A DNA stretch of 64,000 nucleotides from Crocinitomicaceae bacterium (GTDB lineage: Bacteria > Bacteroidota > Bacteroidia > Flavobacteriales_D > Crocinitomicaceae). The notes under the pieces are model-generated. The model was not told where the DNA came from. It made no database searches and saw nothing but the letters and a program-made list of their open reading frames with translations. The stretch lies in assembly GCA_021325675.1 (NCBI GenBank), contig JAJTCM010000001.1, forward strand, positions 310,001 through 374,000, written 5' to 3'. Below are positions 1 to 64,000 of this stretch, piece after piece (the stretch's first letter is position 1; every line of letters starts with the position of its first letter). A program made the position numbers and the translations under genes.

Positions 1-353
1 AAAACAAAGCCCCTGTTTTGCTCGGAAATATCATTTGTAAAAACGAAGCCGAGATTATTCAATTTAAACGAGTTTAGCTTCGTTAAGCTTTCGAGCCCGT
101 TGAATTCGGCTTTATTGGTAATGCTGGTGTTCTGAAACCCCATCCCGAAGGTGGACGAAGAATAACGTCCGTAGCCTGCCGGGTTGATGGAAGATGAGCT
201 CAAGTCCGCCCCAAGGGCGCCAAATGAGCCTGCCATGCCTTCAAAACGTGCCGAACCGAAAACCTGTGTTTCTGAAAAGCGAACAATATCCAGGACATCC
301 TGGCTGTAGGCCAAAACAGGGAAGAAGCAAAGGCTTAAGAGGATTTTCTTCAT
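1..353 (-). CDS. OmpP1/FadL-like outer-membrane barrel protein (5' part only)
   Basis: Translating the minus strand from the ATG at 353 gives a signal peptide (MKKILLSLCFFPVLAYSQ) and then a segment with SARFEGMAGSFGALGADLSS and SSINPAGYGRY. These resemble the N-terminal plug of Bacteroidota OmpP1/FadL/TodX-type barrels, where a periplasmic N-terminus precedes the transmembrane strands. About 117 codons are visible and the frame stays open to the window edge, so the rest lies outside. The start is only 3 nt after the stop of the lipoprotein gene upstream (357-1370), so the two are probably one transcript. The substrate cannot be told; hydrophobic compounds are the usual cargo of the family. 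Confidence 0.72.
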   Translation of the reverse strand, partial: MKKILLSLCFFPVLAYSQDVLDIVRFSETQVFGSARFEGMAGSFGALGADLSSSSINPAGYGRYSSSTFGMGFQNTSITNKAEFNGLESLTKLNSFKLNNLGFVFTNDISEQNRGFV

Positions 354-356
354 AGA

Positions 357-1370
357 TTATCTTCCTCCGCGTCTGACAGTTGTACCTCCTGAGCCACCGG
401 CAGCGCCATTACTTCTCGGTGAAGTTGTCGTTCCGCCTGAATTACGGGTAGTACCGGAATTTCGCGGCTCAAAAGAACCGTTGTTAGACCGGGTATTTGT
501 ATTGGAACGTACGTTTGTATTTCCGCGGCCCGGGTTGGCATCGAAAGTGCCGCTTCCTCGCTCAACGTTAGGACGGCTTGAAACATGCTGTCCGTTGCGC
601 GATAAACCGGTTCCTGTACTTACGGAGCGGGAGCCTTTTACTTCAGAGCTGTTGATTGCTGAGCTGCTGCTGTTTCTGCCGTTTGACTTCACATCAGTCA
701 CAGAACGGCTTCTCCCGGAAGCATCTGCACCCGGACTGGCAGCTTTAAAATTACGCTTGCCTGTATTTTGAATCGCCAATCCTTTCGCTTCCGGTGATTT
801 TCCGCGGCGGTTATTGTTCACGCCTGAAGAGGAATATCTCGCTCCGTAATGTGTATTGTAGTTCGCGGTAAGGCCACCTGTGGGGGAATTGTTGTAATAA
901 TTGTTGTAACCATATCCGTAGCCATAACCATACGGTGAATAGCCCCAGGGTGAATAATAGTCATTGTAATAGAAAGACATGGGCATGTAACCGTAGCCAG
1001 CGCCGTAACCCCAGTAATTGCCATAGCCCCAGTTGTTCCATGGGTTGAACGGGTCGTAAAAAGGACTGTACGCATATCCGTAACGCCACGGATCATACGG
1101 GGAATACATTGGGTTGCCCATGCCGCCCATGATAAAGATGCTGGTGCGGAACATGCGGTTATCCCTGCCGTAACGGGTGTCAGAATCGCCCCGCTCGCGG
1201 CGGTAGCGGTAATTTTCATAAGAGCTGACGTTGTTCACTTCTTCCGTGCTGCTCATTTGCGGGTTTTTGGAGACGTAAACGTCATCGTCCACTACGTGTG
1301 AAGTAGCTGCGCAAGAGGCCAGGAAGAAGATTCCAAAGGCAAGGACAGCGGTATATTTTAAATTTTTCAT
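357..1370 (-). CDS. Gly/Tyr-rich lipoprotein
   Basis: The 337-residue product begins with a lipoprotein signal (hydrophobic stretch, then LASC with the acylated Cys near residue 20), so it should be anchored in the inner or outer membrane. Residues about 95-170 are dominated by Gly, Tyr, Pro, Trp and Asn, including runs of alternating Gly-Tyr. The C-terminal third is a Ser/Arg/Asn/Gly-rich, probably disordered tail. No enzymatic motif is visible. It is expressed from a TATCTTTG box at 1409-1402 and is followed after 3 nt by the FadL-like barrel gene, which suggests a shared outer-membrane or surface role. It is not assigned to a named family. Confidence 0.75.
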   Translation of the reverse strand: MKNLKYTAVLAFGIFFLASCAATSHVVDDDVYVSKNPQMSSTEEVNNVSSYENYRYRRERGDSDTRYGRDNRMFRTSIFIMGGMGNPMYSPYDPWRYGYAYSPFYDPFNPWNNWGYGNYWGYGAGYGYMPMSFYYNDYYSPWGYSPYGYGYGYGYNNYYNNSPTGGLTANYNTHYGARYSSSGVNNNRRGKSPEAKGLAIQNTGKRNFKAASPGADASGRSRSVTDVKSNGRNSSSSAINSSEVKGSRSVSTGTGLSRNGQHVSSRPNVERGSGTFDANPGRGNTNVRSNTNTRSNNGSFEPRNSGTTRNSGGTTTSPRSNGAAGGSGGTTVRRGGR

Positions 1371-1401
1371 TTGAAATGTTATTTGAAGTGTAAGCCTAAC
1401 T

Positions 1402-1409
1402 CAAAGATA
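1402..1409 (-). promoter_or_regulatory. -7 box TATCTTTG for the lipoprotein/FadL unit
   Basis: The minus strand reads TATCTTTG, an exact match to the Bacteroidota TAnnTTTG -7 element, 31 nt upstream of the ATG at 1370. It lies back to back with the proS box. Confidence 0.6.
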
Positions 1410-1421
1410 GAACAAAATTCT

Positions 1422-1429
1422 TAACTTTG
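1422..1429 (+). promoter_or_regulatory. -7 box TAACTTTG for proS
   Basis: An exact TAnnTTTG match 42 nt upstream of the proS ATG. Only 12 nt separate it from the divergent box on the other strand. No clear TTG element is seen at the expected distance. Confidence 0.55.
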
Positions 1430-1471
1430 CAAAAAATAACTAGCAAAAAATATACCAAAAAATAGTTAAAA

Positions 1472-2950
1472 ATGGCACAAAAATACGCGACTAGAGAAGA
1501 AGATTATTCCAAGTGGTACAACGAGCTCGTAGGGCGGGCAGACCTGGCTGAACATTCCGGTGTGAAGGGCTGTATGGTCATCAAGCCTTACGGTTTCGCC
1601 ATCTGGGAAAAAATGAGAGATGTACTTGATGCAAAATTCAAGGAAACCGGTCACTCCAACGCGTATTTCCCCATTTTTATCCCGAAAAGCTTATTCGAAG
1701 CGGAAGAAACAAATGCCGAAGGTTTTGCCAAAGAATGTGCAGTTGTAACCCACTACCGTTTGAAAGCTGACCCGGACAATAAAGGAAAATTAATCGTTGA
1801 CCCGGATGCCAAGCTGGAAGAAGAATTGATTGTTCGTCCAACAAGTGAGGCCATTATCTGGAATACCTATAAAAACTGGATCCAGTCCTACCGGGATTTG
1901 CCGATCCTCATCAACCAATGGGCGAACGTTGTGCGCTGGGAAATGCGGACGCGCCTGTTTTTGCGCACGACCGAGTTTTTATGGCAGGAAGGCCACACGG
2001 CACACGCTACCAAAGCGGAAGCGATTGCAGAAACGGAACAAATGCTCGACGTATACAGCTGGTTTGCTGAAAATTACCTCGCTATGCCGGTGATCCGCGG
2101 TTTCAAAACCGAAAGCGAGCGCTTTGCCGGAGCTGACGAAACGTATTGTATCGAAGCAATGATGCAGGACGGTAAAGCTTTGCAGGCAGGTACTTCCCAC
2201 TTCCTGGGGCAGAACTTTGCGAAAGCTTTCGACGTGAAATTTGCCGACAAAGAAGGTAAACTCGATCATGTCTGGGCAACTTCCTGGGGGGTTTCAACCC
2301 GTTTGATGGGTGCGCTCATCATGACGCATTCCGATGATGAAGGTTTGGTGCTGCCTCCGAAACTGGCCCCGATCCAGGTGGTGATCGTTCCGATTTACCG
2401 CTCCGAAGAAGAGCTTCAGCTGATTACGGAAAAAGCAAATGAAATCAGGCAAAAACTAAATGCGCTGGGGATTTCAGTGAAATTTGATAACGACGATAAC
2501 CGCCGCCCGGGATGGAAATTTGCCGAATACGAAGTGAAAGGAGTTCCAGTTCGCCTGGCGATCGGTCCGCGCGACCTCGCTGAGAACAAAGTGGAGCTGG
2601 CGCGTCGCGATACAAAAGAAAAATCAGTGGTTTCACTCGATGGTCTGGATACTTACATTCAAAAGCTGCTCGACGAAATTCAGCAGAACTTATATGACCG
2701 TGCCTTGAAATTCCGTGAAGAGAACATGCGGAAAGTAGATACGTACGAAGATTTCAAGCAGCAACTGGAAGAAAAGAGCGGTTTTTTCCTCGTACACTGG
2801 GACGGAACAGCCGAAACGGAAGCGCGCATCAAAGAAGAAACCCAGGCAACGATCCGCTGTATTCCTTTGGACGCCCCGGACGAAGAAGGAAAATGCATGG
2901 TCACCGGCAAGCCGTCTAAAAAACGGGTGGTGATCGCGAAAGCGTATTAA
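1472..2950 (+). CDS. proS: Proline--tRNA ligase, archaeal/eukaryal type
   Basis: This class II aminoacyl-tRNA synthetase charges tRNA-Pro with proline in the cytoplasm. The 492-residue length is that of the compact archaeal/eukaryal-type ProRS, which lacks the YbaK-like editing insertion of the E. coli enzyme. Visible landmarks are motif 2 (VVRWEMRTR followed by [15 protein letters not shown]), motif 3 ([17 protein letters not shown]), an anticodon-binding domain at about 300-400 ([15 protein letters not shown]), and a C-terminal domain ending in Tyr as in this group. Start at ATG 1472, 42 nt after a TAACTTTG box; divergent from the lipoprotein gene. Its cognate tRNA-Pro gene is at 20.8 kb. 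Confidence 0.97.
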
Positions 2951-3067
2951 AATTAAGGATTAAGACCGCCGAAGGCAGCAGCGCAGCTAATGGAAAATTG
3001 AGAATTAAGAATTAGATTCCAATTTTCCATTTCACCGCGAAGCAGCTACGAAGTAAATTTTAAAGAT
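2951..3067. repeat. Degenerate AT-rich intergenic repeat (AATTGAGAATTAAGAATT family)
   Basis: The gap after proS holds AATTAAGGATTAAG and AAAATTGAGAATTAAGAATT motifs interleaved with CCGCGAAG/GCAGC-type words. Similar text recurs at about 7303-7330, 9270-9305, 14010-14115, 27253-27375 and 55910-55980. It has no coding potential that I can support. Confidence 0.5.
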
Positions 3068-3760
3068 ATGTTGGAAGAAAACCGAAAAGAAATTTTGGAC
3101 CTGCTGCACAGCAAGGCCGCTTTGAAGCAGGATATTCACGAGGATACACTCAACGTGTTCCAGAATTTTAAGCGTATCATGCAGGAAGAGGTGCAATTCC
3201 TCAAAACGCAGCTGACTGACCAGCGGATCCGGATGCAGTATATTGACAAAGGCTTGTATGAATCGCAGATTTTTATCGGGAGTGACCTGCTGTTTTTTCA
3301 TATGCACACGAATGTGTTCCTGCTGCCGGATGAACATCCCTTCTGGAAGCTGAGCTACCTCAAAAAGAACCGCGACAACGGGTATTTCGGAATTATTTAC
3401 ATCTATAATTTCCTGGCGCAATCTATTTTGCAGAGCAGGGAAGATGATCCGGGTTATTTGATCGGCCGCATTTTTGTCAACAAAGAAGGACATTTCTTCA
3501 TTGAAGGACAAGGGGCTTTGGGAGCTAATTTCAAGAATGTTGAAAAAGGCATACTTACGGATGATAAACTGCGGGATATTTTATACAAATCCTTTTGTTT
3601 CGCCAGCCAGTTCGAACTGCTCACCCCGCCATTCGATCTGATGTCCCAGGTGAACGTGATGCAGATCCAGGAAATCAGCTCTACGCTTAACTTACAGACC
3701 GGCAAACGCTTAGGTTTTAAATTTTCTGCGGAAGACCAGGATTTCTATACAATCAAGTGA
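3068..3760 (+). CDS. Conserved hypothetical protein, 230 aa
   Basis: I do not recognise a named family. The protein has no signal peptide or membrane segment, so it is probably cytoplasmic. The first 75 residues are highly charged and helical (MLEENRKEILDLL, then a likely coiled coil), and the middle is a mixed alpha/beta region rich in Phe, Tyr and Ile with HMHTNVFLLPDEHPFW near residue 85. Start at ATG 3068. It stands alone between an intergenic repeat and the tRNA-Glu promoter, on the same strand as proS. Codon use matches neighbouring genes, which supports a real gene. Confidence 0.7.
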   Translation: MLEENRKEILDLLHSKAALKQDIHEDTLNVFQNFKRIMQEEVQFLKTQLTDQRIRMQYIDKGLYESQIFIGSDLLFFHMHTNVFLLPDEHPFWKLSYLKKNRDNGYFGIIYIYNFLAQSILQSREDDPGYLIGRIFVNKEGHFFIEGQGALGANFKNVEKGILTDDKLRDILYKSFCFASQFELLTPPFDLMSQVNVMQIQEISSTLNLQTGKRLGFKFSAEDQDFYTIK

Positions 3761-3787
3761 AAAAAAACAAAAAAAATAATTCATTCA

Positions 3788-3818
3788 TTTGTGAATTCAT
3801 TTTTTCTGACTATATTTG
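3788..3818 (+). promoter_or_regulatory. Promoter of the tRNA-Glu/rpsT unit
   Basis: TTTG at 3788-3791 and TATATTTG at 3811-3818 are separated by 19 nt, a textbook Bacteroidota -33/-7 pair, 31 nt ahead of the first tRNA-Glu. Confidence 0.75.
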
Positions 3819-3849
3819 CACTCCCAAATTCAAAGGAATAAGGAATTTT

Positions 3850-3921
3850 GGCCCATTCGTCTAGTGGTTAGGACGCCAGGTTTTCATCCTGGAAACAGGA
3901 GTTCGATTCTCCTATGGGCTG
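3850..3921 (+). tRNA. tRNA-Glu(TTC), copy 1
   Basis: A 72-nt cloverleaf with acceptor GGCCCAT/ATGGGCT, anticodon stem CCAGG/CCTGG and loop TTTTCAT giving anticodon TTC, a T-arm with GTTCGATTC, and discriminator G. The full CCA is not encoded. It is identical to the copy 98 bp downstream. Confidence 0.96.
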
Positions 3922-3947
3922 CAAAAAATTGAAATAAACGTAATTAC

Positions 3948-4019
3948 GGCCCATTCGTCTAGTGGTTAGGACGCCAGGTTTTCATCCTGGAAACAGGAGT
4001 TCGATTCTCCTATGGGCTG
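3948..4019 (+). tRNA. tRNA-Glu(TTC), copy 2
   Basis: An identical 72-nt copy of the preceding tRNA-Glu, 26 nt after it. The spacer differs, so the duplication is limited to the gene body. rpsT follows after 30 nt, and a single promoter at 3788-3818 probably serves all three. Confidence 0.96.
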
Positions 4020-4049
4020 CAAGTATTAACATTATTAATAAATAGAAAA

Positions 4050-4301
4050 ATGGCGAATCATAAGTCAGCACAAAAAAGAATCAGATCCAACGAAGCTAAA
4101 AAGCTGCGTAACAAATATGTTCACAAAACTACCCGTAACGCGGTTAGAAAATTGAGAGCTTTAACAGTTAAAGGCGAAGCGGAAGCAATGTTTCCTACAG
4201 TAGCTTCCATGTTGGATAAACTGGCAAAAAGAAATATCATCCACAAAAACAAGGCTTCTAACCTGAAGTCTGGTTTGGCTGTTCAGATTAATAAATTGTA
4301 A
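4050..4301 (+). CDS. rpsT: 30S ribosomal protein S20
   Basis: The 83-residue basic protein starts [22 protein letters not shown], the hallmark of bacterial S20, which binds 16S rRNA in the small subunit body. Length is normal for the family. The gene lies 30 nt downstream of the second tRNA-Glu with no separate -7 box in between, so it is probably cotranscribed with the tRNAs. It ends at a strong intrinsic terminator at 4322-4347. Confidence 0.97.
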
Positions 4302-4321
4302 GAACAAAAAGAATTGTTCAG

Positions 4322-4347
4322 GCCCCGTCAAAAGCGGGGCTTTTTTT
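4322..4347 (+). terminator. Intrinsic terminator after rpsT
   Basis: GCCCCG / CGGGGC hairpin with loop TCAAAAG and a run of seven T. It directly abuts the next promoter. Confidence 0.9.
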
Positions 4348-4360
4348 GTGCTTAAATTTT

Positions 4361-4368
4361 TATCTTTG
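4361..4368 (+). promoter_or_regulatory. -7 box TATCTTTG, almost on top of the start codon
   Basis: Exact TAnnTTTG match with only 8 nt to the GTG start at 4377. Transcription would begin within a few nt of the start codon, predicting a leaderless or near-leaderless mRNA. Confidence 0.6.
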
Positions 4369-4376
4369 CGCCGTAC

Positions 4377-6116
4377 GTGAAAAAGAGCTTGCTTTTCATA
4401 TTCCTGCTTGTTGCTGTGAAGCTTTACGGTCAGGGCGACCTGTTCCTTAACGGGAGCGATACCCTGCGCCTTGATTCGCGGACAGGCGGAAATGAGCTGG
4501 ATTCCGTAGCCGATTACCATGCAGGGACGCTGGTGCTGACCCCGGGCAGCTATTCGTATTCACCTTTCGGAAGGTACCAGGCTTCGTATGAGAATTTTAT
4601 GCCGCGTTTCGGAAGCCCCTTTTTAACTTTTAATAAGCAGCCTTTCCTTTTCTCAGGCATGCCGCATCTCGGTTTTATGTATGCTTTTGGTTCCAAAGGC
4701 CTGCAAATGCTCCAGGTGGACTACCAGCAGTTTTTCTCCAAAAAATTCGGGATCAACATGGCCTACAGCCGCAGCTCAATGGGGCAGATGATGCGCCAGG
4801 ATAATTTCAAGCACAATGATTTCCGCTTTTCAACCCGCTTCCTGGGCAAGCGTTATAAAAATTACAACCAGGTTTTTTTCCAGAAATCCGAGCTGAACCA
4901 GAACGGCGGTTTGGACACGAATACTTCCGTGCTGGAGTTCCCGCTGGAATTTCTCCCGGTGCGCAAGCTGTCAGCTTATTCCCAAATGGAGAATTTTCGT
5001 GCCGAAGCGGAGCATTACATTAATTTCCTGAATGATTCGATCTATGGAACGGGTTTGTTTATAGGAAATCAATGGAGCATCTCCAACCGTGAGTATTTCG
5101 AAAGCGGCCAGCTGGATACGGTTTACAGCCAGGTCAACCTGGATACGTTCAATACGCGCGATCAGTTCCAGTTTGCGAAAATCCTGAATAGCGCGGGAGT
5201 TTACGTACAAACCAAAAAGTTTTTCGCACAATTCGCTGTTGGCCATGCTTATTGGGATTTCCAAAACCTGGGCACACACCGGGACACGACGGAATTGTCA
5301 CTCAACGGCTCTCTGCGCTACGAGCTGAAAGGACTGAGCTTCATTAATCGTTCTTACCTCAACTTTGTGGGCGCTGTCGGTGAAAAAAGCTCTGAGTCAC
5401 GCCTGAAAATTGAGCGTCCGAAATTCCTCTTCAGCGCCTTACTTGATTACCGCGAGAAATTGCCGGAATTACAGCAGCGGTTTTATTTCGCAAATAATTT
5501 TTCCTGGTCAGCGCCTAATCTGAAAACCCAGAAATATTTGGCTGCTGGCGGCGATATCCAATGGAAAGGAAAGCTCAGGCTCGAAGCCCGCTTGCGCTAC
5601 CAGCTTTACCACGATTATTATTTCTTTATGGATTCGGCGTGGCGCAACGATTCCTTACCAACTTTGCAGCTCATCAACCTGAATTTTAAGGCTGATTTCC
5701 GTTATAAAGCTTTGCTGTTTCAGCCAATGGTTGTTGTGAACCAGTTTTCGAAAGAATTGTCTTTCCTGCCGGTTATTGACGTAAGGGGCCGCCTGGCTTT
5801 ACAGAAGAAAATTTTCAAATCTCAAAAACTTGATTTTTTAGTCGGTGTGGACGTTGCTTACCAAAGCTCCCGTAAATTGCTGGATTATGTGAACGCACTG
5901 GATGTTTTTGTCTTCAGCCCTTCGGGTCAGCAAACAAACCCGGATTTATACAAGGTAGATTTTTTCACGGCTTTCCAGATCGAAACCTTTCGTTTTTATG
6001 TCAAAGCGGAAAACCTGGATTATCTCTGGAACAAATCCGACTCTTTCGTAGCGGTCAATATTCCCATCACACCATTTTATCTCCGCGTCGGTTTAACCTG
6101 GGATTTCTTTAATTAA
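4377..6116 (+). CDS. Putative outer-membrane porin (Porin_10-like)
   Basis: The 579-residue protein begins with a signal peptide (MKKSLLFIFLLVAVKLYGQ, cleaved near residue 19) and consists mostly of alternating aromatic/polar strands ending in FYLRVGLTWDFFN, as expected for a beta-barrel with a C-terminal aromatic residue. It resembles the Bacteroidota 'putative porin' family (Porin_10). Start is GTG at 4377: the signal peptide begins exactly there and the -7 box at 4361-4368 excludes an earlier start. The gene is monocistronic between two terminators. No substrate is implied by context. Confidence 0.82.
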   Translation: MKKSLLFIFLLVAVKLYGQGDLFLNGSDTLRLDSRTGGNELDSVADYHAGTLVLTPGSYSYSPFGRYQASYENFMPRFGSPFLTFNKQPFLFSGMPHLGFMYAFGSKGLQMLQVDYQQFFSKKFGINMAYSRSSMGQMMRQDNFKHNDFRFSTRFLGKRYKNYNQVFFQKSELNQNGGLDTNTSVLEFPLEFLPVRKLSAYSQMENFRAEAEHYINFLNDSIYGTGLFIGNQWSISNREYFESGQLDTVYSQVNLDTFNTRDQFQFAKILNSAGVYVQTKKFFAQFAVGHAYWDFQNLGTHRDTTELSLNGSLRYELKGLSFINRSYLNFVGAVGEKSSESRLKIERPKFLFSALLDYREKLPELQQRFYFANNFSWSAPNLKTQKYLAAGGDIQWKGKLRLEARLRYQLYHDYYFFMDSAWRNDSLPTLQLINLNFKADFRYKALLFQPMVVVNQFSKELSFLPVIDVRGRLALQKKIFKSQKLDFLVGVDVAYQSSRKLLDYVNALDVFVFSPSGQQTNPDLYKVDFFTAFQIETFRFYVKAENLDYLWNKSDSFVAVNIPITPFYLRVGLTWDFFN

Positions 6117-6524
6117 AAGAGCCTGGCCACGAAGACACAGAGGCAGGAGTCACACAAAGATTTAATAAAAAATAAGGGGTTTTGAAGTTGGCGGCAATTA
6201 GCTAAGTGCCTTCGTGAGCCCTGATCCTTAGCGTCTTTGTGGAAACATAAACTGGTATAAAACAAAAAAGAGTGAAACTAGCGTTTCACTCTCTTTAACC
6301 TAACCTAACCTACCTTTTACAACTAAACCTGACACAAATATATGCCAATTTTTCAATTTTGCAAAAAAAAATGAGAAAAATTTACATAAAAAAATAAAAA
6401 TTTATCTATAACTCACAGAATATCAAGGCTGGCATATTTTTGATAAGTCAAATGAAGGCCGTTTTCGGGCTTAAAATGAGTAAAAACAGGCTCAAAAATT
6501 TAAAACAAGGAGCGGAATAATTAG
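6117..6524. other. Intergenic region with degenerate repeat, hairpin and TAACC tract
   Basis: This gap of about 400 nt has no credible gene. It holds CCACGAAGACACAGAGG-type text and its partner CGTCTTTGTGG at 6124-6245 (a family also seen at 7425-7465 and 47385-47455), a terminator hairpin at 6270-6291, a TAACC direct repeat (6297-6313), and AT-rich DNA leading to the fabG promoter. Confidence 0.5.
6270..6295 (+). terminator. Terminator-like hairpin after the porin gene
   Basis: Perfect 9-bp stem GAGTGAAAC / GTTTCACTC with loop TAGC, preceded by an A-run and followed by the weak T tract TCTTT. It lies about 150 nt after the porin stop. Confidence 0.6.
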
Positions 6525-6532
6525 TATATTTG
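6525..6532 (+). promoter_or_regulatory. -7 box TATATTTG for fabG
   Basis: Exact TAnnTTTG match, 23 nt before the fabG ATG. Confidence 0.6.
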
Positions 6533-6555
6533 GGCACAATTTTGAAACTAAGAAA

Positions 6556-7302
6556 ATGAAATTATTAGACGGAAAAGTAGTATTGATTACGGGCGCTTCC
6601 CGCGGAATTGGTAAGGCAATCGCCGAAGCTTGTGCACAGCAGGGCGCTACTGTAGCTTTCACTTATATCTCTTCGGAAGAAAAAGCAAAAGCGCTGGAAA
6701 CTGAATTAAGTGCAAACGGCGGAACTGCGCGTGGCTTTAAATCCGATGCAGGTAACTTCGATGCTGCCCAGCTACTGGTTGACCAGGTAGTGGAAGCCTT
6801 CGGAACAGTGGATGTTTTGGTAAACAATGCCGGGATCACGCGTGACACGTTACTGATGCGCATGAGCGAAGAGCAGTGGGACGAAGTGATCGCTACAAAC
6901 CTGAAATCGGCATTTAACCTCACGAAAGCGGTAATCAAGCCGATGCTGAAAGCTAAAAAAGGCTCGATCATTAATATGTCATCTGTTGTTGGGGTAAGCG
7001 GAAACGCAGGACAGTCCAATTATGCGGCTTCCAAGGCAGGTTTGATCGGTTTTACGAAATCCGTTGCCCAGGAATTGGGTTCACGCAATATCCGCTGCAA
7101 CGCCATTGCACCGGGGTTTATTGAGACTGAAATGACAGCCGCCCTGGACGAAAAAGTGGTTCAGGACTGGAGAAATTCCATTCCATTGAAACGCGGCGGA
7201 AGCCCGGAAGATGTGGCCAACGCTACTGTTTTCCTCGCTTCTGAAATGTCAGCTTACGTTACCGGGCAGACATTGCATGTGTGCGGTGGAATGCTGATGT
7301 AA
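6556..7302 (+). CDS. fabG: 3-oxoacyl-[acyl-carrier-protein] reductase
   Basis: This short-chain dehydrogenase reduces 3-oxoacyl-ACP with NADPH in the elongation cycle of type II fatty-acid synthesis. The 248-residue length is standard. Motifs seen are the nucleotide-binding TGASRGIG (12-19), NNAG (90-93), and the catalytic Ser143, Tyr156 and Lys160 in the order expected for FabG (SSVVG, then NYAASKAG). The MTAAL/GFIETEMT substrate-loop region is present. It is a single-gene unit with its own TATATTTG box and a terminator at 7351-7378. Another SDR reductase activity cannot be excluded, but the overall similarity to FabG is high. Confidence 0.92.
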   Translation: MKLLDGKVVLITGASRGIGKAIAEACAQQGATVAFTYISSEEKAKALETELSANGGTARGFKSDAGNFDAAQLLVDQVVEAFGTVDVLVNNAGITRDTLLMRMSEEQWDEVIATNLKSAFNLTKAVIKPMLKAKKGSIINMSSVVGVSGNAGQSNYAASKAGLIGFTKSVAQELGSRNIRCNAIAPGFIETEMTAALDEKVVQDWRNSIPLKRGGSPEDVANATVFLASEMSAYVTGQTLHVCGGMLM

Positions 7303-7350
7303 ATTGAGAATTAAGAATGGAAAATTGAGTCATTCTTGTAAAGATAGATT

Positions 7351-7378
7351 AGCCCTTCGGAAACGTGGGGCTTTTTTA
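7351..7378 (+). terminator. Intrinsic terminator after fabG
   Basis: AGCCCT...GGGGCT stem extended by CG/CG and closed by a GAAA tetraloop, then a T-run. Confidence 0.85.
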
Positions 7379-7471
7379 TTGGTATAAAGTAGCCATGGAT
7401 TACACGGATCTATGAATTACAAAAATCTTCGTGCAACCTTGCATCTTTGTGTCTTCGTGGCAAAAAAAACT

Positions 7472-7479
7472 TATTTTTG
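7472..7479 (+). promoter_or_regulatory. -7 box TATTTTTG abutting the meaB start
   Basis: Exact TAnnTTTG match, 5 nt before the ATG at 7485. It decides the start codon, because an upstream in-frame GTG at 7431 would lie outside the transcript. Confidence 0.6.
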
Positions 7480-7484
7480 TTTCA

Positions 7485-8528
7485 ATGAACGAAGACAAAC
7501 TCCGGGATTGGTTAAATAAGCGTAAAGAGCTCCGCGGGCAGCTGGATGCGCAAAGCCTGTTTGAGCAAATCCGCCTGGGTGATATCAATGCTTTAGGAAA
7601 AGGGATTACTTTGCTGGAAAGCACGCTGGAAACCGACCGCGAAAAAGCGCAGGAGCTGGTTAACCTGAGCCTGCCGCACACAGGTAAATCACTTCGCGTG
7701 GGCATTACCGGTGTTCCCGGCGTTGGAAAAAGCACGTTCATTGAAACTTTTGGTACCTTATTAATAGAGCAGGGGAAAAAAGTTGCCGTCCTGGCGATTG
7801 ACCCGAGCAGTGAGCGTTCACACGGAAGTATCCTGGGCGATAAAACGCGCATGGAAAAATTGTCGCAAAATCCCAAAGCTTTTATCCGGCCTTCGGCTGC
7901 AGGAGATTCCCTGGGCGGTGTGGCACGCAGGACGCGCGAAGCAACGTACTTGTGTGAGCTGGCGGGCTTTGACATTATTCTCATTGAAACAGTAGGGGTG
8001 GGGCAATCCGAAACCACGGTGCATTCGATGGTGGATTTCTTCATGCTGCTTATGCTTTCCGGTGCCGGCGACGAATTGCAGGGCATCAAGCGTGGGATTA
8101 TGGAAATGGCGGATTTACTGGTTGTAACGAAAGCTGACGGTGACAATATAGCTAAAGCCAAAAAAGCGCGTACCGAATACAAGAACGCCATGCACCTGTT
8201 TCCGCCGAACAGCAGCAACTGGATCCCGAAAAGCTGTATTTCCAGCGTGTACAACCGCGAAATGATGGAAGAAGTGATCGGCGTGCTTTTCGATTTTGAA
8301 GAAAAAATGACGGCTTCCGGTTTTATTGCCCGTAACCGCAGGGACCAGGACCAATATTGGTTTGAAGAAAGCCTCAAGGAGCTGATCCTCGATCATTTTT
8401 ACAGGCAGAAAACATTCAAAACCGAGGTCGGCGAGCTCAAACAGGCTGTACGGGAAGGAAGGATCACTTCTTTCGAAGCGGCCAGGCTCGTATTTACAAA
8501 CTATACAAACAAAAATGGAGGAAATTAA
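7485..8528 (+). CDS. meaB: Methylmalonyl Co-A mutase-associated GTPase MeaB
   Basis: A SIMIBI-class G-protein chaperone that loads and protects adenosylcobalamin-dependent methylmalonyl-CoA mutase. From the ATG at 7485 the product is 347 residues, the usual length. The P-loop GVPGVGKS is at 76-83, followed by AVLAIDPSSERSHGSILGDKTRM, the ETVGVGQSE switch, and VTKADGDN for guanine recognition. No mutase gene is in this window, so the partner must be elsewhere. The S4-domain gene begins 14 nt before its stop, suggesting translational coupling. An upstream GTG extension is derived from an intergenic repeat and lies before the promoter, so I reject it. Confidence 0.94.
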   Translation: MNEDKLRDWLNKRKELRGQLDAQSLFEQIRLGDINALGKGITLLESTLETDREKAQELVNLSLPHTGKSLRVGITGVPGVGKSTFIETFGTLLIEQGKKVAVLAIDPSSERSHGSILGDKTRMEKLSQNPKAFIRPSAAGDSLGGVARRTREATYLCELAGFDIILIETVGVGQSETTVHSMVDFFMLLMLSGAGDELQGIKRGIMEMADLLVVTKADGDNIAKAKKARTEYKNAMHLFPPNSSNWIPKSCISSVYNREMMEEVIGVLFDFEEKMTASGFIARNRRDQDQYWFEESLKELILDHFYRQKTFKTEVGELKQAVREGRITSFEAARLVFTNYTNKNGGN

Positions 8529-8727
8529 TTTTAAGATCGAAGGTGACTATATTGAGCTGATCCAATTGCTGAAAGCTGTCGGACTGGCACAGACGGGCGG
8601 TCACGCGAAGCTGATCGTGGAAGAAGAAATGGTTTTGCGCAATGGTGAAACCGAAACCCGCAAGCGCGCCAAGCTTGTTCCCGGCGATGTTATTGAAGTG
8701 GAAGCTTATCGGATTACACTGGCGTAG
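8515..8727 (+). CDS. S4-domain RNA-binding protein (YaaA/YbcJ-like)
   Basis: A 70-residue protein that is essentially one S4 fold: LIQLLKAVGLAQTGGHAKLIVEE is the helical RNA-binding half and VLRNGETETRKRAKLVPGDVIEV the beta half with the basic patch. Stand-alone S4 proteins of this size bind structured RNA or ribosomal particles, but the target here is unknown. Its start overlaps the end of meaB by 14 nt, so expression probably depends on meaB translation. Confidence 0.85.
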   Translation: MEEINFKIEGDYIELIQLLKAVGLAQTGGHAKLIVEEEMVLRNGETETRKRAKLVPGDVIEVEAYRITLA

Positions 8728-8747
8728 GCAGGAGTTTTTAGCTCGAT

Positions 8748-8755
8748 TATCTTTA
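8748..8755 (+). promoter_or_regulatory. Imperfect -7 box TATCTTTA
   Basis: TAnnTTTG with the final G replaced by A, 7 nt before the ATG at 8763. It could drive the phosphoesterase separately from meaB, again with almost no leader. Confidence 0.35.
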
Positions 8756-8762
8756 GAGTTTT

Positions 8763-9272
8763 ATGAAAAAAATCGGCCTTCTATCTGATACACACGGTTT
8801 TCTTGATCCCAAAATTTACACGTATTTTAAAGATGTGGACGAAATCTGGCATGCCGGCGATATCGGTTCGTTGGATGTGATCGAAGAGCTGCGGAAGTTT
8901 AAGCCGTTGCGCGCCGTTTTCGGAAATATTGATGACCACGAGATCCGGCGTGAAGTGCCCGAATTCAACCGTTTCCAGGTTGAAGGGGTAGAAGTGCTGA
9001 TCACACACATTGCCGGTAAGCCCGGTAAATACAGCAAGCCTTTATACGATGAGCTGCAGCTGAACGGCGCCCCGAAATTGTTTGTCTGCGGACATTCCCA
9101 TATTTTACTGGTACAAATGGACCGGCGCTACAACATGCTTTGGATGAACCCGGGCGCGTGCGGTTTCAAAGGATTTCATAAGGTTAAGACAATCCTGCGC
9201 TTTGAGATCAGCGGGGAAAAAATCGAAAACCTGGAGGCCATTGAGCTGGGCTTAAGAAGTGATGAACGATAA
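8763..9272 (+). CDS. YfcE/MJ0936-family metallophosphoesterase
   Basis: A calcineurin-like phosphodiesterase of 169 residues, normal for the YfcE/MJ0936 family, whose members hydrolyse small phosphodiesters with Mn2+ or Ni2+. All metal-binding blocks are present: SDTHG (8-12), HAGDIG, FGNIDDHE, THIAGKPGKY and CGHSH. There is no signal peptide, so it is cytoplasmic. It follows the S4 gene by 35 nt and has a possible near-leaderless promoter at 8748-8755. The physiological substrate is unknown. Confidence 0.9.
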   Translation: MKKIGLLSDTHGFLDPKIYTYFKDVDEIWHAGDIGSLDVIEELRKFKPLRAVFGNIDDHEIRREVPEFNRFQVEGVEVLITHIAGKPGKYSKPLYDELQLNGAPKLFVCGHSHILLVQMDRRYNMLWMNPGACGFKGFHKVKTILRFEISGEKIENLEAIELGLRSDER

Positions 9273-9317
9273 ATGTTGAGTGGTGAATAATTCAACATTC
9301 ATCATTAAAATAATATG

Positions 9318-9325
9318 TACTTTTG
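9318..9325 (+). promoter_or_regulatory. -7 box TACTTTTG for porQ
   Basis: Exact TAnnTTTG match, 17 nt before the ATG at 9343. It argues against the in-frame ATG at 9280, which lies upstream of the predicted transcript start. Confidence 0.55.
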
Positions 9326-9342
9326 TTCGTTTTAGATTCCGT

Positions 9343-10377
9343 ATGAACTTATTGAAAACGCTTTTCCTTATTTGTATTGTTTACAGTGCGCGGGCCCAGG
9401 TCGGCGGAAAGAGCTCTTTTGCAGCGCTTAACCTGCCGTTTAATGCCCGTTCTGCGGCTTTAGGGAATGATTTCATTTCATCTCGGGATGAAGATATCAA
9501 CCTTGCAATCCAGAACCCTTCCTTATATAATGCGTCTATGGACCGGATGCTCGGTGTGAACCAGGCTTTCCTCGCCAGCGGGATCAATTACGGGATGTTG
9601 ACTTACGGACGTAAATATACGGACCAGCTGAGCGGTGGTTTTTCCCTGCGCTATGTGAACTACGGGAATATGGAGCGTACAAATGACGCCGGGGTTTCGG
9701 AAGGCAGGTTTTATGCCGGTGATTTTATCCTCGGATCAGGAATTTCGAAACAATTGAACCCCCTGATCAGCGTGGGGGCGAACCTCAACCTCATATATTC
9801 GCAGCTTGAAAGCTACAGCTCTTTTGGGATGGCCGTTGATCTGGCGGGTGTGTATGAGCTCAAAGAAAAGAACCTTGTTGTGACAGCCCTGGTGAAAAAT
9901 GCAGGCTATCAGCTCAAGCCTTATATTAAAGGTCAGCGTGCACAGCTTCCGGCAGAGTTCCAGTTTGCGATCGCCCACAAAGTGAAGCATGCCCCTTTTC
10001 GCTTTACCTTATTAATGCACCACCTGAATACGTTCGACCTGACTTATGTGGAGCCTGACCTCGGCCCGACGATCGATGCCCTCACCGGAGATACGATCCC
10101 TGTGCAGCTTCCGGGGGTAGGTGAGAAGATTTTCCGTCACCTGACTTACCAGGTAGAGCTGATCTTTTCCAAAAATTTCCACCTGCGCACGGCTTTTGAT
10201 TATCACCTGCGCCAGGAAATGAAAGTGGCCGAAAGACCCGGAATTTCAGGTTTCTCTTTTGGTATTGGCATGAAATTCAAGCGTTTTAGTCTCGATTACG
10301 GTTTGGTGGCTTATTCCGCCGCGGGTTTCAATAACCAAGTAACGCTGAATGTTAACCTCGGACAGTTCAGGAAATAA
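9343..10377 (+). CDS. porQ: Type IX secretion system protein PorQ
   Basis: An outer-membrane beta-barrel of the PorV/PorQ group, a component of the type IX secretion machinery that exports CTD-tagged proteins across the outer membrane. From ATG 9343 it has 344 residues, with signal peptide MNLLKTLFLICIVYSARA, then QVGGKSSFAALNLPFNARSA, which matches the PorQ N-terminus, followed by AIQNPSLYN and repeated amphipathic strands. The T9SS cargo candidates in this window (51277, 58299, 61653) are consistent. The upstream extension from 9280 has the repeat text CAACATTCATCATTAAA and is rejected as start. Confidence 0.88.
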   Translation: MNLLKTLFLICIVYSARAQVGGKSSFAALNLPFNARSAALGNDFISSRDEDINLAIQNPSLYNASMDRMLGVNQAFLASGINYGMLTYGRKYTDQLSGGFSLRYVNYGNMERTNDAGVSEGRFYAGDFILGSGISKQLNPLISVGANLNLIYSQLESYSSFGMAVDLAGVYELKEKNLVVTALVKNAGYQLKPYIKGQRAQLPAEFQFAIAHKVKHAPFRFTLLMHHLNTFDLTYVEPDLGPTIDALTGDTIPVQLPGVGEKIFRHLTYQVELIFSKNFHLRTAFDYHLRQEMKVAERPGISGFSFGIGMKFKRFSLDYGLVAYSAAGFNNQVTLNVNLGQFRK

Positions 10378-10512
10378 AATTAATCTCTTCTTATAGAAAG
10401 GCTTATACTTTTAAACAAAGAAAAGTTCATATTTTTTTGCAATAAAATTTTGTAATTGTGCAACATTTAAAAATTAAGTCCGTACATTAGCACAAACCAA
10501 AAAATAAAAAAA

Positions 10513-11421
10513 ATGAAAAAATTATCTATTTTAGTTGGTGCATTAACTTTAACTAGTTCACTTTTCGCACAAGACTTAACGTCTAAAAAGGGTGAGAATT
10601 ACATGCCAGAGCAAGGTGACTGGGCTTTAGGTATTGATGCTGTACCTTTTTTAAACTATTTCGGGAACTTTATCGGAGGTGACGGCTTAAACGTTGCTCC
10701 TAACTGGAACTGGGCTTCTAACAACCAGACAATCGTTGGAAAATACTTCGTAGAGGAGAAAATGGCTTACAGAGGTGCTTTGAGAATTGGTTTCGGTTCT
10801 ACTTCAACAACTGTAATGGTTGCTGACCGTGCTGCTGATAACTCTGGTCTCGTATACCCTGCTATGCCGCCAATGAAAGAGAACGTTATGAAAGACGGCG
10901 CAATGAACATCGGTTTAGCCGGAGGTCTTGAGTGGAGAAAAGGTAACACACGTTTACAAGGTTTCTACGGTGCTGAGCTTGGATTTAACTTAGGAAGCAA
11001 CAAAGAAACTTACGATTACGGTAACGGATTGGTTGCTAACGTAGCTGAGCCTGCTTTCGTAGGTGTTGATCCTGCTGATGATTTCGGTACAGGTAACATG
11101 ACTACTGATTCTTATGGTAACGACGCACGTGTACTTGAAGCTAAAACTTCTATGTTCGGTTTAGGACTGAGAGGTTTCATCGGTGCTGAGTACTTCGTAT
11201 TGCCTAAATTATCTGTAGGTGCTGAATTCGGTTGGGGTCTTGGTTTCATGTCAATGAGCGGATCTACTGAAATCGAGTCTATCGGTAACAACGGTGCTGC
11301 TGACGTAGTTGGTACACAAACAATGGAGGCTGACAAAGTTTCTATGTTCGGTATTGACACTGACATCAACAACACTGTATTTGGTAACCCAGGACAGTTG
11401 AAAATTACTTTACATTTCTAA
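10513..11421 (+). CDS. Abundant outer-membrane beta-barrel protein, hypothetical
   Basis: A 302-residue protein with signal peptide (MKKLSILVGALTLTSSLFA) and barrel-like strands ending in LKITLHF, a typical C-terminal aromatic signature for outer-membrane insertion. I do not recognise a specific family. Codon use is strikingly different from its neighbours: GCT, GGT, GTT, AAC, TTC, CGT and AGA dominate and GCG/GGC/CCG are rare, as for very highly expressed genes. It is a single-gene unit with a terminator at 11446-11474. A possible variant -7 box TACATTAG lies at 10483-10490. A major surface porin or structural protein is the best guess. Confidence 0.75.
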   Translation: MKKLSILVGALTLTSSLFAQDLTSKKGENYMPEQGDWALGIDAVPFLNYFGNFIGGDGLNVAPNWNWASNNQTIVGKYFVEEKMAYRGALRIGFGSTSTTVMVADRAADNSGLVYPAMPPMKENVMKDGAMNIGLAGGLEWRKGNTRLQGFYGAELGFNLGSNKETYDYGNGLVANVAEPAFVGVDPADDFGTGNMTTDSYGNDARVLEAKTSMFGLGLRGFIGAEYFVLPKLSVGAEFGWGLGFMSMSGSTEIESIGNNGAADVVGTQTMEADKVSMFGIDTDINNTVFGNPGQLKITLHF

Positions 11422-11445
11422 GAATAAACATTCTTAAAATAGAAA

Positions 11446-11474
11446 AGCCCTTCGTTTACCGGAGGGCTTTTTTT
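11446..11474 (+). terminator. Intrinsic terminator
   Basis: AGCCCT / AGGGCT stem with inner pairs around a TTTA loop, then seven T. It follows the abundant outer-membrane protein gene. Confidence 0.88.
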
Positions 11475-11624
11475 ATGGGTACAACTCAAGCGCCCGGCTT
11501 CCGGGGAAACATTTGTGTAATTGGTGAGCCGTCCGGGAACAAGTACAAACCACTCATAAAATAATCAGTGAATATTCGCGTCATTCGAGGCTAAAAAGTT
11601 ATCTTTAAAGAAATACTTTGAATC

Positions 11625-12074
11625 ATGAAAATACTTTTGATAACAGCATTACTCGCCCTGTCTTTTGCGTCAGCGCCGAAAGATAAGGAACAAGTTGAAC
11701 AAGTACTGAACGAATGGCACAAAGCTGCAGCTGAAGGCAATTTCGAAAAATATTTCGGGCTGATGAGCGAAGAATCCGTTTACATCGGCACAGCTCCGGG
11801 CGAGCGCTGGGATAAAAAACAGTTCATGGCTTTCTCCAAGCCTTATTTCGACCGGGGCAAGGCCTGGGATTTCAAGTCGGTGTCACGCCATATTTCTTTT
11901 TCGGATGACGGCAAAACCGCCTGGTTCGATGAAGTGCTCGATACCTGGATGAAGGATTGCAGTGGTTCCGGCGTTTTGAAAAAGGTGAAAGGCAAGTGGC
12001 TGATCATGTTCTACGATCTCCACGTGCTGATAGAAAATGAAAAAACCGATGCTTTCCTGGAGCTGCGCAAATAA
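11625..12074 (+). CDS. NTF2/SnoaL-like family protein
   Basis: The 149-residue protein has a short hydrophobic N-terminus (KILLITALLALSFASA), probably a signal peptide, then a SnoaL/NTF2-like fold: VEQVLNEWHKAAAEGNFEKYFGLMSEESVYIGTAPGE is typical of the SnoaL_3/DUF4440 group, and it closes with GVLKKVKGKWLIMFYDLHV. Members are diverse ligand-binding proteins or isomerases, so no reaction can be assigned. A TATCTTTA box (11600-11607) lies 17 nt upstream. The stop overlaps the next start by 1 nt (TAATG). Confidence 0.8.
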   Translation: MKILLITALLALSFASAPKDKEQVEQVLNEWHKAAAEGNFEKYFGLMSEESVYIGTAPGERWDKKQFMAFSKPYFDRGKAWDFKSVSRHISFSDDGKTAWFDEVLDTWMKDCSGSGVLKKVKGKWLIMFYDLHVLIENEKTDAFLELRK

Positions 12075-12304
12075 TGGATCCTATTTTTCCTATTTACCGT
12101 AAGCTGAGCAATTCCAGGGCTTTTTACAAAATAAATTCGCCGGATGAATTCGAGGAGATCCAGGTCCTTGGCTCAAAACGTTTCCATTACACACACCAGG
12201 CCCGTCAATATCCCGAAAAGCTGAAGATCATGGATATGATTGCGCTGGAAGACGGATCGTATGTGGAATCTGATGAAAATGAGTTTAATAGGCTGATGGG
12301 TTAA
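12074..12304 (+). CDS. Small hypothetical protein, 76 aa
   Basis: I do not recognise it. The protein is acidic to neutral, without signal or membrane segment, and contains FYKINSPDEFEEIQVLG and IALEDGSYVESDENEF. It is probably real because its ATG overlaps the stop of the NTF2-like gene by 1 nt and its codon use matches nearby genes. Confidence 0.55.
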   Translation: MDPIFPIYRKLSNSRAFYKINSPDEFEEIQVLGSKRFHYTHQARQYPEKLKIMDMIALEDGSYVESDENEFNRLMG

Positions 12305-12368
12305 TCCGCGGTGGCGGAGTTGATGTGCTAACAGATGGTTAATCTAATCCAATTAGCATATTGTCACA

Positions 12369-13481
12369 TTACTTTTTGTCCCGTAATTTCATAAAAGGCC
12401 GCTCAATTCCTTTGTAAAGCAAAAATGCCAAAAAGATCGAAAGTGCCCAGAACAGCAGGTATTCCGCCCACCAATATTCCCCCGGGTGGTGCTTTTGACG
12501 CAGGTTTCCGTGAATCCCGAACTTGATGAAAATGTCGATCACAATCGTTCGGTTGATGAGATAAATCGAATAAGAAGTAATGCTGATAAAGGTAACGGCG
12601 CGCGAAACCGGGTTGCCGGTGTTCACTTTCCAGCTGGATAAAAACGGGAGCATCAGCAAAACACTCAGGGCTTTTAATGTGGGTGCGAAAACGCAGTAAT
12701 AAATATCCGCATCATTAGTATTCAGGAATTTCAGGAAAAAAAGCATGCCGAACATCGCCGGGAGAAGCAGCCAGTGTTGAGCCCGTTTCCACAATTTAGG
12801 GAAATAAGTGATCCAGAAAGCGCCCAGGACCCCCACCATAATCCCATCAAGCCGCGGGATCACCTGCAGCAGGATATCCGTTTGAAAATCTTTGCCTTCG
12901 TAAGTTTGATACAGGTAATACCTGTAAGCAAGTATGCCCAGGATCCCGGTTACGATCAATACGAATAAGGTGATTTTAAAATGCTTTTTGAACAGCCAGA
13001 CAAAGCCGAAAAACACAGGAGGGATCAGCAGGTAAAACCATTCTTCGATGCTCAGGCTCCACGATTCCTGGAAAAAATCCGGTTGAACGGCATTGAAATT
13101 CTGAATGAAAAGATAGTATTTATACCATTGCTCCGGGATCCGCTCGGCTTTAAAGATCAAAACATAGACCAGCAGCAGCGTTAAAATAAAGAAATAGGCC
13201 GGAAGGGTACGCATCCAGCGCCTTGACCAGAAATGCAGCAGGTTTTTCAACCTGGTTTCGCCCTGGTTGATCTGTTTGAACAGGATTTGCCCGATCAAAA
13301 AACCGCTCAGCACGAAGAATAAGCCTACACCGTCAAGCACGAGCATCCGGGCAAAGGGCTTATATTCCGCAGGAAGCAGGATGGAGCTGTGTCCGAGCAA
13401 AACGAAAAAAATGGCAAAAAAGCGAAGCAAATCCAGACCGAAAATGCGGTTTTGCCCCGAATGGATGCGGAAAAATCCCAT
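12369..13481 (-). CDS. Acyltransferase family 3 membrane protein
   Basis: An integral membrane O-acyltransferase of the OafA/NodX type, which moves acyl groups onto surface sugars. About ten hydrophobic segments are visible, beginning with the family hallmark GLDLLRFFAIFFVLLGHSS (the conserved Arg and His), then GLFFVLSGFLIGQ, and SWSLSIEEWFYLLIP with the conserved Ser-Glu-Glu. From ATG 13481 it has 370 residues. A TATTTTTG box at 13493-13486 sits 4 nt upstream, excluding the earlier ATG at 13496. The sugar target is unknown, and no polysaccharide cluster surrounds it. Confidence 0.88.
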   Translation of the reverse strand: MGFFRIHSGQNRIFGLDLLRFFAIFFVLLGHSSILLPAEYKPFARMLVLDGVGLFFVLSGFLIGQILFKQINQGETRLKNLLHFWSRRWMRTLPAYFFILTLLLVYVLIFKAERIPEQWYKYYLFIQNFNAVQPDFFQESWSLSIEEWFYLLIPPVFFGFVWLFKKHFKITLFVLIVTGILGILAYRYYLYQTYEGKDFQTDILLQVIPRLDGIMVGVLGAFWITYFPKLWKRAQHWLLLPAMFGMLFFLKFLNTNDADIYYCVFAPTLKALSVLLMLPFLSSWKVNTGNPVSRAVTFISITSYSIYLINRTIVIDIFIKFGIHGNLRQKHHPGEYWWAEYLLFWALSIFLAFLLYKGIERPFMKLRDKK

Positions 13482-13485
13482 GGCG

Positions 13486-13493
13486 CAAAAATA
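13486..13493 (-). promoter_or_regulatory. -7 box TATTTTTG, leaderless acyltransferase start
   Basis: Exact minus-strand TAnnTTTG match with only 4 nt to the ATG at 13481. Confidence 0.6.
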
Positions 13494-13568
13494 CAAAGAT
13501 TCTGTCTTTTACAGCGTAAAGCGCTGAATTATATTTAACTTGCTGAAACCGGAAAACAGAGCGGAAAA

Positions 13569-14006
13569 TTAAAGCTTAAGCTCCATACGGTATAAATCAA
13601 AGCCTTTGGCCCAATAATCCGGTTGAGTTTCTTCAAGCTGAAATCCTGATTTTTCATAAAAACGGTAAGCCAGCTGAGAAGTACGGACAGTCAGGTGGTG
13701 GGCAGTAAGCTTTTCGCGGGCAAAATCAACCCGGTATTCCAGCAGCTGTTTTCCCAGGCCTTTTCCGTGGTGCTCCGGATGCACGATGTCCCAGCTGATT
13801 TTAAACTGAGTGGGGTTTTCTGTGCTGTTGATGCCGCCGCAAGCCAGGATTTCATTGCCGGATTCAAGTACAAAATAATCTTCCAGGTGATGATTGAGAT
13901 AAAATGTAAGGTCATCAAATTCACTTTCCGCAAAGGCAGCAGGACAATTAAGGTGAAAAAGCTTCAAAACGCTTTCCCGGTCACTGATTTGGTACGGACG
14001 GATCAT
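13569..14006 (-). CDS. GNAT-family N-acetyltransferase
   Basis: A 145-residue GCN5-related acetyltransferase, which uses acetyl-CoA to acetylate an amine. The acetyl-CoA loop is WDIVHPEHHGKGLGKQLLEY (Gln/Arg-x-x-Gly-x-Gly/Ala variant, GKGLG), followed by LTVRTSQLAYRFYEKSGF, the typical motif B. The substrate is unknown. The gene lies tail-on to the acyltransferase start region and upstream is repeat-rich DNA with a palindrome at 14084-14099. Confidence 0.85.
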   Translation of the reverse strand: MIRPYQISDRESVLKLFHLNCPAAFAESEFDDLTFYLNHHLEDYFVLESGNEILACGGINSTENPTQFKISWDIVHPEHHGKGLGKQLLEYRVDFAREKLTAHHLTVRTSQLAYRFYEKSGFQLEETQPDYWAKGFDLYRMELKL

Positions 14007-14007
14007 T

Positions 14008-14115
14008 ATGTAGAATGTAGAATTGAAAATGTAAAATCAAGAATTACCGCCCGGCAGAGAATCTTCAAATCTTCGTATTTCCTCCTGATAGCTATCAGGG
14101 ATCAATTCTCAATTT
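14008..14115. repeat. Intergenic repeat with REP-like palindrome
   Basis: The gap contains ATGTAGAATGTAGAATTG-type repeat text, the perfect palindrome CCTGATAGCTATCAGG at 14084-14099, and TCTCAATTTTTCAATTC. The palindrome is a variant of the CCCGATAGCTATCGGG element found twice near tRNA-Arg. Confidence 0.6.
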
Positions 14116-14116
14116 T

Positions 14117-14461
14117 TCAATTCTTCTTTTTACAGCATCCATCCAGCTTTTCGTAAGCCAGCGGGTCAGCCGGGATATTATCAGCGGAAAAACCGAGTTT
14201 GGCAATTTCACGGCGGATTTCGTCCGGGGAGATTTTTTTCGTTTTGTATTTAACGCTGATGGTCATGTCTTCCTCGTTGTATGTCACGAGCTTGATGCCT
14301 TTTACATAATACAGGTCGGTTTCCATTTTACCGCCGCAGGTTTCGCAAACTTTGCAGTGATCACAGAAAACCTGTGTTTTGATGACAACGGTTTCCATTT
14401 TTTTCTGCGCCAGGAGCTGACCGGAAGCAAAAAGGAGACAAAAAACAATAAGGAATTTCAT
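14117..14461 (-). CDS. Secreted heavy-metal-associated (HMA) domain protein
   Basis: The 114-residue product has a signal peptide (MKFLIVFCLLFASGQLLAQ) and a small HMA-like ferredoxin fold with TQVFCDHCKVCETCGGKM, which supplies at least two Cys pairs, and ISVKYKTKKISPDEIRREIAKLGF, the typical HMA second half. It ends with CCKKKN, another Cys pair. A periplasmic copper or other soft-metal chaperone role is likely. The alternative start MSM at 14467 adds only two residues. A TATCTTTG box is at 14488-14481. Confidence 0.82.
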   Translation of the reverse strand: MKFLIVFCLLFASGQLLAQKKMETVVIKTQVFCDHCKVCETCGGKMETDLYYVKGIKLVTYNEEDMTISVKYKTKKISPDEIRREIAKLGFSADNIPADPLAYEKLDGCCKKKN

Positions 14462-14480
14462 AGACATTTATTTGATCTTG

Positions 14481-14488
14481 CAAAGATA
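14481..14488 (-). promoter_or_regulatory. -7 box TATCTTTG for the HMA gene
   Basis: Exact minus-strand TAnnTTTG match, 13 to 19 nt before the candidate ATGs. Confidence 0.55.
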
Positions 14489-14525
14489 ACGAATTCCTTC
14501 CTTGCTGTAGTATGTGTCAAAAAGT

Positions 14526-15047
14526 TCAGGCTGAAAAAAGCGGGTTAAAAGATGTTTCGCCTTGCCGGGAGGAAAGCAGCTGCCGCAGGGCACGGGTAAT
14601 TTGCCGCACCGGGAATTTGTTGATCCGGGCTGCCAAAATGTAGGGCAGCAGTTCTGTTGCGAGCGCTTTGCTTTTGTCATTAAAGTGAAGCGGCAGCTTG
14701 AGCAGGGGGATTTTTCGTTCGCCCATGCAGAGTACGAGGTAGTTGTTTTCGATGATAGCTGCCAATCCGCCGCGGCGGCAATGGCGCTTCACGCGTCGGT
14801 TTTCGGGGTAGAGGCTAAAGAGAGCAATTTCACAGAAGAGCTCGTCGCGCAGTTCATACACGAGGTCGTCGTCAGCATTCAGGATGGCATAGCTGCTTTC
14901 AGGAAGCGCTACACGGCCGCCGATCATTATATCCAGATCTTCCACGTCCTCCGTTTCCCGGAGCTTTTCATTCAGGTGGCAGATCACGCTAATGTCGTCT
15001 GGAAGCATGTAAGGCTGATTTAAGCTATGTTTATCCGGAAGCTTCAT
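14526..15047 (-). CDS. Hypothetical protein, 173 aa
   Basis: I do not recognise a family. The protein lacks a signal peptide and membrane segments. It contains many Leu, Arg and Glu, the block RRVKRHCRRGGLAAIIENNY in the middle, and LPYILAARINKFPVRQITRAL near the C-terminus. Two overlapping frames on the opposite strand look like shadows. It is divergent from the GNAT gene at 15225 and follows no operon. Codon usage is similar to the surroundings, so a real gene is probable. Confidence 0.6.
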   Translation of the reverse strand: MKLPDKHSLNQPYMLPDDISVICHLNEKLRETEDVEDLDIMIGGRVALPESSYAILNADDDLVYELRDELFCEIALFSLYPENRRVKRHCRRGGLAAIIENNYLVLCMGERKIPLLKLPLHFNDKSKALATELLPYILAARINKFPVRQITRALRQLLSSRQGETSFNPLFSA

Positions 15048-15210
15048 TACTGTTATTTTTGGCTGCAGTAGCGGGTTTTAATAATGTAAATATCAGTGTT
15101 CCGTACTAAAATTCTCTTGTACTTTTCCGGCAAACTTTTACATCATTCCCATGCAGGCATACTAAGCGGTAAAAAATAACGTTCCCCGGTGCTTTTTACA
15201 CGAAATGTAC

Positions 15211-15218
15211 TAGTTTTG
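15211..15218 (+). promoter_or_regulatory. -7 box TAGTTTTG, 6 nt before the GNAT start
   Basis: Exact TAnnTTTG match ahead of the ATG at 15225. It rules out the upstream ATG at 15189 as the start. Confidence 0.6.
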
Positions 15219-15224
15219 CAAGCA

Positions 15225-15776
15225 ATGGAAAAGAAGGCTGTGAACGCTGAACAAATTATAATCCGTAAAGCTGTAGAATCGGATTTACCGGCTATTCTCG
15301 CGATTTACAACGATGCGATTTTGCATACAACGGCGGTGTATGATTATGAGCCGCACACCCTTGAAATGCGCCAAAGCTGGTTCAGGCAGAAACAAGAATC
15401 CGGGATTCCGGTTTTCGTGGCGGAGACCGGTGGGGAAACTCTTGGTTTCAGCTCTTACGGGCCTTTTCGCGCCTGGGCCGCCTACCGGTACACGATGGAA
15501 AACCTGGTGTACATCAACCCGTCTTTCCGGGGTTTGGGACTGGGTGAGAAGCTGACGCTCGCTGTAATTAATGCAGCCCGTGAAAATGGGGTGCATACGC
15601 TTGTTGCCGGTATCGACGCAACCAATATCATCAGTTTGAAGCTGCACGCCAAGCTCGGCTTTAAAGAAGTGGCCCGCTTTGAGCAGGTAGGCTTCAAATT
15701 CGGAAAATGGCTCGACCTCGTGTTTATGCAATTGCTTTTTGATACACCTGGAAATCCGGGAGAAAAGGTGTCTTAA
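15225..15776 (+). CDS. GNAT-family N-acetyltransferase (phosphinothricin acetyltransferase-like)
   Basis: From ATG 15225 this is a 183-residue acetyltransferase. The order IRKAVESDLPAILAIYNDAI, VAETGGETLGFSSYGPFRAWAAYRYT, VYINPSFRGLGLGEKLT and GIDATNIISLKLHAKLGFKEV matches the PAT/YncA subgroup, which acetylates methionine sulfone or sulfoximine and phosphinothricin-like amino acids. Length is typical. Its stop overlaps the converging methyltransferase stop (shared TTAA at 15773-15776), so there is no room for a terminator between them. Confidence 0.9.
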   Translation: MEKKAVNAEQIIIRKAVESDLPAILAIYNDAILHTTAVYDYEPHTLEMRQSWFRQKQESGIPVFVAETGGETLGFSSYGPFRAWAAYRYTMENLVYINPSFRGLGLGEKLTLAVINAARENGVHTLVAGIDATNIISLKLHAKLGFKEVARFEQVGFKFGKWLDLVFMQLLFDTPGNPGEKVS

Positions 15777-16399
15777 TTTGCCTTTCGCCGAAAGCTGCAA
15801 AAAATGAAGTTCTGCACGGTATCAAATGGGGTAGGGTGATCAACCAAACGGCAGGCAATCTTTTCAAAATGAGCGCCAAAATACTGCTCAAAGCTGTTTT
15901 CGGAATGCTGGCGGATCGGGATTCCGCTGCATTTGAGCGGGCCTTTTTCTGAAAAAGTACCCAAAATCAAAATTCCGCCGGGTTCCAACGCTTTTGAAAG
16001 TATAGTGACATACCGCCGGATTTCGTGTTCCTCTGTCAGAAAGTGAAAAACAGCCCTGTCGTGCCAGACGTCGTAGGTTTGCTGTGGATCAAAAGCCGCA
16101 ATATCAGAAACAATCCAATGCACCTGCCCAGTTTTTTCGCCCAGGCGTTCTTTTGCCCGGTCAATGGCTTTGGAGGAAATATCCAAAACGGAAAGATTAT
16201 TGTAACCCAAATCCAGTAAATGATCTGCCAGGAAGCTATCGCCACCGCCGGCATCCATGATCCGGGCCGATGCAGGGACTTCAAGCTCCCGGAAATAAGC
16301 GAGCGACGTTTCAGGAACGGGTTGATACCAGCTTACGTCTGTCAGTGCTTTTGTGTCATAAATTTTTTCCCAATGGGCCTGGCGATCGAAATTTTCCAT
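15773..16399 (-). CDS. Class I SAM-dependent methyltransferase
   Basis: From ATG 16399 the product has 208 residues. It carries RIMDAGGGDSFLADHLLDLG (motif I), LSVLDISSKAIDRAKERLG, IVSDIAAFDPQQTYDVWHDRAVFHFLTEE and LEPGGILILGTFSEKGP, the series seen in TPMT/tellurite-resistance-like methyltransferases of Bacteroidota. The starting context MENFDRQAHWEKIYDTK is characteristic of that group. Substrate unknown. A TATCTTTG box at 16421-16414 lies 14 nt upstream and overlaps the GTG of a longer reading, so ATG 16399 is chosen. Confidence 0.88.
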   Translation of the reverse strand: MENFDRQAHWEKIYDTKALTDVSWYQPVPETSLAYFRELEVPASARIMDAGGGDSFLADHLLDLGYNNLSVLDISSKAIDRAKERLGEKTGQVHWIVSDIAAFDPQQTYDVWHDRAVFHFLTEEHEIRRYVTILSKALEPGGILILGTFSEKGPLKCSGIPIRQHSENSFEQYFGAHFEKIACRLVDHPTPFDTVQNFIFCSFRRKAN

Positions 16400-16413
16400 T
16401 TTAGTATTTTGCA

Positions 16414-16421
16414 CAAAGATA
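16414..16421 (-). promoter_or_regulatory. -7 box TATCTTTG for the methyltransferase
   Basis: Exact minus-strand match; the in-frame GTG at 16414 is part of the box itself and cannot be translated. Confidence 0.55.
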
Positions 16422-16438
16422 GGAATTGGCTGCTAATC

Positions 16439-16897
16439 TCAGGCTGATTGAGCCTTTGCAACGTGTTTCACCGGGAAATTAACCGAATTGGCGATAAAAC
16501 AAAGCTTGTGCGCTTCATGATGGATCCCTTCCAGCTCTGCCAGCCGTGCAGGATCGTTAATCGTTGCAATCGGATTGAGCGTTGCTTCCGTAAAACGGCC
16601 GGAGCCTTCATCCAAAATTCCGGTGGGCCTGTCCTCGTAAGCGGTCACAATAATCCCTTTGTCGGCGCACAAGTGCAGAAACCACAGCATGTGACAGCTT
16701 GAAAGCGAAGCGAGCAGCAATTCTTCCGGGTTATATTTCGAAGCATCTCCGCGAAAAGCCGGATCAGATGAAGCTTCAAGCGTCACTTTATTTTCCGCCT
16801 GGATGGTATGGCTGCGCTCATAATTCCGGTAGCCGGAGGTTCCTGTTCCTGTGTTTCCGGTCCAGGTGATCTGAAGGGTGTAATGGTGGAGTTTCAT
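16439..16897 (-). CDS. OsmC/Ohr-family peroxiredoxin-like protein
   Basis: A 152-residue thiol peroxidase of the OsmC superfamily, which reduces organic hydroperoxides with two Cys residues. The first reactive Cys is in LLASLSSCHMLWFLHLC and the second in HHEAHKLCFIANSVNFPV, at the expected spacing. The N-terminal TWTGNTGTGTSGYRNYERSH and SSDPAFRGDASKYNPEELL are typical of the OsmC-like YhfA-related group found in Bacteroidota. It is probably a single-gene unit. Confidence 0.9.
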   Translation of the reverse strand: MKLHHYTLQITWTGNTGTGTSGYRNYERSHTIQAENKVTLEASSDPAFRGDASKYNPEELLLASLSSCHMLWFLHLCADKGIIVTAYEDRPTGILDEGSGRFTEATLNPIATINDPARLAELEGIHHEAHKLCFIANSVNFPVKHVAKAQSA

Positions 16898-16955
16898 TTT
16901 TTAGATTGTTGGATAATAGATTGGATTATTAGATAAGCTTCCGGAAAATAGCACT

Positions 16956-17318
16956 TTAATTTAACTTCTCCAACGCTTTTTCTAAGGATTCCACGAAGCA
17001 GACGCTTTTTCCCTGGTTGGATTCGTAGATGAAATCCCGCAAGCTTTTGCTTTCGATCGTTTGAAAATCACCGACAATCGCCAGGCGCACCCGGAAATTG
17101 GAGAATTTTTGCAGGATTTCACCGGCCATGCCGTTTTTAAGCTCGAAAAACTCCGGGCAAATGTTTTCGGTGTACAGAACGATCTTGTCAAAACCCTGGA
17201 AATAAAGTGTCCCGAGTAAATCCAGACCGTCTTCCGCATTGGAAATCAAGGGCCCGTCTGAACGGACTTCGGCAATTGACGGTATATCGGAGCCTGCGGG
17301 GTGGGGGAGAATTTGCAT
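16956..17318 (-). CDS. DUF4180 domain protein
   Basis: The 120-residue protein is nearly all DUF4180: LISNAEDGLDLLGTLYFQG, then KIVLYTENICPEFFELKNGMAG, EILQKFSNFRVRLAIVGDF and SKSLRDFIYESNQGKSVCFV. The family is STAS/SpoIIAA-like in feel, but its biochemical function is unknown. No signal peptide. It follows the 169-residue membrane protein gene by 16 nt, so the two may be cotranscribed. Confidence 0.85.
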   Translation of the reverse strand: MQILPHPAGSDIPSIAEVRSDGPLISNAEDGLDLLGTLYFQGFDKIVLYTENICPEFFELKNGMAGEILQKFSNFRVRLAIVGDFQTIESKSLRDFIYESNQGKSVCFVESLEKALEKLN

Positions 17319-17334
17319 GGGAGAGGGTTTTGAT

Positions 17335-17844
17335 TTAACGGTTCCTGCTTTTTAGCGGCGATCGGAATTCAATGCCGGTTTTCTGACCGAAAGACTTGCA
17401 AAAGCTTACGGTTTCCTTTAAGTTAAGACATTCTTTAACGATAATAGGATCTTGCTCACCGGATTTCAGGACAACAAAATAAGAAGATTCCCTCACCGGG
17501 TACCAGGAAGTGGAAACCAGGAGGAAATTGCCCGTATTGTTGGCGTTGTTTGAATGTTGAAACGTGAGGTAAGAATTTTCACTGATCGTATGCTCTAACC
17601 TGTTACCACCGAAAAGGTTCCGGTAAGCAAAGAACAAGGTTTTGTTTTGCTGGTCAAAATTGATGGCGGACCTGGAAAGCGTTAATCCCACCGCAAAAAA
17701 GACAATAAAAACACCAACAATAAGAAATGCGATATGCTGCAGTCCGATTGCAACTAAGCAGCATGCAATCCCAACAGGGAGAGTCCGCGCTCCCCAACTG
17801 ATGGAAACACCGTTCATGCTATATTCTTTACTGATTTGTTTCAT
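17335..17844 (-). CDS. Small membrane protein with two N-terminal TM helices
   Basis: The 169-residue protein has two adjacent hydrophobic segments (about residues 22-40 and 40-58: VGIACCLVAIGLQHIAFLIV, then GVFIVFFAVGLTL), followed by a soluble beta-rich domain with INFDQQNKTLFFAYRNLFGG. This arrangement resembles small bacterial PH-like membrane proteins, but I cannot assign a family. A TATTTTTG box lies 25 nt upstream of the ATG at 17844. Confidence 0.65.
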   Translation of the reverse strand: MKQISKEYSMNGVSISWGARTLPVGIACCLVAIGLQHIAFLIVGVFIVFFAVGLTLSRSAINFDQQNKTLFFAYRNLFGGNRLEHTISENSYLTFQHSNNANNTGNFLLVSTSWYPVRESSYFVVLKSGEQDPIIVKECLNLKETVSFCKSFGQKTGIEFRSPLKSRNR

Positions 17845-17869
17845 GTGATGGTGATTTCAGTGAATGATA

Positions 17870-17877
17870 CAAAAATA
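17870..17877 (-). promoter_or_regulatory. -7 box TATTTTTG
   Basis: Exact minus-strand TAnnTTTG match, 25 nt before the ATG at 17844; probably drives that gene and DUF4180. Confidence 0.5.
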
Positions 17878-17922
17878 GTATTTTAAATGAAATCAATGAA
17901 AACAGGATGAAAGTGAGGGGAT

Positions 17923-18318
17923 TTACATCCCGGGCCAGTATAAAACATTGAATTTGTGCCCATCCGGGTCTGCGAAGCCAAAAGTGTAACCCTGGTCATA
18001 ATCCTCCGGCTCGCAAAATACAGTTCCACCGATTGCTTTGATTTTTTCAAACCACCGGTCAACTTCATCTTTGCTGCCGGCAGAGAGGGAGAATATAATC
18101 TCATTGCCATTTGCCGGGAGTGAGAGCTCACCATTGACTTTCTTACCGAGTCTTTGCGGTGTGAAAAAGTTGATTACAAAATCATTCTTTCCAAAACAGA
18201 AACTTGCAGCTTCATGCGTATGGTTGCCGTTTGCTTTAAAGCCTAAAGCGCTATAAAATTCAGCAGTCTTGTGCAGGTCTGCCGAGGCAAAGTTTGCCCA
18301 GATCATCTTAGTATTCAT
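17923..18318 (-). CDS. VOC (glyoxalase/bleomycin resistance) family protein
   Basis: A 131-residue vicinal-oxygen-chelate fold protein. It starts MIWANFASADLHKTAEFYSALGF, typical of the YdeR/At5g48480-like VOC subgroup, and ends with FCEPEDYDQGYTFGFADPDGHKFNVLYW, the second beta-alpha-beta module with the conserved DPDGH. Such proteins are often of unknown substrate; a strict glyoxalase I role is not shown. Monocistronic between the cold-shock gene and the 169-residue membrane protein gene. Confidence 0.88.
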   Translation of the reverse strand: MNTKMIWANFASADLHKTAEFYSALGFKANGNHTHEAASFCFGKNDFVINFFTPQRLGKKVNGELSLPANGNEIIFSLSAGSKDEVDRWFEKIKAIGGTVFCEPEDYDQGYTFGFADPDGHKFNVLYWPGM

Positions 18319-18400
18319 AACTTTATTTTATCCTTAAAGTTATAAATTCTGAACAGATCCAGGTTTTTTTATAATTTTTAGGTAGTTAAGGGCAAAAAAA

Positions 18401-18427
18401 AGAGGCTGCCTAATATAGACAACCTCT
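18401..18427 (-). terminator. Intrinsic terminator of the cold-shock gene
   Basis: On the minus strand AGAGGTTGTCT pairs with AGGCAGCCTCT (two G-U pairs) around ATATT, followed by eight T. Confidence 0.85.
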
Positions 18428-18447
18428 TTTTTAGAATTATTAGGATC

Positions 18448-18639
18448 TTAGTTCGCTAACGATACGTTAACAGCATTCAAACCGTTTCTTCCGTTTTCTG
18501 TGTCGTAAGTTACACTGTCGTTTTCACGGATCTCCTGATTTAAACCTGTAGCGTGTACAAATATATCTTGATTGTCTTCTCCTTTAATAAATCCGAAGCC
18601 TTTTGCTTCATTGAAGAATTTTACTGTTCCTTTATTCAT
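18448..18639 (-). CDS. Cold-shock protein (CspA family)
   Basis: A 63-residue single cold-shock domain that binds single-stranded RNA or DNA as a chaperone. RNP1 is KGFGFIKG (13-20) and RNP2 is DIFVHAT (25-31); the protein starts MNKGTVKFFNEAKGFGFI. The gene has a long apparent 5' untranslated region of about 160 nt up to the TATCTTTG box at 18811-18804, as cold-shock mRNAs usually do, and a strong terminator downstream. Confidence 0.95.
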   Translation of the reverse strand: MNKGTVKFFNEAKGFGFIKGEDNQDIFVHATGLNQEIRENDSVTYDTENGRNGLNAVNVSLAN

Positions 18640-18811
18640 AATCTTGTTTTTTTGTTCCTTCTTTTATTTTGGAACTTGTTATACTTTTAATTCATATCCG
18701 TTAGCACTTTGCGCGGAATTTTTATGGAAAATGTTGAAATTAATTGGAATGTAAAATGATTTTTACAATCTGATTGAGATAACAATCTTCTATTGAATTG
18801 TTTCAAAGATA
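18640..18811 (-). promoter_or_regulatory. Promoter and long 5' leader of the cold-shock gene
   Basis: The only exact -7 box upstream is TATCTTTG at 18811-18804. This gives a leader of roughly 160 nt with the inverted word pair GGAACAAAA / CCAAAATAAA, compatible with a cis-acting thermosensor like that of cspA mRNA. No upstream small reading frame convinces me. Confidence 0.5.
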
Positions 18812-18916
18812 CAACTTATTTCGTTTGTTCACCGGTTAAGCTTTGTTAAATATCGATTTCTAGATAAAGGCAAATAGTTAGTTTACTTATTTACAAATAG
18901 TTAACTAATAAAAAAA

Positions 18917-18958
18917 CCGGATTTAATTCCGGCTTTTCGTTGAGAGCTGTTTTCAGCT
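18917..18958 (-). terminator. Two hairpins after the SIMPL gene
   Basis: GAGCTG/CAGCTC (18943-18958) and, further on, CCGGAAT...ATTCCGG-like stem (18917-18933) followed on the minus strand by a seven-T run. The second looks like the terminator. Confidence 0.7.
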
Positions 18959-18985
18959 CGTATTTTTTAAATCAAAATGCACTAA

Positions 18986-19696
18986 TTATTCAATAAACCA
19001 AACCAATGTCACTGACTCCTGCAGCTCAATTTCCTGTGGGGCAAAACGCAAATCCGCACCATCCGAATTTCCAGCATCTTTAGACATGAACATTTCTGTC
19101 CTGTAATACATTGTTCCCGGATTTTCACTTCCGTAAATAATAGACTTAACTGCTCCGGTTTTTACGCCAGCCGCTGTTGAAAGGTTCGTAGCTTTTTTAC
19201 GCGCATCTGTTACTGCTTTAGCCTGGAGCTCAGCTTCTGTTTTTTCGCGCAGTTCATCAGAAAGATAAAAGCCGATGTGGAAATTTACGGGATCTTTTGT
19301 CTCTGAGAAACGTGCCGCAATTTTCTGCAAAGTTGACTGGTTATATGCAAATTTAACCGTCAGGTTCTGAGAAACCACATAACCGCTGTCAACCGGGCCG
19401 TTTTCACGATAAATCCTGTTCCTGGAAGCGGAATAGTTTGTTGTTTTCACATCTGATTCCTGGAACCCGAGCTGTTTTAAGATCTTCAGGAACTGCTGCG
19501 TTTGTTCGCCAATTGCTTTTGTTGCATCAGCCATGTTCATTCTCACAGACGAGAGGTGAATGTTCAGCTCAGTCATGTCGGGAACAACGGAAGCTTTAGC
19601 AGATCCGTTTACGGTAACTGTAGGTTTTGACGTGTTTTCTGCCTGTCCGAGCACTGTTCCTGAAGCCAGGACTAAGAATAAAAGGAGCTTTTTCAT
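18986..19696 (-). CDS. SIMPL (DUF541) domain protein, exported
   Basis: The product has 236 residues from ATG 19696 (238 from the ATG at 19702). It has a signal peptide (MKKLLLFLVLASGTVLGQ) and then SKPTVTVNGSAKASVVPDM, the opening of the SIMPL/DUF541 domain, with TKAIGEQTQQFLKILKQLG, VVSQNLTVKF and a C-terminal RKKATNLSTAAG block. Members form periplasmic oligomers of unclear function and are often upregulated by stress. It stands alone. Confidence 0.88.
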   Translation of the reverse strand: MKKLLLFLVLASGTVLGQAENTSKPTVTVNGSAKASVVPDMTELNIHLSSVRMNMADATKAIGEQTQQFLKILKQLGFQESDVKTTNYSASRNRIYRENGPVDSGYVVSQNLTVKFAYNQSTLQKIAARFSETKDPVNFHIGFYLSDELREKTEAELQAKAVTDARKKATNLSTAAGVKTGAVKSIIYGSENPGTMYYRTEMFMSKDAGNSDGADLRFAPQEIELQESVTLVWFIE

Positions 19697-19791
19697 GATC
19701 ATTTTTTGTTTAGTTTAAATGTATTTTATAGTTAAGCAATTCGTGTGCCAATCCAACCGTATGCTTTAAATTTCAGCAAGCTGATTGGTGC

Positions 19792-20223
19792 TTACTGTAC
19801 TATTTGCGCCTGGAACCCATCCCGTATCGCCGCTTCAAGTATATCCCTGTTTATATCTTTCAGGGCTTTAAATTTAATGCAATACCCGGTCACGCTCGCC
19901 TTACCGATCTGTTTTCCATAAGTTTCGGCTAAGTATTTCTTATCATCGATCCCAAGGATATAAACAGAGATCCCGCTTGTATTTGCGCTCAAACCGATTT
20001 GATAAAATTCTTTGGTTTTTCCGTCAGCATATTTTATCGTATAAAGTCCATATCCTATATTGGGATTAGAAACCGTTTTACCTTCACTGTCTTTACCATC
20101 CAAAAACCACAATTGACTTTCCGGCATTATTTCCTGGATCATGCGGTGCAGCTCCTGCATGTCGCCGCGCTTTGGTTCGGGCTGCCCGGTAATGTATTCC
20201 CGGATTTGTTGTAGTACGTTCAT
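19792..20223 (-). CDS. DUF1801 (YdhG-like) domain protein
   Basis: The 143-residue cytoplasmic protein has the DUF1801 pattern: MNVLQQIREYITGQPEPKR, LHRMIQEIMPESQLWFLDG, then YADGKTKEFYQIGLSANTSG and a C-terminal ALKDINRDILEAAIRDG. The family is frataxin-like in fold, and the function is unknown. A TATCTTTG box at 20236-20229 leaves only 5 nt before the ATG, predicting a leaderless mRNA. Confidence 0.78.
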   Translation of the reverse strand: MNVLQQIREYITGQPEPKRGDMQELHRMIQEIMPESQLWFLDGKDSEGKTVSNPNIGYGLYTIKYADGKTKEFYQIGLSANTSGISVYILGIDDKKYLAETYGKQIGKASVTGYCIKFKALKDINRDILEAAIRDGFQAQIVQ

Positions 20224-20228
20224 GTAAT

Positions 20229-20236
20229 CAAAGATA
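20229..20236 (-). promoter_or_regulatory. -7 box TATCTTTG, 5 nt before the DUF1801 start
   Basis: Exact minus-strand TAnnTTTG match; another near-leaderless configuration. Confidence 0.6.
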
Positions 20237-20527
20237 TTATTATTTTCAGAATATTCAGTTAAACCATTTTGAAAAACAAGACCATCCTAAATCGAATCAA
20301 TTTTAACAGTTTCCTCATTAACAAACAATTTTCTTGTAAAATTTTCGGACAAAAGAGTGAGACTCCAGAAATAGAAAGAGTGAGCTGCTCATGCATCGAT
20401 CTCGTTAGGATGTTTGATCCTCTTGCAATTGTTCATTCCAAGCATAGAATCCGCTCTGCCTGGCGGCATAGCTAGATTTTTTATTTAGCTGTTTATGAAA
20501 GCAAGCTTTCAACACAACCAAATAAAA
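20237..20527. other. Intergenic region without a convincing gene
   Basis: This stretch of about 290 nt is AT-rich, with one plus-strand reading frame of 68 codons (20269-20475) that has no recognisable domain. The C-terminal part of that frame reads low-information text. I see no promoter or RNA gene. Confidence 0.4.
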
Positions 20528-20556
20528 AATCCGCTTCATCAAAGACGAAGCGGATT
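20528..20556 (-). terminator. Terminator of tRNA-Arg
   Basis: Perfect 10-bp stem AATCCGCTTC / GAAGCGGATT with a 9-nt loop; on the minus strand it is followed by TTTTTTA. Confidence 0.85.
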
Positions 20557-20563
20557 CCTTTTG

Positions 20564-20637
20564 TGACCCCATCAGGATTCGAACCTGAGACCTACTGCTT
20601 AGAAGGCAGTTGCTCTATCCAGCTGAGCTATGGGGCC
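20564..20637 (-). tRNA. tRNA-Arg(TCT)
   Basis: A 74-nt cloverleaf with acceptor GGCCCCA/TGGGGTC, D arm GCTC-AGCTGGATA-GAGC, anticodon loop CTTCTAA giving TCT, T-arm GTTCGAATC, and discriminator A. CCA is not fully encoded. Two truncated relatives of its 5' half lie just upstream (20638-20764). Confidence 0.95.
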
Positions 20638-20764
20638 TAAATATTCCCGATATGTGAGCAGTTGCTCTATCCTCCCGATAGCTATCGGGAGAGCTATGGG
20701 GCCTAAATATTCCCGATATGAGCAGTTACTCTATCCTCCCGATAGCTATCGGGAGAGCTATGGG
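20638..20764 (-). repeat. Two truncated tRNA-Arg 5' halves with palindromic D-loop insertions
   Basis: The 5' half of tRNA-Arg (acceptor strand, D arm, start of the anticodon arm) is repeated twice upstream, at about 20659-20701 and 20723-20764. In both copies the D-loop AGCT is replaced by TCCCGATAGCTATCGGGA (20673-20690 and 20737-20754), i.e. AGCT flanked by 7-nt inverted arms. The spacer TAAATATTCCCGATATG also repeats. The copies lack the anticodon and 3' half, so they are not tRNAs. Confidence 0.85.
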
Positions 20765-20798
20765 ACTGAGTATAAGCTTCAGTTTATACCAATAAAAA

Positions 20799-20822
20799 AG
20801 GGTACCGCTCGTGCGGTACCCT
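20799..20822 (-). terminator. Terminator of tRNA-Pro
   Basis: AGGGTACCGC / GCGGTACCCT stem of 10 bp with loop TCGT (ACGA on the minus strand), then a T-run on the minus strand. Its first base is the last A of the encoded CCA. Confidence 0.88.
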
Positions 20823-20899
20823 GGTCGGGGCGGCAGGATTCGAACCTGCGACCTCCTGGTCCCAAACCAGGCGCGATGACCGGACTACGCTACGCCCCG
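20822..20899 (-). tRNA. tRNA-Pro(TGG), CCA encoded
   Basis: A 78-nt gene including an encoded CCA end. Acceptor CGGGGCG/CGCCCCG, anticodon stem CCTGG/CCAGG with loop TTTGGGA giving TGG, T-arm GTTCGAATC, discriminator A. It is the only tRNA in the window that encodes the full CCA. Confidence 0.95.
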
Positions 20900-20974
20900 A
20901 GGTATCTTCAAACTAAGGTTCGTTAACCTTATCGCGTTTGTCAAATTTGCAGCTTTTCTTTCGATTAGCGGGTG

Positions 20975-20982
20975 CAAAGCTA
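20975..20982 (-). promoter_or_regulatory. -7 box TAGCTTTG upstream of tRNA-Pro
   Basis: Exact minus-strand TAnnTTTG match in the spacer between tRNA-Ser and tRNA-Pro, about 75 nt before the Pro gene. Confidence 0.45.
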
Positions 20983-21035
20983 AGCATTTATTTTAAACTT
21001 CCTAGCATTTGTCACTTTAATTTTGACTTTTTTTG

Positions 21036-21122
21036 CGGTGGGAGCGGGATTCGAACCCGCGGTACAGTTACCCGTACGTCAGTTTAGCAAACTGGTGGTT
21101 TCAGCCTCTCACCCATCCCACC
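21036..21122 (-). tRNA. tRNA-Ser(GCT)
   Basis: An 87-nt gene with the long variable arm of class II tRNAs. Acceptor GGTGGGA/TCCCACC, anticodon loop TTGCTAA giving GCT, T-arm GTTCGAATC, discriminator G. First of the three tRNAs on the minus strand. Confidence 0.95.
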
Positions 21123-21144
21123 GGGTGTCCAAAGAACGTGGGGG

Positions 21145-21152
21145 CAAAAGTA
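21145..21152 (-). promoter_or_regulatory. -7 box TACTTTTG for tRNA-Ser
   Basis: Exact minus-strand TAnnTTTG match, 22 nt before the tRNA-Ser 5' end. Confidence 0.5.
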
Positions 21153-21241
21153 ACAAATTATTAGAGAATAAAAAAAGAAAAGCCAAAATTATTTGCTTTT
21201 TTTTGTGCCTGTATTATAAGTGGCTGATAAAGAACGAAGTG

Positions 21242-21829
21242 TTACTCATTCAAATAAACCGTACAGACGAAGCTTAGCCGGATAATAGTCAGCAGCAGCC
21301 AGAAGGCCTGGTGAAAAAACACCTTCTCAGTCTCGGGCTTTTGGTGCGTATCTATGCTGTGAAAAGCAAATAAGCTTCCGAAAGCGAGCAGTTGAAGCAT
21401 ATTATGCCAGAGATCGTAAAAAAACAAGCTGCAAACGTAAGAGCCAAAAGCCAGAACGATGAGATAGGAGAGACGGTGTTCCCGTTTGCGGAGGTAAGTT
21501 CTTACAACGATCGCCAGGAAAGCAGCAATGGTGAGCACCTGGAAAATTTCAAAAAAATACTTTTGGACGAGGAATTCAATTTGCTCATGGGTAATGAAAA
21601 GCTCGTAGTTATATGGATTTTGCAGGAGCAGGAGCAAGGCATAAGCCCCGAAAAACAAAGCATCCCGCCGGGCGGCCTTTTCTACCAGGATGAGGTACAG
21701 GAAAATGCCAAGCACAATAAAATCGTTAGCCGGCAAAGGGAAAATAAAAAGGTGGTACTGCATGAAGTTGTACAGCCCGTAAAATAAGATTGTCAGGCCC
21801 GTGAGGTAAACTGTCCGCAGGCTTTTCAT
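21242..21829 (-). CDS. Hypothetical polytopic membrane protein, 195 aa
   Basis: About six hydrophobic helices are visible (first at residues 9-25, TGLTILFYGLYNFMQYHLF; last near 180), connected by short loops. I do not recognise a family. The start codon overlaps the map stop by 4 nt (ATGA), so translation is probably coupled to map. No catalytic motif is visible. Confidence 0.75.
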   Translation of the reverse strand: MKSLRTVYLTGLTILFYGLYNFMQYHLFIFPLPANDFIVLGIFLYLILVEKAARRDALFFGAYALLLLLQNPYNYELFITHEQIEFLVQKYFFEIFQVLTIAAFLAIVVRTYLRKREHRLSYLIVLAFGSYVCSLFFYDLWHNMLQLLAFGSLFAFHSIDTHQKPETEKVFFHQAFWLLLTIIRLSFVCTVYLNE

Positions 21830-22617
21830 TTTTTAGCGAGGGCTTCTTCGATGTATTGAAAAGTGGAAAGCACTTCCGGCTTACCGTTAACCACGGCTAC
21901 ATTGTGCTCAAAATGGGCGCTGGGCTGATTGTCAGCCGTATAAATCGTCCAGTTGTCGTCTGCTGTGACTACGGCATCCGTTCCCATGTTAATCATCGGT
22001 TCGATTGCGATCGTCAGGCCTTCCTGGATTTTTTTGCCCTGGCCGCGGCGCCCGTAATTAGGAACTTGTGGTTCTTCGTGCAGCGTTTTGCCAAGACCAT
22101 GTCCTACGAGGTCGCGAACAACTCCGTAGCCATGCTTTTCAGCGTGCTGCTGGATATGAAAGCCAATATCGCCGATCCGGTTTCCGACACGCGTTTGCTC
22201 AATTCCGATCTGCAGGCATTCTTTCGTTACCTGGAGTAATTTTTTAATTTCCGGGGCAACCTCACCGATCTCGAAAGTGTAAGCATGATCGCCGTAGTAT
22301 CCTTTATAAAATGAGCCGCAGTCTACCGAAACAATATCGCCGTTCTCAAAAGGACGGTCAGTCGGCAGCCCGTGAACCACCATGTCGTTTACGGAAATCA
22401 AAAGTGTGCTCGGACAGCCGTACAAGCCTTTGAAACCCGGTTTGGCGCCTTGGGAAATAATGTACTCCTCGGCCATTTCGTCCAGGAAACGGGGTGTAAC
22501 GCCTTCTTTGATGACTTCTGCCACCTTGCCCAGTGTCCGGCTCACGATGAGCGCTGCTTCACGCATGATCTCGATCTCTTCCGGCGTTTTGTAAATAATT
22601 TTGTTTGCGTTGAACAT
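21826..22617 (-). CDS. map: Methionine aminopeptidase, type I
   Basis: Removes the initiator methionine from nascent proteins in the cytoplasm, using two divalent metals. The 263-residue length is typical. Metal ligands are recognisable: Asp99 (VDCGSF), Asp110 (YGDHAYTF), the His in VGHGLGKTLHEEP, the Glu in IAIEPM, and the Glu in AHFEHNVAV; His82 (VHGLP) is the substrate-binding His. The upstream gap holds GTGCTAAT repeats. A membrane-protein gene follows with a 4-nt overlap. Confidence 0.96.
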   Translation of the reverse strand: MFNANKIIYKTPEEIEIMREAALIVSRTLGKVAEVIKEGVTPRFLDEMAEEYIISQGAKPGFKGLYGCPSTLLISVNDMVVHGLPTDRPFENGDIVSVDCGSFYKGYYGDHAYTFEIGEVAPEIKKLLQVTKECLQIGIEQTRVGNRIGDIGFHIQQHAEKHGYGVVRDLVGHGLGKTLHEEPQVPNYGRRGQGKKIQEGLTIAIEPMINMGTDAVVTADDNWTIYTADNQPSAHFEHNVAVVNGKPEVLSTFQYIEEALAKK

Positions 22618-22717
22618 TTTCTTTAAAGTGCTAATGTTTTAATATGCTAATGTGCTAATAATCTTGATATAATGTAACAAATTAGCACATTAAGTCATTG
22701 GCATATCAGTACATTAA
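22618..22717. repeat. Intergenic GTGCTAAT repeat cluster
   Basis: ATGCTAATGTGCTAATAA and its inverse AAATTAGCACATTAAG occur in this gap. The same words recur at 12310-12365, 55203-55270 and 55843-55875. Confidence 0.5.
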
Positions 22718-22747
22718 AAAAGCTGAACCCCTACGAATCCAGCTTTA
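22718..22747 (-). terminator. Terminator after sucC
   Basis: AAAGCTG/CAGCTTT stem extended by G-U pairs around GTAG, with a T-run on the minus strand. Confidence 0.75.
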
Positions 22748-22766
22748 GTATATTGTGTTGACGATA

Positions 22767-23978
22767 TTAAGCTAAAACTGCTTTCACTTTATCAGCTGCT
22801 TCCTGGAGGAGAACAGCGGAGTGAACGTTCAGGCCGGACTCGTCGATTAGTCGTTTTGCCTCTTCAGCATTTGTCCCTTGCAGGCGAACGATGATCGGAA
22901 CAGGGATGTTGCCCATGTTTTTGTAAGCGTCAACAACTCCTTGCGCTACACGGTCGCAGCGAACGATACCACCAAAGATGTTGATGAGGATCGCTTTTAC
23001 GTTCGGGTCTTTCAGGATGATGTGGAATGCTTTTTCAACACGCTCCGCGTCAGCTGTACCACCTACGTCGAGGAAGTTTGCCGGGTTACCGCCGGAGTAT
23101 TTGATGATATCCATAGTTGCCATTGCCAAACCGGCGCCGTTTACCATACAGGCAACGTTTCCGTCCAGCTTCACGAAGTTCAGTCCCGCAGCGTCAGCTT
23201 CTACTTCCGTTGGGTCTTCTTCCGTCGTGTCACGCATTGCTGCGTAATCCGGGTGTTTGAAAAGTGCATTTCCGTCAAGCGTTACTTTCGCATCAACAGC
23301 AATGATTTTATTATCGGATGTTTTTAATACCGGGTTGATCTCAAACATGGAAGCGTCGCACCCTTCGTAAGCAGCGTACAAAGACGCAACGAATTTGGTC
23401 ATTTGCTTGAATGCTTCACCGGACAAACCGAGCTTAAAGGCAATATTTCTGCACTGAAAGCCCTGGATTCCAACGCGTGGATCAATTTCTTCCTTAAAAA
23501 TAAGCTCAGGTGTGTTTTCAGAAACCGTTTCAATATCCATTCCACCTTCAGTAGAGTAAATAATAACGTTTCTTCCTCTTTCGCGGTCAAGCAATACGGA
23601 CATGTAAAACTCGGAAGTTTCGCTTTCGCCCGGGTAATAAACGTCTTCAGCTAATAAAACCTTGTTTACTTTTTTGCCTTTTCCGTTAGTTTGAGCTGTC
23701 ATCAGGTGACCACCCAAAATACCTTTTACTTTTTCTTCAACCTGGTCAATACCTTTTGCCAAAACAACTCCGTGGGAGCCGGTTTCTTCAACGGTACCTT
23801 TTCCACGGCCGCCCGCATGAATTTGCGCTTTCACAACGTACCAGCCGGTACCTGTTTCTTCTGTCAGTTTCTTAGCTGCAGCAACAGCGTCTTCTACTTT
23901 CTCAACAACCACACCGCGCTGAGTTGCAACGCCGTATTTGTTTAAGATGGATTTCCCTTGGTATTCGTGTAAATTCAT
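22767..23978 (-). CDS. sucC: Succinyl-CoA synthetase (ADP-forming) subunit beta
   Basis: The nucleotide-binding beta subunit of the TCA-cycle enzyme that converts succinyl-CoA to succinate with formation of ATP or GTP. The 403-residue product opens with MNLHEYQGKSILNKYGV, includes the ATP-grasp domain (WYVVKAQIHAGGRGKGTVEE), the EINPV metal site, and the C-terminal CoA-ligase domain with NIFGGIVRCDRVAQGV. The partner sucD is not adjacent, which is common in this phylum. A TACCTTTA near-match box lies about 30 nt upstream, and the terminator is at 22718-22747. Confidence 0.96.
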   Translation of the reverse strand: MNLHEYQGKSILNKYGVATQRGVVVEKVEDAVAAAKKLTEETGTGWYVVKAQIHAGGRGKGTVEETGSHGVVLAKGIDQVEEKVKGILGGHLMTAQTNGKGKKVNKVLLAEDVYYPGESETSEFYMSVLLDRERGRNVIIYSTEGGMDIETVSENTPELIFKEEIDPRVGIQGFQCRNIAFKLGLSGEAFKQMTKFVASLYAAYEGCDASMFEINPVLKTSDNKIIAVDAKVTLDGNALFKHPDYAAMRDTTEEDPTEVEADAAGLNFVKLDGNVACMVNGAGLAMATMDIIKYSGGNPANFLDVGGTADAERVEKAFHIILKDPNVKAILINIFGGIVRCDRVAQGVVDAYKNMGNIPVPIIVRLQGTNAEEAKRLIDESGLNVHSAVLLQEAADKVKAVLA

Positions 23979-24333
23979 TGCGTTTATTTTTTGCGAGTGT
24001 AAAGGTAATATAATCTCAGGAAACCGACAACAATTCGCTAAAATTTTTGAGCTTGCCTGCTAAAACGCATTTTTGGGGCGATTATGTGGATTGATCTAGG
24101 CACATTAGCAGGAATTGTTTTGCCGCAAATGCACGGATTTGGTTTAAAATGACTTGTAGGAATTTGTTATGTACACTAATTTGCATAATTCCACTTCTGA
24201 CCACGAAGTAAGCTCCTGTCTTCCTAAAGCTGGGTGTGATTATTTGTATTATATTTCAACCTAAGCAATGAATATGTTTTAAATTCGTGCATTCGTGGCA
24301 ACTCTTCATGGGTTATTAAATGGCAGGCAAACA
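23979..24333. other. Intergenic region, 355 nt
   Basis: AT-rich DNA between divergent genes. I see the word CATTCGTGGCA at the 3' end (the CCACGAAG repeat family) and TAATTTGC at 24177-24184, which resembles a -7 box but is one base short. An in-frame ATG at 24295 extends the hydrolase into this repeat text and is not favoured. Confidence 0.4.
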
Positions 24334-24969
24334 ATGGGAACAGGGATATTAGAAATACAGAAAACAGCACGTTACCGGACTTTTGGAGATGAAAGTAACC
24401 CGCATTTAATCATTGCGCTGCACGGCTATGGTCAGCTGGCGGAATATTTTATCCGGAATTTCGAGAGCCTTGACCCGGGATCGTATTTCATTGTAGCCCC
24501 GGAAGGAATGCACCGCTTTTATTTGCAGGGGAGCTCCGGAAGGGTAGGCGCTTCGTGGATGACGAAAGAATGGCGGGAACAGGATATTGAAGAAAATGTA
24601 CTGTACATGGAAAAGTTGACGGAGCACCTGGCTTCGCGTAAAAACTACGAAACAGTCACTTTATTGGGCTTTTCACAAGGTGGTGCAACTGCTGCGCGCT
24701 GGCTGGACCGTACCCGTTTTAAAATAGACCGGTTTATCCTGTGGGCCTGCGTATTCCCGGAGGACATAAATCCCGGGTTTGATGCGGAGAGCTTCTCTAA
24801 AGTGGAAAAAATCTTTGTGCTCGGCGACGAAGACGAATATTTCTCGGGAGATAACTTTCATAAAATGAATGCGTTCTATGAAAGCCACGGTTTCCGGGTA
24901 ATAAATTTTCAGGGCAAGCATAGAATTGATATAAATCCCTTACATTTGTTATTCAAAAAATCGGAATGA
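24334..24969 (+). CDS. Alpha/beta hydrolase (phospholipase/carboxylesterase family)
   Basis: From ATG 24334 the product is 211 residues long, the usual size of carboxylesterase/acyl-protein thioesterase-like hydrolases. Visible motifs are the oxyanion HGYGQ after LIIALHGYG, the nucleophile elbow LLGFSQGGATAAR, an Asp in LGDEDEYFS, and a His near HRIDINPLH. No signal peptide is seen, so it acts in the cytoplasm. The next gene overlaps by 4 nt (ATGA). The natural ester is unknown. Confidence 0.82.
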   Translation: MGTGILEIQKTARYRTFGDESNPHLIIALHGYGQLAEYFIRNFESLDPGSYFIVAPEGMHRFYLQGSSGRVGASWMTKEWREQDIEENVLYMEKLTEHLASRKNYETVTLLGFSQGGATAARWLDRTRFKIDRFILWACVFPEDINPGFDAESFSKVEKIFVLGDEDEYFSGDNFHKMNAFYESHGFRVINFQGKHRIDINPLHLLFKKSE

Positions 24970-25532
24970 AATACCTGGGCTTTTGGCTTCTTTTTTTGCT
25001 TTCGGGCGCGTTTACTTTCAGCCAGGAAGATAGCGATACAATGCGTAAGTATGAGATCGGTTTTGACGGATTTGCCAATTTTTCAAATCTCGGCGGCTCT
25101 TTTGGGGTAGGCCTGAAATATGCTGTTGTGCACAAAAGAGATTTTGTTTTCGGGCCTTCCCTGCGGATCCATCGCATGTGGAACAATGGTCTTGGCGGCG
25201 AGAAATATGGGTTCACTATCCTCGGAGGCGGCGGATTTTTTCATTATCGCTTTCAGAATATCCTCTTCGGGGGCATTGAGCTTGAGTTTTTGCGCAGCCC
25301 GATCAATTACAGCTTTGTTTTATCTCCCAAGCAGCTTGTCCCGACTTGTTTTGTAGGCGGCGGCTATTCCCGGGAATTCAAAAATTCGGGGATCAGGCTC
25401 AATGCAGGCGTTTTTTACGATGTGGTTGCCAATCCTTCCAGCCCTTTTTGGACGAGTTATGTGGTCAGGGATGCAAACGGCAAGCTTTTGCCCATCATCT
25501 ACCGTGTCGGTTTCTTTTTTGCTTTGAATTAA
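24966..25532 (+). CDS. Hypothetical outer-membrane beta-barrel protein, 188 aa
   Basis: The protein has a signal peptide (MKYLGFWLLFLLSGAFTFSQ) and a series of amphipathic strands (FANFSNLGGSFGVGLKYAVV, GFTILGGGGFFHYRF) ending with VGFFFALN, consistent with a small eight-stranded barrel. No family is recognised. It starts inside the hydrolase stop (ATGA) and is followed after 1 nt by the metallo-beta-lactamase gene, so it is part of the same transcript. Confidence 0.7.
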   Translation: MKYLGFWLLFLLSGAFTFSQEDSDTMRKYEIGFDGFANFSNLGGSFGVGLKYAVVHKRDFVFGPSLRIHRMWNNGLGGEKYGFTILGGGGFFHYRFQNILFGGIELEFLRSPINYSFVLSPKQLVPTCFVGGGYSREFKNSGIRLNAGVFYDVVANPSSPFWTSYVVRDANGKLLPIIYRVGFFFALN

Positions 25533-25533
25533 C

Positions 25534-26247
25534 ATGATCAGAATTTTATCCGCCTTCTTTCTTTTGCTCGCCGGTCCGCTTCTCGGACAGGAGTGGAATA
25601 CGCTTCAAATCAAAGAGCTGCAGCCGGGCTATTATATTTTTACAACTTACCAGCTGTTTGATAACGTGCCTTTTCCTGCCAACGGGCTTTACGCAGTGGG
25701 CGATTCGGCGGTTATCGTAATTGATACGCCCTGGAACGAAGCGCAATTTCAGCCTTTGCTCGACAGCATTGAAAAAAGGCACCACAAACCCGTTGTTTTT
25801 TGTATGCCGACACATTTCCACGATGACCGCACAGCCGGACTGGAGTATTACGCTTCCAAAGGGATCAGCACCTGGTCGAGCCGGAAAACGTATCAATGGT
25901 GCGTGGAGAAAAAAGGCCCCAAAGCTGAGCATACTTTCATAAAAGATACTATTTTCACAATTTCAGGTATACAATTTGAAAGCTTTTACCCGGGACCGGG
26001 ACACGCACCCGATAATATTGTGGTATACTTTCCCAAAGCCAAAATCCTGTATGGCGGCTGCTTTGTTAAAAGTGTTGAGAACGAGGGACTCGGCTACATC
26101 GGGGACGCAGATTTAAAGTCCTGGGAAAAAGGCATAAAAAAAGTAATAAAACGCTATCCGGAAGCCCGTTGGGTGATCCCGGGACATTTTAACTGGTCAG
26201 GGACCGACGCACTGCTGCATACTTTAGATATACTTAAAAACCGTTGA
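25534..26247 (+). CDS. Subclass B1 metallo-beta-lactamase
   Basis: A periplasmic zinc hydrolase expected to open the beta-lactam ring. Signal peptide MIRILSAFFLLLAGPLLGQ; 237 residues, normal for B1 enzymes. The zinc-1 site is His94-x-His96 and His157 (GPGHAPDN), and the zinc-2 site Asp98, Cys176 (YGGCFVKS) and His218 (VIPGHFNW), the full B1 set. The Lys of the CxxK motif (Lys179, equivalent to Lys224) is kept. The position usually called Asn233 is Tyr188 (GLGYIGDAD). It lies between an outer-membrane protein gene and a glycosylasparaginase gene, with 1 and 0 nt gaps. No mobile element is nearby. Confidence 0.93.
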   Translation: MIRILSAFFLLLAGPLLGQEWNTLQIKELQPGYYIFTTYQLFDNVPFPANGLYAVGDSAVIVIDTPWNEAQFQPLLDSIEKRHHKPVVFCMPTHFHDDRTAGLEYYASKGISTWSSRKTYQWCVEKKGPKAEHTFIKDTIFTISGIQFESFYPGPGHAPDNIVVYFPKAKILYGGCFVKSVENEGLGYIGDADLKSWEKGIKKVIKRYPEARWVIPGHFNWSGTDALLHTLDILKNR

Positions 26248-27252
26248 ATGGATCGTCGCAAATTATTGAAATTCGGAATGTTAGGAAGTGTTTTTGCACT
26301 GGTAAAACCGGGGTCAGCCTTCGCAGAGATGGAAGAGAAAAACCCGGTAAAAGCTGTTGACCCTGCCAAAGTATTCCCGAAAATCATTTCTACATGGAAC
26401 CACGGCCTGGCTGCCAACCAAAAAGCATGGGAAACGCTAGCTGCCGGAGGTTCGTCGCTTGATGCCGTTGAACAGGGCCTGCGCGTGACCGAAGCCGATG
26501 TAACGAACAGAAGTGTCGGGATCGGCGGCTTGCCGGACCGGGAAGGCCATGTTACGCTGGATGCCTGTATTATGGATGAGCAAGGCCGCTGCGGCTCAGT
26601 TGCTTTCATGGAAGGCATTGACCACCCGATTTCCGTTGCCCGCAAAGTGATGGAGAGCACACAGCACGTGATGTTGGTAGGTGAAGGGGCAGAGCAGTTT
26701 GCGCGCGCCAACGGGTTCGGAAAAATTAAAACCCCGGTGCCTGAAGCCAAAAAGGCCTGGAAAAAATGGAAAAAGGAACAGCAGGAAATAGCGAAGCATC
26801 CCCAGGTAAACCACGAAAACCACGATACGATCGGCATGCTCGCCATGGACAAAAACGGGCATATTTCCGGTGGCTGCACAACAAGTGGATGGGCCTACAA
26901 ATTGCACGGCCGGGTAGGGGATTCACCAATTATCGGTGCGGGACTGTATATCGATAACGAAATCGGCGGCGCAGTTGCAACAGGGCTGGGCGAAGCGATT
27001 ATCCGTGTTTCCGGCAGTCACGCTGTTGTTGAATTGATGCGCCAGGGAATGCCGCCGATGGACGCCTGTAAAGAAGTTGTGGAACGGATCATCCGGAAAA
27101 ACAAAAACCTCGAAGGCCTGCAATGCTGCTTCCTCGCCATGGATAAAAACGGGAGCGTTGGCTCATATTCTGTATATAACGGCTTTAATTATGCTTACAC
27201 GGACGCCAATAAGCATGAATTGCTGGATGCGCATTTTGACCGGCGGTGGTAA
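26248..27252 (+). CDS. N4-(beta-N-acetylglucosaminyl)-L-asparaginase (glycosylasparaginase)
   Basis: An Ntn hydrolase that splits the GlcNAc-Asn bond of N-linked glycopeptides, releasing aspartate. The precursor self-cleaves before Thr194 in NHDTIGMLAMD; Thr194 becomes the nucleophile of the beta chain. GGCTTSGWAYK and GAGLYIDN are the substrate-binding blocks, matching the Elizabethkingia enzyme. The N-terminus MDRRKLLKFGMLGSVFALVK is a twin-arginine-like signal, so export is likely. The ATG directly follows the lactamase TGA (0 nt). Confidence 0.92.
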   Translation: MDRRKLLKFGMLGSVFALVKPGSAFAEMEEKNPVKAVDPAKVFPKIISTWNHGLAANQKAWETLAAGGSSLDAVEQGLRVTEADVTNRSVGIGGLPDREGHVTLDACIMDEQGRCGSVAFMEGIDHPISVARKVMESTQHVMLVGEGAEQFARANGFGKIKTPVPEAKKAWKKWKKEQQEIAKHPQVNHENHDTIGMLAMDKNGHISGGCTTSGWAYKLHGRVGDSPIIGAGLYIDNEIGGAVATGLGEAIIRVSGSHAVVELMRQGMPPMDACKEVVERIIRKNKNLEGLQCCFLAMDKNGSVGSYSVYNGFNYAYTDANKHELLDAHFDRRW

Positions 27253-27375
27253 GTGAATTGATAATGAATGTTGAATTATGAGTGTTGAATTGCTTGTTCA
27301 GGATGACACGCGGTTTCTCCCTTCCGGGGGGGGTAAAGGGGGAGGATATTCTCCATTTTCCATTTTCCATTTTCA
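27253..27375. repeat. AT-rich repeat text with G8 run
   Basis: AATTGATAATGAATGTTG, a run of eight G (27326-27333) and CCATTTTCCATTTTCCATTTTC follow the glycosylasparaginase stop. This text is partly translated as the N-terminus of the next gene. Confidence 0.5.
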
Positions 27376-29866
27376 ATTTTCAATTGCTTTCAGTGGTCTT
27401 TTGTCTTTCATCCTAAGTCTTTCTTCCTTCGCCCAGCACGAATACAAGCTGGAATGGCAATTTATCCACCCGGAGAGCGGCAAAGTAATCCCGTTGGGTG
27501 AAAAAGGCACAGTACAGGGAAAACTGATAGAGACCGGTGAGCTTCCTGATCCTTTTTATGGTGAAAATGAAAAAGAATTTACCTGGATTGAGCATTATAG
27601 CTGGGTTTTTGAAAGTGAATTGAAAATCAAAGAAGAAGACCTGGCCTTTGATTTCCTGGAGCTGGAATTCCCTTCAATTGATACTTACGCAGGCATTTAC
27701 ATCAACGATTCCCTGCTGACTTTTACGGACAATGCGTTTTATACACACCGTTTCCAGGTCAAAAATTATCTGAAAGCAGGAAAAAACGCGATAAAAATTG
27801 TTTTTATGCCGCCGGTGCTCTACCACAGAGCGGCTTACGATAAACGAAAATCCCAGCTGCCCTCCCCGAATGACGTGGGTGAAATCGCTGTTGCTTCCAT
27901 GTCGCGGAAACCGCAGTACCAGTTCGGCTGGGATTGGGCGCTCCGGATGAATACGATCGGCTTCTGGAAACCTGCGCGGCTCAGGACGTACAACAGCAAC
28001 CGGCTTACCCTGGCTAAAATAGAAACGAAAAGTATAGTTGAAAATAGGGCGGCGCTCGATCTTGATTTGCAGTTCAGTGTTAAAAGCTCGGAAGAATACA
28101 GGGTTGAAAGTGAGCTTTTTGGTGTGTTTAACGTGAAAAGCAAGGAAGGAAAAATCAAAATTCCCCTGAGCCTGTCTAACCCAAAATTGTGGTGGCCAAG
28201 AGGACATGGAGAAGCGTATTTATATCACGATAATTTATTGATATACAATTTAAAAGGTGACTTAATTTCTACTAAAGAATTAAGCTTTGGGGTTAGAACG
28301 AGTGAATTAGTTCAAAATAAAGATAAATGGGGAACTTCCTTTTATTTCAAGATCAACGGCAAAGCGATTTTTTGTAAAGGCGCCAACATGATCCCGCAGG
28401 ACGTTTTTCCTTCCCGGGTAAAAGATGCGGACATCATCAAACTCGTTCAGGAAGCGTATGATGCCAATATGAACATGATCCGTGTTTGGGGCGGCGGTTA
28501 TTACCAGGACGAGCTTTTTTACCAAAACTGCGATGAAAAAGGTATACTTGTCTGGCAGGATTTCATGTTTGCCTGTGCAATGTACCCCGGCGATCCGGTT
28601 TTCCTGGCGAGCGTTGAAAAAGAGCTGAATTTCCAGGTGCCCCGGCTGGCTGCCCATCCGAGTGTCGTTTATTTCAATGGTAACAACGAAGTGGATGTGG
28701 CCTGGAAAAACTGGGGTTTTCAGCTGAAATATCTCATCGGCCCGAAAACGCAGGAAGAAATTGAAGCGGATTACAAAAAACTGTTCCAGCAGCTTGCTCC
28801 CCGGATTGTAAAGGAGAATTCTTATTTGCCGTATGTGCACACTTCGCCGCTCAGCAATTGGGGCAAGGACGAGTATTTTAACCACGGAACAATGCATTAC
28901 TGGGGCGTTTGGCACGGAAAGGACCCGATCGAGGATTTTGGGCTCAAAAGCGGCCGCTTCAACGCTGAATACGGTTTTCAGTCCTTCCCTGAATTCTCTA
29001 CGCTCAGCAGCTTTAGCCGTGAAATGGACTGGGATTTGAATTCCAGCGTGATGAAACACCACCAAAAATCTTACGTCGGCAACGGTATGATCAAGAAGCA
29101 CGCCGATATCCTGTACGGAAATGCATTTGATTTCAAGGAATTTGTTTATTTCTCCCAGCTCACACAAGCGAAAGCTGTCGGTATTGCGATTGCCGGCCAC
29201 CGGACAGACATGCCGCGCTGCATGGGAACGCTTTTCTGGCAGCTCAACGATTGCTGGCCCGCACCAACCTGGTCGAGCATCGATTATTACAACAACTGGA
29301 AGGCTTTGCACTACCAGGCCCGCGCTGATTATGAAAATGTAGCGGTACTGGAACGTACGCAAAAGCTGGGCGAGGAGAAATACGTTTTCCTGTCGGACAT
29401 TGATACGGCTTTCACGAGTACGGTTTCGTACCGGATTTTTGACCTCAGCGGAAAAGTACTCTTTGAAAATTATTTCAATATTAATACCAAAGGCCGCTGG
29501 AACCAGGAAATTGCCCTTGAATGTCAAACGAAAGCTTACCGGGACAAAAATTACGTGATCGCTTTCAGCTGGACGAATGAAAAAGGGGAGAGTGAGGCAC
29601 GTACATTTTACCACGAAGCCAAAAAAGCGGCTAAGGCTGAGCGATCGGCTTTTACTTTTGAAATTCAGAACATCGACGAAGAGCAAAAAACGGCCGTAAT
29701 TAAGCTAACAAGCACCAGGTTTCTCGCTAACTGCTGGATCTCGTCCCAAAAACGAGGTGTTCGCTTCGACCGGAACTTTGAGCACCTGCTTCCCGGAGAG
29801 CATATTTTCCACATTACCTTCGAAGAAATCCCGAAAGCGGAGGATTTTGAGTTTTTCTGGCGTTAA
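27278..29866 (+). CDS. GH2 beta-mannosidase, exported
   Basis: A large glycoside hydrolase (862 codons from ATG 27278) that should remove beta-1,4-linked mannose from glycan cores. N-terminal beta-sandwich about 55-235 (FVNDSLLTF-type, QFGWDWALRM), then a TIM barrel with RVWGGGYYQDELFY, acid/base Glu471 (YFNGNNEVD) and nucleophile Glu564 (FNAEYGFQSFPE), as in BtMan2A and human MANBA. A signal peptide (ending SFAQ, about residue 53) is preceded by a repeat-derived stretch with a G8 run, so the true start is uncertain. A possible partner of the neighbouring glycosylasparaginase. Confidence 0.9.
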   Translation: MSVELLVQDDTRFLPSGGGKGGGYSPFSIFHFQFSIAFSGLLSFILSLSSFAQHEYKLEWQFIHPESGKVIPLGEKGTVQGKLIETGELPDPFYGENEKEFTWIEHYSWVFESELKIKEEDLAFDFLELEFPSIDTYAGIYINDSLLTFTDNAFYTHRFQVKNYLKAGKNAIKIVFMPPVLYHRAAYDKRKSQLPSPNDVGEIAVASMSRKPQYQFGWDWALRMNTIGFWKPARLRTYNSNRLTLAKIETKSIVENRAALDLDLQFSVKSSEEYRVESELFGVFNVKSKEGKIKIPLSLSNPKLWWPRGHGEAYLYHDNLLIYNLKGDLISTKELSFGVRTSELVQNKDKWGTSFYFKINGKAIFCKGANMIPQDVFPSRVKDADIIKLVQEAYDANMNMIRVWGGGYYQDELFYQNCDEKGILVWQDFMFACAMYPGDPVFLASVEKELNFQVPRLAAHPSVVYFNGNNEVDVAWKNWGFQLKYLIGPKTQEEIEADYKKLFQQLAPRIVKENSYLPYVHTSPLSNWGKDEYFNHGTMHYWGVWHGKDPIEDFGLKSGRFNAEYGFQSFPEFSTLSSFSREMDWDLNSSVMKHHQKSYVGNGMIKKHADILYGNAFDFKEFVYFSQLTQAKAVGIAIAGHRTDMPRCMGTLFWQLNDCWPAPTWSSIDYYNNWKALHYQARADYENVAVLERTQKLGEEKYVFLSDIDTAFTSTVSYRIFDLSGKVLFENYFNINTKGRWNQEIALECQTKAYRDKNYVIAFSWTNEKGESEARTFYHEAKKAAKAERSAFTFEIQNIDEEQKTAVIKLTSTRFLANCWISSQKRGVRFDRNFEHLLPGEHIFHITFEEIPKAEDFEFFWR

Positions 29867-29932
29867 AATTCCACTTGATTATCAAAAGCTTACTCGCTTA
29901 CTGAAAAAAACTTCAATTTTTTCGCGCTTTTT

Positions 29933-29963
29933 TTTGGAGATGTTTAAATTAGTCGTATATTTG
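29933..29963 (+). promoter_or_regulatory. Promoter of tRNA-Asp
   Basis: TTTG at 29933-29936 and TATATTTG at 29956-29963, 19 nt apart, a textbook pair. Confidence 0.75.
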
Positions 29964-30000
29964 CACACGCTTTTAGAGAAAAGCACACACAATTTTTGAA

Positions 30001-30016
30001 TCCCGATGTTTCGGGA
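30001..30016 (+). repeat. Hairpin TCCCGA-TGTT-TCGGGA in the tRNA-Asp leader
   Basis: Six-base inverted arms TCCCGA / TCGGGA, the same arms as in the palindrome near tRNA-Arg, between the promoter and the tRNA-Asp gene. Confidence 0.7.
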
Positions 30017-30036
30017 GATTGAAAAATTAAAAAATT

Positions 30037-30110
30037 GGTTTGGTAGTTCAGTTGGTTAGAATACATGCCTGTCACGCATGGGGTCGCGGGTTCGAGTCCC
30101 GTCCAGACCG
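30037..30110 (+). tRNA. tRNA-Asp(GTC)
   Basis: A 74-nt cloverleaf: acceptor GGTTTGG/CCAGACC, anticodon loop CTGTCAC giving GTC, T-arm GTTCGAGTC, discriminator G. CCA is not encoded. It is a single-gene unit with promoter and terminator. Confidence 0.96.
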
Positions 30111-30130
30111 CAAAAACTAAAAGCTTAAGA

Positions 30131-30157
30131 AGCCTCAGAGAAATCTGGGGCTTTTTT
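30131..30157 (+). terminator. Terminator after tRNA-Asp
   Basis: AGCCTCAGA / TCTGGGGCT stem with GAAA loop and a T-run. Confidence 0.88.
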
Positions 30158-30196
30158 GTTTATCATGGTGTAAACGCGCTATAATTTTCTCAGAAC

Positions 30197-31141
30197 ATGA
30201 GCTGTACCTTACTTTCCTCCCCTTTACAGGGTTTTACGGATTTTCGTTTCCGGAACGCTTTCCATAAGTACTTTGGAGGAATAGACACGTTTTACTCCCC
30301 TTACATCCGCCTGAACGGAAAATTTGAGATTAAGGCTTCGTACGAACGGGATTTGTTAGTGAAAAATAATGATACATTGGAAGTCATTCCGCAAATTATC
30401 ACGAATGATGCGGATGAATTTTTGTTTGTAGCGAAGTATGTGCAGGGTTTGGGTTACAAGGAGCTGAACTGGAATTTGGGCTGTCCGTATCCTATGGTGA
30501 CGAAACGCTGCATGGGCTCCGGCTTAATCAGTGATTGGGAACGCATCGACGGCATACTTCACAAAGTGCACCAGGAATCAGATATTCTGGTTTCCATGAA
30601 GATGCGCATGGGTTATGAGGACAGCACGGAGATCCTGGATGTGCTGCCTGTCCTGGAAAAGTATCCCCTGAAAAATATTGCCATTCATGCGCGGATTGGA
30701 AAGCAATTGTATAAAGGCGGGGTGGACCTGGATTCGTTTGCACGCTGTTTAACGCATACAAGGCACAAAGTTTATTACAACGGCGACATTACTTCCGTAG
30801 AACAATACCGGATACTGAAAGGGCGTTTTCCTGCCCTGGACCACTGGATGATAGGCCGTTGGCTCATTGCGGATCCTTTTTTGCCCCAAATGATTAAAAA
30901 TAACACGACAGAATATCCTGCCAACAGGATGGAAATATTTGCTAAATTTCATGACACGCTCTATAACGATTACGAAAGCGCTTTGTCGGGTTCGAGCCAT
31001 GTTTTGGTGAAAATGGAGTCCTTCTGGGAATATTTTGCCACCTCTTTTCCCGATCCCCACAAAACCTTTAAGAAAATCAAAAAGGCCAAAAGCTTTGCGC
31101 ACTATCACGATGCGGTACAGGAGATTTTAGAAGGGGAGTGA
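30197..31141 (+). CDS. tRNA-dihydrouridine synthase
   Basis: A flavoprotein of 314 residues that reduces uridine to dihydrouridine in tRNA D-loops. FMN TIM-barrel motifs: MSCTLLSSPLQGFTDFRFR, the catalytic Cys block NLGCPYPMVTKRCMGSGL, SMKMRMGYED, IHARIGKQLYKGG and YYNGDITS, MIGRWLIADPFL. The HARIGKQLYKG spacing resembles Dus enzymes of Bacteroidota rather than E. coli DusA. It is just downstream of tRNA-Asp with its own start at ATG 30197. The position modified is not predictable. Confidence 0.93.
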   Translation: MSCTLLSSPLQGFTDFRFRNAFHKYFGGIDTFYSPYIRLNGKFEIKASYERDLLVKNNDTLEVIPQIITNDADEFLFVAKYVQGLGYKELNWNLGCPYPMVTKRCMGSGLISDWERIDGILHKVHQESDILVSMKMRMGYEDSTEILDVLPVLEKYPLKNIAIHARIGKQLYKGGVDLDSFARCLTHTRHKVYYNGDITSVEQYRILKGRFPALDHWMIGRWLIADPFLPQMIKNNTTEYPANRMEIFAKFHDTLYNDYESALSGSSHVLVKMESFWEYFATSFPDPHKTFKKIKKAKSFAHYHDAVQEILEGE

Positions 31142-31379
31142 AGCTGTTCCTATTCAGGAAAGTAAATACATGCCCGACTTTTTTACATGTCAATGCGGTT
31201 TTGTGAAAAAAAAAGAATTATATTCGCAATACGTCAAGGTTGGCAAAAAAGATATGGTTTCCGGTTAGAAGTGGTTGTGGAGTTTTTTAGCTGCAAAAAA
31301 CAAGGATCAGGCAAGCAGGGAAAATTCCAACCTTTTTTAAAATCAGTATCATATTTAAACAAATTAAATATAGTAAGAA
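31142..31379. other. Intergenic region, 238 nt
   Basis: AT-rich, containing TTTACATGTCAATGCGG and a nine-A run. An overlapping small reading frame has no recognisable content. I see no -7 box match here for the following operon. Confidence 0.35.
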
Positions 31380-32015
31380 ATGTCTACTAAATTAAAATAC
31401 GCTGGTTTTCTGTTTGCTGTTTTGCTGTCTTGTAATAAATACAAATATAGTAAGCCATGCAGCATAAATTTTAAAACGGAATTTGTGTCCGCTGATCCGG
31501 ATGCAAAGGAGAAAACCTCCGTTAAGCTTAATGTAGAGAGGATTACATTAAATGGAGAAAGAACTGAATCCGGACCGGTAGAAATTGAAAAAAAGTTAAA
31601 CGGATCCGCATTCGAACTGAAAGATGGGAAAGAGTTTGACCTGGATATGGATATTCCTGTCGGAACCTATGAAAGCTATACTTTAAAAATGCGCCTGTCT
31701 TCTGCAAATTCATTTCGTTTACAAAGGAACACCTATAACAATTTCGATAAAAACATAGTCGTATCTTTCGACTCTGATATTGATCTGGTGTTTAATTCCA
31801 GTTCAATTTCACCTAAGCTGGAAAAGGACAAAAATTATAATGTCAGTCTCGTATTCGACATCGACGCTATATTCGCCGGTATTGACGAAGAAGATCTCGA
31901 AAATGCGAGCAACGGATCTGGTGCAGCTTTAATCAATGCCAACCAAAGTCCTGAATTATTACAAATAATTAAAAGTAACCTCAATAACTCCATTTCTGTG
32001 AAAATAAATGAGTGA
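31380..32015 (+). CDS. Lipoprotein preceding an ECF sigma factor
   Basis: The 211-residue product has a lipoprotein signal (YAGFLFAVLLSCNKY, lipidated Cys near residue 18) and a beta-rich body with FVSADPDAKEKTSVKLNVERI and VPVGTYESYTLKMRLSS-like text (DIPVGTYESYTL), reminiscent of DUF4382-type repeats that bind ligands. I do not assign a family. Its last 8 nt overlap the start of the sigma gene, so it is the first gene of that operon. A sensor input for the sigma pathway is a fair guess. Confidence 0.7.
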   Translation: MSTKLKYAGFLFAVLLSCNKYKYSKPCSINFKTEFVSADPDAKEKTSVKLNVERITLNGERTESGPVEIEKKLNGSAFELKDGKEFDLDMDIPVGTYESYTLKMRLSSANSFRLQRNTYNNFDKNIVVSFDSDIDLVFNSSSISPKLEKDKNYNVSLVFDIDAIFAGIDEEDLENASNGSGAALINANQSPELLQIIKSNLNNSISVKINE

Positions 32016-32550
32016 GAGCGAATTAAATAGCATTATCCAGGGCTGCGTTGCATGGGACCGGAACGCACAGGAATTGCTGTATAAAAACTTTGCAAAATCA
32101 ATTTATAAAACCTGCAGGCTTTACGCAGATTCAGATGAAGAAGCCGCAGACAATTTACACGATATTTTTTTACACATATTTAAGAAGATTGACCAATTCC
32201 ACGGAAAAGGCAGTTTTGAAGGCTGGCTAAAACGAATAGCCGTAAATTTTTGCTTACAGGAAATCAAGAAACGAAAACGTTTTACGGCTTTAAATGAAGC
32301 AACCATTGTGGATGACGGTTATTATGAAGAAGAGCCTGTTGAAAATCCACAGCAAAGCTTTCAGAACATTCTAAAAGAAATAAACAAGCTCCCGATGAAG
32401 GCAGGTTTGGTATTAAAACTATATGCCATCGAAGGTTGGACGCACGCGGAAATAGCAGCAGAATTAGGCATTTCTTTGGGCACATCAAAATCACAATTAA
32501 ATTACGCCCGGTCTATATTAAGGGCTAAATGTTATGTTGAAGGGATTTAA
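32008..32550 (+). CDS. ECF RNA polymerase sigma factor
   Basis: A 180-residue sigma-70 family factor. Region 2 (about residues 14-80) reads WDRNAQELLYKNFAKSIYKTCRLY, then EAADNLHDIFLHIFKKIDQF and SFEGWLKRIAVNFCLQEIKKRKR. Region 4 (about 125-175) reads LKEINKLPMKAGLVLKLYAIEG and HAEIAAELGISLGTSKSQLNYARSIL, the helix-turn-helix. It should recruit polymerase to a regulon not visible here. The lipoprotein gene overlaps its start by 8 nt and the next gene starts 17 nt before its stop. Confidence 0.93.
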   Translation: MSESELNSIIQGCVAWDRNAQELLYKNFAKSIYKTCRLYADSDEEAADNLHDIFLHIFKKIDQFHGKGSFEGWLKRIAVNFCLQEIKKRKRFTALNEATIVDDGYYEEEPVENPQQSFQNILKEINKLPMKAGLVLKLYAIEGWTHAEIAAELGISLGTSKSQLNYARSILRAKCYVEGI

Positions 32551-33769
32551 TAAAAAAAATACCGATAAATGGGCTCGTGAGCTTAAAAAAAGCTATGATG
32601 ACTGGGCTGCTATGCCTGACTTTTCCTCCTGGGAGAAGTTAAATGAGAAGCTGAACCTGGAAAGCGATGAAGAAAAGCCGGGCACAGATTTGCAGGATTT
32701 GCCGGAAGAGCATGATTTAGCAGACATTAAACGAAGCTATTCGACCTGGGAGGTGGAGTTTGATGAGCAGAAAATCTGGGAAGATGTGAACGATTCAATT
32801 GCATTTGAAAAAATCTGGAGCGATATTAACGAAAGCCTGGATAAAAACACTAAAGTAAAAACCGATCCCCGTCTATTCGCTGTTTTGACAATATTCTTTG
32901 TTTTGATTTCCTTTTTTGTGAACGAAAGCGGTGCATTATTCCGGCAGTCTCCCCCCACTTTAAAAACAGCTGCAAAATCTGAAAGTACCGGAACAAACGA
33001 TACCGCCGGAAAAAACACGGTAAACGGGCTGAACACGGAAAACAAAAGAAATCAGACGGTTCAGGCTGAATCACGTGCAGCAAATACGCTGATTGCCCGG
33101 TTAAGTCCTGCTGAGATTGATAAAGCAGTGAATGAAGAAAGCAAATGGCAGCCGGAAGAACAGAAAGAGCAGGTGGAAAACAAGGAAAACATAGGTTATT
33201 TAAAAATTTTACCACTCAACTTATCCCGGGCAGCGGATAGTATCTTGTATGCAAAACCTCCCCAAAAATTAAAAGCAAGAATCGGGTTTTTTGTAGCTCC
33301 GGGCATAATAGTCATAAATCAAAGGGATAATATAAACAAGTTGGGTACTGAGCTGTCAGCGGGAGTGTTCTATCGTAATTTTAAAAACAGGCTCCCTTAT
33401 TCGCTTGAGTTTGGTTTTTCTGTTTCATCCAATAAATCTTCCTCTTATTACAATGGTGAATTCGCCAGCGGCAAATTATCAATGACTTCATTTTACGCCG
33501 GAATAAATTTATATAAAAAGATCAGCCCGGAAGTGAATGTTTTTGGAGGGGTTAATTTCCACCAGGTAAATAACTTGCTGCAAGAAAGAAATGGTGTATT
33601 AACAGGGGTTAATGGAGCAAACCCAGCCTTAGCCGGTTTTAATGCCGGGGTTGAAAGAACCGTGATAGGCAATTTCAAAACCCGGCTCAGTTATAACCTG
33701 GCTTTTTCGGTTCAAAAAACTCCTGTGCTGACAACAGTGAACGAGCTGCGTTTAGGGTTTTTATTTTAA
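32534..33769 (+). CDS. Predicted envelope-spanning anti-sigma-like protein with C-terminal barrel
   Basis: The 411-residue protein has a soluble N-terminus (1-113), one membrane helix (114-129, LFAVLTIFFVLISFFV), a Ser/Thr/Asn/Gln-rich linker (130-245), and a C-terminal strand-rich segment ending TVNELRLGFLF, as in outer-membrane barrels. The N-terminus holds an internal repeat, KKSYDDWAAMPDFSSWEKLN (18-37) and KRSYSTWEVEFDEQKIWEDV (66-85), with a third half at 91-102 (FEKIWSDINESL). The gene overlaps the sigma gene by 17 nt, the usual position for an anti-sigma factor. Binding to the sigma factor is inferred, not shown. Confidence 0.7.
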   Translation: MLKGFNKKNTDKWARELKKSYDDWAAMPDFSSWEKLNEKLNLESDEEKPGTDLQDLPEEHDLADIKRSYSTWEVEFDEQKIWEDVNDSIAFEKIWSDINESLDKNTKVKTDPRLFAVLTIFFVLISFFVNESGALFRQSPPTLKTAAKSESTGTNDTAGKNTVNGLNTENKRNQTVQAESRAANTLIARLSPAEIDKAVNEESKWQPEEQKEQVENKENIGYLKILPLNLSRAADSILYAKPPQKLKARIGFFVAPGIIVINQRDNINKLGTELSAGVFYRNFKNRLPYSLEFGFSVSSNKSSSYYNGEFASGKLSMTSFYAGINLYKKISPEVNVFGGVNFHQVNNLLQERNGVLTGVNGANPALAGFNAGVERTVIGNFKTRLSYNLAFSVQKTPVLTTVNELRLGFLF

Positions 33770-33913
33770 CCTGCGAAACGAGTATTCTGCTGTGTTTTTA
33801 GGATAAATCCCGGATATGATCTTAACCGGCTCACGTTTATTTTAACATTTATTTTTCCAACCTTATTCATTTTCCTGCATCCTATTTATAGAAACAAAAC
33901 ACACTTGTTATCT

Positions 33914-34324
33914 ATGGGACAGCTAACCGTTTTAATTTGTATCTCTCACATTATCTTTTCTGAAAGGAAAGAAAACAGGAAGTTTGGCGAAGCGTTTAAA
34001 GGAGTTTGGCTTTTTGATCAATTGCTTAAACGTTCCGGTGTCGCTGATCTTAATTCAATGCCGGGAAATATTATTTTAAACAGTTATACTAATAAAAATG
34101 AAGGTACCGGGATCTGGATCTCCAGGAACAGGAGCGAAGCCAACCTTATATGGTCAATAAATGAGGATGGAAACGTTTTTACAATCAAGCCTAAAGTAAC
34201 ATCAATTCATAACCAGGCAGCGGCTAACCTGTTCGATTATCAAGGTGAATATAAAATTCAAAGCTTCGATAACAGCGGATTAATCCTGGAAAAAAAAGGA
34301 ATAACCATAAAATTCAGACGATAA
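33914..34324 (+). CDS. Hypothetical protein, 136 aa, exported
   Basis: From ATG 33914 the product begins MGQLTVLICISHIIF, a likely signal peptide or membrane anchor. The remainder is a small beta-rich domain with NRSEANLIWSINEDGNVFTI and FDYQGEYKIQSFDNSGLILEKKGI, resembling lipocalin-like domains seen in Bacteroidota. A longer TTG start at 33905 adds three residues. It lies about 140 nt after the anti-sigma gene and could be part of the same transcript or a separate unit. Family not assigned. Confidence 0.6.
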   Translation: MGQLTVLICISHIIFSERKENRKFGEAFKGVWLFDQLLKRSGVADLNSMPGNIILNSYTNKNEGTGIWISRNRSEANLIWSINEDGNVFTIKPKVTSIHNQAAANLFDYQGEYKIQSFDNSGLILEKKGITIKFRR

Positions 34325-34370
34325 TAATATAGCCTGTGTAAACCAAAAGTATTACATGCACTTTACAGGT

Positions 34371-34409
34371 AAAAAAACAGCCCCGGAAACGAGGCTGTTT
34401 TTTTTTCGA
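34371..34409. terminator. Bidirectional terminator between convergent genes
   Basis: AACAGCC-CCGGAAACGA-GGCTGTT hairpin with an A-run on one side and a T-run on the other, so it terminates both the plus-strand and the minus-strand gene. Confidence 0.85.
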
Positions 34410-34467
34410 TGAATGGTGGCTAGTTGTACTGTTTAGCCTTTGTAGCAGCAGGTAATTTCTTTCGGCT

Positions 34468-35535
34468 TCAGAACAGGCGCATTTGCCCGCTGTCGTCGGG
34501 AACTTCAAATAAATCACGGCGCAGTTTCGGGAAAGGGATTTGCGGTAAAAAACGTTTCCGGGCCAGGTCCATCTGGCGGCGGATGTTGAGCGCATAATTC
34601 CCTTCCCCTTTCATGCGCACCCCGAAACGGCTGTCGTTCAGTTTGCCGTCGTGCATCTCGCGCAGCTGGTTCAGGACCTTGGCAGCGCGGTCGGGGTAGT
34701 TTTTGTTCACCCAATCGGTGAAAATTTCGCCATTTGGTCCGTTTAGCCGCACAATTTGGTAGTGCATGCTCAATGCTCCTCTCTCAGCCACGGCTTTGGC
34801 GATGGAAAAAATCTCATCGTCATTGAGCGCGGGGATAACAGGGGCCAGCATTACGTTGACGGGTACACCGGCTTTCGAGAGCAGCTCGATCGTATCCAGC
34901 TTCTTGCGGCTGCTCGCCGTGCGCGGTTCCAGTTTGCGCCGGAGCTCCTCGCGCAGACTGGTCAGGCTAATGTTTACTACAACCAGGTTCAGCCGGGCTA
35001 ATTCCTGGAGGATATCGGCATCCCGGCAAATCAAGGCATTTTTGGTAATGATGCCTACCGGGTGCTTATATTTCAGCAGGATTTCCAGCAATTGCCGGGT
35101 GATCCCGTAAGTTCGCTCGCAGGGCTGGTAGCAGTCGGTATTACCAGAAAGACTGATCGCTTCTACGTGCCAGTTTTTTTTGCGCAGCGCTTCTTCCAGT
35201 AGCTGAGGTGCGTTTTTTTTCACCATGATAAAGCGCTCAAAATCAGTTCCGGCGCTGTAACCCCAGTATTCATGGGTTGGCCGGGCGTAACAGTAAGTGC
35301 AGCCATGTTCGCATCCCTGGTAAGGATTGAGCGAGTAATACATGCCTATGTCGGGACTGGTTACCCGGTTGACAATCGTTTTAGGGAAAACCTCGATGAA
35401 TTTGGTTTTCAGCTCAGGCTCATCTTCCGGGTCAATGTCATCAAAATCATCTCCTTTGCTGGCCGCCAGGAAACGATTGGCCGGATTGATTTGTGCTCCG
35501 CGTCCGTTATGGTAGTTAAGGGGATCAGTTGACAT
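34468..35535 (-). CDS. PA0069-family radical SAM protein
   Basis: A 355-residue radical SAM enzyme with the cluster motif CEHGCTYCYARPTHEY (CxxxCxxC, near residue 75). The arrangement NPYQGCEHGCTYCYARPTHEYWG and SGNTDCYQPCERTYGITRQ is that of PA0069-type/SPL-like proteins. Their substrate is unsettled; some relatives are spore photoproduct lyase homologues. The N-terminus contains GRGAQINPANRFLA. Gene is alone, divergent from the stress cluster. Confidence 0.9.
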   Translation of the reverse strand: MSTDPLNYHNGRGAQINPANRFLAASKGDDFDDIDPEDEPELKTKFIEVFPKTIVNRVTSPDIGMYYSLNPYQGCEHGCTYCYARPTHEYWGYSAGTDFERFIMVKKNAPQLLEEALRKKNWHVEAISLSGNTDCYQPCERTYGITRQLLEILLKYKHPVGIITKNALICRDADILQELARLNLVVVNISLTSLREELRRKLEPRTASSRKKLDTIELLSKAGVPVNVMLAPVIPALNDDEIFSIAKAVAERGALSMHYQIVRLNGPNGEIFTDWVNKNYPDRAAKVLNQLREMHDGKLNDSRFGVRMKGEGNYALNIRRQMDLARKRFLPQIPFPKLRRDLFEVPDDSGQMRLF

Positions 35536-35829
35536 GGCTTACATTTTGTATGGCTCAAAAATACAAAACATTTTTCAATTGACAATATTTTAATCATAAA
35601 AATGATTAAAAATTAATCAAAATAATTCAAATAAACCGGGTTTACTGAAAAAAACAAAGCCTCACCTTAGGTGAAGCTTTGCATGGGTAGTTGTTGAAGG
35701 TTCATAACAAACCCTGTGTCAAATCGCTTGTTAGTTAGAGCTGCGTTTGGAAAGTAATTCGGGCAAGGGGTTCCATTCGCTTATTTACAGGTTTGCTATG
35801 GTTGATTGGTGTAGGTAAATTGAATGGCT
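35536..35829. other. Intergenic region with one hairpin
   Basis: A 294-nt gap between same-strand genes. It has a hairpin CAAAGC-C-TCACC / GGTGA-A-GCTTTG (35655-35681) and AT-rich flanks; the rest holds nothing I can recognise. Confidence 0.45.
35655..35681 (-). terminator. Hairpin downstream of the DUF6799 gene
   Basis: CAAAGCCTCACC TTA GGTGAAGCTTTG with one mismatch; on the minus strand it is followed by a short T-rich stretch (TTTTTTTC). Confidence 0.55.
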
Positions 35830-36159
35830 TCATCGGGGATTTTTAGAAGGGGTTGGATTGGTGATTCTGCCATTCATATCTATATGGTCGCCTTCTTTCA
35901 GGCGTAGTTTAGTGCCGCTTTTTCGGATAACAGTTCCGTCCATCATCACCCGTGATCCATCTTCGAGTACCATTTCTGCAGTCATGGCGCTCACTTTTCC
36001 ATTTTTGTAGACGATCATCGAGCCTTTCTGCATTTTAATGCCATCGGCTACCGGTGTTGAAGGCTGGTTAACCGCTTCGGCCCACTGCACGCTGGCGTGG
36101 TAAGTTCCGAAGGTTGCCAGGAGAAGCAGCAAAACCGTAATTGGTAAAAAATGTTTCAT
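35830..36159 (-). CDS. DUF6799 domain protein
   Basis: The 109-residue product has a signal-anchor-like N-terminus (MKHFLPITVLLLLLATFG) and then DGIKMQKGSMIVYKNGKVSAMTAEM and DGSRVMMDGTVIRKSGTKLRLKEG, the Gly/Met-rich repeat of DUF6799. The family is exported and of unknown function, often found among stress genes in Bacteroidota, as here. It follows the hairpin at 36178-36203. Confidence 0.85.
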   Translation of the reverse strand: MKHFLPITVLLLLLATFGTYHASVQWAEAVNQPSTPVADGIKMQKGSMIVYKNGKVSAMTAEMVLEDGSRVMMDGTVIRKSGTKLRLKEGDHIDMNGRITNPTPSKNPR

Positions 36160-36177
36160 AGGTGTTGTGTTTTATAA

Positions 36178-36203
36178 GCGGGCTGCGGTTAAAGGCAGCC
36201 CGC
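36178..36203. other. Strong GC-rich hairpin between two small stress genes
   Basis: Perfect GCGGGCTGC / GCAGCCCGC stem (9 bp), loop GGTTAAAG. It lies after the 82-residue gene and before the DUF6799 gene. On the minus strand no T-run follows, so it could be an attenuator, processing site or stabiliser; on the plus strand CTTTTTT follows. Confidence 0.6.
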
Positions 36204-36227
36204 ATATCTTTTTTCTTTCAGGAAATC

Positions 36228-36476
36228 TTACAGGCTTCCTTTGCGAGAAGCTCCTGCATCCTGGTTAAGGTCTTCGTCTTCTTCAATGCGACCATCGCTT
36301 TCGCGGTCCTGGTCATCTGCATTGCTTTCTCTTCCTCCTATATCTTCGTTTCGTCTCCCACCTTGTTCTGCTTTTGGATTGTTCGGATCAAGTTCTCTAT
36401 TGGGATTGTCGTGTTGGATTTCGCGTTCTTCACGTTCTTGGTCCTGATTTGGTCTGTCATTTTGATTCTGTTCCAT
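36228..36476 (-). CDS. Small, highly charged hypothetical protein, 82 aa
   Basis: Almost wholly composed of Glu, Asp, Asn, Gln and Arg (MEQNQNDRPNQDQEREE), so probably intrinsically disordered and acidic. I do not recognise a family. It is kept because the reading frame is intact, codon use is like its neighbours, and it sits in the stress cluster. A hydrophilin-like role would fit but is a guess. Confidence 0.5.
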   Translation of the reverse strand: MEQNQNDRPNQDQEREEREIQHDNPNRELDPNNPKAEQGGRRNEDIGGRESNADDQDRESDGRIEEDEDLNQDAGASRKGSL

Positions 36477-36562
36477 GGTGTCTGTTATTAAAAGGTTAAT
36501 ATTTATAGTTACAAAGTTGATGATATTGAAAGCAATAAGTATTGCATAATTTTCGGAAAAAT

Positions 36563-37111
36563 TTACATTCTCTTTTCAGTTGGTTTGTCTGCCGGTTTTT
36601 CAGTTGGTTTTTTTGTTCCCCTGTTTTTACGGCGCTTAGGGGCAGCTTTTTCAGGCTCTGTGTGCTCGATCTTATCTTCATGGCGCTCTTTCGCTTCATC
36701 AATCGAATGGGATTCCTGCAATGAATTTTGCTTTTTGCTCATCTTGGCCAGTTGTGTATAAAATTTGCGAAGAACGATTAATTCTTCCTCGCTGATGTCT
36801 TCCACGCCCACCATGCGGTTGCTGGCAATTTCATGCGAAGCGATCAGCTCGTTCAGCTTCATGTGAATCGCCAGGGAATCTTTGTTTTGGGTCCGCTGGA
36901 TGAGGAATACCATCAGGAAAGTGATAATCGTGGTGCCCGTGTTGATGACAAGCTGCCAGGTATCCGAAAAATCGAATATCGGCCCGCTGACCAGCCAGAT
37001 GACAATTGACAGCAGTGCGAGCGAAAAAGCGGTTGTGCTCCCGGTTGCCCGCGTAACAGTGGATGAAAATCGCTCAAAGAATGACTGGGGTTTTTCCTGC
37101 TTTGTTTTCAT
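36563..37111 (-). CDS. Low-affinity iron permease-like membrane protein
   Basis: The 182-residue product has the PF04120 pattern: SFFERFSSTVTRATGSTTAFSLA, two membrane helices (about 24-42 and 58-72) with WLVSGPIFDFSDTWQLVINTGT between them and FLIQRTQNKDSLAIHMKLNEL after. The C-terminal 70 residues are a charged, Lys/Pro-rich tail. The fungal name suggests iron transport, but in bacteria this function is unproven. Lies in the stress cluster. Confidence 0.85.
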   Translation of the reverse strand: MKTKQEKPQSFFERFSSTVTRATGSTTAFSLALLSIVIWLVSGPIFDFSDTWQLVINTGTTIITFLMVFLIQRTQNKDSLAIHMKLNELIASHEIASNRMVGVEDISEEELIVLRKFYTQLAKMSKKQNSLQESHSIDEAKERHEDKIEHTEPEKAAPKRRKNRGTKKPTEKPADKPTEKRM

Positions 37112-37155
37112 AAAAGGATGGGTTTAGGTAATTAATATTAAAGAGAGTTGATGGC

Positions 37156-37184
37156 AAAAAAAACGGAAGAGTTCAGATCTTCCG
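37156..37184 (-). terminator. Terminator after the DUF2383 gene
   Basis: CGGAAGA / TCTTCCG stem with loop GTTCAGA; on the minus strand eight T follow. Confidence 0.8.
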
Positions 37185-37204
37185 CCGGGTTTAGTTTATT
37201 TGAA

Positions 37205-37663
37205 TTAGTTATGCTCAATGGTAGTATCCAGCAAGCGTTTAATTTTGTCTTGGTCGGCTCTGATAAAAGAGAGTTGGTTGCTGATCATAGAACGGTGTTC
37301 CTCACTTAGGTCGTTATCGCTGTGCAGGGTTTTCTCGTACATTTCCATGGCGGCAATTTCCCCGAATTCACAAGAGCTGAGGATGGTTTTACGGTCCTGC
37401 CAGGTCAATGCAGCCTTCACGTCCATCCAGGCGCGGAAGAATTTACCGCTCGTTGTTGTTCCTTCCAGGGGTTTTCCGCCGCCTTTGAGGACTTCGTTAG
37501 TCAGCTCCGTTTTGCATTTGAGGCTTGTCTGGATCATCTGTGCAAACAATTGCCTGAGGTCTGTCTCTTCGGTTTCTTTTGAAGCCCTTTCATAGCCCTC
37601 GATGCGGTCGTTGTTGATTTCGATCAGTGCATTCAGCACATCGATATGTTTTTCGGATAACAT
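37205..37663 (-). CDS. DUF2383 (PA2169-type) four-helix-bundle protein
   Basis: A 152-residue helical protein: KHIDVLNALIEINNDRIEGYERA, LRQLFAQMIQTSLKCKTELTNEVL and IAAMEMYEKTLHSDNDL are typical of the ferritin-like PA2169/DUF2383 group, which probably handles metal or oxidative stress. Function unknown. It has its own terminator at 37156-37184 and lies next to the catalase gene. Confidence 0.88.
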   Translation of the reverse strand: MLSEKHIDVLNALIEINNDRIEGYERASKETEETDLRQLFAQMIQTSLKCKTELTNEVLKGGGKPLEGTTTSGKFFRAWMDVKAALTWQDRKTILSSCEFGEIAAMEMYEKTLHSDNDLSEEHRSMISNQLSFIRADQDKIKRLLDTTIEHN

Positions 37664-37782
37664 GTTTTTGGTTTTTTTTATGTTTTATGCCTTGATATAT
37701 CATGTATTCGCTTTTCCAAAAGTAAGAAGAGCAGCAGCCAAATGCTTTATATTATTTTCCCAAAGAATTATATCATTCTTGT

Positions 37783-39951
37783 TCAATCCAGCGGGTTCAG
37801 CATTTTCTCCCTGTCCCAGAAACGGTGCTGTGACAAAGCTTCAATAAATTCTTTTGCTGTCCGGTTGATTAAAATGCCGTTCGCGAGGTTGTCCAGCCGG
37901 GTTTCACCCTGAACGCTGATTTTTGGAATGGCAGCATGCAGTAAATCAGCCCCTGAACGATCTGCGGCAATGACTTTGGAATGGCGGTACATTTCACGGA
38001 TAAAATTCAGGACGCGCTCATCTTTCTGAAGCTTGTCGCTGCTTTTGTGCCCATGAGGTACGAAAACGGCATCGAATAATACGGATGAGCTTGTGCTGAA
38101 AGTTTCGTCAACGGCGATTAAGCTATCGCTATCTGAGCTGACAAATCCCAGGTGTGAAGCCAGTATTTTTGTTTCGGCGCTGGCATCTTCAATAATTTCC
38201 TTCATTGTATTGAGGGAAACTTCATCCACGCCTTCCGAAACAAGGATCGCAATACGCCGGCTCTTGATGCTGTTCTTAACAGTATTCGCCATACTCAGGG
38301 CCTGGGAAACCTGGACTTCCTTTTGAGCGGATTTTTGAGGCTGAAAATCGTCGGGATTGCCGTCTGCAGGGATACTTTGATTTAAATGTGCAGGCACGTC
38401 CGGTACTACAAAGCCCAGTCCTTCGGCAACTTGGCCGGCCAGTGATTGATCAACCTGGCTCAGCATAGCCACAACCCGCTTGCGGATCCCGGGATCTTTG
38501 ACTTTGCCTAATTCAAAGCGCAGGGCCTGGATTATATGGATTTTCTCAATATCGCTTTGACTGTTATAAAAAAGTGCTGCCTGGCTGAAATGATCAAAAA
38601 AGCTCTGACTGCGCGCGCGGATTTTTACAGCATCAATCTTTTCGGTGTGGGAAACGAAACCTCCTTCCGACATTTTGGCCTGGAAAGGACAGCCGCCGCC
38701 CGTCGTATTGGGGTGATAGCTTGATTTTCCGCGGTTAATGGTTTGTCGCATATGGCCGTCACGCTGGTTGTTGCGCACGGGAACTACAGGCCGGTTGATC
38801 GGGATTTCCTGGAAATTAGGTCCGCCCAAACGGATCAGCTGTGTATCGGTGTAGGAAAATAAACGTCCCTGAAGCAGCGGATCGTTGGTGAAATCAATGC
38901 CCGGAACGATATGGCCGGGGTGGAAGGCAACCTGTTCCGTTTCTGCAAAAAAGTTGTCCGGGTTGCGGTCAAGTACTAATTTACCGACGATTTCTACCGG
39001 CACAAGCTCTTCCGGGATAATTTTAGTAGGGTCGAGGAGATCGAAGTCAAATTTATGCTCGTCTTTTTCCGGGACGATCTGTACGCCAAAATTCCATTCC
39101 GGGAAATGTCCCTGTTCGATAGCTTCCCACAGGTCGCGGCGGTGAAAATCCGGGTCTTTGCCCGAAATCAGCTGGGCTTCTTCCCAGGTAACGGAATGCA
39201 CGCCCAAAACAGGTTTCCAGTGAAATTTCACAAAAAAAGCTTCGTTACTGTCATTGATAAATTTAAAAGTATGCACGCCAAAGCCTTCCATCATGCGGTA
39301 GCTGCGGGGAATTGCCCGGTCGCTCATCGTCCACATGATCATGTGCATGCTTTCAGGCATCAGGGAAATAAAATCCCAGAACGTATCGTGAGCTGAAGCA
39401 GCCTGGGGCATTTCGTTATCCGGTTCGGGTTTGACAGCATGTACAAGGTCCGGGAATTTCATCGCATCCTGGATAAAAAACACCGGAATATTGTTTCCCA
39501 CAAGGTCATAGTTACCTTCTTCCGTATAAAACTTAACGGCAAAACCGCGCGCATCACGCGCCAGGTCGGTAGATCCCCGGGATCCGGCAACAGTACTGAA
39601 ACGCACAAAAACGGGTGTCCGGGTACCCGGTTCCTGTAAAAAAGCCGCCCGGGTATATTCCGAAAGCGATTTTGTCAGCTCAAAATAACCGTGTGCTGCG
39701 CTTCCGCGAGCGTGCACGATCCTTTCCGGAATGCGCTCGTGGTCGAAGTGGGTCATTTTTTCCCGGAAATGAAAATCTTCGAGCAGGGTAGGGCCGCGCT
39801 CGCCGGTTTTCAGCGAATTCTGGTCGTCATTGATCCGCACACCATGATTGCTGGTGTGGAAATGCCCGTCGCCGGAAACCGTGTTTTTTTCGAGGTCCGC
39901 TTTTTTGGCATCGCGTTCGCTGCCGTTTTCATTTGTTTTTTGCTTTGCCAT
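37783..39951 (-). CDS. katE: Large-subunit monofunctional catalase (HPII/KatE type)
   Basis: Disproportionates hydrogen peroxide in the cytoplasm. The 722-residue length with a C-terminal flavodoxin-like/DJ-1 domain (about 565-715, [19 protein letters not shown]) is that of clade II catalases. Catalytic His80 sits in [14 protein letters not shown]; Asn153 (VGNNIPVFF) and the heme-ligand Tyr near 367 ([13 protein letters not shown]) are conserved, as is His at HPGHIVPG, which in HPII crosslinks that Tyr. The stress cluster context supports a stationary-phase role. Confidence 0.96.
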
Positions 39952-40019
39952 AATTCAATAATAAAGGTGTCTTTAATCTGTTTTTCCTGTCAGGATAAAT
40001 TTGTCCGGGCTGAATCTGC

Positions 40020-41621
40020 TTAAGCCGGTTTATCTTTGTTGCTTGCGAGCGGTTCGAGATCGCTTGAGGCTGGTCCGTTGATGACTTTTCCATACGCTGT
40101 AAAGCGCGAGCCATGAACGGGACAGTCAAAAGATTGCTCATCGGCATTCCAGTGAAGTATTCCCCCCAGGTGAGGGCAAATTGCACTATATATATGTAGT
40201 TTGTTGTTTTCATCACAATAAATCGCTGTTTTTTTTAATCCGAAGGAAACAATTCCGCCTTCGCAGGGTTTGAGCTCATTCATATCTTTCAGGTCGCCGA
40301 CGGTAAACCAGTCACCGTACTGGGCGATCATGTTGCCAACTTCATGGAAATAAGTTCCGCTGGCCTTAAACGGGATCCGCGAGGGATCATACAATTTGGC
40401 CCAGGGATTTTCCTTGCCGAGAATCAGGTCGCAGATAAGGATGCCGCCTATGGTTCCGTGGGTCAGCCCGTTGCCGGAGTCCCCCGTAATAATGTAAGTG
40501 TTTTTGCTGCCCGGGTTTTTTCCGATGTATGCCAGGGAATCAACAGGCTCAATGACTTGTCCCGACCAGCGGTATGCAATTTCCCCCATTTGCGGGAAAC
40601 GTTTTTTGGCCCATTTTTCAAGCGCAGCATACCGGTCTTCTTCCGGAACATCATCGCCGTTTTCTGCCTGGCCGGTTTTATGGTCTTCACCTCCAACGAT
40701 GAGAATATCGTGGGTCCCGTTGTATTCTTCGATCCGGGCGTAATGGTAGGCTTGCTCTTTGCTGTCCTGGTCGCCGGTATCCCACCACAAAGCGTCCATT
40801 ACACTTCCTTTCCTGACTTTGGCCCCGATCACATACGTGCGGTAAGGCCATTGTTTGGTGTGAATCGAAACAAGGTTGTTTACCGGTACATTGGTTGCAA
40901 CAACAATATGCGCCGCTTTGATTGTGTGTCCGTTTGCCGTGACGCTTGCTTTCGAGATTTTCTCCGCCCGTGTTTGGGTATAGATCGTTCCGCCGGCTTC
41001 AATAAAAGCTTTGGCAAGCCCCTGGAGGTAAAGGATACTGTGGAAGCGCGCCTGGTAAGGAAAACGGATGCAGGCGTGCCCTTCTTCTGCGTCCATTCCC
41101 GGTACCTGGGTCAGCATTTCTGTCATCAGCCCCGCGCGGTGCGTAGCGTGATATTCTTTCTCCAGGTTTTCAATAGTATCTGTCGGGTGAAGAAAAAGAT
41201 AGCCGTCCAGCTCCTTGAAATGACAATCGATATTATGACGTTTGATCGTCCGTGCGATCCATTGAATTGCCGTGAGGTGGCTTTGCGCTGCCAAAGCGCT
41301 CCCTTCCTGTCCGAAATAACGTTCCAGCTCAAAATAACGGTCATCCAGTGCGTAGCTCAGGTGGCCTGTTGTCCGTCCGGTTTCACCGCTTCCGATATAA
41401 CCGTCTTCGATCAGGGTTACCTGCCTGCCTTCGCGCGCAAGACAATAAGCGGTTGTGAGGCCTGAAATTCCACCGCCGATTATCAATACTTCCGTATCGA
41501 TGTCGTGGGTAAGTCTTTCATATTTACTCTCCGCAGGCGCACTGCTCAGCCAAAGCGGAATGTTTTCACCGGATGTGCGTTTCCCATCCGAGCTTGCTGT
41601 AGTGTGAGGATTGATTTTCAT
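40020..41621 (-). CDS. FAD-dependent oxidoreductase with C-terminal Rieske domain
   Basis: A 533-residue fusion. Residues about 40-400 are a DAO-type FAD domain (VLIIGGGISGLTTAYCLAREG; TGRTTGHLSYALDD), and 420-525 a Rieske [2Fe-2S] domain with CPHLGG (Cys482, His484) and CPVHGSRF (Cys500, His503). Similar proteins occur across Bacteroidota and proteobacteria near stress genes; the substrate is unknown. There is no signal peptide. Start at ATG 41621; a terminator for the following gene lies just upstream (41656-41682). Confidence 0.9.
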   Translation of the reverse strand: MKINPHTTASSDGKRTSGENIPLWLSSAPAESKYERLTHDIDTEVLIIGGGISGLTTAYCLAREGRQVTLIEDGYIGSGETGRTTGHLSYALDDRYFELERYFGQEGSALAAQSHLTAIQWIARTIKRHNIDCHFKELDGYLFLHPTDTIENLEKEYHATHRAGLMTEMLTQVPGMDAEEGHACIRFPYQARFHSILYLQGLAKAFIEAGGTIYTQTRAEKISKASVTANGHTIKAAHIVVATNVPVNNLVSIHTKQWPYRTYVIGAKVRKGSVMDALWWDTGDQDSKEQAYHYARIEEYNGTHDILIVGGEDHKTGQAENGDDVPEEDRYAALEKWAKKRFPQMGEIAYRWSGQVIEPVDSLAYIGKNPGSKNTYIITGDSGNGLTHGTIGGILICDLILGKENPWAKLYDPSRIPFKASGTYFHEVGNMIAQYGDWFTVGDLKDMNELKPCEGGIVSFGLKKTAIYCDENNKLHIYSAICPHLGGILHWNADEQSFDCPVHGSRFTAYGKVINGPASSDLEPLASNKDKPA

Positions 41622-41655
41622 AGGATTAAAAGCTTGTCTTCAATTCAATTAAAAA

Positions 41656-41682
41656 GGCAGCAGCTTTTTATTAGCTGCTGCC
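41656..41682 (-). terminator. Terminator after the DUF892-like remnant
   Basis: GGCAGCAGCT / AGCTGCTGCC stem (10 bp) with loop TTTTATT and a T-run on the minus strand (CCTTTTTAA). Confidence 0.88.
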
Positions 41683-41762
41683 CGGGGTAGTATCTTTTGT
41701 GCCGCTGAAATTACCGTCGAACGGTAACTGCTTTAACGAAAATCCGCCGGCGATCCTTGCTG

Positions 41763-41930
41763 TTATCTGTGTCGAATCAAGTCAATGTAATGGTCGAATG
41801 TATCGGCTAATTCCATTGGTTTGGGTTCGGCTATAGCAGAAAGTTCTTCATCCGCTTCCTTTTCTTCTTCAAGCGTGTAATGCAATAAAGATGCTGCCTC
41901 TTTTTCTTTCAAAGCCTCGTTTGGCTTCAC
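41763..41930 (-). pseudogene. Possible remnant of a DUF892/YciE-type ferritin-like gene
   Basis: A 55-codon minus-strand frame (GTG 41930 to TAA 41763) reads KPNEALKEKEAASLLHYTLE followed by EEKEADEELSAIAE, which resembles the C-terminal helix of DUF892 (YciE/YciF) ferritin-like proteins. The N-terminal four-helix core is missing. It lies in the same frame as, and two codons after, the DUF4142 stop at 41934-41936. It could also be a genuine small protein. A terminator follows at 41656-41682. DUF892 genes often accompany this stress cluster, so loss of the core is plausible. Confidence 0.5.
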
Positions 41931-41933
41931 AAA

Positions 41934-42521
41934 TTATTTATTTTTTTCTATCTCTTCATGACAGCTCATGGAATGATCCAGGTGCATACGTAAGGTGGAG
42001 AGCGTAGATGCTGCCCATTCACGGATTTCAGTGTTGCTCACATTTTCAACTGCGTCTTCAAAAAGCTTGATCGCATCCTTGTGACCGTCTACCATCATTT
42101 TGCAGTACTTTTTGTCAAAGTTCTTCATGTCCTCCTTGTTGAGCTTATCATAAGCATCCTGGCCTTTTTCCGTCATCGAAGAAGGAATGCTGATGGAATA
42201 TTTCTCCGCTACAGCTTTAATTTCCGCTAAAGACTTTTCGTGGTCTTTCTGCATCATTTCACCCAACTGGATAACACTGCTGTTTTTGGAGTGTTTCTGA
42301 GCCAGTTTTCCGAGTTCAATTTCTTCAAAACTGATTTCTGCTGCCTCCACGAGGAATTCGGCATCTTCTTCTTTGTTGTCATCGAATTTTTCGTCGTTGT
42401 GCTCCTCAGCAACTTCTTTGGAATCCTTGTCATTGCCACCGCAAGAGCTGAAACCGATAAATAATGTGCTGATAAAAACTGCATTCAGCAGTAATTTCGG
42501 AAAGTGAGAATTTTTTTTCAT
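41934..42521 (-). CDS. DUF4142 lipoprotein
   Basis: The 195-residue protein has a lipoprotein signal (NAVFISTLFIGFSSCGGN, lipidated Cys about 27), an acidic linker, and a DUF4142 helical bundle from about residue 52: FLVEAAEISFEEIELGKLAQ, VIQLGEMMQKDHEKSLAEIK, KMMVDGHKDAIKLFEDAV and LRMHLDHSMSCHEEI. The fold is ferritin-like, and the family is periplasmic with a likely stress role. The small remnant gene follows its stop. Confidence 0.92.
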   Translation of the reverse strand: MKKNSHFPKLLLNAVFISTLFIGFSSCGGNDKDSKEVAEEHNDEKFDDNKEEDAEFLVEAAEISFEEIELGKLAQKHSKNSSVIQLGEMMQKDHEKSLAEIKAVAEKYSISIPSSMTEKGQDAYDKLNKEDMKNFDKKYCKMMVDGHKDAIKLFEDAVENVSNTEIREWAASTLSTLRMHLDHSMSCHEEIEKNK

Positions 42522-42722
42522 ACTAGTTGTAAATTGAGTTTATATGATACAAAATTGAGCTTTAGACCGTTAATTTATGTTACAGAATTCAGGCAAAGAT
42601 TTATATCATTTACAGATCAAAAACACAAAGGGATCGGTTCGTTTTTTAAGGTTTTTTAACTTGAAATACAGCTGTTTAACGCGATTTTTTTGTAACTTGA
42701 TGGAAACATAAAAACGCATGTC

Positions 42723-43274
42723 ATGAAAACAAGTATTGCAGTATTCAATTCACACGACGAAGCGTTAGCCTCTGTTGTGCTGTTAAGGGAACATCATTTT
42801 CCACTCTATAAAGTTTCACTCGTAGGGAAAGCAGAATTGGTAGACGATAAAATTCATTTGGAGCCTTCAACCAAAGAAGGCCTGATCAATACGCCGGTGA
42901 TCGCCGGGACTATCCTCGGAACAACGATTGGCTTGCTGAGCGGGATCGGTCTTTTTGCTATTCCGGGCCTGGGTTTCTTATACGGAGCAGGCGCTATTGT
43001 GGGTGCACTTGGAGGCTTTGACCTCGGCTTGCTGGCTGGCGGTGCAGGAACATTAATGCTCCAGGCGGGTATCGAAGAAGAGCACGCCGTTAAATATGAT
43101 GAGCACCTGCGCGACGGAAAATTCCTCCTCATGATTGAAGGAAGCAGCCAGGATGCGGAACGCGCCCGTCAAATTATCGGCGACGCCCACCTCGGCTTTG
43201 AAACCCACGATAAACCACAGCAAGAAGCTTCGGGATCTACAGGTATAAAACACAAAGAACATATAGAAACCTAG
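42723..43274 (+). CDS. General stress protein YflT/17M-like
   Basis: The 183-residue protein begins MKTSIAVFNSHDEALASVVLLREHHFPLYKVSLVG, the alpha/beta general-stress-17M domain, and has a central Gly/Ala/Ile-rich hydrophobic region (about 60-118, VIAGTILGTTIGLLSGIGLF) that could be one or two membrane hairpins. It ends with a charged tail. It is the only plus-strand gene of the stress cluster and is divergent from the DUF4142 gene. Confidence 0.85.
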   Translation: MKTSIAVFNSHDEALASVVLLREHHFPLYKVSLVGKAELVDDKIHLEPSTKEGLINTPVIAGTILGTTIGLLSGIGLFAIPGLGFLYGAGAIVGALGGFDLGLLAGGAGTLMLQAGIEEEHAVKYDEHLRDGKFLLMIEGSSQDAERARQIIGDAHLGFETHDKPQQEASGSTGIKHKEHIET

Positions 43275-43412
43275 ATAAGCTAAAATGAAAATACAGAGCT
43301 TCTTGCTTAGGAGTTTCCCGGTCAAATCCGGGATTCTAAGGAAGTAAAATCAGTTTTGGCGCGTGTTTTTGTTAAAACCGTGCCAAAATACACTTTGGGT
43401 ATTTGCGGGTTC

Positions 43413-44636
43413 TTAAAAATAAGTTGAAAACCCAAGCTGGAACATTCCCGTTAATGCCGGAGGGTTTCCGAGCAAATCAGTCTGCTGCTGATAGCGGTAG
43501 TTGAAGCGGAAAACCGTCTGTGCATTAGGCCTGAAACTGATCGCCGGGGCAATGCTCCACAAGTGTTCATAGATGTTATCTCCGGTTTCTGTAAATGTTC
43601 CCACGTTCCAGTCGACATATTCCAGGCGACAGGCGAGGTTGAGCGTCGCTTTTTCCCAACCCAGCATACTGCGTGAAAGGATTGGCTGAATGATATCAAT
43701 GAAGCCGCCGTATTGCTTCGTTCCGAATTGTTGGGTGTAAGTTGCCGGAACCTGTACGAAAACCCAGGCCCACTCCGCGATGATTGTTGTATTGATTGTT
43801 GGTATTGTTGTGTTGTAATCCACAGCGAATACGTCTACCCGGCGGCGGGAGTCAATGATTAACCCGTCGTCCTGGAATTTGTTGTAGACCCCGCCCATGT
43901 AAGAAACACCCAGTTCGCCGGCTTTGCGGTTTCTCACTGCGATTTTACCGTTCATAAGCGGGAGACCGCTGTTGATTTCCTCAAAGCGCTCCGGGTTGCG
44001 TTTGGCAGCAGGTAAAAAAGTCTTGTTTTCGGTATTTTCAATGATGCTGTTGTCAAAGTTTCCCGTCAGGTAAAGCTCATAGCCGATCATCCAGCTTTTA
44101 TGAAAGGTTTTTCCAAAAATCCCGAAGCCGGTATTGCTCCAGGTTGCCGGAAGCATTTGCGTAGCAGAGATCGGCCGGTCAATGAATTCCCACTTCGGGC
44201 CATCGTGGTTCTGGTTGAAAGCGCCAATCGGGTTCATGACAATTCCTCCGCGGAAATTCAGCAGCGGGTGAAGCTCCAAATCCATAGAAGCAAATTCGAT
44301 CGCGATTTCCCTGCCGCCTTCTTCGAACTCAATTTCGCTCAGGAATTTTAGCCGCCTGTTGATTTTGGACGCCAGGAAAACGGTTAATCTCCGTGCCTGG
44401 AACTGATGTCCTTCCGTAATGCCATCTGTTACGCCGTATTGCCAGTTGCTTTCGAGGTAGCCGCCAATTGCCACGGGACTCTTCCCTAAAGCCAGGAAAG
44501 GACGGTTGTAAACGGCATCCATGTTCATCGCGTTTTTGGTCGTGTCTTTCGGGACCCGCCTGAATAGCGTCGAATCCACCTGCGCCTGCGAAGCCAGGGA
44601 AATAAAAAGATAAACGAATAAAAATCTGTAAATCAT
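43413..44636 (-). CDS. Outer-membrane porin-like beta-barrel protein
   Basis: A 407-residue barrel with signal peptide MIYRFLFVYLFISLASQAQ. The body has repeated strands such as GYLESNWQYGVTDGITEGHQ, FQARRLTVFLASKINRRLKF and RGGIVMNPIGAFNQNHDGPK, resembling OprO/OprP-like porins, and ends LTGMFQLGFSTYF, an outer-membrane insertion signal. It is the last gene of the di-heme/Rieske operon (starts 4 nt inside the Rieske stop, ATGA). Substrate unknown; redox context suggests metal or electron-related uptake. Confidence 0.8.
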   Translation of the reverse strand: MIYRFLFVYLFISLASQAQVDSTLFRRVPKDTTKNAMNMDAVYNRPFLALGKSPVAIGGYLESNWQYGVTDGITEGHQFQARRLTVFLASKINRRLKFLSEIEFEEGGREIAIEFASMDLELHPLLNFRGGIVMNPIGAFNQNHDGPKWEFIDRPISATQMLPATWSNTGFGIFGKTFHKSWMIGYELYLTGNFDNSIIENTENKTFLPAAKRNPERFEEINSGLPLMNGKIAVRNRKAGELGVSYMGGVYNKFQDDGLIIDSRRRVDVFAVDYNTTIPTINTTIIAEWAWVFVQVPATYTQQFGTKQYGGFIDIIQPILSRSMLGWEKATLNLACRLEYVDWNVGTFTETGDNIYEHLWSIAPAISFRPNAQTVFRFNYRYQQQTDLLGNPPALTGMFQLGFSTYF

Positions 44637-45073
44637 ACGAGGGAAATTTTCAGTTGGTTTTGGGAAAGCTGAACGGGAAAAGTGCGCAGGTTTTGCGTTG
44701 CCGGGCCGTTCTCTACACTTCCTTTGCTATCGAATTCACTGCCGTGTGCCGGACAAACAAGCTTGTCGCCGAAAACCTGCAGCTCAGCGCCCTGGTGGGA
44801 ACATTGTAAATTAATGGCCGTATATTCCTGTTCGCTGAGGCGGTAAATACAAATCGGGAAGTTCAATTGTTCGTTCTGTACCACGATGAATTTGCGGTAA
44901 GAAAGCTTGTCCTTTTTCCGGATCTCAAACTCTTTCGTATCCAGCAGGATCTCAGCGCCTGAAATCGGCGAATTCAGTATTTTAGTAGTTTTGCAGCTTT
45001 GCAGGATGCTGAGAACAGCTACGCCGCTCACACAGGCATAAGCACAGGATTTCAAAAATTCACTCCGGTTCAT
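44633..45073 (-). CDS. Exported Rieske [2Fe-2S] protein
   Basis: A 146-residue protein with an N-terminal membrane or lipoprotein signal (MNRSEFLKSCAYACVSGVAVLSILQSC) and a small Rieske domain. Cluster ligands are CSHQGAEL (Cys, His) and CPAHGSEF (Cys, His). It should carry electrons at the periplasmic side. The start overlaps the di-heme gene stop by 1 nt (TAATG), and the porin gene starts 4 nt before its own stop, so all three are cotranscribed. Confidence 0.92.
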   Translation of the reverse strand: MNRSEFLKSCAYACVSGVAVLSILQSCKTTKILNSPISGAEILLDTKEFEIRKKDKLSYRKFIVVQNEQLNFPICIYRLSEQEYTAINLQCSHQGAELQVFGDKLVCPAHGSEFDSKGSVENGPATQNLRTFPVQLSQNQLKISLV

Positions 45074-46260
45074 TACAAAGATTCTAAAAATTTGATTAAG
45101 GCCATTTTCTCTCCGGAGGAGAGCGCCTGGTACATCGCTTTGCTGCCCGAAGCTTCGCCGCCGTGCATCAGGATCGCTTCTTCAATGCTGTGGGCGCGTC
45201 CGTCATGCATGAGGTAGTATTTTCCGCCCTGTGAGCTTTGTGAAAGTCCCAGTCCCCAAAGGGCCGGTGTTCTCCATTCATACGTTTTGGCGCTGCCTTC
45301 CGTATAACCGTCATCCAGTCCCGGGCCCATGTCATGCAGTAGTAGGTCCGTATACGGGGAAAACTCTTTGTACGACAAGCCTTTGATCGGGGAGAAGCCC
45401 GTTTTCAGTTTGGGTGTATGGCAAGCTGCGCAGTTGATTTGTGCAAATAAGGCTTTGCCCTGTTTTACTTCGCTGTCTTCCTGGTTACGGGCCACTGGAG
45501 CTTTTAGCGTTTGCAGGTAAAAAACGACATCCTGGATTTTCTGGTTCGAAATTTCAGGGTCGATCTCCTGCCCGGTATAAACGTCAACAGGATTGTAAGT
45601 GGAAGTAATTCCCATATCCTGGTTGTAGGCGTTCACGGTCTGGTTCAATAAGTTATAAGCCGCGCCTTTTTTGCCGAAGCGGCAGATATGTTTGCCATTT
45701 TGCACGATAGCGTCCGGTCTTGGAGTAATATATCCCGGGATCACGATCCAGTTCGGAACGCCGGAAATGCCATCTCCGTTGAGATCGTCAGGATCTGAAA
45801 GCGCTAAAATATCCGCATCGGAGACAAAATCAAGGAAGCCGAGACCGGTATTTGCAGGCGGTGTAAATTTAGAGAAAGTCGCCCCGGCGGGAATTTGCTC
45901 CGGCATATAACCCGGTAAAGCGCGGTTTTGCAGCTGCGGGCCGCCCTGGTCCATAAAAATATTCCCGAATTCGTCCGGCTGTCCGAAACGCGTCAGGGTA
46001 GTGGAAGGATGGCCTTTGCCGTCCCCTGCATGACAGCTGATACAGCTTGTAGCCACAAAGGTTGTCCCTAGCCCGGTTTCAGCGGTAAATACTTCCGTAA
46101 AGGCAGCATCACCTTTCAAAAAGCGCTGGTTTTCCTCCATTGTCAGACCGTCAATCGTTCCATCCAGCACCGTGGCATCTTCCGGTGCGCCAGGCAGGAT
46201 TTTTTTGCAGGAAATCACCACGCAAAGCACAATAAACAAACTGATCAGAAATTTTTCCAT
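45073..46260 (-). CDS. Di-heme oxidoreductase (DHOR/thiol oxidoreductase family)
   Basis: The mature protein is exported: MEKFLISLFIVLCVVISCKK is a lipoprotein signal. It carries two c-type heme sites, CISCHAGDGKG and CAACHTPKL, the pattern of the DHOR family (PF06537), with a conserved GFLDFVSDADILALSDPDDLNGDGISG region and a C-terminal MHDGRAHSIEEAILMHGGEA block. The family is often found beside imelysin and is iron-linked, but no imelysin is seen here. Start at ATG 46260 is preferred over the TTG at 46287, which overlaps the -7 box TATCTTTG (46292-46285). Confidence 0.93.
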   Translation of the reverse strand: MEKFLISLFIVLCVVISCKKILPGAPEDATVLDGTIDGLTMEENQRFLKGDAAFTEVFTAETGLGTTFVATSCISCHAGDGKGHPSTTLTRFGQPDEFGNIFMDQGGPQLQNRALPGYMPEQIPAGATFSKFTPPANTGLGFLDFVSDADILALSDPDDLNGDGISGVPNWIVIPGYITPRPDAIVQNGKHICRFGKKGAAYNLLNQTVNAYNQDMGITSTYNPVDVYTGQEIDPEISNQKIQDVVFYLQTLKAPVARNQEDSEVKQGKALFAQINCAACHTPKLKTGFSPIKGLSYKEFSPYTDLLLHDMGPGLDDGYTEGSAKTYEWRTPALWGLGLSQSSQGGKYYLMHDGRAHSIEEAILMHGGEASGSKAMYQALSSGEKMALIKFLESL

Positions 46261-46284
46261 ACCTTTTAATATACGTTTCTCGTA

Positions 46285-46313
46285 CAAAGATATAAAAAAT
46301 TAGCTTGATGCAA
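46285..46313 (-). promoter_or_regulatory. Promoter of the di-heme/Rieske/porin operon
   Basis: Minus-strand TTG (46313-46311) and TATCTTTG (46292-46285) with 18 nt between, 24 nt from the ATG. Confidence 0.7.
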
Positions 46314-46322
46314 TAAAAAAAG

Positions 46323-46340
46323 TTAGATTAGTCTAATTAA
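46323..46340 (-). promoter_or_regulatory. Palindromic element TTAGATTAGTCTAA near the operon promoter
   Basis: TTAGA-TTAG-TCTAA, with extra TTAA. It resembles a DtxR/IdeR box (TTAGGTTAGGCTAACCTAA; 14 of 19 positions by eye) and sits just upstream of the -33 element. It might instead be a weak hairpin terminator for the preceding gene, since a T-run follows on the minus strand. Confidence 0.35.
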
Positions 46341-46445
46341 ATTGATTTGAAGATGCGAACGCTTATTATTCGAGATTGGAGAGAAATTTAAACTTGACGG
46401 GACAAATCTTTGAATACTGAATTTTCAAATCCGGTTTGGCGGTAA

Positions 46446-47348
46446 TCACAATCCAAGCGCGTCCATCTTCTCTTTTTCGTAAGATCCATCCTCAGCAGGG
46501 TAGCGGAGTACCTTCTCAAATTTACCGGAAGCTTTCGCCAGCGACCAGGCCAGGCTTTCACCGGCAGGAATTCGGTTGCTGACCTGTTCGTAAAACGGAT
46601 CCTGGTAAGCTTCGTCACTATTGACAATTTCCCAACCCTGCTCCTTGAAGTGCCGGATCAATTCATCCAGGAAAAGAGCTGCCGCTAAGTTATGGTGCAG
46701 CAGGATGTTGTGCCTGATTTTGCGGCCGGTCAAAGCAGTTGTCAGTGAATCGTAAAAAACGGCCCGGTCAAACAAATGTGCAATGTAATACTCGCGGTAA
46801 GCTTTGGTATCGGCTTTCGGATCTTTGTTCAGGCGTTCAAGCAGGCGATCGTTGATGTACCAGTCGGAAGCATCAATTGTCACATGGGCATTTTTATAGC
46901 CTTGCTCCTTCAAAAATTCCCGGAAGCCATTCACTTTTTCCTCCGTGTCACCTTCCTTTAAATAAGGAAAACGGAAATAAGGATAAAAATTCGAATACTG
47001 GCGAATCAGGCTGTCGTTTTTCAGGAAATCTGCCTCAAATGCCGCCAGGCTCACCTTCTTCGAATGAAAATACGGATGCGAATACGTATGGTTCCCGATC
47101 CGGTGGCCTTTGTCATTCCACGAACGCAGCACATATTCACCCTTAACGCCCGTCAAGCGCGAACCATTAATAAAAAAACATGCCCGAACATCATGTTTCT
47201 CCAAAGCATCCAGGATCTTTTCGTTCCAGGCTTCCAGTGTATAGCCCGGCATATCTTTCACAGAGCCATCGTCGAATGTAAAAGCAATCTGTTGGGAGAA
47301 ACTTGAACCACATAGGCACATAGAAAATAGAAGGAAAACCCGTTTCAT
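46446..47348 (-). CDS. Polysaccharide deacetylase (NodB domain), exported
   Basis: From ATG 47348 the product has 300 residues with signal peptide MKRVFLLFSMCLCGSSFSQ. NodB motifs: IAFTFDDG (the metal-binding Asp and catalytic Asp), GNHTYSHPYF with the His pair, and FRFPYLKEG. It should deacetylate a polysaccharide, such as peptidoglycan or chitin, in the periplasm or outside. The longer reading from 47402 comes from intergenic repeat text and lacks a signal peptide, so it is rejected. Confidence 0.9.
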   Translation of the reverse strand: MKRVFLLFSMCLCGSSFSQQIAFTFDDGSVKDMPGYTLEAWNEKILDALEKHDVRACFFINGSRLTGVKGEYVLRSWNDKGHRIGNHTYSHPYFHSKKVSLAAFEADFLKNDSLIRQYSNFYPYFRFPYLKEGDTEEKVNGFREFLKEQGYKNAHVTIDASDWYINDRLLERLNKDPKADTKAYREYYIAHLFDRAVFYDSLTTALTGRKIRHNILLHHNLAAALFLDELIRHFKEQGWEIVNSDEAYQDPFYEQVSNRIPAGESLAWSLAKASGKFEKVLRYPAEDGSYEKEKMDALGL

Positions 47349-47384
47349 GATGCAATTTGGACGAAAATAAGGAATTTGAACCAC

Positions 47385-47470
47385 ATAGAGAACATAGAAC
47401 ATAAAGGCTCACTTCTGCAAAGGCTTCGTGTCTTAGAGTCTTAGTGGCAAAAAAATCAGCGTAAGTCTGC
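47385..47470. repeat. CCACGAAG-type intergenic repeat
   Basis: ACCACATAGAGAACATAGAAC, CTTCGTGTCTTAGAGTC and TTAGTGGC recur here, a degenerate family also near 6124-6245 and 7425-7465. Confidence 0.45.
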
Positions 47471-47510
47471 GTTCCCATCTGCGAGATTGGCGGGAACAAA
47501 AACCAATAAG

Positions 47511-47537
47511 CAAAAAAAGCGCCCCTTCCGAAGCGCT
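47511..47537 (-). terminator. Terminator of the dsbD unit
   Basis: AGCGC / GCGCT stem with inner G-U pairs around GGAA; on the minus strand a seven-T run follows. Confidence 0.75.
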
Positions 47538-47560
47538 CCTTGTTTATCTGAATTGACTAA

Positions 47561-49627
47561 TTAATTGCCTTTCTTAAATTCTTCCATGCCTTCGTTGAGC
47601 CACTGTTTGAAATCCGTTGGATTACTGTGGTGCTCGTAATCTGCAGAACCGTTGGCAAGGTCATCACCGTTTACGTCATGCATCACATAGTAAGGCTGGG
47701 CAAGGATGTTGTAGCGCTTGATCTGCATCAGCTTCCATTTGTCGCCGGTGGTGCTCAGCTTCATAGTTTTGCCAGGGTACACTTCAAATTCACCTTTTTC
47801 TTTACCTGGAAGCTCTTCGCGCTCATCCACGTGCAGGGAAACGATCACTACGTCGTTTTTAAGCGTTTCGATGATGCCTTGTTCGCCCCAGACCTGCTGT
47901 TCCATTTTGCGGCAGTTTACGCAGTTGATCCCCGTGAAATCCACGAAAAGCGGCTTGTTGACTTCTTTGGCATAAGCTAGTGCCTTGTCGTAATCATGGA
48001 AAACGTTGATGTTCTGAGGTCCGAGGACCGTTCCTTCCGGGCCTTGCTGTACCGGTTGGCCGCCATTTCCGGCGATAAGTCCCTGCGGCGATTCACTGTA
48101 CTGCAAAGGCGGCGGGAAAGCGCTGATGATTTTCAACGGTGCTCCCCAAAGTCCCGGGATCATATACAAAACAAACATCAATGTTGTCGTTCCCAGCAGG
48201 GCGCGGCCAACGCTGAGCTTTTCCAGCGGACTGTCGTGTGGCAGGCGGATTTTCCCAAAGAGATAAAAAGTCATGATCAGGAAGATGGCAATCCAGATGG
48301 CGATGAACAGCTCACGTTCCAGTAAATGCAGGTTCCAGGTCATGTCGGCGTTGGAAAGGAATTTCATAGCTAAAGCGAGCTCCAGGAAACCGAGCACCAC
48401 TTTCACAGAGTTGAGCCAGCCGCCGGATTTCGGCAAGGTATTCATCCAGCCCGGGAAAGCGGCAAACAACCCGAAAGGAAGCGCCAAAGCCAGTGAAAAG
48501 CCAAACATACCTACAATCGGTGTGATACCTCCCTGGCGGGCCGCTTCAACAATCAGCGTACCAACGATCGGGCCGGTACAGGAAAAAGAAACCAGCGCCA
48601 GCGCCAATGCCATGAAGAAAATTCCGATGATCCCGCCTTTGTCCGCCTTGGTGTCGGCTTTGTTAATCCACGAGCTTGGCATCCGGATTTCGAAAGCGCC
48701 GAGGAAAGAAACGGCAAAAACGATAAGAAGCACAAAGAAAACGAAGTTGAACCACGGGTTGGTAGACATGTCGTTCAGGGCTTCTTCCCCGAAAATAGCC
48801 GTAACAGCCGTTCCCAGCAAAATATAAATAACAATGATGGAAATTCCGTAAATGGTAGCGTTTTTTACGCCCTGGGCCTTGGTTTTACTTTGTTTGGTAA
48901 AAAAGCTCACGGTCATCGGCACCATCGGAAACACGCAAGGTGTAAGCAAAGCAGCCAAACCGCTGATAAAAGAAAGAATGAAAATTGTCAGCAGCGAGCG
49001 ATTTTCGTTGGAAGAGCCGGCAGCGTTTTTGATTTCCACCGTCTTGTTATTTTTTCCGTTTCCTGCGGAGGTGTTTTTAATATCGTTTGCTGTTTCACTC
49101 ACCGGGTTGAGACCAGTTGTGCTGTTTTCCGTTCCGGGATCAACTGCTGAGGTAGATTCGCAGCCTTTCACTTTCACCTTGATGTCAGCCGTGTGATCGG
49201 GCAAACAGCGTACTTCGTTGCAGGTCTGGAAAGAAAAAATACCGTTAACGTCAAAATCTTTGTCGGAAAGAATTTGGATTTTTTGCCTGAAAATAACCGT
49301 TCCTTCATGGTAGGCAAGGTCTTCGTCCGCCAGGTCATCGTGCACCTGGATTGGTTTTGGTTCGGTAACGCCGCCAATCAATTTGTAAGCAGCAGATTTT
49401 TTGAATTCGATTTTCGTGGCGTAGCCAAAGCTGCCTTTCGGAAGCTTAAGCGCATTGATGTGCCAGTGGTCAACAATTTTTACTTTCCCGACAATCGTTG
49501 CTTCACAGCCATTCTGTTCAACGGTAAAGTTCCACTTAACCATGTCTTCCGGCAGCTCAAGCTGCGCGCGGACACCAATAAAGCTAAAGATCCCCAGGGT
49601 AAGGAGCAGGAAATGTAATTTTTTCAT
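47561..49627 (-). CDS. Thiol:disulfide interchange protein DsbD family
   Basis: A 688-residue inner-membrane protein that moves reducing power from cytoplasmic thioredoxin to periplasmic thiols. Signal peptide at 1-21, N-terminal DsbD-alpha-like domain (about 25-175, CNEVRCLPD), eight or so membrane helices (about 215-510) with the CVFPMVPMTVSFF and SCTGPIVGTLIVE cysteine motifs, and a C-terminal thioredoxin domain with Cys569-x-x-Cys572 (INCVNCRK). The next gene upstream encodes a separate alpha-like domain. Confidence 0.93.
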   Translation of the reverse strand: MKKLHFLLLTLGIFSFIGVRAQLELPEDMVKWNFTVEQNGCEATIVGKVKIVDHWHINALKLPKGSFGYATKIEFKKSAAYKLIGGVTEPKPIQVHDDLADEDLAYHEGTVIFRQKIQILSDKDFDVNGIFSFQTCNEVRCLPDHTADIKVKVKGCESTSAVDPGTENSTTGLNPVSETANDIKNTSAGNGKNNKTVEIKNAAGSSNENRSLLTIFILSFISGLAALLTPCVFPMVPMTVSFFTKQSKTKAQGVKNATIYGISIIVIYILLGTAVTAIFGEEALNDMSTNPWFNFVFFVLLIVFAVSFLGAFEIRMPSSWINKADTKADKGGIIGIFFMALALALVSFSCTGPIVGTLIVEAARQGGITPIVGMFGFSLALALPFGLFAAFPGWMNTLPKSGGWLNSVKVVLGFLELALAMKFLSNADMTWNLHLLERELFIAIWIAIFLIMTFYLFGKIRLPHDSPLEKLSVGRALLGTTTLMFVLYMIPGLWGAPLKIISAFPPPLQYSESPQGLIAGNGGQPVQQGPEGTVLGPQNINVFHDYDKALAYAKEVNKPLFVDFTGINCVNCRKMEQQVWGEQGIIETLKNDVVIVSLHVDEREELPGKEKGEFEVYPGKTMKLSTTGDKWKLMQIKRYNILAQPYYVMHDVNGDDLANGSADYEHHSNPTDFKQWLNEGMEEFKKGN

Positions 49628-49632
49628 AATGC

Positions 49633-50079
49633 TTATTGGTTTTTAGGTAACAATTCAATCCGGATCGGCTGATCAACAGGGGGGAGACACATCGTTTCAT
49701 CGCACACCATGAAAGTCACTTCGCCTTCAAGGATTGTTTTGCGGAAAACATCAATTTTCTGGATAAAAACGACTTCGTGCTCAAAAAAGTCGAGCGTTGC
49801 CTCAAAGTTTTCATCGTATTTCTGGATGGACTTCGGCTCAATAACAGCGCCTTTGAGCTGGAAATTATCCGAAGACTGGAAGCTGAATTGCGTAGGCACC
49901 GGACCGACATTATTGTCAATGTGCTGGCTGTAAAGGTGCCATCCTTCTTTAATAGTGGCTGTGATTTCGATTTGCGACAAGTCGGCGTTGTAGCTGGCTG
50001 TCCATCGAACTACTTCCTGGGATTGTACGGAAAAGGAAAGTGTTAAAAGAGTGAGTGTAAAAAAGAAAATCCGTTTCAT
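49633..50079 (-). CDS. Stand-alone DsbD-alpha-like periplasmic domain
   Basis: The 148-residue protein has a signal peptide (MKRIFFFTLTLLTLSFSVQSQ) and one DsbD N-terminal immunoglobulin-like domain with WTASYNADLSQIEITATIKEGWHLYSQH and CDETMCLPP, the redox Cys pair. It is 5 nt upstream of dsbD, so cotranscribed. Having both a fused and a free alpha domain suggests two substrate branches. A gene duplication is likely. Confidence 0.9.
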   Translation of the reverse strand: MKRIFFFTLTLLTLSFSVQSQEVVRWTASYNADLSQIEITATIKEGWHLYSQHIDNNVGPVPTQFSFQSSDNFQLKGAVIEPKSIQKYDENFEATLDFFEHEVVFIQKIDVFRKTILEGEVTFMVCDETMCLPPVDQPIRIELLPKNQ

Positions 50080-50213
50080 TTGTGTTTTTGCTTTGTATTA
50101 AAACAAAAGTACAAAAGGAAACGGATTTTGAAGTACACGAGTTGAAAGTTATTCTTGACTTTTCAATCGTTTAAATCGGTAATTTTTTAGCGATAAGAAC
50201 CTGATTTACAGGG

Positions 50214-50492
50214 TTAAAATTTGATTTCTATCATTCTTGAAATTGGAATCCAAACTCCGCCTTTGAGACAGATATATTTGGATCCGGCAGCCCAAATTGT
50301 AGTTTCCACGCGTTTAAGGCCTTCATCATCGTAAAAATAGATCGAAACCTTCGTTCGGTACCCGTTGCCTAGTAAGGCCGCTTTCTCAATTTGCTCGCGG
50401 AGCTCAGGGTGCTGTTTTACTGGCATTTCCTTGCGAAAATGCAGCGAAGGGACAACTTCCTTTTCGATGGTTTGATAATCCAGTACTTGCAT
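50214..50492 (-). CDS. Hypothetical protein, 92 aa
   Basis: I do not recognise a family. The protein is soluble, with LREQIEKAALLGNGYRTKVSIYFYDDEG and VETTIWAAGSKYICLKGGVWIPI, suggesting a small beta-rich fold. No signal peptide. It stands alone between the DsbD pair and the RlpA gene. Codon use and the intact frame support a real gene. Confidence 0.65.
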   Translation of the reverse strand: MQVLDYQTIEKEVVPSLHFRKEMPVKQHPELREQIEKAALLGNGYRTKVSIYFYDDEGLKRVETTIWAAGSKYICLKGGVWIPISRMIEIKF

Positions 50493-50582
50493 GAGTTAAT
50501 GTTTTAGAAGTACAAGGTAAACAAAAAATCGGAAAAAACAAATTTTTCACCTGGTTTTTAGATGAATGGAAAAAAAAGAAGA

Positions 50583-50933
50583 TTAAATGCCTTCAATCTT
50601 CACCTGGGCATATCCATTCCGGACAAAATTGAGCTTTTTGGCAGCCTTCAGGGTAAGGTCGATCACACTGGATGAGCTTTTCCCGAGCCTGTCGTTGATT
50701 TTAACAACTACTACCGAGTCGTTTTTTAAGTTGGTCACTTTGACCAGGGTGCCGAATTTTAACGTTTTGTGCGCAGCAGTCAGTTGATCTTGCTTGAACA
50801 CTTCTCCGGATGAAGTTTTTCGTCCTTCGAATTTGTTTGCGTAGTAGCTCGCCCTTCCCGTTTGCCTGTAGTCGGTCTTTAGGATGAAACTTAGTAGTAA
50901 AACCGGCATTAAGAATAGAATAAATCGCTTCAT
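50583..50933 (-). CDS. RlpA-like double-psi beta-barrel protein
   Basis: A 116-residue exported protein (signal peptide MKRFILFLMPVLLLSFIL) that is almost only the RlpA domain: ASYYANKFEGRKTSSGEVF, LTAAHKTLKFGTLVKVTNL and VVKINDRLGKSSSSVIDLTLKAA. RlpA proteins bind or cut denuded peptidoglycan glycans at the septum; the catalytic Asp and His region (INDRLG) is visible. A palindrome GTTAGGCTAAC lies 25 nt upstream. Confidence 0.9.
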   Translation of the reverse strand: MKRFILFLMPVLLLSFILKTDYRQTGRASYYANKFEGRKTSSGEVFKQDQLTAAHKTLKFGTLVKVTNLKNDSVVVVKINDRLGKSSSSVIDLTLKAAKKLNFVRNGYAQVKIEGI

Positions 50934-51206
50934 AATTAAAAGTTTTAGAGGGGCTAAGTTAGGCTAACTGTCCGAAGGAGAAAAAAAATTAAACATTTAT
51001 TAACAAAATTGTTCCTTCAAATTACGCTGATTTATACGCTATTTCTCTTTTGAAAACCTGCCGATCTGCATACAATACTAGCTTCTCAAGGGTTTGAACT
51101 AAATAAGGTTTCACTTTAATTAAAGACAAATCAAATTCACTCAAAAAATTGCGTCCACTTTGTTTTGCTGTAGCTTCGCGAAAGAAAAGTCTGCGAAAAA
51201 CAAAAA
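50934..51206. other. Intergenic region with a palindrome
   Basis: The gap of about 270 nt before the next terminator contains GTTAGGCTAAC (50958-50968) and otherwise AT-rich text with no gene. Confidence 0.4.
50958..50968. promoter_or_regulatory. Palindrome GTTAGGCTAAC upstream of the RlpA gene
   Basis: Perfect inverted repeat identical to the core of the DtxR/IdeR consensus. It overlaps a possible -7 box variant TAACTTAG on the minus strand. Regulatory role is inferred. Confidence 0.3.
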
Positions 51207-51232
51207 AACCGGCCCCAAAAAGGGACCGGCTT
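51207..51232 (-). terminator. Terminator after the T9SS cargo gene
   Basis: AACCGGCCCC / GGACCGGC-type stem with loop AAAAA; on the minus strand seven T follow. Confidence 0.8.
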
Positions 51233-51276
51233 GTGCTTCATCTAATACTTCCAGCGTTCTGAAAGTTTTTGCAGGA

Positions 51277-52989
51277 TTAGTGCTGAATTACTAATTTCTC
51301 AATGCTAATCCCTTTTTTATTTTCCAATACCAAAGAGTAAACTCCGTTTGAAATACCGGAAATATCAACTGTTGTGTTAAAATCAAAAGCTGTTTTTGCA
51401 ATTTCTTTTCCGTTCAGGTCAAGAATGCGTAAGGTGTTGTCTTTCGTTCCTGTAGTCATTTTTACAGTGCTGTTAGCCGGGTTAGGGTGAACGGAGAAAG
51501 AAGCTTTGTTCAGCTCATTTACAGAAAGAACAGTGTTCACGTTGTACGTTGTGTTGGTAATAATCGCCGGGTTGAAATCAAAGTAAATGTAAGCCGTGTT
51601 CTCAATTTCAGAGTTAACAGGCAGGTTTGCTTTTTCTGTGATTTCATAAACAATCTGTCCTTTGCTCGCTTCTTCATTTTGAGAAGACGGCGTCAGGTTG
51701 ATGCTGTTGAATGTAAAAGTTACTACGCGGGTAGCCGGGTTGAGCTCAGTTACAACAGCGTGTTTCGTATTGATTACTTTAAATGTAGCCAGGTCGAGGT
51801 TTTCGGAGAGTGTATCGCGAACAACTACTTTCAGGGCATCGAAGTTTCCTTCGTTCTGGAAATTGATCGTGTACTGAAGCTTTTCTGCAGTTCCCGGGTC
51901 CAGGTTTTCAGCCCTGTTCACGATTTTGTCGTTTGGATCGTAAGAGTTGTAAACCATTCCGATGATAACCATGGAATTATTGCCCAATTCTGTTTCACCA
52001 CCGTTCATATCGCTGATTGTAGTTGGAATGGTGTATTCCACGCCGCCTTCAGTTGTTCCGGGGATTGTTACAGGAATGTAGTACCAGCCGTAACCGTTAA
52101 AATCGTGGATTTCGAAAGTCAGGATGTTGCCGTTCAGTACAGGATTGGTCAAACCGGCAGTTACAGGTGTTATAAAATCCGGAAGCTCCATGGTAATGAG
52201 CACGTCTGCATCTGTATCGCAGTTAACATCAAGCATGCTGAAACTGATGTACCCGTTTTCCGAAGGGCTGAAGCACGCGGAATAACCGTAGTAAAAAGCC
52301 AGGTCAAGTGTTGTGCTGACATTGTTGGAAGAAACAGTGAACATATAGTCCTGGCCCTGGTAGATCGGACCGCCGTTTGGATCAAAACCGGTAATGATGA
52401 GGTCCGGGGATTCCTGGCTCAGGTTATTTTCTGCCAGCCAATCTTCATTCAGGCTCAGGGTGTAAGGCACATTGTTTATGTTTAAACCTGAAAGGTAACC
52501 TGTAAAATTCGTTGTGACGTTGTCATTCCCAACCAGGTCGAACACGGCATTTTCAAGGTAATTTCCCCAAAACAGGCCGCAGTTGGTGTTTTGGTAAACA
52601 TAGCTGTACACGTAGCCGCAGTTGGTAACGTCAGAAACAACAATCTCATTCAGGTTAGACGTATAAACATCGGAAGTAACCGTACTTTCAAATGTAGCGC
52701 TTGTTGTGTAAACACCCACATTGTTATACGTGTGCGTAAAATACAGGTAAGACTGGTAATTGGCGGCAAATGTCTGGTCATTTACAACATTTGTGGTACC
52801 GTCACCCCAGTTGATGGTAATGATCGGGTTCACTTCTTCGATGTCACCAACAGAAATGTAGAGCCCCAGCTCCTTTATACTTGAGCAGGCGGAGGTCGAA
52901 TCCATTAAGTAAATTTGCGTGTTTTGCGAATAAGCTGCATTGAACAGCCCGAGGCAGACAAAGCTTAAAAAGAGTACTAGATTTTTCAT
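51277..52989 (-). CDS. Secreted protein with type A T9SS sorting domain
   Basis: The 570-residue protein has a signal peptide (MKNLVLFLSFVCLGLFNAAYS) and a PKD-like early region (ITINWGDGTTNVVND). The middle contains SYDPNDKIVNRAENLDPGTAEKLQYTINFQNEGNFDALKV, a DUF7619-like surface domain, and the C-terminus reads SVHPNPANSTVKMTTG through GVYSLVLENKKGISIEKLVIQH, the type A CTD for export and attachment by the T9SS. Its role in the surface layer is unknown. Confidence 0.88.
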   Translation of the reverse strand: MKNLVLFLSFVCLGLFNAAYSQNTQIYLMDSTSACSSIKELGLYISVGDIEEVNPIITINWGDGTTNVVNDQTFAANYQSYLYFTHTYNNVGVYTTSATFESTVTSDVYTSNLNEIVVSDVTNCGYVYSYVYQNTNCGLFWGNYLENAVFDLVGNDNVTTNFTGYLSGLNINNVPYTLSLNEDWLAENNLSQESPDLIITGFDPNGGPIYQGQDYMFTVSSNNVSTTLDLAFYYGYSACFSPSENGYISFSMLDVNCDTDADVLITMELPDFITPVTAGLTNPVLNGNILTFEIHDFNGYGWYYIPVTIPGTTEGGVEYTIPTTISDMNGGETELGNNSMVIIGMVYNSYDPNDKIVNRAENLDPGTAEKLQYTINFQNEGNFDALKVVVRDTLSENLDLATFKVINTKHAVVTELNPATRVVTFTFNSINLTPSSQNEEASKGQIVYEITEKANLPVNSEIENTAYIYFDFNPAIITNTTYNVNTVLSVNELNKASFSVHPNPANSTVKMTTGTKDNTLRILDLNGKEIAKTAFDFNTTVDISGISNGVYSLVLENKKGISIEKLVIQH

Positions 52990-53066
52990 GAGTTAAATAT
53001 TTTAAGTTATATTCCAAATACTGCCTAACTTTTGAAAAGTTGCCTGCGATCCGGAAATATTTTTTT

Positions 53067-53074
53067 TAGCTTTG
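53067..53074 (+). promoter_or_regulatory. -7 box TAGCTTTG for tex
   Basis: Exact TAnnTTTG match, 16 nt before the ATG at 53091. Confidence 0.55.
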
Positions 53075-53090
53075 CAGCTCAATCCAGATT

Positions 53091-55202
53091 ATGACAACAA
53101 TTTCTTTCATCCAGGGTAACTCCACTTTATCAGAAAAAGCAATTCAAAATACACTCAGGCTCCTTGAAGAAGGGGCGACTGTTCCTTTTATTTCCCGTTA
53201 CCGGAAAGAAATGACCGGCGGTTTGGATGAGGTGGAAATTACACAGATCCGCGACCTGAATAAAAAATACCAGGATCTCATTGTTCGTCAGCAAACGATT
53301 GTTAAAGCAATTGAAGAGCAGGGGAAATTAACAGATGAGCTGAAAAACAAAGTATTGGGCTGTTTTGATCCCAATGTGCTTGAAGATATTTACCTGCCAT
53401 ACAAGCAAAAAAAGCTCACCCGCGGCGAAAAAGCGAAAAAGCTTGGACTGGAGCCTTTGGCGAAAATGATTATTTCCCAGCGGGGCGGTGATCCGTGGCA
53501 AATGGCGGAACGCTTTGTGAAAGGTGAAGTGATCGACGAAGACATGGCTGTGGCCGGCGCAAAAGACATCATGGCGGAATATATGAATGAAAACGCCGTG
53601 TTCCGCAGCCGCTTGCGTACGCTTTTCCAGCGCAAATCGATCCTGACTTCCCGGGTGATGAAAGGAAAGAGCGAAGAAGCGCAGAAATACAAAGACTTTT
53701 TTGATTTTAACGAGCCTTTATATAAAATCCCGTCCCACCGCTTCCTGGCGATCTACCGCGGTGAACGCGAAGGATTGCTTGGCTTGAAAGTGCAGCCTGA
53801 CAAAGAGCAGGCGATTGAGCAAATGGAACGTTTTTTCGTGAAAAGCGACGATGCCTGCGGCGAATTGGTTGCCGAAACCTGCAAGGAAGCATACACACGT
53901 TTGCTTTGTCCGTCCCTGGAAAACGAAACGATCAGCGAAGCGAAGGAAAAAGCCGATCTCGAAGCAATTAAGGTTTTTTCAACGAATTTAAGACAGCTTT
54001 TGCTGGCGCCGCCTTTGGGCTCAAAGCGTATTCTGGCGCTCGACCCGGGATTCCGCACTGGTTGTAAAGTGGTGTGCATCGATGAGCAGGGCGCTTTACT
54101 CACCAATGCAACGATTTTCCCACACCCGCCACAGAACGAACGCGATAAATCAGCGGCAAAAATTGCGCAGCTCGTGCAGATGTACAAAATCGAAGCGATT
54201 GCGATCGGCGACGGAACTGCCGGCCGTGAAACGGAAAATTTCATCAAGCACATTCGTTTCGACCGTGACCTCGAAGTGTTTTCGGTACGTGAAGACGGTG
54301 CATCGATCTATTCTGCCAGCCCGATTGCCCGCAAGGAATTCCCGGATTACGATGTAACGGTGCGCGGCGCGGTTTCTATTGGCCGCCGTTTAATGGACCC
54401 GCTCGCTGAGCTGGTGAAAATCGACCCGAAATCAGTAGGAGTGGGGCAGTACCAGCACGAAGTGAACCAAACGGCTTTAAAAAATGCGCTGGACGATGTT
54501 GTTGTTTCCGCGGTAAACAGCGTGGGCGTCGACCTGAACACAGCTTCCCCGTATTTATTGAGCTATGTTTCCGGCCTGGGCATGGCGACAGCTGAAAATA
54601 TTGTGGCTTACCGCCAGGAAAACGGGGCTTTCCGTTCGCGCCAGGATTTGAAAAAAGTAAAACGTCTCGGCGATAAAGCTTTTGAGCAAAGCGCTGGTTT
54701 CCTCCGGATCCGCGAAGGCGAAAATCCGCTCGATAATTCGGCTGTTCACCCGGAATCGTATGTTTTTGTGGGAAAAATGGCCAAAAAGCTGGGGGTTTCC
54801 GTTCCTGAGCTGATTGGCAGCGAAAGCTTGCTGAAAAATGTCAAACACGAAGAATTCCCGGAAATCGATAAGTTTACTTTCAACGATATCGTCAGCGAGC
54901 TCAAAAAACCGGGCCGCGACCCGCGTAAAAAAGCCAAAGTGCTGGAATTCCGCGAAGCCATCAAAACCATCGGTGACCTGATCGTCGGGATGAAAATGCC
55001 GGGTATTGTCACCAACGTCACAGCTTTTGGAGCGTTTGTCAACATTGGCATCAAGGAACAGGGATTGATCCATAAATCGCAGCTCGCGGATGTTTTCGTC
55101 GAAGACCCGTCGCAATTCATTTCCCTGCACGAACACGTGGAAGTGGAAGTGCTCGAAGTTGACATCGACCGCAAGCGGATTGGCTTGAAACGCATTGTTT
55201 AA
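53091..55202 (+). CDS. tex: Tex-family transcription accessory protein
   Basis: A 703-residue RNA-binding protein thought to affect transcription and RNA turnover. Domain order is visible: N-terminal Tex region (about 1-190), YqgF RNase-H-like fold (about 320-430, RILALDPGFRTGCKV and IAIGDGTAGRETE), helix-hairpin-helix (about 480-560, NTASPYLLSYVSGLG and FRSRQDLKKVKRLGDKAFEQ), and S1 (about 632-703, GIVTNVTAFGAFVNIGIKEQ). The length is normal for Bacteroidota Tex. Monocistronic with a TAGCTTTG box. Confidence 0.94.
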   Translation: MTTISFIQGNSTLSEKAIQNTLRLLEEGATVPFISRYRKEMTGGLDEVEITQIRDLNKKYQDLIVRQQTIVKAIEEQGKLTDELKNKVLGCFDPNVLEDIYLPYKQKKLTRGEKAKKLGLEPLAKMIISQRGGDPWQMAERFVKGEVIDEDMAVAGAKDIMAEYMNENAVFRSRLRTLFQRKSILTSRVMKGKSEEAQKYKDFFDFNEPLYKIPSHRFLAIYRGEREGLLGLKVQPDKEQAIEQMERFFVKSDDACGELVAETCKEAYTRLLCPSLENETISEAKEKADLEAIKVFSTNLRQLLLAPPLGSKRILALDPGFRTGCKVVCIDEQGALLTNATIFPHPPQNERDKSAAKIAQLVQMYKIEAIAIGDGTAGRETENFIKHIRFDRDLEVFSVREDGASIYSASPIARKEFPDYDVTVRGAVSIGRRLMDPLAELVKIDPKSVGVGQYQHEVNQTALKNALDDVVVSAVNSVGVDLNTASPYLLSYVSGLGMATAENIVAYRQENGAFRSRQDLKKVKRLGDKAFEQSAGFLRIREGENPLDNSAVHPESYVFVGKMAKKLGVSVPELIGSESLLKNVKHEEFPEIDKFTFNDIVSELKKPGRDPRKKAKVLEFREAIKTIGDLIVGMKMPGIVTNVTAFGAFVNIGIKEQGLIHKSQLADVFVEDPSQFISLHEHVEVEVLEVDIDRKRIGLKRIV

Positions 55203-55272
55203 TGTGTTAATATGCTAATTGCCGGTCTGATCCCATTAATGTCAGCATTAACACGTTAAAGTATTAGCGCAT
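55203..55272. repeat. GTGCTAAT-type repeat after tex
   Basis: TGTTAATATGCTAATTGCC and GTTAAAGTATTAGCGC form part of the same family as the gap at 22618. Confidence 0.4.
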
Positions 55273-55839
55273 TCACTTCAGGAATTCATCCGTAAAATGT
55301 TTCCGCTCTTTATCGGCTGAAAATTTCGTTTGATTGTATTCCTGTGATTTGTTTTTCGGAATTGACAGGCTTTGCCAGCTTTCCTGCTTCAGGATTTTCC
55401 CGATAAAAACGATTTGTCCCACGTGGTAGGAATAATGGCACAATTGGCGGTTGATGGCTTCCAAAACGGTTTGACCTTCGTTCCGGATATAAATTATCTT
55501 CTGCAAATCTTCCGGCTGGAGCGGTTCAAGGGCAGCATACAGGCATTTCCAGCCATCTTCCCAGAGCTTCAGTACTTCTTCGGGCTTTTGGGCAATAACT
55601 TCGAATTCTTCGTCACGCTTGCGCCAGCTCTTTTCGCCGTCGCTGGTTAGGAAATCCGTCCAGCGCGAAAGCATGTTGCCATGCAAATGCTGTACGATAA
55701 TGGCAATTGAATTTGTGTCCTTTGCCGGCTCGAAAAATAATCCCTTTGGTTCGAGCTGATCAATAGTTTTTTTGCCCAGGCTTTCGTAAAACTTAAATTG
55801 GCGCAGGGCGCTTGTGAGATAGTTTTGTTCTGAATCCAT
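55273..55839 (-). CDS. DUF1572 (DinB-like) family protein
   Basis: The 188-residue protein resembles DinB/YfiT-like metalloenzymes. HLHGNMLSRW and HYSYHVGQIVFIGKIL give the His residues of the metal site, at the expected spacing, and DWTFT-like SRWTDFLTSDGEK follows the first. Family members are putative metal-dependent hydrolases or S-transferases with unknown substrate. It has its own start, at ATG 55839, downstream of a GTGCTAAT repeat. Confidence 0.85.
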   Translation of the reverse strand: MDSEQNYLTSALRQFKFYESLGKKTIDQLEPKGLFFEPAKDTNSIAIIVQHLHGNMLSRWTDFLTSDGEKSWRKRDEEFEVIAQKPEEVLKLWEDGWKCLYAALEPLQPEDLQKIIYIRNEGQTVLEAINRQLCHYSYHVGQIVFIGKILKQESWQSLSIPKNKSQEYNQTKFSADKERKHFTDEFLK

Positions 55840-55982
55840 GTTTTTAATGTGCTAATTGGTTAATGTGCTAATTAGGAATCTAACATCGTGAAGCAGCCAT
55901 GAAGTGAATCAATAATCTAATTCTCTGTTCTTCATTCTCCATTCTTTATTCTACATTCTACATTCTCAATTCTTCATTCTTA

Positions 55983-56285
55983 TCAATGGCTATGCAGCTT
56001 TTTCAGGATTTCAGTAGAATAAGTGTCTGACGAAATACCGTAGCCTGTTACCAAAATCCCTTTAATACCGGAAGTCGATTCGATGGCATAAACCGTTGCT
56101 TCGTCTGCCGGATCGGAATTGCCTTCGTAGCGGTACAGGTCAACAATTTCAAATTCTTCCGGCCCGAATTTTCCCGGCTGACAGCTGATGCAGTTCTCTT
56201 CCAGGTTAAAATCCGTCGTAAATCCCTGCGCGCGCAATTTTGTGATAGCTTCCGTGACTGTTCCGTAATGTGATTTTCTTTCCAT
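55983..56285 (-). CDS. Small conserved protein, often mislabelled phosphoribosylpyrophosphate synthetase
   Basis: A 100-residue protein with YGTVTEAITKLRAQGFTTDFNLEEN, CISCQPGKFGPEEFEIVDLYRYEG, DPADEATVYAIES and GIKGILVTGYGISSD. This family is annotated in many Bacteroidota as phosphoribosylpyrophosphate synthetase, but it lacks the PRPP-binding and flexible loops of real PRPP synthetases and is a third of their length, so I do not accept that function. The CISC pair could bind a metal. Confidence 0.75.
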   Translation of the reverse strand: MERKSHYGTVTEAITKLRAQGFTTDFNLEENCISCQPGKFGPEEFEIVDLYRYEGNSDPADEATVYAIESTSGIKGILVTGYGISSDTYSTEILKKLHSH

Positions 56286-56573
56286 AATACAGCTTGTTTA
56301 GATTATGGGATCATTGGATTTTTGGGAGTCTGATGATCCTTTACAATAATAAATGTACACTTTTTTTGAATACGTAGTATAGGTTTTTTAACCAATATAA
56401 GACTTATTTGGACTTTCATTCAGGCTCCTGAGTTCTTCAACACGCTGATTACTTACAAAAGCTTATATGCCTTATAGGGTTCATGAACAACGCCCTAAAT
56501 TTTTATACATGAAAAAAGGGCTCCCGAAAACCGGAAACCCTTTTTGTTTTATTGTTGTTTTTTGATTTGAGGC
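56286..56573. other. Intergenic region, 288 nt
   Basis: AT-rich. It holds a terminator hairpin at 56516-56542 for the minus-strand subtilase gene and no other recognisable element. Confidence 0.5.
56516..56542 (-). terminator. Terminator after the cell-associated subtilase
   Basis: AAGGGCTCCCG / CGGAAACCCTT stem with two non-canonical pairs, loop AAAAC, and a T-run on the minus strand. Confidence 0.8.
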
Positions 56574-58157
56574 TTATTTACCTTTTTCCATTTCCATGCA
56601 CAGTTTTGCTGCTGCATAGAGGTCGATGATTGCGCCGCTTGTGCTCAGCGTACCGAAATCGATCATTTCTTCCGATCCTGGTTTTTGCTGCTTCGATCCT
56701 TTGTAGGATTTAGCGGATTTGAGCATCGCATCTTTGATCTGCGCCATGCTCAGGGTAGGGAAGTAAGACTTCAGCATTGCCGCAGCGCCTGTTACCATTG
56801 GTGCAGCCATGGAAGTTCCCTGGAGCTTTTTGTAGGAGCTTTGCGGAACGGAGTTATAAATTTCAAATCCTGGTGCAAAAACGTCTACTTTCGTTGCCCC
56901 GTAGTTGGAGAAATTCGCTGCCAGGTTTGTTTTGGCGTTGCGCGTTGAGGCTCCGATTGTCAGGTAATGGTTCAGTTTTTCCGTTTGGAAAGCATACATG
57001 GAAGAAGGGAAGTTATCCGTTTCATCAACGTTTGCTGCGTCGTTACCTGCCGCGTGAACAAGCAATACACCTTTGGAATCAGCATATTTCATCGCTTCGT
57101 ACACTTCTTTCTGGTTTGGCGAGTAGCCTTTTCCGAAAGACATGTTGATTACCGAAGCACCGTTGTCAACCGCATAACGGATGGCCAGCGCGATATCTTT
57201 ATCCATTTCATCACCGTTTGGAACAGCGCGCAAAGACATGATAGCAACATCGTGTGCAACACCGTCACCGCCCAGTCCGTTTCCGCGAACAGCGCCGATG
57301 ATACCTGCAACGTGCGTACCGTGCAGTGCATCCGGTCCTTCAACGTCTTTGTTACCGTATTTGGTATCGTTGAAATCGTATGGGTTGTCACCTACAAACT
57401 CGCGGTCGTTGTGGTCTACGTTCAGGTGGAAGTTGATCATAGAATTGATCTGGTCCATTTGTTCCTTGATCACTTCTTCAGACAATTCACCGCTTTCAAT
57501 TGCAATCGCAAAATCACGGATCCCTTGTTCCTGGTCGTTTTTAGGCTTCCAGTTTTGCAAATCTTTTAACGTATACTCGCTTTTCCCAAGGGAATTTTTT
57601 ACCATTTCAGGAACCATCTGCATCAGCATAGGCAATTGCTCCATCTGTTTCAAAGCCTGCTCATACTGGTCTTTTTCTTCACGTACTTCCTTGCGTACTT
57701 TTTTGTACAATTCGTATTCCTGTACATCTGCATCCGCAACCTGGTTAGGGTCAAGGCGCTCGTATTTATCGATCAGGCGTGCGTAAATCCTTGTTTTCTC
57801 AAGGCGTACGTCATTCTGGTTCTGCCCGGATGGGTTTCCGAGGAAGTTCCAGCCGTGCATATCATCCACGTAGCCGTTTTTGTCGTCGTCAATTCCGTTG
57901 TTCGCAACCTCTTTGGAGTTCGTCCAGATTTTGCCTTTTAAATCTTCATGTTCAATATCAATACCCGAATCGATTACTGCAACGACTACGGTTTGTGTTT
58001 TTCTGCCTTTCAGTTTACCGTATGCTTTTTCCGTTTGCATACCCGGACCCTTGCCGTTATACCAGTTCAGGATTTTAGCGTCGACCTGTCCGAATACTAC
58101 ACTGGAAAAACCCAGGGTAACAAAGGAGAAAGTCAACCGAAGAATGATTTTTTTCAT
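56574..58157 (-). CDS. S8 subtilisin-like serine protease with a large insertion
   Basis: A 527-residue exported protease (signal peptide MKKIILRLTFSFVTLGFSSVVFGQ). The catalytic triad is Asp63 (AVIDSGIDIEH), His279 (LHGTHVAGIIG) and Ser449 (GTSMAAPMVTG). About 215 residues separate Asp and His, versus about 30 in subtilisin, and the inserted part (about 115-240) is charged and helical, with possible coiled coils. No T9SS sorting domain is seen, so it probably stays in the periplasm. It is divergent from the T9SS-exported subtilase. Confidence 0.93.
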   Translation of the reverse strand: MKKIILRLTFSFVTLGFSSVVFGQVDAKILNWYNGKGPGMQTEKAYGKLKGRKTQTVVVAVIDSGIDIEHEDLKGKIWTNSKEVANNGIDDDKNGYVDDMHGWNFLGNPSGQNQNDVRLEKTRIYARLIDKYERLDPNQVADADVQEYELYKKVRKEVREEKDQYEQALKQMEQLPMLMQMVPEMVKNSLGKSEYTLKDLQNWKPKNDQEQGIRDFAIAIESGELSEEVIKEQMDQINSMINFHLNVDHNDREFVGDNPYDFNDTKYGNKDVEGPDALHGTHVAGIIGAVRGNGLGGDGVAHDVAIMSLRAVPNGDEMDKDIALAIRYAVDNGASVINMSFGKGYSPNQKEVYEAMKYADSKGVLLVHAAGNDAANVDETDNFPSSMYAFQTEKLNHYLTIGASTRNAKTNLAANFSNYGATKVDVFAPGFEIYNSVPQSSYKKLQGTSMAAPMVTGAAAMLKSYFPTLSMAQIKDAMLKSAKSYKGSKQQKPGSEEMIDFGTLSTSGAIIDLYAAAKLCMEMEKGK

Positions 58158-58298
58158 ATTTGATTTACTTTTTTAAATTCGAAGCGTTCTTATTAGTGGA
58201 ACGTGTAACAAATATCATGTTTTTTTTTAATTGGCATTCAAAATAATTTATATTTTTATAAAATATTAGTTTAAAAGGTAAATCTAAAATTTGAACGG

Positions 58299-60878
58299 AT
58301 GAAGATGAAGTGGATTCAACTCTTTATGCTGCTATTATTAGCTCATTTTAATTATGCACAGGTCGTAAAATTCGGCTTTGAAAAGCTTGTGGAGCAAAAG
58401 CCGCATAAAAATATGCCTTTCGCAATCGTATATGAAGGCCCGCGAACGCTCGAGCTGCTGAAACAGCATCAGATCATCCCGAAAAAACTAACGAAAGAGT
58501 GGGTATACATCACCACGACGCCGGCTAAAATCAAGGAGCTCAACCAATCAGGCGCGATAAAAGACTTTTATTTTGAGAATTCCCGTCCGCAAATTTTTAA
58601 CGATTCTACGCGTGTAAAAACACATGTCGCTGAAGTTCAAACAGGGACCGGGGGGATTTCCATGCCCTACACAGGTAAAAATGTCGTTGTTGGTGTCGTA
58701 GACGACGGAATAGATTTTCGTCACCCGGATTTCATTGATGCAAATGGCAATACGCGTTTTTTATATCTTTGGGACCATGTGCTTGATTCGGCAGGAAACC
58801 CAAACATTCCCCAGCCTTATAATTATGGTTTGGTATATGACAGCGACGATATCAACCAGCATATTTCCGCTGCCCAGTACCCGGGTCTCGGCGGGCAATC
58901 TTTCCACGGGGCGAATGTAACCGGAATTGCTGCAGGAAACGGCTTGGCAAACGGGCAGAACAAAGGGATGGCACCTGATTCCAAAATGATCTTTGTGCGC
59001 ACGAACTTTGAGCTTGAAGACTGGTCGCTTTCTATTGCCGATGCCTGCCAGTTTATTTTTGAAAAGGCGGACGAATTGGGCATGCCTTGCGTCATTAACC
59101 TGAGCCTGGGGGACTATTACGGCTCGCATGACGGTCAGGACCCGGCAAGTGAGCTGATGGAAGACCTGCTGGATGAAAAACCGGGACGGATTATTGTCTG
59201 CGCTGCCGGGAACTCAGGCAATGTGGGTAAATACCACGCCGGCGGGGACGTTGATTCGGATACTTCCTTTGTCTGGTTCCGAAACAATCCCAATGGTGCC
59301 CTGGGTGCAAATACGATCCTCTTTGATTTATGGGCTACCCAAAGCCAGATGCAGCAAGTGCGTTTCGGCCTCGGGGCCAACCTCCCGTCTGGAACTTTTG
59401 CTTCCCGGGCGCAAACATCATTTTACAATACATCCACGGCACTGGGCGGTGTGATTTACGATACTTTGAAAAACAGCAACGGAAACAGGATCGCAACTAT
59501 TGAAATCTATCCTTCCATTGAATATGGGAATTATCATTTACAGGTGTTTTTCTCACACGTTGATTCAACGGACTACAATTATCGCTTTGCAACCACGGCA
59601 ATGGGCAGCGGGCATTATGACCTATGGTCGGGAACGGCGTTCGGGCTGAATTCAATGGTTCAAACCCTTCCCACAGCCGCTCAGTATCCCCCGATTGTTC
59701 ATTATCATCCGGCTGATTCACTGCAAAGCATAGTAAACGGCTGGGCATGTTCCGAAAAAGTGATTACGGTTGGAAATTTCGTCAACCGCCAGGGCTACAC
59801 TAATTTTGACGGTGATTTCATGCTGACGGCGGTAACTGCCGGTACGCTAAGCGTCAATTCCAGCAAAGGCCCGGCCCGAACAGGTTTGGTGAAACCGGAT
59901 ATCAGTGCCCCGGGCGATTTTACGGCAACGGCAACCACGTTGGATTACCTGGCGAACCCTGTTCATAATTTCAGGATCGACCAGGGCGGATGGCACCAGG
60001 TCAACGGTGGGACTTCCATGGCTTCGCCGGTGATTACCGGGATTGCAGCTTTGTATCTCGAAAAATGCAGCGGCGCTACCTACAGCGACTTCAAAAACGA
60101 CCTGACAGGCAATGCTTTCGGAGATGCTTTCACGGGGACTTTACCGAACTTCGGCTTTGGGTACGGGAAACCGCATGCTTTGAATACACTGCTGGAAACG
60201 AATTACGACATGGAAATTGCCGGTTCACATGTTTTGTGCGGTACACAGGCTGATCTCGGTACTACAGCTTCAGTTGCGCTGGATTCGACCGTATGGGATT
60301 TTAACGGGGCTTTGACAAATGCAGATCAGCTGACAATAACGTCTGCAGGGTTTTACACCGCTTATACTTACGATGACAGGGCCTGCAAAGAGCGTGATAC
60401 GTTAACCGTAAGCCAGGGCAATCCGCCGGCAATACCGGTTATTACTGAAAACTCGGGGGTACTGACTTCCTCAGCGGCAGCCAACTATCAATGGTACCTC
60501 AACGGAAACCTGCTTGCCGGCCAAACGCTTCAAAGTCTTATCGGGCCGATCAATCCAACGGGACAATACCGTGTTTCCACTACAGGACCGGACGGATGTG
60601 TTTCATTTTCATTGATTTATCAGCAAAACGCTTCTGTTATGGAGCAGGAAGCGCTGCCTGCTTTGAGTATTTACCCGAACCCGGTTGAAACGAGGCTCTA
60701 TCTTAATGCTTTGCCGGAATATGAGCATTTTTACATCCGTGACCTGCAGGGAAAAACCCTCTTCGAAACGCAGCAGCATTTAAGTGAGCTGAACGTTGAA
60801 AAGCTTGCAAAAGGAATTTATTTCATCCACCTTGTTTCTGAAAATAAAATTTTCACGACAAAATTTGAAAAAATGTAG
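58299..60878 (+). CDS. T9SS-exported subtilisin-like serine protease
   Basis: The 859-residue protein has a signal peptide (residues 1-20), an N-terminal pro-like region, and an S8 domain with Asp135 (VVDDGIDFRHPDF), His203 (SFHGANVTGI) and Ser573 (GTSMASPVITG), in the order expected. The family insertion between His and Ser is large. The C-terminus (about 780-859, LSIYPNPVETRLYLNALPEY to FTTKFEKM) is a type A T9SS sorting domain. It therefore is expected on or outside the cell surface. Start at ATG 58299. Confidence 0.93.
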   Translation: MKMKWIQLFMLLLLAHFNYAQVVKFGFEKLVEQKPHKNMPFAIVYEGPRTLELLKQHQIIPKKLTKEWVYITTTPAKIKELNQSGAIKDFYFENSRPQIFNDSTRVKTHVAEVQTGTGGISMPYTGKNVVVGVVDDGIDFRHPDFIDANGNTRFLYLWDHVLDSAGNPNIPQPYNYGLVYDSDDINQHISAAQYPGLGGQSFHGANVTGIAAGNGLANGQNKGMAPDSKMIFVRTNFELEDWSLSIADACQFIFEKADELGMPCVINLSLGDYYGSHDGQDPASELMEDLLDEKPGRIIVCAAGNSGNVGKYHAGGDVDSDTSFVWFRNNPNGALGANTILFDLWATQSQMQQVRFGLGANLPSGTFASRAQTSFYNTSTALGGVIYDTLKNSNGNRIATIEIYPSIEYGNYHLQVFFSHVDSTDYNYRFATTAMGSGHYDLWSGTAFGLNSMVQTLPTAAQYPPIVHYHPADSLQSIVNGWACSEKVITVGNFVNRQGYTNFDGDFMLTAVTAGTLSVNSSKGPARTGLVKPDISAPGDFTATATTLDYLANPVHNFRIDQGGWHQVNGGTSMASPVITGIAALYLEKCSGATYSDFKNDLTGNAFGDAFTGTLPNFGFGYGKPHALNTLLETNYDMEIAGSHVLCGTQADLGTTASVALDSTVWDFNGALTNADQLTITSAGFYTAYTYDDRACKERDTLTVSQGNPPAIPVITENSGVLTSSAAANYQWYLNGNLLAGQTLQSLIGPINPTGQYRVSTTGPDGCVSFSLIYQQNASVMEQEALPALSIYPNPVETRLYLNALPEYEHFYIRDLQGKTLFETQQHLSELNVEKLAKGIYFIHLVSENKIFTTKFEKM

Positions 60879-60899
60879 TGGAGGAAAATTATTAATTCT

Positions 60900-60907
60900 A
60901 TATTTGC
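60900..60907 (+). promoter_or_regulatory. -7 box TATATTTG for the DUF5606 gene
   Basis: Exact TAnnTTTG match, 17 nt before the ATG at 60925. Confidence 0.55.
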
Positions 60908-60924
60908 GCACTTAATAATTAAGC

Positions 60925-61503
60925 ATGAATTTAACAGGTATTATTTCTATTTCCGGTAAACCGGGTTTATACAAAGTTGTCGCTCAGGGAAAAAACAACA
61001 TTATCGTTGAGTCTCTGGAAGACAAAAAAAGAATCCCGGCTTACTCTTCAGACCGGATTTCCGCCCTCGATGACATCAGCATTTATACGTATGATGAAGA
61101 TGTTTCCCTGAAGGTGATCTTCAAATCCATCTACGAGAAAGAAAACGGTGCTGCGACTATTTCCCACAAGGAAGATAAAAGCAAGCTGGAAAAATACCTG
61201 CTCGAAGTCCTGCCGAATTACGACCAGGAACGTGTATATCCGTCCGACGTAAAAAAAATCTTCCAGTGGTACAATTTGCTGCACCAGGCCAATGAATTGA
61301 AATTCGAGGAAGAGAAAGAAGAAGCAAGCACAGACGAAGCTGAAAAACCGGCCAAAAAAGCTAAGTCAGCTGACGCAAAAGAAAAGCCTGCTGCGAAAGA
61401 GAAAAAAGCGGCTTCACCTAAAGCTGCGAAAGACAAAGCCCCGAAAGCGGCCGGCGTTAAAAAAGTTGCCCCTGTTAAAACAGGCGGTTCAAGAGGAAAG
61501 TAA
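60925..61503 (+). CDS. DUF5606 protein with basic Ala/Lys-rich tail
   Basis: The first 125 residues match DUF5606 (MNLTGIISISGKPGLYKVVA, NNIIVESLEDKKRIPAY, YDEDVSLKVIFKSIYEKENG, VYPSDVKKIFQWYNLL). The C-terminal 60 residues are Lys/Ala/Glu/Pro-rich (about 133-192: KPAAKEKKAASPKAAKDKAP-type) like histone H1-like or RNA-chaperone tails, and end GGSRGK. DUF5606 is widespread in Bacteroidota with unknown function. It has its own promoter and a terminator at 61532-61560. Confidence 0.88.
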   Translation: MNLTGIISISGKPGLYKVVAQGKNNIIVESLEDKKRIPAYSSDRISALDDISIYTYDEDVSLKVIFKSIYEKENGAATISHKEDKSKLEKYLLEVLPNYDQERVYPSDVKKIFQWYNLLHQANELKFEEEKEEASTDEAEKPAKKAKSADAKEKPAAKEKKAASPKAAKDKAPKAAGVKKVAPVKTGGSRGK

Positions 61504-61531
61504 GCGAAAGCTTTTAAAATATTAGATACAG

Positions 61532-61560
61532 AACCGGTCCGTTTAAGGCCGGTTTTTTTT
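61532..61560 (+). terminator. Intrinsic terminator after DUF5606
   Basis: AACCGG / CCGGTT stem with extra pairs, then eight T. Confidence 0.85.
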
Positions 61561-61602
61561 GTGCGGAAAAGTTTGAAGCGCTTTAAAATTACAGACGCAA
61601 AA

Positions 61603-61627
61603 AAGGGCTGCCCTGCGACAACCCTTC
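61603..61627 (-). terminator. Terminator of the convergent T9SS cargo gene
   Basis: AAGGG / CCCTT stem with inner pairs; on the minus strand TTTTTT follows. Confidence 0.65.
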
Positions 61628-61652
61628 TGAAATTTATGTTTTGAATAAAATG

Positions 61653-62612
61653 TTATTCGACCGTAAATTTGCGGTTCAGGACAGATCCGTCAGGAAACTG
61701 TGCTTTCAGGAAATACATCCCGGGTGTCAGGTCTTCCGTGCTGATACGAACAGACTGCTCTTCGCGGCTGCTGTTTACAGGCAGGCTTTTTCCGTTGATG
61801 TCCGAAATAGAAACAGCATCCGGGAATACGCCGTTAGATATACGCATCGTCACGTGATCTTTGGCCGGGTTAGGAAATACAGAAATGTTTTCCAGCTCTT
61901 CACGGCTTAAGCCAAGGCCCTGGGTTTCGAGATAATAACCATACTGGTTGTTTGTTCCCAGGCTTGACGTAAGGGTGGAAACCGAAGCAAGCTCAGAATG
62001 AAAGCCCGCTTTAAACCAGGAATACACTGTCACCAGGTAGTCAATGTCCATAAAATCAGATAAATCCGAATAATCCTGGATGTAAGCTACGCGGAGTACG
62101 TTATCGAAAGTACCTTCCGGTGTGATCAGTGTTCCGTAGCCATCTACTGTTCCGCTCATTGTCCCGACGCGCTGGAAAGCTACCCCGCTCGTAAATGTAG
62201 CATCAAAATCATCCGTGTAGCCGGCATTCATCTCCATAGGCAAAAAATACATTTTCATTGGGTCCTGGTAACTGATAATTGTACCGTTGGCGTTTATAGC
62301 ATGACAATACCAGCCGTTGTCGTTCATGTTGTAATAGGTTTGTGTCGTGCCGCTCGTCATGCTACTGTTTGTTCCGGGGTAATTTCCGTTGGCTGCCCCA
62401 TAGGTGTTGGTCATCGTACCGCTGTTGGTCAGGGCACTGAGGTCCCAGGTGACATTGTTTCCGGCTGCGCCCGGGTCATGGTAATTTCCGGAATACAGCG
62501 TAAAGGATTCGCCTGCGGAAGGACTGAAATCAGAGGCGTTGATGACCGGTTGTGCCCATAAACCGGCAGATAAGAGGAGTGCTGCCACTCCAAGTGTAAC
62601 TTTTTCGTTCAT
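61653..62612 (-). CDS. Secreted protein with type A T9SS sorting domain
   Basis: The 319-residue protein has a signal peptide (MNEKVTLGVAALLLSAGLWA), a beta-rich body with YYNMNDNGWYCHAINANGTI, and a C-terminal type A CTD (about 238-319: LENISVFPNPAKDHVTMRIS to GMYFLKAQFPDGSVLNRKFTVE). It should be exported across the outer membrane by the T9SS. No enzymatic motif is recognised. A TACATTTG box (62642-62635) lies 22 nt upstream. Confidence 0.88.
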   Translation of the reverse strand: MNEKVTLGVAALLLSAGLWAQPVINASDFSPSAGESFTLYSGNYHDPGAAGNNVTWDLSALTNSGTMTNTYGAANGNYPGTNSSMTSGTTQTYYNMNDNGWYCHAINANGTIISYQDPMKMYFLPMEMNAGYTDDFDATFTSGVAFQRVGTMSGTVDGYGTLITPEGTFDNVLRVAYIQDYSDLSDFMDIDYLVTVYSWFKAGFHSELASVSTLTSSLGTNNQYGYYLETQGLGLSREELENISVFPNPAKDHVTMRISNGVFPDAVSISDINGKSLPVNSSREEQSVRISTEDLTPGMYFLKAQFPDGSVLNRKFTVE

Positions 62613-62634
62613 AATGATTATTTTAAGATTTGAG

Positions 62635-62642
62635 CAAATGTA
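62635..62642 (-). promoter_or_regulatory. -7 box TACATTTG for the T9SS cargo gene
   Basis: Exact minus-strand TAnnTTTG match, 22 nt before the ATG at 62612, with TTG at 62660-62658 (15-nt spacing, somewhat short). Confidence 0.5.
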
Positions 62643-62751
62643 ACATTATTTGAAGATCAAGCTTTAAAAACTTTTGGATAAATTGGATAAATTCATCGGG
62701 ATTCATTAAATTTACCGCGAAATTTTTCAGTATCAAATTAAACAGAAAACT

Positions 62752-64000
62752 ATGATCTTTGATTTAGACATGATTAAGAAAGTGTATGCCAAATTCCCGG
62801 AGCGTATTGAAGCTGCGCGCCAGGTTGTAGGAAAACCGCTCACACTTTCTGAAAAAATCCTTTACGCACACTTATGGAACGGCAATGCTACCGAAGCTTA
62901 CGGGCGCGGGAAATCATACGTTGATTTTGCACCGGACCGTGTAGCGATGCAGGACGCAACTGCCCAGATGGCTTTGCTGCAATTTATGCAGGCCGGAAAA
63001 AAGAGGGTTGCAGTTCCGTCTACAGTGCATGCGGATCACCTGATCCAGGCGAAAGTAGGCGCTACCAAGGATTTGCAGGAGTCTTTAAATCAAAATAACG
63101 AAGTATTCAACTTCCTTTCTTCTATTTCAAATAAATACGGCATTGGTTTCTGGAAACCGGGAGCAGGTATCATCCACCAGGTGGTACTTGAGAATTACGC
63201 TTTCCCGGGCGGAATGATGATCGGAACGGATTCCCACACGGTAAACGCCGGAGGATTGGGAATGATCGCGATCGGTGTTGGTGGCGCCGATGCGGTTGAC
63301 GTAATGGCGGGTATGGCCTGGGAGCTTAAATTTCCGAAGCTGATCGGTGTAAAGCTGACAGGCGAGCTTAACGGCTGGACTTCAGCGAAAGACGTAATCC
63401 TGAAAGTAGCGGATATCCTCACTGTAAAAGGAGGGACCGGCGCTATCGTGGAGTACTTCGGCGACGGAGCAATTTCTTTGTCTTGTACAGGAAAAGGGAC
63501 AATTTGCAACATGGGGGCTGAGATCGGTGCAACGACTTCAACTTTCGGTTACGATGATTCTATGCGCCGTTACCTTGCTGCTACAGGCCGCCAGGACGTT
63601 GTAGATGCTGCTGACCAGATTGCTGAGCATTTAACAGGGGATCCTGAGGTTTATGCAAGCCCGGAAAAATATTTTGACCAGCTGATTGAAATCAACTTAT
63701 CAGAGCTTGAGCCGCATATCAACGGGCCTTTTACGCCGGATCGCGGAACACCGGTTTCCCGCATGAGAGCTGAAGCCCTTGAAAACGGCTGGCCGCTGAA
63801 AGTGGAGTGGGGACTGATCGGTTCCTGCACCAACTCTTCTTACGAAGATATGGCCCGTGCCGCTTCCATCGTTGAACAGGCTGTAGCAAATGGTATTACA
63901 CCGAGAGCTGAATTCGGGATCAACCCGGGATCGGAGCAGGTACGCTACACCATTGACCGTGACGGTATTATCGCTACTTTCGAGAAAATGGGAACGAAAG
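62752..64000 (+). CDS. Aconitate hydratase (5' part, open at the window end)
   Basis: Converts citrate to isocitrate in the TCA cycle with a [4Fe-4S] cluster. From ATG 62752 the frame reads [20 protein letters not shown] and stays open to the end of the window (416 codons visible). Matching blocks include [72 protein letters not shown] with a cluster-ligand Cys, and [13 protein letters not shown]. The N-terminal pattern is that of mitochondrial-type aconitase. The remaining C-terminal half lies beyond the window. Confidence 0.95.

Follow-up and report, generated by a model that had tools for sequence, protein, structure and literature searches.

The tRNA-Arg(TCT) gene in the stretch of Crocinitomicaceae DNA analysed here (64,000 nucleotides, hereafter the window) is preceded by two broken pieces of itself, and the question is where these pieces came from and why each of them contains a hairpin. 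The initial annotation had recognized two 5' parts of the gene upstream, each with its D-loop expanded to a palindrome, and both observations were confirmed. On the minus strand there are two tandem units of about 64 bp (20638-20703 and 20704-20767), each made up of tRNA nt 1-13, the 18-nt palindrome TCCCGATAGCTATCGGGA, tRNA nt 18-32 and a spacer of 18-20 nt (Table 1). The near copy of nt 1-13 matches the intact gene at 13/13 positions. In the window copies at this tRNA we found neither an ORF nor a clear remnant of one. We suggest, with a probability of roughly 0.78, that they are ORF-less remnants of a mobile element with a GIY-YIG nuclease gene, which inserts into tRNA genes and restores its target, and that they arose by homing, tandem spread and loss of the ORF. 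The reading as a scar or mobile element, one of several offered earlier, is thus strongly supported, except that the main part of the element is not the palindrome but a GIY-YIG gene, which splits tRNA genes and restores them. This gene could not be seen from the window because the copies there lack it.

Table 1. Coordinates of the tRNA-Arg(TCT) gene, the two displaced copies and the upstream neighbour in the window.
Feature	Position	Strand	Remark
Intact tRNA-Arg(TCT), target gene, read as restored	20563..20637	-	ARAGORN; RF00005 match
Near-copy spacer, displaced piece to intact tRNA, without ORF	20638..20657	-	
Near copy, displaced tRNA nt 18-32	20658..20672	-	BLAST 100%
Near copy, hairpin TCCCGATAGCTATCGGGA replacing D-loop nt 14-17	20673..20690	-	
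Near copy, displaced tRNA nt 1-13	20691..20703	-	100% identity to intact gene
Far-copy spacer	20704..20721	-	
Far copy, displaced tRNA nt 18-32	20722..20736	-	BLAST 93%
Far copy, same hairpin TCCCGATAGCTATCGGGA	20737..20754	-	
Far copy, displaced tRNA nt 1-13	20755..20767	-	11/13 identical, last 10 all identical
tRNA-Pro(TGG), upstream neighbour, anchor for empty-site comparison in relatives	20822..20899	-	

The same arrangement is common in other genomes. A scan of genome contigs with the pattern TAGCTCN{0,3}TCCCGATNNNNATCGGGA returned at least 120 stretches with at least 107 accession prefixes, where by our own estimate about two would be found by chance. The titles of 118 of these stretches indicate Bacteroidota, part of the group and genus names being ones that we take to belong to this phylum; one stretch is from a Candidatus Gracilibacteria (L054) and one is titled without a group (L079). 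CP012155.1 (L152), titled as a complete genome, is among them, and 11 palindromic copies stand at this one locus. The listed loci contain 154 matches in twelve isotypes, and for 132 of them (105 loci) an intact tRNA follows within 800 nt. The displaced first 13 nt equal those of the intact tRNA in 111 of these 132 and show one difference in 14, six of the 13 positions being fixed by the pattern. Among the 22 matches without a tRNA, 15 are no more than 800 nt away from where the available DNA ends. Because the pattern was built on the palindrome, pieces that lack it lie outside the reach of the scan. Plain tandem duplication by slippage, or an artefact of assembly, would account for the near-identity of the 64-bp units and for the arrays at other loci. 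However, the occurrence of the same structure in so many contig stretches and accession prefixes makes chance or an assembly error in a single genome unlikely, the hairpins and the nuclease genes described below would be left unexplained, and the empty site in a congener is precise. We give this explanation hardly any credence.

At the position of the near-copy spacer, the relatives with the arrangement of the window and a nuclease gene hold about 240-480 nt. There, an ORF of about 95 codons separates the intact tRNA from the displaced piece (L050, L062, L099, L124 and L144). The same ORF occurs in L108, where the tRNA lies beyond the stretch and was found in L164, and in broken form in L076 and L080. 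In L083 the spacer is short and only about the last 20 nuclease codons are left, which makes this short element, at least, the descendant of a long one. The element ORFs belong to the GIY-YIG nucleases: PF01541 matched the ORF of L050 with an E-value of 8.7e-14, and two ORFs of the source genome with 4e-12 (L187) and 3.4e-16 (L162). Y5, Y16, G18, R26, H30 and E64 are among the columns invariant in 13/13 aligned members, and we presume that they include the catalytic residues of this family. The Gracilibacteria locus is built in the same way, and TCCCGATTAAAATCGGGA takes the place of the anticodon arm. An island with a tRNA-targeting tyrosine integrase was considered as well and fits poorly; an integrase gene has a size of about 1 kb, for which the spacers of about 240-480 nt are too short.

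The 13-member nuclease alignment (A1) also provided a survey that was blind to the palindrome. At a cut-off of 1e-8 it had matches in 72 of the 118 sampled Bacteroidota genomes, and we examined 69 loci, 29 of which were fetched automatically (the one from the source genome was left out) and 40 taken down the match list; in the latter, neighbours in the same array and G111:C97:38802 were dropped, and the arrays G098:C34, G121:C2 and G153:C4 were taken early. A same-strand tRNA was found within 600 nt of the nuclease at 60 of the 69 loci and a tRNA on the opposite strand only at none, compared with an expectation, by our own estimate, of less than one in 69. With several loci per genome, the 60 represent 35 genomes and 13 families. 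Six of the nine loci without a tRNA (L266, L273, L283, L299, L308 and L314) lie no more than about 450 nt from the end of a contig, and L288, L306 and L322 have neither a tRNA within 600 nt nor a near contig end. L288 (G098:C34:5800-11000) holds eight tandem GIY-YIG genes with a period of about 365 bp and no intact tRNA within 600 nt.

A partial copy of the same tRNA was present at 56 of the 60 loci, the nearest piece always lying within 700 nt, while the controls gave 2 (reversed tRNA), 5 (opposite strand) and 4 (tRNA of another isotype) of 60. The piece was on the predicted side and from the predicted end in 51 of 56 cases. The nuclease stood downstream of the tRNA at 46 loci (type B), and 14 loci were of the type seen in the window (type A); altogether, fourteen isotypes were involved. 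With the general Pfam GIY-YIG model, which catches other GIY-YIG proteins as well, a tRNA was close by at 12 of 30 loci in eight genomes, and at none of the four loci of UvrC type (L163, L165, L179 and L186). In 28 of 60 cases the nearest nuclease relative in another host family was found at a tRNA of the same isotype, where permutations gave 4.7 (sd 2.6, maximum 16 in 5000; kinship above the family level is ignored), a pattern that fits lineages tracking one tRNA target across host families. In the Patescibacteria, which we take to be the phylum of L054, 57 of 78 genomes had a nuclease match. At 22 of the 29 loci examined there was a same-strand tRNA, and at none a tRNA on the opposite strand only; 16 loci had displaced pieces, several with hairpins, the tRNA controls having been run on the Bacteroidota set only.

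The anatomy of the element, its generality, the empty congener site and the partial deletion of the nuclease gene in a short element can be read from the sequences themselves. Judged by the tandem periods, a full element measures about 345-420 bp and encodes one GIY-YIG nuclease of about 80-100 aa on the strand of the tRNA. On the proposed reading it brings a copy of one end of its target gene, which leaves the tRNA intact after insertion and the host's own end displaced beyond the element. In type A it is the 5' part that lies displaced upstream, as in the window, and in type B the 3' part that lies downstream; an inverted repeat usually breaks the displaced piece, in its D-, anticodon-, variable- or T-arm. 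For its movement we infer cutting and repair. The nuclease would cut a tRNA gene free of the element, repair of the break would copy the element in, and the carried tRNA end would restore the gene, which amounts to homing. Copies would then multiply in tandem and lose the ORF, leaving remains like those in the window. As in a free-standing homing endonuclease gene, the nuclease lies beside its presumed target (60 of 69 loci) and element-free alleles occur in relatives. The restored tRNA should remain a target of the nuclease, which counts against the homing model and raises the question of how a cell survives a nuclease that targets an essential gene kept intact by the element. Free-standing GIY-YIG enzymes typically cut donor alleles inefficiently, according to a report on the phage enzyme SegB (PMC13096335), and by analogy inefficient cutting of the donor allele could explain survival with an intact target.

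Comparison of the tRNA-Pro/tRNA-Arg(TCT) site between relatives agrees with insertion of such an element. The orthologous site of the congener G001 is empty. In G003 the leader is that of G001 except for the length of a T-run, and after it come a displaced 5' piece, whose D-loop hairpin is identical, and a 24-nt spacer before the intact tRNA. Other relatives are in part empty at this site and in part carry different displaced pieces with hairpins in the D-loop or anticodon arm (L238, L239, L254, L255 and L011); L005 has a decayed piece without a hairpin. GIY-YIG ORFs stand just 3' of the same tRNA-Arg in G014 (L008) and G023 (L238), one of them broken by a contig end, and in another family a type A element with its ORF occupies tRNA-Arg(TCT) (L303). 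The source genome itself has nuclease-bearing type B elements at tRNA-Asn and tRNA-Phe. At the tRNA-Asn locus G003 has an element and G002 has none, and the G001 locus looks relic-like by eye. At the tRNA-Phe locus (L162/L191, C8), two different long AT-rich inverted repeats were seen by eye in the T-arm of the displaced 3' piece.

These sites also bear on the idea that the leader is a functional RNA, a mimic of the tRNA 5' half with a hairpin that regulates the processing or expression of tRNA-Arg. Type A pieces do lie upstream of the tRNA, and folding of the minus-strand leader, proposed earlier as a check, showed that its 133 nt are far more stable than shuffled sequences (MFE -60.7, z -6.2). 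However, by our reading of the structure this stability is mostly that of the two palindromes and is no proof of RNA function. Many relatives have no leader copy at the orthologous locus, type B pieces lie downstream of the tRNA, and hairpins adjoin even a piece that spans no more than nt 1-15 (L298), while isotype, copy number and hairpin sequence all vary. A functional leader therefore seems very unlikely to us. The regulatory decoy suggested in the initial annotation found no support and was dropped in view of the empty sites, the downstream pieces and the very short pieces adjoining hairpins; hairpins are also present in the nuclease-bearing versions.

The hairpin of the window is one case of a general pattern of hairpins in displaced pieces. 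In 45 distinct internal interruptions (36 loci), inverted-repeat arms of at least 5, 6 and 7 were found in 43, 38 and 29, respectively, where random windows from the same loci gave expectations of 7.2, 2.3 and 0.7. When whole pieces were considered, 71 of 84 had a hairpin inside or at the junction side, compared with 0.18 of random windows; the other 13 had none in the tested stretches, some having one just beyond the other side. The displaced 5' piece is continuous, with no interruption, in L169, L177 and L178. The hairpins differ in sequence (TCCCGA..TCGGGA, CCTGCCTGCCGGCAGGCAGG, TCCGCCTGCGGCGGA and others) and lie in the D-loop, the anticodon arm, the variable region or the T-arm, and insertions exactly at TTC/GA of the T-loop recur (L272, L310, L324 and L327). 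Because many different hairpins fill the same role, the palindrome of the window is not the defining feature of the element.

The role of the hairpin is the least certain part of the proposed mechanism, and here too we can only infer. Conserved in structure and variable in sequence, it is possibly the end of the element at the insertion point or a shield of the displaced piece against re-cutting; it might also be a favoured product of repair. Several other roles were considered and rejected or weakened. The arm used does not track the kinship of the nucleases (18 of 36 against 14.1, and 12 of 36 against 14.1 where the isotypes differ), so a simple mark of a nuclease-specific cut site is disfavoured. 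The L324 piece, with 70 continuous identical bases, weakens the idea that the hairpin blocks recombination between repeats, and hairpins beside pieces of 15-24 nt (L298 and L276) weaken the idea that it silences a tRNA-like RNA.

The palindrome of the window is nevertheless dispersed, as the initial annotation had supposed. Matches to CCCGATAGCTATCGGG with up to three mismatches number 3 in the window, where 0.17 would be expected, and 38 in the genome as a whole, where a reversed control gives 2; the two exact copies in the genome are both in the tRNA-Arg(TCT) leader. The pattern TCCCGATN4ATCGGGA was found in 70 of 296 genomes of the phylum, in up to 41 copies, and its reverse matched once, in a single genome. 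The exact D-loop palindrome pattern was restricted to one of these 296 evenly sampled genomes, the source genome. There, by eye, the palindrome also lies in the D-loop of tRNA pieces upstream of tRNA-Met (L015) and tRNA-Leu (L016), pieces that BLAST of the intact tRNA missed, and it occurs in a 3' piece of tRNA-Asn (L022). Two further palindromes of the window had been linked to this one earlier. That at 14084-14099 is indeed related (CCTGATAGCTATCAGG) but is intergenic and has no association with a tRNA. That in the tRNA-Asp leader at 30001-30016 (TCCCGATGTTTCGGGA) has the outer arm bases in common but a different centre and no partial copy of tRNA-Asp. The latter hairpin, which stands without a recognizable tRNA-Asp piece, could be a fully decayed element.

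A short palindrome dispersed above chance qualifies as a REP-like sequence, and it could be argued that an independent mobile repeat entered D-loops while the duplication of the tRNA was separate and incidental. REP elements go together with a RAYT transposase in the genome. Some copies of the palindrome do lie in terminators or in the loops of other hairpins; among 67 palindromes outside D-loop-like contexts, 8 are flanked by stems of at least 5, against 1.9 expected. One copy lies inside a GIY-YIG gene (L212). However, unrelated hairpins occupy equivalent positions in displaced pieces elsewhere, and nuclease genes stand beside tRNAs even in the survey that was blind to the palindrome. Moreover, the palindromic pieces are otherwise little altered (first 13 nt equal in 111 of 132, with 6 positions fixed by the pattern), so the hairpin seems to arrive early. 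We regard an independent repeat as improbable and prefer the tRNA-restoring nuclease element. What stands of the dispersed palindromic element of the initial annotation is the dispersal; the palindrome is one hairpin among several.

The dispersed short palindromes in these genomes may in part be by-products of the elements. Element and palindrome counts in 91 genomes are weakly linked (Spearman 0.38, P 0.0002, kinship ignored). Some dispersed copies are probably terminators and not remains of elements, since TCCCGAT hairpins followed by T-runs in L224, L225, L226, L228 and L230 resemble ordinary terminators. A palindrome that jumps into any hairpin loop was rejected, the excess outside D-loop-like contexts (8/67 against 1.9) being only mild. 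In L212 (G109, 1501-2324) the palindrome is inside a GIY-YIG reading frame that recurs three times in tandem, adjoining tRNA-Met. In Roseivirga sp. UBA6061 (L085, 4512-4600, minus strand) a tRNA-like gene, which ARAGORN calls tRNA-Lys with a shifted start, has the palindrome in its D-loop and otherwise appears complete; it may be functional, with a lengthened D-arm, or it may be a pseudogene.

Among known systems, SegB of phages T4 and T6 comes close. It is a free-standing GIY-YIG homing endonuclease (PMC13096335, PMC2988022) that is reported to cut inside tRNA genes at the site motif RAWTSGAAC and to drive tandem amplification of a tRNA region (PMC13096335). It shares with the elements a small GIY-YIG nuclease encoded among tRNA genes, and the complement of its motif, GTTCSAWTY, can be read as the T-loop, where several element hairpins interrupt at TTC/GA. 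In contrast, SegB lies between tRNA genes and does not split and restore one (PMC2988022, PMC13096335), and the word hairpin is absent from the main text of the 2026 SegB paper (PMC13096335). SegB is also phage-borne, whereas a search of 50,697 phage records at 1e-5 gave no match for the L050 ORF, and on this ground a phage origin was rejected.

The mORFs of fungal mitochondria resemble the elements in their layout. They are reported from atp6 of Allomyces and from atp6, atp9, cox2 and nad3 of Glomus, as elements with an endonuclease ORF and a replacement gene end, the native end being displaced beyond the ORF, and the atp9 mORF is of GIY-YIG type (PMC3630166). A replacement end together with a displaced native end is what we found here, 51 of 56 cases agreeing with the prediction for side and end. 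However, mORFs enter protein genes and replace the 3' end, whereas the present elements enter tRNA genes at either end. The ends inserted by mORFs are divergent, while here the displaced and intact parts are mostly identical outside the hairpins, so the carried end does not appear foreign; the main text on mORFs does not contain the word hairpin (PMC3630166). REP and other palindromic repeats of bacteria (PMC3733652) are similar to the window hairpin in being short dispersed palindromes, with end tags GTAG or CGTC, and differ from the many hairpin sequences that lie here in tRNA arms of displaced pieces beside a nuclease gene. Group I introns in tRNA genes (PMC3984707) illustrate that elements with homing endonucleases can enter such genes, but the present elements restore the tRNA gene in the DNA itself, so that it is uninterrupted and needs no splicing. 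A group I intron was rejected for the present loci, an intron-free ARAGORN search calling the tRNA at 60 of 69.

No description of the family was found in the titles and abstract beginnings of open-licence PMC papers, among the best 25 or fewer of up to 167 matches. An earlier description may exist in print, because subscription papers and preprints lay outside this search and long match lists were partly covered. We see about even odds that the tRNA-inserting GIY-YIG elements form a large and apparently undescribed class of mobile DNA, with one-gene elements at most tRNA isotypes of Bacteroidota and Patescibacteria, in which a carried half rebuilds the tRNA, which end in or deposit a hairpin in an arm of the displaced piece, and of which the dispersed palindromes may partly be by-products. 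If so, many genomes of these phyla would harbour selfish elements inside tRNA genes that are annotated only as tiny nucleases. Fragments of tRNA genes in tandem and unusual tRNA leaders would then be accounted for, perhaps along with some of the dispersed palindromes, and the elements would offer a natural set of nucleases seemingly tuned to particular tRNA isotypes.

Further traces are present in the source genome. The tmRNA gene (L172, 890-1290) is followed at a distance of about 200 nt by the start of a GIY-YIG ORF (C1:482919-483128, in a 141-codon frame). The gene for tmRNA may be a further target; inspection by eye showed no displaced piece of it at this locus. When the 32 tRNAs of this genome were compared by BLAST with their own flanks, blind to the palindrome and at an E-value of 0.05 or better, six had a match. 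Those of Arg(TCT), Asn, Phe and Ser(TGA) were clear, and those of Val and Cys were single 11-nt matches that may be due to chance. Two copies of nt 70-86 of tRNA-Ser(TGA) lie downstream of this gene (L206, C1:754500-757000) and are possibly type B remnants.
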